The translations under genes were made by a program, and so were the position numbers. This document shows, in pieces, positions 1-64,000 of a stretch of 64,000 nucleotides of DNA. The notes under the pieces were generated by a model. The model did not search any database and had not been told where the DNA came from. It saw only the letters and a list, made by a program, of their open reading frames with translations. Within the stretch, counting starts at the first letter, position 1. The number at the start of each line of letters is the position of its first letter. Source of the DNA: Antedon mediterranea (lineage: Eukaryota > Echinodermata > Crinoidea > Comatulida > Antedonidae); assembly GCF_964355755.1 (NCBI RefSeq), contig NC_092680.1, forward strand, positions 20,189,001 through 20,253,000, in the 5' to 3' direction.

Positions 1-1949
1 TATTTTTACTATAAGGCGCGCCTATGCCTGAACCTATTAGGCCTACCGGTTACGATATGCACTAAATATGTCCATCATTATGGGATTAAATATTCTTATT
101 TAGTTAGGCTATTTATTAAATAATAATATATTACGAACTGAGGCCTACTATGTAGTAGGCCTATGTGTAGCCACAAATCGTTAAACGATATATAATTTAG
201 TCCTACAATTTCACTGAACTCTAAGTATGTGATCGTAAAAATCATATATTTTATGATATTAATATCATAAATAATTTAATTATACAATATCAGACTAAAA
301 TAGAAGAATTTTAGTTTTGCTAAACGGTCATAATATAGACTGTAACATAAATTAAATGTCATATACTGTAATAAAAATAAGAAATTGTGTCGTTGGAATT
401 CTAATATACGTATATTTTTGAATATTCATGAGAACAAATTACATAATTTTTTTCATGCGCGCATTTGCGCGCACTAAAATATGATTTTAAAATAAGTTGG
501 AGTCTTTAATATGCTACAAAATGCACTAGGGTTCGTAAATTAAAAAGTTGCTTAAACGGTCAAATTTCGATTTACCAAATGATACGTCTATGGCTTGATA
601 AAAAATATGATTAATTTGTTAGCTGGTATAAAAACTGCGATATCTCCGTGAAAATTTACTCGATTTTTAAACGGTTTTTTTGAGAAAAAAGCTCAAAGAA
701 CAATGAACAACTGCACAAAGGTCATGCTTCACTATGATGTATTAGAAACTACTGCGCATGCCTCTGTTTACTTTTCTTGTCACCGATGTCATGCCTGGCT
801 TCTTCCTTAATTAGGGTGTTACGTAATCAGAGCCGACTCTGCAGCGAGCTGCACGAGTAAACAGGATGTTCTTCAAAGGATCGTTATGGGAAGTTTATTA
901 CCCTATGCTTAAGCACTACCGCACAGCGTGATACTAATTGGATTAACTGGATAGCTAGGCCGTGTTGTGCCTCCTCTTATTCTTTACTCCATGATGTATA
1001 GTCATGCATCTTAGCAACAACCAATCCAACGATGTAGCGTTTTACTACCAGTACCATTAGATTAGATAAAATCAATAGAACTTTAAAATATCATTACTTA
1101 CATCATATAAAAAGAATAGTTTAAATTAGGTATATATCATAAAAACACGATCTATCTACGATTAATCATGATTAAAACACGTCACCATAACATAAACATT
1201 ATTAATTTTTGTTCCGACACTGACTTGACAAGCATAACAATGTTTTGGGTTTATTCAGCTAAAGACTGGGATGATGGGCTTTCGAGTAGAGTGTCTGTCA
1301 CTATCTTTACGTAGCCATCTTTGTTTATATTTTCCTGCAGGTATTGTTATTTGTATTGTACTTGCCTGAATAAGGGTTAGATAATAGAGCTGTGTATGAT
1401 TTTATATACCATAGTAATAATCCATAATAATTATATATATTTTCTTGTAAGTAAATTCACCATGATAGCAACTGAATGTAGAAATAAAACCTATGCCTAT
1501 AGAAGACAATAATTTCTTTTGAATTTATTATTATTCAATCAATATTCCCCAGGCCATTGTTACAATGGTAGGCCATGTAGCAGATACGCTATACATAATA
1601 ATAGTTACAGAAAATGAAAAAAAAAAAATGAAAATTTACTAAGTTATATTACATACTTGAATGACTTATCAGTTTTAAAAAACATTTAAAGACTTTTTTA
1701 AATTTTAACCAATGCTATGACAGTATGTGGAGTGGCGCTGATTATGAGCTTATCATAAAATTGGGCGCTATATCAATGTTAATGATGTATGCTTTACGTT
1801 CTTATATTTTTTATCATATGTAAAAGCTATTGTAAATTAGGCACTTGTACATAAAATGATTGCTGTAAAAATGTACATTTCCACCATTGATATGACAAGC
1901 ACAAGATTCTTTGTCAGACCTTTTCATAGTTACTGATAAAGAAAGCAGT
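1..1949. other. Intergenic, AT-rich, no gene seen
   Basis: I see no convincing open frame or exon here. A palindromic octamer TGCGCGCA occurs twice, 2 bp apart, at 456-473. A slightly GC-richer patch lies around 720-960. Nothing recognisable as a gene or RNA. Confidence 0.5.
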
Positions 1950-2278
1950 ATACTTGCGCTTGTTTGGCTACTCTGTATGTATAATCATAAAACTCTTCGC
2001 GATCTGTGTGAGAAAACCTTCTCAACCGTGACGAGTTGTAAACAATTCTAATTAGCATAATGCATACTCGTGGTTTGAAATCTTTGTTTACTTTTGCTCG
2101 CGACGATTTTCCAGACCAAATATAATCAAATTAATTTACCTGTTAATTACGTAAACTTTTTGTTTTTGGTTCGAATTTTCAACTTAAAGTGAATAACTTT
2201 AATATTACTTTGATATGGCTAATTTAAATTTAGAATATTTTGACCTTTATTTTTTGTGTTTCAAGGGACAATACATCT
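1950..2278. mobile_element. MITE-B copy, left end missing
   Basis: This stretch matches the right three fifths of the complete copy at 18373-18907: the same 'ggctactctgtatg' block, the same TTAATTACGTAAACTT block, and the same end GGGACAATACATCT. The left terminus is missing, so the copy is truncated. No coding capacity. Confidence 0.6.
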
Positions 2279-2567
2279 GTACTGTATTTTTATAGCAGTG
2301 CCGGTAGATTTATTTTTTTTTCTTACAGTGAAAACTCACCATAGGCTGTATAACATGTAAAAGCTGAACCAATTATCTATACAAAACACCGAAGTAATAT
2401 TACATAACCAAAATATTTGTTTAAAACTAATGAAATATAAATAAATAATACAGGTCATGTTTTGGCAGGTTATCGGGTTGGCGGCTGGCCATCTATCGTA
2501 TAAAGCAGAAATGGGTTCAACTGTATTATAGGTGTTGGCCATTGTTGGTTTCTTCATTCAATTCAAT

Positions 2568-2719
2568 TCAATTCAAATTTTTTGATAGTAATTGTTTTAT
2601 CTCCTTTGTGGAAGTATTTATCTTCATATTAACAAAAACTAACTGTACTAATAGGCATATTAGTACTGTTATGAATACGCCAATATTCCATCCATTGTTA
2701 CATTCACATGCACTATACA
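2568..2719 (-). CDS. Transmembrane segment and cytoplasmic tail of the Ig gene
   Basis: The minus-strand translation reads SACECNNGW, then about 20 hydrophobic residues (IGVFITVLICLLVQLVFV), then a Lys-rich tail and TAA at 2568. A hydrophobic helix followed by positive residues is the signature of a type I membrane anchor. It joins in frame to the linker piece at 5498 once the transposon and the ATACA duplication are ignored. Confidence 0.65.
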
Positions 2720-5497
2720 CAGGCCCGTAGCCAGAATGCATCAGAGGGGGGTTTTCTTGACACCAAGTATTTTGCGAGCGCAGCGAGCAACTGTAGGCTG
2801 GGGGCCAGGGGGCCGCCAAGGGCCCCCCCGGTGGGGGTCCAGGGGGCGAAGTCCCCTGGAAGCTTTGGCTCTCAGAGCAATTTCGGTTGTTTTAATAAGC
2901 TTACAGAGACATTTTTTACCTACTAAAATCTGAGTTATGCAGAGAAATTATATAGTACAGTATTATGGAAGTTAGTAGTACTGATCATGAAATACAGCTT
3001 TATTGTTGCAAAAAAGTATATTATATTAGGCCCTTAAATAATTTCTTATCCTATAAACATAAAAAACAAAGAATACCGTATATTTCGGTGTACAAGTCGC
3101 ACCTGTGTATAAGACGCACCCATAACGGAGACTGAAATATTAGTATTTATGTAGTCGATGCATAAGACGCACTTATTTCTAGGCCGAAATTTAAACATTT
3201 TACAATCAAAACAATGGTATTTTAATAATAAAACAACGATATTTGAGACATATTTATTAGAATCAAATGATATAATTTTGTTTGATTGCCTTTATTACAT
3301 CGTAATCAGTCTCTACTTCAACTACTACTACTACTTAAACTGAACATTCAATGAAAAGGGAAATCCCCATATTGTTTCAGTTACGATGCACTGTGTGGGT
3401 AGGGCTAGCCTATGTCATTTAAGTAACTTTAATTTCATATTATTTAAATATATACCTTCTTATTGTGTGTATGACCATTATAAGATCAATCCAAATGATG
3501 TTCAGTTTTTTGGGCTGATAATGAACCAGGAATTTCCATGCATGCATTACAGCAATATGAGGAGAAAAGAACACTAACCATTAGTCTGGGCTCCAGACGG
3601 AGTTTTTTCTTAATATTAGTAAAAATATAAATATTTTTGCACATATGGCGTTTCATACGTGTATTACTTGAGTTTGGATACTCCGTCTGGGGAAACACGC
3701 AAATGTCACGTGGTTTGACACCAAGAATTCTTGGTGCATAGATTATCCGGTTGACTAGTTTCAGCTGCATGCGATTGGCTACTCACTCATACACTGTTTT
3801 AATATTCATATTTCAGAATTTCAAGCGCATGCGCTATGTTACGTTTAGACAATATGTACTTTGGGTACATTGATGAAAGTTTCTGAAGGCTAGAAAGGAT
3901 TTTATATGGATCATTTAATCAGGGAGATGTAATTTACATCTCCCTGATTTAATATTACGCGGAGATAATTTGATTTAATTCCCACCCAGACCTGTCCTGT
4001 TCTGTGTAGTGGTGTAGCCCTGTTGTGTGTGAATCCTGTTGTGTGCCGGTGGTGGTATTATGTAGGCCTACCTTATTGGCGTTTTATTTGGCAGGTCATA
4101 CGTGCGCGTTGAGTAGGACCTACGAAGGAGGCATAGGCTAAGGACTAAACAATTAATAAACAAAACAACTTGGCAACACGATTTCATATTTTAACAGTCT
4201 CGATCGTACATTCAGCACTGTACGTTGGCCTACTCGATCTTTTTCATTTTGAAACAAAATGATCATTGGTTGATTCGAAATCCATATTTACATACCGCCC
4301 GCCCCATATAGCCAAATACGGTATGATAACCTACGTCATTCTTATCGGATGTTTGCGGTCTGCAAATCGATTTCTATACGTGTTTCACAAGTCTGTATTT
4401 TCGCGGTCGAAATAAAAACAAATAAATTTTTAAAAAAACAATACAGACTTGGGGCAAGTCTAACTAACCATGTGCTCCTTGCCTGGTGGCCAGCACTGTT
4501 GGCCATATACACTATGAGATTAGGGGAAGCTACTTAACACAATAACAACACACTCTTTTAGATATCGCTTGACATACGAACTATTGCCTACATGATTATA
4601 AAATTATGTGATTGTTGACATAGAGATGTAATAAAAATAAACCACCGTGATCAAGGGAAATAGTTATTGTGTAATTAAAATGTGACACCACCGTAATTAA
4701 TGGACTCTTCCATAAATGTGTTGCGCTGTGATGCTGCATGCTGCTAGTACACACCCGCGAGTTCAGAGGGTATTACTAGGCCTGGGTAGAATATCTAATG
4801 CGTACTGTAATATTAATTAATACAGTCGAGGATGACAATTTACCTTAACTAAAAATTCAATAAACTTGTTACCACACTGTGGTTAGACAGGAGTGAGTAA
4901 CTAGCGAGGCCTACATTGCAGAGTAGTACACTATTTTTAATTAATTTAAATATTAGTAGGTAATTAAATTAATTAGGGTAACATTTAGAGGTCAAATTTG
5001 CGTGTCAAAAGTGCGTCTTATACACCGAAATATACGGTAGGCCTACGTACACGTACCAATTTAACTCAACACCATTTTTATTCAAGTTTACACAGTGAAA
5101 TTCTTTGGTTTAATGAAAAATATTTCCAGGAAAAAAATTAAAATCCCCAAAAAGATTGAACTGAACTGAACGTGATCTTATGCGTTCCGAAAAACCCGGC
5201 CGAAGCACGCGATTGGTCAGTCCATTTTTCTGTCATATTTATAACCATCATCTCTCAACAATCTCTCGATCTCACGCTCAGCAGTGACTTTGACATCGGA
5301 CAATCTGTATATTCGATCGATTTAAACATAGTCAATAGAAGTAAAATGACCAAAAAATCTGCTATAATTGATAATTAATTGCACGATTTTGGAAGTGGGG
5401 CCTTTTTTTTTCAAGGGGGGTTCGCTGGTAAAAGGGGGGTTCGCGCAAAAGGGGGGGTTCGCCCGAACCCCAAAAAACCCCCCTGGCTACGGGCCTG
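2720..5497. mobile_element. DNA transposon copy 1 (TIR CAGGCCCGTAGCCAG, 5-bp TSD ATACA)
   Basis: The ends are CAGGCCCGTAGCCAG and its inverse CTGGCTACGGGCCTG. The element is flanked by ATACA at 2715-2719 and 5498-5502. It is 2778 bp long with no open frame above about 70 codons, so non-autonomous. Internal sub-terminal motifs of the type 'ACCGTATATTTCGGTGTA' occur near both ends in opposite orientation. A 5-bp duplication does not match hAT (8 bp) or TA-targeting families; I do not assign a superfamily. Confidence 0.8.
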
Positions 5498-5661
5498 ATA
5501 CATAATAACATCATCCTCCAATTTTTCTGTCGTTGTTTCAGTCGTTTTCTCTGTAGCAGTGACATCATCTTCTACTTGTAGAATTATTTTATTTGTAGTT
5601 GTTTTTTTTAATATATCAGCCAGGCCACAAGTCAGTGGCCTCTCTCTTTCTTCATACACTT
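5498..5661 (-). CDS. Linker segment of the Ig gene between two transposons
   Basis: A short minus-strand stretch is open in the same frame as the Ig exon and the transmembrane piece. It encodes an acidic, Thr/Glu-rich spacer (for example TATEKTTETTTEK) like a juxtamembrane stalk. It is bounded on both sides by identical transposon ends and carries one copy of each 5-bp duplication (5498-5502 and 5657-5661). Confidence 0.65.
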
Positions 5662-7513
5662 CAGGCCCGTAGCCAGGGGGGTTTTTTGGGGTTCGGGCGA
5701 ACCCCCCCTTTTGCGCGAACCCCCCTTTTACCAGCGAACCCCCCTTGAAAAACAAAGGCCCCACTTCCAAAATCGTGCAATTAATTATCAATTATAGCAG
5801 ATTTTTTGGTCATTTTACTTCTATTGACTATGTTTAAATCGATCGAATATACAGATTGTCCGATGTCAAAGTCACTGCTGAGCGTGAGATCGAGAGATTG
5901 TTGAGAGATGATGGTTATAAATATGACAGAAAAATGGACTGACCAATCGCGTGCTTCGGCCGGGCTTCGGAACGCACAAGATCACGTTCAGTTCAGTTCA
6001 ATCTTTTTGGGGATTTTTATTTTTTTCCTGGAAATATTTTTCATTAAACCAAAGAATTTCACTGTTTAGGCCTAATCTTGAATAAAAATGGTGCTGAGTT
6101 AAATTGGTACGTGTACGTAGGCCTACCGTATATTTCGGTGTATAAGACGCACTTTTGACACGCAAATTTGACCTCTAAATGTAACCCTAATTAATTTAAT
6201 TACCTACTAATACTTAAATTAATTAAAAATAGTGTAGGCCTACTACTCTGCAATGTAGGCCTAGCTAGTTACTCACTCCTGTCTAACCACAGTGTGGTAA
6301 CAAGTTTATTGAATTTTTAGTTAAGGTAAATTGTCATCCTCGACTGTATTAATTAATATTACAGTACGCATTAGATATTCTACCCAGGCCTAGCAATACC
6401 CTCTGAACTCGCGGGTGTGTACTAGCAGCATGCAGCATCACAGCGCAACACATTTATGGAAGAGTCCATTAATTACGGTGGTGTCACATTTTAATTACAC
6501 AATAACTATTTCCCTTGATCACGGTGGTTTATTTTTATTACATCTCTATGTCAACAATCACATAATTTTATAATCATGTAGTCAATAGTTCGTATGTCAA
6601 GCGATATCTAAAAGAGTGTGTTGTTATTGTGTTAAGTAGCTTCCCCTAATCTTATAGTGTAATGGCCAACAGTGCTGGCCACCAGGCAAGGAGCACATGG
6701 TTAGTGCTCTCTCCTCATATTATTGCTGTAATGCATGCATGGAAATAGGAAAGATTTTCATATAGGCCTACCCAACATGATATTCCTGGTTCATTATCAG
6801 CCCAAAAAACTGAACATCATTTGGATTGATTTTATAATGGTCATACACACAATAAGAAGGTATATATTTAAATAATATGAAATTAAAGTTACTTAAATAG
6901 ACTTAGGCTAGCCCTACCCACACAGTGCATCGTAACTGAAACAATATGGGGATTTCCCTTTTCATTGAACGTTCAGTTGAAGTAGAGACTGATTACGATG
7001 TAATAAAGGCAATCAAACAAAATTATATCATTTGATTCTAATATGTCTCAAATATCGTTATTTTATTATTAAAATACCATTGTTTTGATTGTAAAATGTT
7101 TAAATTTCGGCCTAGAAATAAGTGCGTCTTATGCATCGACTACATAAAAAATACTAATATTTCAGTCTCCGTTATGGGTGCGTCTTATACACAGGTGCGA
7201 CTTGTACACCGAAATATACGGTACTATTTGTTTTTTATGTTTATAGGATAAGAAATTACTTAAGGGCCTAATATAATATACTTTTTTGCAACAATAAAGC
7301 TGTATTTCATGATCAGTACTACTAACTTCCATACTGTAGGCCTACTATATAATTTCTCTGCATAACCCAGATTTTAGTAGGTAAAAAATGTCTCTGTAAG
7401 CTTATTAAAACAACCAAAATTGCTCTGGCCCCCAGCCTACAGTTGCTCGCTGCGCTCGCAAAATACTTGGTGTCAAGAAAACCCCCCTCTGATGCATTCT
7501 GGCTACGGGCCTG
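5662..7513. mobile_element. DNA transposon copy 2, inverted and internally deleted (TSD CACTT)
   Basis: This is the reverse complement of copy 1, with the same terminal CAGGCCCGTAGCCAG and flanked by CACTT at 5657-5661 and 7514-7518. It is 1852 bp long. It lacks the part of copy 1 between about 3580 and 4465; the breakpoint lies at the 9-mer ACTAACCAT, present twice in copy 1. It is otherwise highly similar to copy 1, so both insertions look recent. Confidence 0.8.
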
Positions 7514-7821
7514 CACTTCTATTGACATTAGCCGACAATGCTCACCGTTGGTTTCAATTACTGTTAGCCATGCTTCTTTAGATACTTCTGCTTCTCCATT
7601 CTTCCAAACTTTACATTGATAATAGCCTTGATCTGTACATTTTACTTCATCTATTTCCAAAATAGTTTTGCGTTGATCATACATCACATTGAAATGTTCA
7701 TCTGGTGTAATAGTTGTACCATTTTTCAGCCACTCACACTTTTCAGGTACCTCATTCAAAGGGCATGTAAACTTGGTGTCCGCATTCCCTTCATAAACCG
7801 GTTTTTCATGACTTTCTGGTC
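7514..7821 (-). CDS. Immunoglobulin (I-set-like) domain exon
   Basis: The translation shows the hallmarks of an Ig domain: a B-strand cysteine in FTCP, the core tryptophan in CEWLKNG about a dozen residues later, and the F-strand motif DQGYYQC, followed by a G strand ending AWLTVIE. An extra cysteine pair (KC-EW and VKC) may form a second disulfide. An acceptor is possible just above 7821. A GTATGT donor at 7904-7899 would leave an 83-nt intron with compatible phase. The exon runs straight into a transposon end at 7513. Confidence 0.75.
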
Positions 7822-7904
7822 CTCGATCAAGAAGTTGTCCACCAACATTCACAAATAAATGTACAAAATTAAACAAATTGTAGGACAGTCAAATATAAAC
7901 ATAC

Positions 7905-7966
7905 TTGTGATTTCTGGTAGTTGTATTGTAGTAAAGTTTTTAGCTGTGTTATGTTCCTTGACAACA
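7905..7966 (-). CDS. Possible short upstream exon of the Ig gene
   Basis: A canonical donor GTATGT lies just below 7905. The frame upstream of it (ending QLPEIT) leaves one base that joins in phase to the Ig exon at 7821, making Arg. Its own acceptor is ambiguous (AG at about 7967 or 7978). The proposed intron of 83 nt is much shorter than others in the window, so this is tentative. Confidence 0.25.
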
Positions 7967-8733
7967 CTCAGCAGCAACTCGCATCATTGATGCCATTGTT
8001 TGTAATACAATATTCTTTTGAATTTATTAGTCAGACTTCTACCATATGCCAAAATGTATAGAATATGGTTCAGTAAACAGTTTATTGAAATATTTGCTGA
8101 CTGTATTTCCCACAGGATTCATCTAAGGTTATCAAACTTACTATTTTTTTGTTAATTACTTTTAATCACATTTTATCTTCAGGCCTATAAAATGTAAAAA
8201 AGTTATTAAGTGATATTTTACAAAACAAAATACTGATGTACTTTTTTGACTTTACAAACTTTTAAAGTTATTTTTTTTTTTTTTGCATGGCCAGTAGTTA
8301 CTAGTTTCTAGACCAATTCTACTTAATATTTGTAAAAACAACCACATTTTGGCACACATGGCATGTCATAAATTGGGCTTCCAGTTCTGAACAATAATCA
8401 AAACGCCAGCTAACCAGTGACACTCATTAAAGAATACTAAACAATGTAAAACTAGACTTATTGCAAGTCTATGTCAGTAAAAATTTCTAACATAGTGTGA
8501 CATAAAGATCAAAAAGGTCCATCAGTTGTGTAGTCTTTTTATTTTATATATCATACACCACAATTTGTTATTCATTACATTATGTGTATTCAATTCAAAT
8601 TACAGTTAATGTCTAAAATTAAAATAAGAATTAAAAGGAACATTTTCAACTCCATCACAAGCTCAACGATTCTAATAAATAGATTTATTTAACACAAATC
8701 AAGATCAAACATAATAGGCCATTAGAATTTAAG
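7967..8733. other. Intronic or intergenic stretch, no feature seen
   Basis: AT-rich sequence upstream (on the minus strand) of the Ig exon. I see no convincing further exon. Missing 5' exons of the Ig gene would be expected somewhere between here and the HMBOX1 3' end. Confidence 0.4.
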
Positions 8734-9020
8734 TTAAAGATGTATTGTCCCCCAAAATCATGAAAAATAAAGATTTATAAGATCAGACTTTTAATAACCC
8801 ATTTTGCAGTTTAATGTAGTTAAGAAATTATTCACTTCCATAGAAGAAAAAAGAACAAACATAATTATTTCACTTATATAAATCAAAAGAAACAGTTTAT
8901 TTTAACCAAAAACCATTGTCTGACAGGCAATGTAAGTATTTTTTGCTTTAAATTACATTTGTTTTCAGGTAAATAATTGTTTTTCGATCCAGTTTTTGGT
9001 CAAAGTGGATAACTGTTCAA

Positions 9021-9982
9021 ATAATAATAATAATAATAATAGTAATAAATGAAAACTTATATAGCGCCGGTATCCTCCACCCATGTGGCGCTCATGGCGC
9101 TTTGTGCATTAACAACGTGCGAGAACATCAGCGAATAGCGACGTCTTTAGGTTGGTCTTGAAACTGTTTAGACTAGTTGAGCATTTAACTGTTGCTGGTA
9201 AGCTGTTCCATACACTTGCGGCCGCAACGTAAAAAGATCTCTGACCCCACTGATTTTTCGCTCTACGCTCTTGAAGAAGGTTTTGTGACAATGATCGTAG
9301 GCCTCTGCGGGATGATTCGTAACGATCCACAAGGTCAGATAAATAAGCAGGAGCACTGTCATTTAGGATCTTGAATACAAACAACGCAAGTTTGTACTTA
9401 ATACGTTGTTGAACAGGCAACCAATGCAAATCCATCAGGACAGGAGTTATGTGAGCGTTTGATTTTGTATAAGTTACAATTCTAGCTGCCATATTTTGCA
9501 AGCGCTGCAAACGTTGTATTTGAGATTTTGGTATGCCAAACAACAAGGCATTACCAATGTCAATTTTAGAAGTGACAAATGAGTGTACAATCAATTCAGC
9601 TGTTTTCTTGTTAAGATTACCGCGAATACGACCAAGGTTCCTAATCGATATGCATGCTGCTTTGGATACAGTTGTTATTTGTGCTTCCATAGTGAGATTA
9701 CTATCCAGCATGATTCCCAGATTCCGGACCACCGATGAGGGAGCGATGTTAGAGTTTCCGATTCTGATATGTGTGATGTTGATTTTGGAGATGTTACATT
9801 TAGACCCGATGATAATAAACTCTGTCTTTCCATCATTCAACTTTAGGTAATTTGTTGTCATCCAATTGCGAACATCTTCTATACAGGCTTCCATCTTACT
9901 GATTGCTGCAGCAACATCCCTTTGCACTGGATTTACTGACACATAAATCTGTGTATCATCTGCATAGAAATGGAAATGGCAT
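9021..9982 (-). mobile_element. 5'-truncated LINE, 3' end with (TTA)n tail
   Basis: Minus-strand non-LTR retrotransposon fragment. It starts right at the reverse transcriptase catalytic motif (FYADDTQIYVS) and runs through the conserved thumb region (GNALLFGIPKSQIQRLQ, LHWLPVQQRIKYKL, WNSLPATVK) to the stop at 9109. It then has a short 3' UTR and a TTA microsatellite tail at 9021-9040. The layout is that of the CR1/L2/Rex-type clades. The endonuclease and the RT fingers are missing, so it is dead on arrival. Confidence 0.85.
9109..9982 (-). pseudogene. LINE reverse transcriptase C-terminal fragment
   Basis: An open frame of about 290 codons holds the YADD box at its extreme N-terminus, then the RT palm/thumb and the C-terminal region ending in FKTNLKTSLFADV. 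There is no start codon belonging to it, because the element is truncated just upstream of the catalytic motif. No stop or frameshift inside, consistent with a young insertion. Confidence 0.8.
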
Positions 9983-10032
9983 ATTCAACACAAAATAATG
10001 AAAAAATGTTTAAGGGGACAATATATCTTTAA

Positions 10033-11438
10033 ATGTATTTATTTAGTATGTTCTATTTTCATCATTGTCAAACATTATAAACTTTTTAGATGAAATTTCA
10101 TTGCAATTTGTTAATCTGTGTTTCACTGAATAGTTCACATGATGCTTCATACTGTAACATGATAAAATAACATTGTTCATAGGCTTTAAAAAAAATTCAC
10201 ATTTAGAAAACATATTTAAATATTGATAAAAAATGGATAAAATATTTATTAATATTAAATCACCATTGCTGCATCATATACTAAAACCTGGACTGAACTT
10301 TTTTTTATCAAAGCTAAACCCAGACAATTATAATATCTGATAAAGCAATCTCTATATACACTGTGAAGTTAACATGCTTGTCAATCTCTGGATTTTCTAA
10401 TGGCCAAAACAGTGCTACTACCTAAGCCTCATTATGAGACACAATATTGCCGTAATCCCTTTAAAACTATATAAAATCCTTATGGCATGTAATATTCTTT
10501 AAAGACTATCATTAATTAATGTTATAAAGTAGTAGACACCGAGATACATCGTCAGCATATCTCTACTAAATAATCAAACCGATGGAATTATCTACATACA
10601 GTATTGAAGCCTCCTCTTTGAGCACTCAGTATGGATAACCCAGTCTTTTTAAAGCCTTGTCTACACTATCAAACTTTATGTGATAAAAAAATGTGATGTG
10701 CTCATATATGGACATGATGATGTCATATCACTACCATATTTGGGTATACCTCTACCATATTTGGGCAAATACATTTTTTTTTTGGTCACATAAAGTTTGA
10801 TAGTGTAGACAGAGCTTTTCCAAGTAACCATTATAAGATTATAAAGCAACATCCTTATATCATTGTAAATTCTTCCAATGATATCTTTTTGGATAAAGTG
10901 CTTCCATTCTTCATTACAATAGTAAAATTCTTTTAATTCAATAAAATGTAACATTAAATAATAATTATACAAACAAACAGAAGTCAGTATATCAGAAGAA
11001 GTTGCTATTCTGACTCAATATAATTGTCAAGGTCCTGACATGAACTCAAAATTCATGTTCTTCTAGAGTACTTTGTTACATCATTTGTAATTCTCCCAAG
11101 TCTTTCTGTGTATGTCTTGCATTATAATAGCATCATAACAGAAGTGTGACCGATCGGGCAAAACATCTGGTATGCTATTTTGTTGTCGACGTGTGACTTT
11201 TGTTTCAACACTGTATACAGCAAGTATATTTTTTTATTTATTTATACTGTGTGACCTCTTCAGTTAAAGGCTGGTCTCGCAGAGGGTACAGTTATGATCA
11301 GTGGCTGTGTGTGGACTAGTACACCAGTGTAACCCCCTACTTGTCTCCAAAGATGTACTAGGTTCCTTAAAGTGCACATGAGCTAAGATGTGTCCATCCG
11401 AGAAGATATATTAGACATCAAACTAATACCATTCAATA
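10033..11438. other. Region downstream of HMBOX1, including MITE-A copy 1
   Basis: AT-rich sequence with one MITE-A copy at 10651-10817. The block at 11138-11160 (TGTGACCGATCGGGCAAAAC) resembles the terminal repeat of the element at 23182-24690, but no partner end is visible. HMBOX1 3' UTR is expected just below 11439; I could not place a polyadenylation site with confidence. Confidence 0.4.
10651..10817. mobile_element. MITE-A copy 1
   Basis: Terminal inverted repeats of the type AAAGCTCTGTCTACACTATC / GATAGTGTAGACAGAGCTTT enclose a short core with the words 'gatgtgcccatatatgg' and 'tagtgatatgcc'. About 167 bp. Eight members of this family occur in the window. No coding capacity. TA at the borders suggests a TA target site (Tc1/mariner-like), not proven. 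Confidence 0.75.
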
Positions 11439-11719
11439 TTAATTTTCTAACAATGACCTGACATGACCTGAGAATCCTTGACCTTCGTCCTTTAAGGAAC
11501 CTCCATGCATTTCTAAAGTTACAGGTATAGGCATCATAGAACTCTCCACAGTATCAGTATTTCTCTGAGAATTATTAGCAATTTGAGCGAAGAAATCCGT
11601 GTTGGTTGGCATGGTACTGGAGCCCGAAACGTTTTCGGCATTTGGTGACAATTGATCATCAACCGAGTCTAGTGATTCAACTTCGACCGAAGCATCTGAG
11701 GCCTGACCACTTGTTATTT
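11439..11719 (-). CDS. HMBOX1: HMBOX1 coding exon 5 (C-terminal tail)
   Basis: Acceptor TTTAATCAG precedes 11719. The first codon is completed from exon 4 (phase 1). It encodes an acidic stretch (VEVESLDSVDDQ) and a Ser/Thr-rich tail ending VRSLLEN with TAA at 11439-11441. The tail is poorly conserved, as is usual for this family. Confidence 0.85.
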
Positions 11720-14700
11720 CTGATTAAAGAAATATGAAAAATTTAAATAACTTGAAAGATATACTAGCTTTATAAATTAGCAAGACGAGGAAGAAAAGGG
11801 ATAGCTATGCTTGATAGATTAAAAAATAACAATACATATTTGGAACTAAAAGAAGAAGCACTAAATAAAGAAGCACGAAGAAAGAAGACTGTCATGGACC
11901 TGCCAATTGGCAGATGACAAGAGAGAGAGTCTAAATTCACGCCCGATACTATGGTAGGGTTCGTAGATACAGGAGTGAGTTGTGGCTTGGTGGTTATGAT
12001 GCTTGGCTACCACTCCAAGTGTCCTGGGTTCAAGTCCCGTCACATGTCAGGATTTTTTCTAAGGACCAAATTACTTCAATCCCAAAGACTTGTAATAAGA
12101 CTTTGTTTATGTAGAGCACCTTGTGTATATGTTTGTCTTGTGAACCTCTGAGGGTCCCTAATGATCAGCAATAGCTGGATGGATCACCCTCATTAAATAT
12201 GGTTTAAAAAAAAAAAAAAAAAAAATTACTACAGGATTAAGTTGCAAGAGAATAAACACAGTATACTTTACCATTTGTGATGAGATGTGTTTTGCTATAC
12301 ATTTATTGGTTGTCTATTTAGCACTTATCAATTACTTATATAGCTGTTATCTCTGAGGGTCCCTAATGATCAGCAATAGCTGGATGGATGGATGGATCAC
12401 CCTCATTAAATATGGTTTAAAAAAAATAATCTTACCCTTTGCTTTCCTTTTTCTTCTGTTTGCAAACCAGTTGTACACATTCATAGGAGTTATTACTCTA
12501 TTCTCTGTACATAAATCTTCTGTGGGAATCAATAACATTTAATTGATAATATAATAATAATAATAGTTTATTCATATAAGCAAGCTCTCAATGTGCTATA
12601 CATTTTTGTTTGGATCAAACACGTATGGAAACATGCACCCATAATAGTGCATCTAGTATTCAGCACAAAGTTGAGTCTTGATTTAACCGGGTATCCATTT
12701 TATCCACTTGGGTAGAGAGAGGCAAATGTAAGTGTCTAAGGATACAAGCAATACAGAGTTGGATTCCAACCATGATCTCACGATCAGTAATCCAACGTCC
12801 AACACATCCTCAATGTACATTATGTATCAATTTGCTGACTTAAATTTACAGCTTTCAGATTAATTAGGCCTAATCAAAGAGGCAAACATTTATTTCATCC
12901 TGCAACAAGGAAATTACATTGCTTGCGCTGAACAAATTAAAAATAATACTAAAAAAAATGTTACAAAGTCAAAAAGTACAAGATATAAAAGATAAAAAGA
13001 CACTAACCATCAATCGCCTTTTAAAATTATAATTAAATTGTCTTATACCCCCAAAGAAGGTGGTTGTGCAAGAGACTGGTGGTCTTAAACGTCTGATACA
13101 AATTATGCACCTGTCTTTACAGTGCATTGGTTGGTTTCATCATCCAAAAATGCAATTGAAAAGTCAATTCAACAAACATGGTTGGTAATTGAGATTGTGA
13201 AAATAAGCAGCAGCAAAATAAAGTATATTTTCACATCACTTACTTACCTACACTATTACTTAAAGAGTTGAGTGTGTCCGCCATGGTGCGCACTTCGTTC
13301 ATGCTTGGGTAAGCATTCTCTTTGCGATAGGTTTCTAGAACTTGAAGTTCCTTTTCAGTCCAGTGGAGTCGGTCACGACGACCAAACACAGGTCTTGCTG
13401 TCTGACCTACAGTATCAATATGACAAAATGTTATTGTTAATATAACATGGAATTCTCCCTAATATAGAAGGTCAAACATTTTATTATTTGATCTAAAGGA
13501 AAAATTGGTGAAATAGTGGAATTATACTCTCTGATATTACTTTTGCTCCGATACAGCATTGGTCTGAAAGCGAACAGTAATTAGTGGATGCTAAACATAG
13601 GATTTTACTGTATTCTGTAATATACGGTAACCTTTATATATTTAATACATAGATGTATTAAACAACTAGAGTAATGGGTAGTAACGCAGTGCTGAACAAA
13701 ATCATATGTATTATCACCGTGCACTAGTACAACCAAAATAGGTATAGTAGAGCACAGTGCTAAACTAAATTCTATTTATTATCACTGTGCGCAAGTACAA
13801 TCAAAATTGGTAGAGTAGCGCACAGTGCTAAACTAAATCCTATTTATTATCACTGTGCGCATGTACAACCAAAATGGGCTAATTTTATATAGTTAATACA
13901 TAGATGTATTATACAACTAGAGAGCTAATCTTTGTTAATATTATTACTACTTACCTTCAACTCTGCTCTGTTGAGATTGAACATTTCCTCGGTTGGATAG
14001 GTGGTACCATGTATAGAGAAGCTTAACAGCAACCTTTGTGAGTCCCCTTCCTGTTAGCAGGTAATGCGACAGTATCCCCTTCTGTATGCCAAGCTCCTTA
14101 GACAGCCAGCTTTGTGATATATCATGGCTTAATATAAACATCTTGATATCTTCCCATAGCTTGTTTGGATCGTGGCTGGTGGAGTGAAAGAAAAGAAAAT
14201 TAAATAACTAACCCAAATCCTTCAGATGGGACGTACACCTGTTGGTTCTGTGTACATATAGTGCACGTTAAAGAACTTGGTACACTATTCGCAAAGAGTA
14301 TGGGATTGTCTCCTGGTGTGCTGATCTGGGTGGTAGTCGCTGCACTGCTGGCTGCCGTGGGTCCGTGGAGCGCCTAATCTGAATTTCCTCAGTTTCCAGT
14401 TAAGCTTGAGGACAAATATTAATACCTTTACCTTTATATTTTGATTGGCTATTGTTTGTTAATAATGGATATTAACTTTGTATTCACACCTAATCAAGGG
14501 CATATGTAGAAATGTGTTTAAGGAGGGTACAAAGTGCATCCAGTATTTATTATGTTTTTAGTTAGTATTTTGCAAGTGAACAGAATCCTCCCTTGAAAAC
14601 TTTGTTTAGCACTACTATACTTTCGCATCCCAATCTCATAAGATTAACCCAATTTAAAAACAAATCACCACCTGCGCAGTGGTGATAGTGATTGACTATA

Positions 14701-15920
14701 AAGTCTTATGCCCAGCGAATTCAAATTTGGTGTGAAAGTACAGTACCGACAATTTTTGTTTTAATCACAGATTACTGTGTGTCAGAACGTTGGATACCAT
14801 AGCTATACAAGTAGTCAACTCTCCCAATACCGGACACCTTTTGGCTGGTCTAATATGTCTGGTTTTCTGTAAAGTCTGGTATTGGGAATGTGTATTTGTT
14901 GTGAGGTAATTTCCCGATTGATCGTAATCAAAACGGTACTGGGTATGGTCTACTAGTTTTTCTGCTCCCAACCAGTACATCCATTCATAGAAGCTTTGAT
15001 GAAGTAAGCCTACCTGGTGGTGGCCATAGAACGGTCCCGAGATAACGACTATACTTCGGCTTTAGTCGATAGAAGATTGAATGAATTGTTAGAGATAGAG
15101 TATACGATGTTATGATTATGTGTAGATATGTGATTTGTTCTTTTTATTCCAATGATGTTATGTATTTAATAAATTTGTTATATCAATTAATTAAATTATC
15201 GTAGATTGCATATTATGCGATGAATATTATTTAATACATTTTTGATATATTATTATTATTATTATTACATTAATAAAAAAGATATTTGTTAGTATAAATT
15301 AAAAATATAGATATAAGGAAGAAAAGCAAAGGAAGAAATTGTGTATTTAATGGTAAAAATGAATTTGGGACCTTTTGAACCTCAAGAAAAGTCTGGTTTG
15401 GGGAGAGTTTCCAGTTTTGTCCAGTCTTGGGAGAGTCCACTGTAGTTACAACTTGCAATAAAACACACCTTATTAGTCTATTAAATTCAGCTTCAGCTTC
15501 TACATCCATTGGCGTTTCTTGACTTGGCACACTGTTACTTACTACAAACATATTAGACGGCACTTGGCTTAAGTCAGAACTTCTTGACCCAGCATGCATA
15601 TTTAGCACAGAACTTTGGTGTTGGACTACGGAACTTGGTATTTGCACTGGACTTTGAGATGCAGAACTATGCAAGGAACTCTGGTGAGGGTAAGCAGAAC
15701 TTGAAACAGATTGATTATCGTTGGTTCCTTGATAAACTCTTGGCGATGGCACTGTGTGGACATCCTTAATCTGGATGCGTTTCTCTGGTGATGGTCCAAG
15801 ATCGTTGTCCAGTTTCTCCATTGCAGTTATAGCTGCCACCATCTCTTCTTTCGTCATGCCAGTAGCACGTAGCCGCCGCAGAAGCTCATACTGCTCTATG
15901 GTGTAGCGTGGTTGTGACAT
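11439..15920 (-). CDS. HMBOX1: HMBOX1-like homeobox protein, complete coding region, five coding exons
   Basis: Coding exons (minus strand, in order): 15469-15920, 13955-14175, 13248-13406, 12436-12519, 11439-11719; total 1197 nt, 398 residues plus stop. All junctions have GT/AG and consistent phase. The N-terminus (residues about 5-40, RYTIEQYELLRRLRATGMTK) matches the conserved N-terminal helical region of HMBOX1; residues about 150-220 form the POU-specific-like domain; residues about 234-305 form the atypical homeodomain ending WFANRRKRKAK. In vertebrates HMBOX1 (HOT1) binds telomeric TTAGGG repeats and acts as a transcriptional regulator. The length is close to the vertebrate protein (about 420). 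The tail is acidic then Ser/Thr-rich. HNF1 is the nearest alternative, but the N-terminal motif favours HMBOX1. Confidence 0.9.
11975..12229 (+). mobile_element. tRNA-derived SINE with 7-bp target duplication
   Basis: The head carries an A box (TGGCTTGGTGG, 11982-11993) and a B box (GGTTCAAGTCC, 12027-12037) at tRNA-like spacing. An unrelated body and a 20-base poly(A) at 12206-12225 follow. The unit is flanked by TACAGGA at 11968-11974 and 12230-12236. It lies in HMBOX1 intron 4, antisense to the gene. Confidence 0.8.
12351..12428 (+). mobile_element. SINE 3'-tail fragment
   Basis: This repeats the last 75 bases of the SINE at 11975-12229 (CTCTGAGGGTCCCTAATGA onward), with an expanded GGAT microsatellite and a short A-run. 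It is a 5'-truncated copy ending a few bases from the HMBOX1 exon 4 donor. Confidence 0.7.
12436..12519 (-). CDS. HMBOX1: HMBOX1 coding exon 4 (homeodomain recognition helix)
   Basis: Acceptor TTCCCACAG and donor GTAAG bound an 84-nt exon for residues 278-305. It carries the recognition helix VYNWFANRRKRK with W48, F49, N51 and R53 of the homeodomain code all present; position 50 is Ala, as in HNF1/HMBOX1 proteins. A truncated SINE tail ends only a few bases into the downstream intron. Confidence 0.9.
13248..13406 (-). CDS. HMBOX1: HMBOX1 coding exon 3 (homeodomain, helices 1-2)
   Basis: Acceptor TACTGTAG, donor GTAAGTAA. It encodes residues 225-277, including GRRDRLHWTEKELQVLETY and MADTLNSLSNSV, which are homeodomain helices 1 and 2. 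159 nt, phase 1 at both ends. Confidence 0.9.
13635..13921. repeat. Three ~67-bp tandem units with hairpins, bracketed by a direct repeat
   Basis: Three diverged units (starting about 13678, 13743, 13811) lie between two copies of a 37-bp sequence containing AATACATAGATGTATTA (13635-13671 and 13885-13921). The last unit holds a perfect 10-bp inverted pair GCGCACAGTG / CACTGTGCGC. It lies within HMBOX1 intron 2. Confidence 0.65.
13955..14175 (-). CDS. HMBOX1: HMBOX1 coding exon 2 (POU-like domain)
   Basis: Acceptor CCACCAG precedes 14175; donor GTAAGTAG follows 13955. It encodes residues 151-224, starting SHDPNKLWEDIKMFILSHDI and including SKELGIQKGILSHYLL and LLYTWYHLSN. These correspond to the helix-turn-helix of the POU-specific-like domain of HMBOX1. 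Confidence 0.9.
14221..14413. repeat. Dispersed repeat family C, copy 1 (SINE-like)
   Basis: About 190 bp shared with 22086-22264, beginning at a GTGTACATATAGTGCA block and ending CAGTTTCCAGTTAAGCTTGAGGAC. The two copies differ by point changes and small gaps. No terminal repeats or tail identified, so the class is uncertain. Confidence 0.6.
15469..15920 (-). CDS. HMBOX1: HMBOX1 coding exon 1 (start, N-terminal domain)
   Basis: ATG at 15920-15918 is the first methionine of the conserved block MSQPRYTIEQYELL, which aligns to the vertebrate N-terminal helical region. A Ser/Gln-rich linker follows. The exon ends phase 2 (AG) before a GTGTGT donor at 15468. The 5' UTR probably starts at an acceptor near 15953. 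Confidence 0.9.
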
Positions 15921-15930
15921 CCTTGTTGCA

Positions 15931-16214
15931 TTCGCTTGAAGTGGGGTGAAACCCTTGGATAAGAGAAAAATGGAATACCTATAAGTAAGTTTTTTATTTT
16001 TAGTTTAGGTGGTTACTGGTTTACTGGCATTTTCAATTATTTTGATGCTTGAAAGTATTATTGAGAATATTGAATTCGCTTGAAGTAGAGTGAAACCCTT
16101 GGATAAGAAAAAAAATGGAATACCTATAATGAAACTTTTGATTTTTACTTTAGGCAGTTACTGGTTTACTGGCATTTTCAATTATTTTGATGCTTGAAAG
16201 TATTATTGAGAATA
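15931..16214. repeat. Tandem duplication (~140 bp x2) at the HMBOX1 5' UTR acceptor
   Basis: Copies at 15931-16069 and 16075-16214 are about 90% alike. Copy 1 includes the likely 3' splice site before the start codon, so copy 2 offers a second, similar acceptor upstream. Confidence 0.75.
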
Positions 16215-16556
16215 AGTCTATGTTACTGATAGACCACATTGGTTTAGTGATAACAGTGAATGTCAATTATATGATGGGATGCTTCAAATTCGGATCATCT
16301 AATGTCCTGGGATTTATTTGAGGATATAGTCTATCGGAACAGTCTACAAAGAAATTAGGTGCATGGTAGACCAAACATGGCGAACATGCATAGTTGACTA
16401 TGTATAATGATGAATGATACAACAATATTCCACTACATTACACTTACAGGCATCCGATATTCATTTACCATTTAAAAAAAAAAAAGTAATCACATTCACA
16501 GTATTGATGCATTTAATTGTAATAATTAAATTAGACTACTTTATAAAATACTTTAC

Positions 16557-17060
16557 CTGTGTTGCGTTGTAGTTTGAAATTGTAGATTTTGTTTCAGCTC
16601 AATCTCAAAGCTTAGGCCTAGGCTTACATAGAACTATCTGCCGATGAAAGGCAGGCAATCAACCCTACCGTTCACTGACACTACCCTCCCGTTTGTATAA
16701 GCTCTAGCCTAGGCCTAGCCTTTTTTTATATTATATAGGCCTAGCTTATTTAGTCCAATCAAGTTTATAATGAACGAAGTAGGTGCTATATTGTATTATA
16801 TCACATTGGAGAAGTTAGCTCCAACCTCAAATGTGTTTTAATTAATTAATCGGTAATCTCGACCTCCTACTACGTCTATTTTTGTTTGTTGTTGTGAAAA
16901 GTTTATGTTTTGGAGAGAGCGCCACCTTTGTTGAGGCCAAAAAAATTATGCAGCGCGTGCGGATGGATGTTTCGCGCAGGCAGTGATACGCATTTCCGGT
17001 ATTGTGCGTAGTGTTTCACTTCCGTTACGCTAACGCGGTTCCGCTTAGCAACATATCTCT
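16557..17060 (-). promoter_or_regulatory. HMBOX1: HMBOX1 non-coding first exon and promoter region
   Basis: On the minus strand CAACACAG|GTAAAG at about 16557/16556 is a good donor for a non-coding first exon. The sequence above it, especially 16915-17045, is richer in CpG (GCAGCGCGTGCGGATGG, TTTCGCGCAGG) than anything nearby, which fits a TATA-less promoter. The transcription start itself cannot be placed. Confidence 0.5.
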
Positions 17061-18372
17061 GCAATATTGTACTTGTAGGCTATATACAGTTTTTTCAATT
17101 TATAAATCGCATAATGGATAATCAAAAGTCACACGATTATTTTAAAGCAGCGGATTATGTAGATTAATCAACGACTTTTGTGTTTTTTCCTATTGCTTAA
17201 AATGTTATGGTTTTGAATTTAAATCATAAACTGTTAATAATAGAATAGGTCTCAACATTCATAATGTTATGAACAATTTATTTATTAATAAATTATTGTA
17301 TGAGATGGTAATATAATAATATTTTGTCTTTTTCTTTTGGGGCTGTAGATACACCTTTAGTAGACTGAGTTATTTAATTTTTCTATAACTTAGTGTATAG
17401 GTAGGTACGTCATATTTTAGTCACGTGATTACATACTACGACGATGTATACGTAAATCATAAAGTTAGATGACAAACAATTCGCACAAACTTGTCAGGCA
17501 TCTATGCGAAACTTGTTCAACTTGATGCCCCTCGTTATAACTCAGCCTCAACTCTGCTCATATTTGGATGTTGGAGCAAATAATCAGAATTCAGGACTGC
17601 ATAGTTGACATAGTTTAACTCGAGCTCTTCTTGAAAGAAAGTTTGGAAGGCATGCAGCGCGTTTCAATTACCCGTTTTATGGTAACAGTCCCGAATGAGT
17701 AATATACGACGTAGCGTACGCCAAATTGATACATCGAATAATTGATACATTTGTGCCTGGCTCATCGGAGTTGGCTTACTGTATATTATTATGTTTTATA
17801 GACTCTTTTTATTAAGCAAAATTATACCTTAGATGTTATATTTGACGAGCAACAATGTCCCACGTTGGACGAATAAAGTTAGGCCCTAATACTTTAGTAA
17901 TAGTATCATTAGACCCTATGTTATGTACCCGGTTATGTATGATACATCGAATAATTGATATATTTGTGCCTGGCTCATCAGAGTAGGCTTATGTATTATG
18001 TTATAGACTCTTTTTGATAAGCAAAATTATGATTATAGAATTATGAAATTATGAAACAGTCGACGGTCATCTTAAAATATAAAGTTATCTATCAATCAAT
18101 CAATGAATATTAACATAAAACATGCATCGTTACGTCATAAATATGCATATTAACCTAGAAAATTTGTTAACATGTAAAATTACGTCAAATTGCTAACCGG
18201 GGCTGAAATAAACCGTAATTTGTGCATTTTTTATTTTCTGGCAACAGGCTGCGGGTGCAAAATTAAATATTAATACTAATAGATAGCGATTACTATAAAG
18301 ATAGTGATTATGCATCATGACAATTGACTATGTAGAAATCGCAAAGATAGTTTACCTATTTCCTAAATTAAC
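17061..18372. other. Intergenic, includes a ~95-bp direct repeat
   Basis: A block starting GATACATCGAATAATTGATA and ending AAGCAAAATTAT occurs at about 17731-17826 and again at about 17940-18029, as a spaced direct duplication. Otherwise unremarkable AT-rich DNA. Confidence 0.5.
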
Positions 18373-18907
18373 TTAAAGATGTATTGTCCCTTTGACTAAT
18401 TCCAAAAAAAATATTAAAAAAAAGATTTCGTCATTTTGAAGTAGGCCTATCATATAGTTATTAACTTTCACCAAAAATTAGTCGAAAAAAAATCATTTAA
18501 CTGAAATACAGGAGTTTTTTTGCTCAAAAAATAACTTTGACTTCCAGTAAAAGTTTTCGATCAAAACATATCTCATAATGCAACGCGCTTCTTTGGCTAC
18601 TCTGTATGCATAATCATAAACTTTCTTGCGATCTGTGTGAAAACACCTTCTCAACCATGACGAGGTGTAAACAATCCTAATTAGCATCATGCATAATGCA
18701 TACTTGAAATCTTTGTTTACTATTTCGCTTGCGACAATTTTCCAGACAAAATGTAATCAATTTAATTTACCTGTTAATTACGTAAACTTGTTGTTTTTGG
18801 CTCGAATTTTCGGCTTAAAGTGAATAATATTACTTTGATATGGCCAATTTAAATTTAGAATATTTTGACCTTAATTTGTTTGTGTTTCAAGGGACAACAC
18901 ATCTTAA
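18373..18907. mobile_element. MITE-B copy, complete
   Basis: 535 bp with ends TTAAAGATGTATTGTCCC and GGGACAACACATCTTAA. It is the most complete member in this window and defines the family also seen at 1950, 8734 and 53852. It has no open frame of note. TTAA at both ends suggests a piggyBac-like or Kolobok-like target site. Confidence 0.65.
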
Positions 18908-21592
18908 CTGTCTCAATATCTTTCAAAATAAAATAAAAACAAAATTTATTTCATTTACAAAAAAAATTTACGCAGAGTTTCGAACCCACAAGCTTGCGCT
19001 TAGAGTATTAGCGGGAACCTAGCAGCTCTATTTTTTAAAATTTGCTCAGCCTAAAGTATGGTGGTGTACTGAAGATTCTTATATATTTTCATTCAAAATA
19101 GGCCTATATGTATCATTTCCGGGGCTCTTGCAGCTCTATTTTAAACACTACAGTTTTGGTACAGGGCCATTCGTTGTTATGCAAATCAGCCTGTGCAGGT
19201 GTAGGCCTAATGGGGAAGATGGTTATGCTAGTCCTTCGCGGTCAACACGCCACACTGTTAAATTTTGATTTTGTTAATCGTTAGAAGATAATTCTATTCA
19301 TGTAATGCATATGGCGTGACCCATATAGTTGCAGCTCCCCTATTTTAGTTTGCAATAATCTCGAGAAGAAGTCCACCCAACAGTACTAAAAAATGTAGGA
19401 GCTTCTTTTCGAGGTTTTGGTGGTTACCATGCCAACATCTTTGGCCTCCATTTATTGAGTGTCAAGCCCAACTCTAACATGAACAAATGAATCACTAATT
19501 TCGACTTTAAGAAACCCTTTAATGCAATAAAATTGTACGCTTGCGATAACTCCGATTACACACTCATATGTTGGTTTAGTCAGTCAGTGGTTAAAGTGTA
19601 CGTGTGTATTTCTGCGCATGACGTAACAAATTAAAAGTTGTTTTTTTGTTGTGCAAAGTGTCAACATGGCCTGCTAAGACGGCAGATGTGTGCTAGTGTG
19701 TTCAATAGACCGGTTACTCTTTACACAAAACAAAACAAAAAGTGTCAACAAAACAATAGAATAACGTATAAGCCAAAAAATAATCGATTCTCACACCGTT
19801 ATATGGCGTAATTCAATTTAAAAAAAAAAATAAAAAATAAATAAATTCAAGCTACTTACATTTTTAAATATATCAGATAACATTTTTTCCGTTTATTTTT
19901 TATATCAATTTTATATAGTTAATGTAACCCTTGACAATTGTAATAATATATAAATTCCGCAATATTCAGCATGTCTGTATATTATTATACTGTATGTAGG
20001 TCATAAGTAAATGTTTTTAATAATTGTAAATTTATTTATTTTTTAAATATACTATGTCACTAAAAAAACAACATGGAGAACATGACCTTTGTTTTTAATT
20101 TTAATAATACAAGAGAGAATATACATATTATATGCATATATAGAGAACTTGTATATATTTCAATAATTTTTACATCTAACTGAAATAAAAGTGGGACGAG
20201 CCCATAAAAGACAACACAAATTTGTATATAGTGTTCTTTGTGGTTCCAAGTTTGTTCGCTGGTGGTAAACAAAGTTCCATACTTAATTGTTCTGATCATG
20301 CGCACTAACTTCTATTACACTATTATGGGATAGGCCTACTTTCCAAAAAGTTTGCACACTTCCACTTTGTGAAGGTCGCGAAACTTGTTGGTAGGAAGAA
20401 CATATTTACTAGTAGAAAAGTTTGAAATAAAGTTACTTTTTTGAAAAAATAAAGGTAAGAATTAACAACGAATGAAAAACATTATATATAGAGTTGACAT
20501 ATGACCTTTAATGGTACAATGACCTTGTTCTTAAGAACAGTGTTAGGCTGAAATTATTACGTACTCTCGTTGGATTCTCGTTAAGTTCGTAGAAGGGTAG
20601 AGAAAGAGTGTTCTTATCAGCTTCGTCGCGCCTCTACTCCTGGTCCACATGGTCTTAGGAACAATTTGCTAACAACGGTGTGTTGTTATTGCTTCCTGGA
20701 GGCGGGAAACATTACTGATAACATACGAACTTTTATTATAGGTAATGTATAAAGGTTTAAAACATACGCCTCTTCATATTTAGTTGTTGTTGGAAGTTTC
20801 GAAATGAATTACACTGTTATAAAAGACTTACCAGGCTTGGGTCGTACCAATCAATAAGCCTAGCCTACTGTGCAGTAGAGTAAGGGCTTAAAGATTACGA
20901 TCGAACAAAACAAGCGGTTTTGCGTTTTAAAGTTTATACTTAATAATATGGGTTTGGTATTTGCTGTTTTTTTTTTACATTTTACTATATCAGATTTGTT
21001 TTGGTTATTTTTATAATATATAATAATAATTGAATCCTGTGCTGTGAAAACTAAATTTGTATGGTATATCTTGCCTCTATTTTTATACAGACTTGACAAA
21101 GGTATCGCATGTGACTGTGAAACTATATCATATTACAAATTACAATTGCCAAGGGAGAAAAATTCACAGTTATATGAATAGGCAAAATCTTTAAATCTAT
21201 AATAAAAAAAGTGGTAAACCTTATTTTTTTAATAAAATCATTTCTTATTATTAGTCAGAAATCATTAAAAAAAATTTGCTACAAAAAATCTATGTTTAAA
21301 TTGTTAGTGTATGATAATATTATCTCAATTTATAAGCCGGCCTGAAGTCGGCCCGACGCCGGCTTTCTTTTTAGCCCGCAATGTGTTTACACTTACCCAA
21401 AAAGTCGGCCCCTACTTGTGTTTACACTTGCTCTCGCGGAAGAGTGCTTGATGATACGATTTCGCTACATTACGTCATATCTGCTCATGTGCACCATCAA
21501 CCGTCTTAAAAAGTTAATATTATTAGGCGTTGTCGATCTACACTAGGCCTATCAAACTTTATGAAAAAAAGCATCAGATAACAGTATTTAAT
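18908..21592. other. Intergenic, no gene identified
   Basis: Mostly AT-rich. A GC-rich hairpin lies at about 21333-21365 (AAGCCGGC ... GCCGGCTT). The 21340-21905 stretch has several GCCGGC and GTGTTTACACTT words near both ends and might be a diverged transposon, but I could not define clean terminal repeats. Confidence 0.4.
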
Positions 21593-21710
21593 ATGGATCA
21601 AAACAATTGTATTATTGCTTTACTACTAATGTTTGCGTCTCGTTTTCTGAAGAATAGTAGTAGATCAATTCATCTTCACCAATTTAATTTCAACGAAGAA
21701 ACTATTTCCG
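21593..21710 (+). CDS. Candidate upstream coding exon of the MYT1-like gene, or of a small transposon
   Basis: An ATG at 21593 opens a frame (MDQNNCIIALLLMF...) ending at a consensus donor GTAAGT (21711). The leftover phase (one base) joins in frame to the exon at 25062, giving VTHGK before the next Met. The hydrophobic N-terminus is not known from MYT1 proteins, and the surrounding GCCGGC-bearing sequence could be a mobile element. Phase agreement alone has a one in three chance. Confidence 0.25.
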
Positions 21711-22978
21711 GTAAGTTTCGTAAACTTTAAACTATAATTGACCCAGAACGTTCATTTTATGACCGTGAGTGTTTACACTGAAGCGTAGTCTAGACTAGGA
21801 TCAAAATTGCGCCGGCTTGGTTGTTCCCAGGGTGGTTACACTTGTACACTGTTGGCTCAGAGCCGGCCTCGGGCTTGCTGAAAGCTAAAGTGTAATGGGG
21901 TCTAAGAATACACACTCACAGTATTCAGATATGTGGTTATAAACCTGATGTGAAAATTATGCTTTTCTTGGTTAGTAGTTCTAAGTTAATCATAATGTAA
22001 ATAGTTTAGAGATTCCAACCCATGGTGTTCAATAAGGAGATATCGATTTTGAAAGTGGGACATTCTGTTGAAAATGGGATAGTAAAGCTGTTGGTCCCGT
22101 GTACATATAGTGCATGTTGAAGAAGTTTGTTACACTATTAATCAAAGAGTATAGGATTGTATCTCCTGGAGTGCTAATCTGGTAGTAGGCACTGCGCTGC
22201 TGGATGCTGTGTGTCCATGGAGGGCCTATGCGATTTTCCTCAGTTTCCAGTTAAGCTTGAGGACCAGATTAAATACATTTAACATTTAAATAGTCACCAC
22301 ACAAGCCTCAGTGGGAAAGGGTAATAATAATTACAGTTAGCTCACCACCATGTACTGTACCATGAAATAGTCATTTGTCATAAGGTCCAGGCCCTGATGG
22401 CTCATTTATGGGTGATATGTCATAGCCAGTACACTGCTAATAATGATGTGCTTTTTAAATGTTAAAGTTTATATTCATTATATTCATTCAGAATCAACTC
22501 CTAATTTTGTTTTCTAAATTTTGTATTTTACTTTTTTGTTTTGTCATTGCATATTTTGAAGAAAAAAAAATTTTTTTTGGGATTGAATAATAGAACTGTA
22601 GTAAGACAAAACAGTCGAGCAAAATATTGAAAAGCTAGGAAATTTAGGGATTGAATGGAACGTTGGTAAGTTAAATGGGACAGTGGGAAAAAAAACACAA
22701 ATTTGGAATCTAGGGAATTTGTTGTTGAGTTCGTGGAAAGTCTTTATGTTGGCCACGTTATTGCTTTCTGTTTCTATGTAATACAGGATCTATTCTTGAA
22801 ACTAACATTTACATACTTTTTTTTCTGCTTAGTCAGCATGATAATACATTAAGTAAAGTTTATATTCCTGCCGTTGATTGTAGCTGGCCTACATTCAAAT
22901 TTTTTTATTTATACAATTTATAGTATGAAATGCTTGTTGTACCACTAGGAACATAATGCTAAAATAAAGATAATAGGA
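21711..22978. other. Intergenic or intron 0 stretch with repeat C copy 2
   Basis: Besides the family C copy at 22086-22264, I see no exon or structured element here. Confidence 0.4.
22086..22264. repeat. Dispersed repeat family C, copy 2
   Basis: Second copy of the family at 14221-14413, in the same orientation, with the same ending CAGTTTCCAGTTAAGCTTGAGGAC. Confidence 0.6.
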
Positions 22979-24971
22979 AGGTTTCGCAACCTTACGAATG
23001 AATAACGAATGATAACGAAAACGGATACGTGAAACTTTTGAGTTGATCCCCCATTTCATATTCGTAAAGCATATTCGTGTTGACGAATATCACCAGTCAT
23101 ATTCGTAACTACAAAACGAGTATAGTTTTTGATCTATTATGCACATTTTGCATTTGAATCAGGAATGATTCATGATTATAATATGTGACCCGATCTGGCA
23201 AAACCCTACTTTTGTCGGAAATATTCATTTTGTATTTTTTTATATATTTGGATTATTTTAATCATAAGCTTTGTAGTGGTGTTAATTTCATAAAAATTGA
23301 GTAAATATTTAAAAAGTTATTACATTTTAAAAACTTACAAATCATTCAATTAGTTTACGAGAAAATTGCGTTTGAAGTTTGCAATGAAATTCTTTTTGAT
23401 ACGCGCTGAAAACTCACTCCGTAGCAACGCGGTATTTTGGTCTAAGGCACAATGACGTCATACCAGGAAGTGTGTGCGATAATAGCAGCGTGCACATCAT
23501 AGTCAATTTGACTGATTTTAGACCCCGTTTTAACCTATTTAGTCACTCGAAGTAACTATTTTGCACCATTGAAAAGCAGCATTATAACGTCAAGCTTATT
23601 TTAACTGGTTTCGTAGGTGTTTACACTGGGCTGGCGTTAGTAGTAAACTAGCCCAGACAAGTTTGGCGCCTTGCAGAGTCACAACTTGCTAGCTACTAAC
23701 ATTGTATTGACGATTTAATACATTTATTTTTTTTATAACGTGGAACATCGCTGTAATGTTTGGACTTGAATCCAATGATTAAAAAAAAACATTTAATATG
23801 AATGGACTGGACAATAAATTAAATAAATAATTAAGAGCCGATTGGATATATAAAATGTATAAAGAAAACTATTATTGACAATAAAGCTAGGCCCAGTAGT
23901 AGTAGGCCTACAACCATAATAAAATTAAGGCCTAGCCCAAAAAAATATAGGAAATACAATTGAATTTATGACGTGAATTGTTTTTGACTTGTCTATGGAA
24001 TAAACAAATACAGGCTACAGCTATTGCAGAACACGCCGAACACTTTACTTTGAATATTAAAATCGTTTTTATTCCAATTTACGACATGCTGTGTGTAAAA
24101 TGAAAATAACCTCACAAAAATGTAAACAACTTTTTATTTCCGCGCGTAGAGCGTATAACATCTAGCGCGTTGACCAATAATGTTTGTTATTGCGATGATG
24201 CGCCATAGCAACACACGCAGTTCGCTGTTCTAGAAACTTCGAAGAACCGAATTTTCTGAAATTATGTCATAGTAAATCAAAGATTTCATTGGTTCCTTCT
24301 TTAAACTCCGCCCTAAAACTTCCATATTTGGAATTTCAAATGGATGAGCTTTATTTTGATGTGTGACCTTTCAACATTGTGCAGCGAACTGGCGATCAAA
24401 ATGTCGTCAAACTCGGCAACTTTCAACTGAATTTACGCACAATTTTAGCGGAGATCGTGAATAAATTGTTAGGCTTGAGGAAAATACATGTTTTTAAAAC
24501 TTTCTTTTTTCATAATTTTAAATAAATTTCGGGAGTTTAAATCAGGTAGACGTATTCTTAAATAGTGAAATATTTCGAAAATGCAAAAACATGTAATCTG
24601 CCAGGGTAGTCGAATTGGACGTATTTTGACTGATTACGTGAATTTTGAATTGCCGACAAAGAGAGGGTTTTGCGAGATCGGGTCACATATAATTATAGAT
24701 TTATTGAAAGTAATTCACTAAAATGCCAGGTCAATTTTGATAAATAGCAGTTTTTAAAGTCCTCACTCGCTTTGATGTTACGCTAGGCCTAGGCAGCCAA
24801 GCACCAAGCAACACGTACCTGCGCTTCGCTCAAATTTACCGCAGTCATATTTTGGATGGCGCCCTTAATATTTCATTGCCATGCGAAACAGATTTTTACT
24901 GGGGTACGAAAACGAACATGTGTGCGTGACGTATCCGTTTTCATTATCGTATTTGTAAGATTGCGAAACCT
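22979..24971. mobile_element. Outer inverted-repeat DNA element (TIR AGGTTTCGCAA)
   Basis: Left end AGGTTTCGCAACCTTACGAA and right end, read inverted, AGGTTTCGCAATCTTACAAA are diverged terminal repeats that continue for about 55 bp (both include GAAAACGGATACGT). The element is interrupted by another one at 23182-24690. It has no transposase frame and ends only 90 bp before MYT1 exon 1. Confidence 0.65.
23182..24690. mobile_element. Inner inverted-repeat element nested in the outer one
   Basis: Ends TATGTGACCCGATCTGGCAA and its near-inverse (TTGCGAGATCGGGTCACATA), about 1.5 kb apart, with TA at the borders. It sits wholly within the element at 22979-24971 and so inserted later. The interior shows no transposase frame. 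Confidence 0.7.
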
Positions 24972-25061
24972 CTAATTTTCGTTCAAATATAGTATGTGTG
25001 CGCTTTGTTAAAGTTGATCTTTAAATAATTTATTTTAAAAAAACGCTTGTTTGCCTTTCAG

Positions 25062-63627
<38,566 letters not shown>

Positions 63628-63882
63628 GTAAGCATACATATATTTTTTTAATTAAATATTGAATTTTTGTTATTAATATATACAATATTTCAATGTTAAT
63701 ATTACAGGGGTTTTTGACTAAATATCTCCAGCCCATATACAAACAGTTTCACTTTCTGGGTAATTAAATAAAACCTAAACAAATCCAGAGTTTTGAATTT
63801 ACAAACCCTCCACCCCACGTTCCTTTTTCACCTAAATCAGGGAGATTCCCATTTTACGAGGAAAGTTACTTCATGTAAGATC

Positions 63883-64000
63883 TAAAGCTCTGTCTACACT
63901 ATCAAACTTTATGTGACAAAAAAAAAATGATGTGCCCATATATGGATATGATGATGTCATACAACTACCATATTTGGATATATCACTACCATATTTGTGC
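63883..64000. mobile_element. MITE-A copy 8, cut by the window edge
   Basis: The left terminus TAAAGCTCTGTCTACACTAT and core are present; the right half lies beyond base 64000. Confidence 0.75.

Follow-up and report, generated by a model that had tools for sequence, protein, structure and literature searches.

Clustered protocadherins have tandem single-exon ectodomains, partly diversified and partly homogenised by gene conversion; they are built of cadherin domains, and their variable exons are spliced to shared exons. Novel immune-type receptors and other tandem Ig receptors of vertebrates combine a variable outer domain with a short tail and known signalling motifs. For the allorecognition complex of Hydractinia, the cited portions of two reports give 41 Alr genes, for which allorecognition function and polymorphism have been demonstrated (PMC11067881, PMC11999971). 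The echinoderm kirrelL is presented, in the part of the report cited here, as an intronless Ig-superfamily adhesion gene, one gene, with a role in skeleton formation (PMC8903837), and a recent review, in the passages cited, identifies the expanded receptor families of the host's group as Toll-like, NOD-like and scavenger-type (PMC13428168). The region analysed here, a window of 64,000 nucleotides from the genome of Antedon mediterranea (positions without a contig prefix refer to this window), probably holds one decaying gene out of a small tandem cluster on the minus strand at C11:20.17-20.20 Mb, whose members are single-exon genes for membrane-anchored receptors of the Ig superfamily. The window copy is a decayed cell-surface Ig-type receptor gene split by two young transposons.

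The exon lies on the minus strand in three pieces. An open frame at 7519..7888 contains an Ig domain (about 7559-7786) that is recognised by Pfam as I-set (E 4.5e-12). The middle piece (5503..5661) begins with the start of a second domain, continues as a Thr-rich stalk and lacks most of the second domain in frame; of the second Ig-like domain of the window copy, the first strand alone is recognisable. The membrane helix and short tail are found at 2568..2719, with a stop at 2565-2567. When each intervening element is removed together with one copy of its duplication, the joined frame stays open over 226 codons between 7888 and 2568, about 204 of them counted from 7821, which confirms the first-pass annotation, in which the Ig, linker and transmembrane pieces shared one minus-strand frame of about the latter length. 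Random joins of three window pieces of similar lengths were open in 0 of 20,000 cases, random joins of two pieces in 22 of 20,000 and unbroken 226-codon random reads from the window in 18 of 20,000; homology is a stronger control for the one-exon reading than random joins. The absence of any stop from the 226-codon frame, together with the preserved Ig core residues of the window copy, means either that decay set in recently or that the Ig piece may still have a use. A signal-peptide remnant is located at 7849..7902 on the same strand (ATG 7902-7900, 17 codons, TGA 7851-7849), and DNA comparison reveals that it is 1 base shorter than in the neighbouring genes g2, g3 and g4, which puts it in a different frame from the Ig domain; an error in the assembly could account for the absent base. 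There is no in-frame ATG in the open frame upstream of the Ig domain, and in its present state the window copy should yield no receptor, whether secreted or anchored in the membrane. Three features had gone unremarked in the first-pass annotation: the frameshift in the signal peptide, the absence of most of the second domain, and a third element, nested in one of the transposons.

Comparison with neighbouring paralogues, which are uninterrupted at both sites, indicates that the three pieces were formerly one exon. The possibility that they are separate exons was rejected, as paralogues read through both sites. At the site of element A, the joined peptide scored above 300 of 300 shuffles when aligned with g1, g2 or g4; shuffles reached the score in 131/300 cases for g3, 162/300 for L008, 220/300 for L012 and 110/300 for L013. 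At the site of element B, a 29-residue peptide is not convincing alone, shuffles reaching its score in 24/300 (g2), 23/300 (g4), 35/300 (g1) and 50/300 (g3) cases, and in 134-189 of 300 for L008, L012 and L013. Longer blastp alignments of the window copy with g2 and g4 run through this site, and in DNA both of these genes scored above 200 of 200 shuffles, shuffles reaching the score in 43/200 cases for g1 and 76/200 for g3. Alignment shows the stalk and membrane helix running on from the Ig piece without a break once the elements are left out: at the A site with g1, g2 and g4, and at the B site with the DNA of g2 and g4, where the protein signal is weak. The insertion sites are spanned by some paralogues only. 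The N-terminal Ig domain of the window copy has 72-74% DNA matches to three copies, and blastp aligned it with g2 at 46% over 113 columns. Over the 61-84 codons available for the calculation, its dN/dS was 1.07 against g2, 0.83 against g3, 1.51 against g4 and 0.41 against L008; the values near 1 agree with a decaying copy and could alternatively reflect diversifying selection.

Both intervening elements are flanked by the perfect 5-bp duplications that had been read from the sequence before. Element A (2720..5497, plus strand, 2778 bp including a nested insert) has its ATACA copies at 2715-2719 and 5498-5502, and element B (5662..7513, minus strand, 1852 bp), a non-autonomous DNA transposon with 15-bp inverted ends, has its CACTT copies at 5657-5661 and 7514-7518. 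Element A belongs to the family of B, to another subfamily, and lies in the opposite orientation. The inverted end CAGGCCCGTAGCCAG is common to both elements (2720-2734 in A, 5662-5676 in B), its reverse complement being found at 5483-5497 and 7499-7513, respectively. Among 15 sampled copies, the nearest to A was L020 on C5 (7 of 1871 sites different, 0.37%) and the nearest to B was L024 on C7 (0.27% different), and A and B diverge from each other by 1.62%. With separate perfect duplications and different nearest relatives among these 15 copies, the insertions look independent and young, and the low divergence from the nearest sampled copies upholds the earlier view that both are recent. Within the family, 10 of 15 fetched copies possess both ends in exact form, and 7 of these 10 show a 5-bp duplication, the exceptions being L026 and L032 (7 bp and 6 bp by eye) and L022 (none); inverted ends and duplications at these other copies are as in cut-and-paste DNA transposons. 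No transposase could be assigned to the family among ORFs of at least 110 aa in the longer copies L057-L060. As for its size, first-look searches returned 1161 and 3177 candidates, 40 of each being scored. The element nested in A (3582..4462, 881 bp) differs by 1 base from a copy at C11:4903595 and is flanked by a 9-bp duplication, ACTAACCAT, at 3573-3581 and 4463-4471, a length like that of Mutator-like elements.

Among the five cluster neighbours, g1 and L008 are intact and three are broken: g2 has frameshifts at the signal peptide and in the membrane region, g3 has three stops in the stalk, and g4 has a TGA at the position of the core Trp; none carries elements A or B as the cause. Gene g1 is thus the uninterrupted paralogue for which a search had been proposed. 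The relatives display a common layout of signal peptide, diverse N-terminal Ig domain, second Ig-like domain, Thr-rich stalk, one membrane helix and short tail, and this layout together with the I-set match supports the surface Ig receptor of the first-pass annotation. To judge from their sequences, the relatives most likely use the N-terminal domain to bind a ligand or another cell.

The same annotation had attributed a null allele to the transposons alone, that is, to recent insertion into a functional receptor with one Ig domain, empty-site, in-frame haplotypes persisting as presence/absence polymorphism. With 0.27% and 0.37% divergence from the nearest sampled copies, the insertions are young enough to be polymorphic, and neither the Ig piece nor the membrane piece has lost its open frame; however, the signal peptide is frameshifted, the Ig domain has no in-frame ATG ahead of it, most of domain 2 is missing, and g2-g4 are broken without elements A or B, so that this claim is weakened and we regard it as unlikely. 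Decay within a tandem subcluster explains the window copy better, because there is no usable start or signal peptide, most of domain 2 is missing and g2, g3 and g4 are broken as well. It is highly improbable that the locus still makes a protein because the elements are spliced out like introns or provide a new end, one such protein being a truncated Ig product that stops in B: the Ig frame does continue into element B, with a stop after residue 188 (ORF 7322-7888), but it is without ATG or signal peptide, and removal of an element alone leaves 5 extra bp and shifts the frame, splice sites at the element edges having been judged by eye.

Equally hard to credit is an origin of A and B by one event or by local copying, which would make the pair a composite insertion enclosing a piece of host sequence. 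Of 29 exact right ends genome-wide, those of this pair are separated by 194 bp and those of the next in line by 662 kb; for 29 copies, 0.0005 pairs within 200 bp are expected. The family, however, is larger than 29, and 1000 copies would give 0.56 such pairs; a second close pair exists at C8:6265870 and C8:6266358, one of the two being a fragment; and a site preference shared by A and B is possible. Furthermore, each element has its own duplication, their nearest sampled relatives are different copies elsewhere, which disfavours a composite, and coding sequence of the paralogues carries on through the middle piece. Under the preferred reading of a decaying tandem copy, the window copy would have lost most of domain 2 and become frameshifted in its signal peptide; independently of each other, two non-autonomous DNA transposons, from different subfamilies within one family, would have inserted into it, and a further element would have become nested inside one of the two. 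We infer both the order of frameshift and insertions in the window copy and, from sequence, the receptor function of its relatives.

A receptor copy lost to mutation and transposons is what birth-and-death evolution ordinarily produces in a tandem gene family, and the window copy matters as an entry point to the receptor family. The genome contains at least 94 family matches, 90 without stops among the matches listed, and these are mostly tandem single-exon genes, with arrays on C3 and C6 besides g1 and L008. In g1, L008 and these arrays, signal peptide, Ig domain or domains, stalk, membrane helix and tail are placed in one coding exon and in tandem, whereas the window copy carries two insertions, retains little of domain 2 and is without a signal peptide in frame. 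Complete single-exon genes are spaced about 1.7 kb apart, so that repertoire size, allelic diversity and gene conversion are measurable directly from long reads. In array Y, for which five genes were compared, Ig1 is diverse, while the genes hardly differ from Ig2 onwards to the stop codon and their flanks are unalignable; pS was 0.54-0.73 in Ig1 versus 0.10-0.15 from Ig2 to the stop in 10 of 10 pairs, a partial homogenisation like that of clustered protocadherins. Array X displayed lower pS on the Ig2-to-stop side in 43 of 45 pairs, a weaker pattern than in array Y. A search at the level of titles and abstract beginnings of the papers listed, with sea urchin immune-gene work in subscription journals outside its scope, found no published description of such a family. 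On the placement of the host, Hox homeodomains of the genome were informative; a search for COX1 found nothing, innexin had two matches barely above its cut-off, and a search for GH6 was empty along with its control and so carries no information. We tentatively propose that an ambulacrarian genome may possess a repertoire of probably more than 100 tandem single-exon Ig receptor genes, in which Ig1 is kept diverse while gene conversion, reaching as far as the stop codon, homogenises Ig2, Ig3, helix and tail, as an Ig counterpart of clustered protocadherins for immune or allogeneic recognition, the window copy being debris of it.

Compared by description, the present family would resemble kirrelL as intronless Ig-domain membrane genes in echinoderms, and differs from it in that kirrelL is described, in the part of the source cited, as one gene of skeleton formation. 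The tandem layout, variable outer domain and short tail would liken the family to the tandem Ig receptors of vertebrates, for which signalling motifs are known, whereas none is established in the present family. With Hydractinia Alr, as far as the cited portions describe it, the family appears to share a clustered arrangement and single-pass Ig membrane proteins whose extracellular domains are diverse; Alr is cnidarian. Unlike the clustered protocadherins, the present genes encode Ig domains, and each has its own tail and stop.

The window corresponds to C11:20189001-20253000. The first-pass annotation had described, on the minus strand, the Ig, middle and membrane pieces of a receptor exon interrupted by two transposable elements, A (2720-5497, duplication ATACA) and B (5662-7513, duplication CACTT), and the sequence agrees with this description, including both 5-bp duplications. 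When the elements are left out, the joined frame is open, as had been claimed, and comprises 226 codons; when three pieces with lengths close to those of the exon pieces were drawn at random from the window and joined, 0 of 20,000 trials gave an open frame. The uninterrupted paralogue whose search had been proposed was found in the neighbouring gene g1, a single unbroken frame. At the A site, the joined peptide aligns through with the paralogues g1, g2 and g4 (score reached by 0 of 300 shuffles), and alignments with g3 and three further relatives (L008, L012, L013) were unconvincing, the score being reached by 110-220 of 300 shuffles. At the B site, the short peptide gave weak alignments with all seven relatives (23-189 of 300 shuffles), and at the DNA level the test supported continuity with g2 and g4 (score reached by 0 of 200 shuffles each), and not with g1 (43 of 200) or g3 (76 of 200). 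Because paralogues align through the A site as peptide and through the B site as DNA, we conclude that both insertion points lie inside one exon; the exon reading was right and the finding is real.

The window copy shows decay besides the two elements. Its signal-peptide remnant starts at 7902 and is one base short compared with g2, g3 and g4, so that it runs into a TGA at 7851-7849, no in-frame ATG was found upstream of the Ig domain, and the second Ig-like domain is mostly missing, in frame. For the Ig domain, dN/dS was 1.07 against g2 (84 codons), 0.83 against g3 (84 codons), 1.51 against g4 (61 codons) and 0.41 against L008, and synonymous sites were saturated in the comparison with g1; these values fit relaxed constraint and might also reflect diversifying selection. 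Used as a genome query, the Ig piece picked up itself and three DNA paralogues with 72-74% identity at a distance of 11-15 kb. Further members were among the protein matches listed for g1 (C11:20186641-20187690), an intact neighbour. In one uninterrupted frame, g1 encodes a signal peptide, an Ig domain, a second Ig-like domain, a Thr-rich stalk, a membrane helix and a tail, and L008 (C11:20174700) has an intact frame of 291 amino acids with a similar layout. The paralogues g2, g3 and g4 all lie within C11:20179001-20189000 and show, respectively, frameshifts at the signal peptide and membrane region, three stops in the stalk region, and a TGA at the position of the relatives' core Trp. Counting the window copy, six members of the cluster were seen, and four of these are broken. 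The window copy is most likely a pseudogene in a receptor cluster that evolves by birth and death; it is not demonstrably the polymorphic null allele that had been considered.

Elements A and B have ends and body in common, with identities of 97.3% (1047 bp), 93.6% (671 bp) and 100% (89 bp). In a comparison of 15 element copies picked among the best matches, in which only substitutions were counted, A (nested insert left out) differed from its closest sampled copy, L020, at 7 of 1871 sites (0.37%), and B from its own, L024, by 0.27%, whereas 29 of 1793 sites (1.62%) differed between A and B, and therefore A and B group with different copies. These low divergences bear out the claim that the insertions are recent; they are upper bounds, since each of the two element searches scored 40 candidates and closer relatives may exist. 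If a site changes at 1e-9 to 5e-9 per year, the rate assumed here, the insertions would be at most about 0.3-2 million years old. The insert nested in A (3582-4462, 881 bp, with a 9-bp duplication) is one base off a copy at C11:4903595. For the 29 exact right ends, 0.0005 pairs would be expected within 200 bp, and on this count the proximity of A and B is unusual; it would not be so if the element family had about 1000 members (0.56 pairs expected).

The family of Ig receptors holds more interest than the window copy itself. Pfam Ig models scored above their cut-offs for the window piece, g1, L008, L012, L013 and L038, and slightly under them for the Ig-family locus L039; in L012 and L013, the CD80-like C2-set_2 model matched the second domain. 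In an alignment of 10 members (g1 numbering), W77, C119, C160 and C216 are kept in all 10 and C61 in at least nine. Genome searches gave at least 70 matches with g1 (63 without stops; best 116 of 236 candidates scored) and at least 94 with a gene of array Y on contig C3 (90 without stops; best 91 of 381 candidates scored), counts that are overlapping lower bounds in which a few genes count as two matches and weak g1 matches may be Ig genes of other kinds. Among the array-Y matches listed, two lie on C10 and all others on C3, many of them tandemly arranged, their open frames being about 450-510 codons long; 'single exon' refers here to the coding region.

Two such arrays of single-exon genes were compared: array X (C3:11880001-11900000, 20 kb) with 10 complete three-Ig genes and two cut by the stretch end, and array Y (L038, C3:18700001-18710000, 10 kb) with five complete genes, on which its comparisons are based; at least 10 genes, query included, reached 79% or more in the genome search. 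Tandem genes with near-identical Ig2-to-stop parts and dissimilar Ig1, spacers and flanks were seen in L038 and across C3:18.70-18.91 Mb. In array Y, nucleotide identity in 40-codon windows was 0.50-0.72 across signal peptide and Ig1, rose to 0.88 where Ig1 meets Ig2, and stayed at 0.89-0.98 from Ig2 onward up to the stop codon, where the visible alignment ends. Mean identity of the flanks, calculated without a shuffle control, was 0.51 for the 200 bases 5' of the first Met and 0.48 for the 150 bases 3' of the stop, and the four spacers (261-468 bp) have one 35-bp match in common and nothing else. Synonymous difference was 0.54-0.73 in Ig1 versus 0.10-0.15 from Ig2 to stop in 10 of 10 pairs, and array X showed the same direction, more weakly, in 43 of 45 pairs. 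In array X, Ig1 and Ig2 are equally diverse (amino-acid identity 0.64 and 0.66), and transmembrane segment plus tail reach 0.92, the conserved tail containing the motif VYFEPRD, common to array Y. Mean Ig1 dN/dS was 0.23 in X (37 of 45 pairs usable) and 0.26 in Y (8 of 10 pairs), and therefore positive selection on Ig1 is not shown in either array. The simplest explanation of the pattern would be gene conversion restricted by lost homology: conversion would keep the selected 3' coding part alike among array genes, and the unselected spacers and the diversifying first domain would have lost the homology that it needs. Among the titles and abstract openings listed, most subscription papers being outside this scope, none describes a family of intronless Ig receptor genes in tandem from crinoids or hemichordates. 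The echinoderm Ig gene kirrelL is intronless (PMC8903837) and Hydractinia Alr is a clustered Ig receptor family (PMC11067881, PMC11999971).

The window has a GC content of about 0.33, and 11 contigs make up at least 353.0 of the 354.4 Mb of the assembly, C10 having at least 24.6 Mb. A GC-rich plus-strand stretch with long overlapping frames (31597-35411, GC 0.50-0.58 in its bins), one frame of which gave a weak Phage_int_SAM match barely above the cut-off, is presumably a DIRS-like element. Two minus-strand exons with Pfam HNF-1_N (13947-14207 and 15270-16004) probably form one homeobox gene, which we take to be HMBOX1-like. Also present are a minus-strand LINE-type reverse transcriptase fragment (9109-9984, Pfam RVT_1 under cut-off) and a very Glu/Asp-rich plus-strand open frame of 523 codons (57771-59342), for which Pfam gave no match at E 0.001. 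On contig C2, 12 Hox-type homeodomains, one of them reversed, lie within about 380 kb (C2:7827797-8206132); we assign them to Hox1-8, 9/10 and three 11/13 types. The genome is most likely that of an ambulacrarian, either a crinoid or a hemichordate, and the window GC does not discriminate between these two. In the feather star Anneissia japonica, with a GC content of 33.2%, close to hemichordates, ten of the 12 Hox genes form a cluster, and the last two are inverted and set apart by more than 360 kb (PMC7351957), and hemichordates have 12 within about 500 kb, the last two inverted (PMC3707753). The layout of the C2 cluster matches neither exactly, because its last two genes lie near the others and a single one is inverted.
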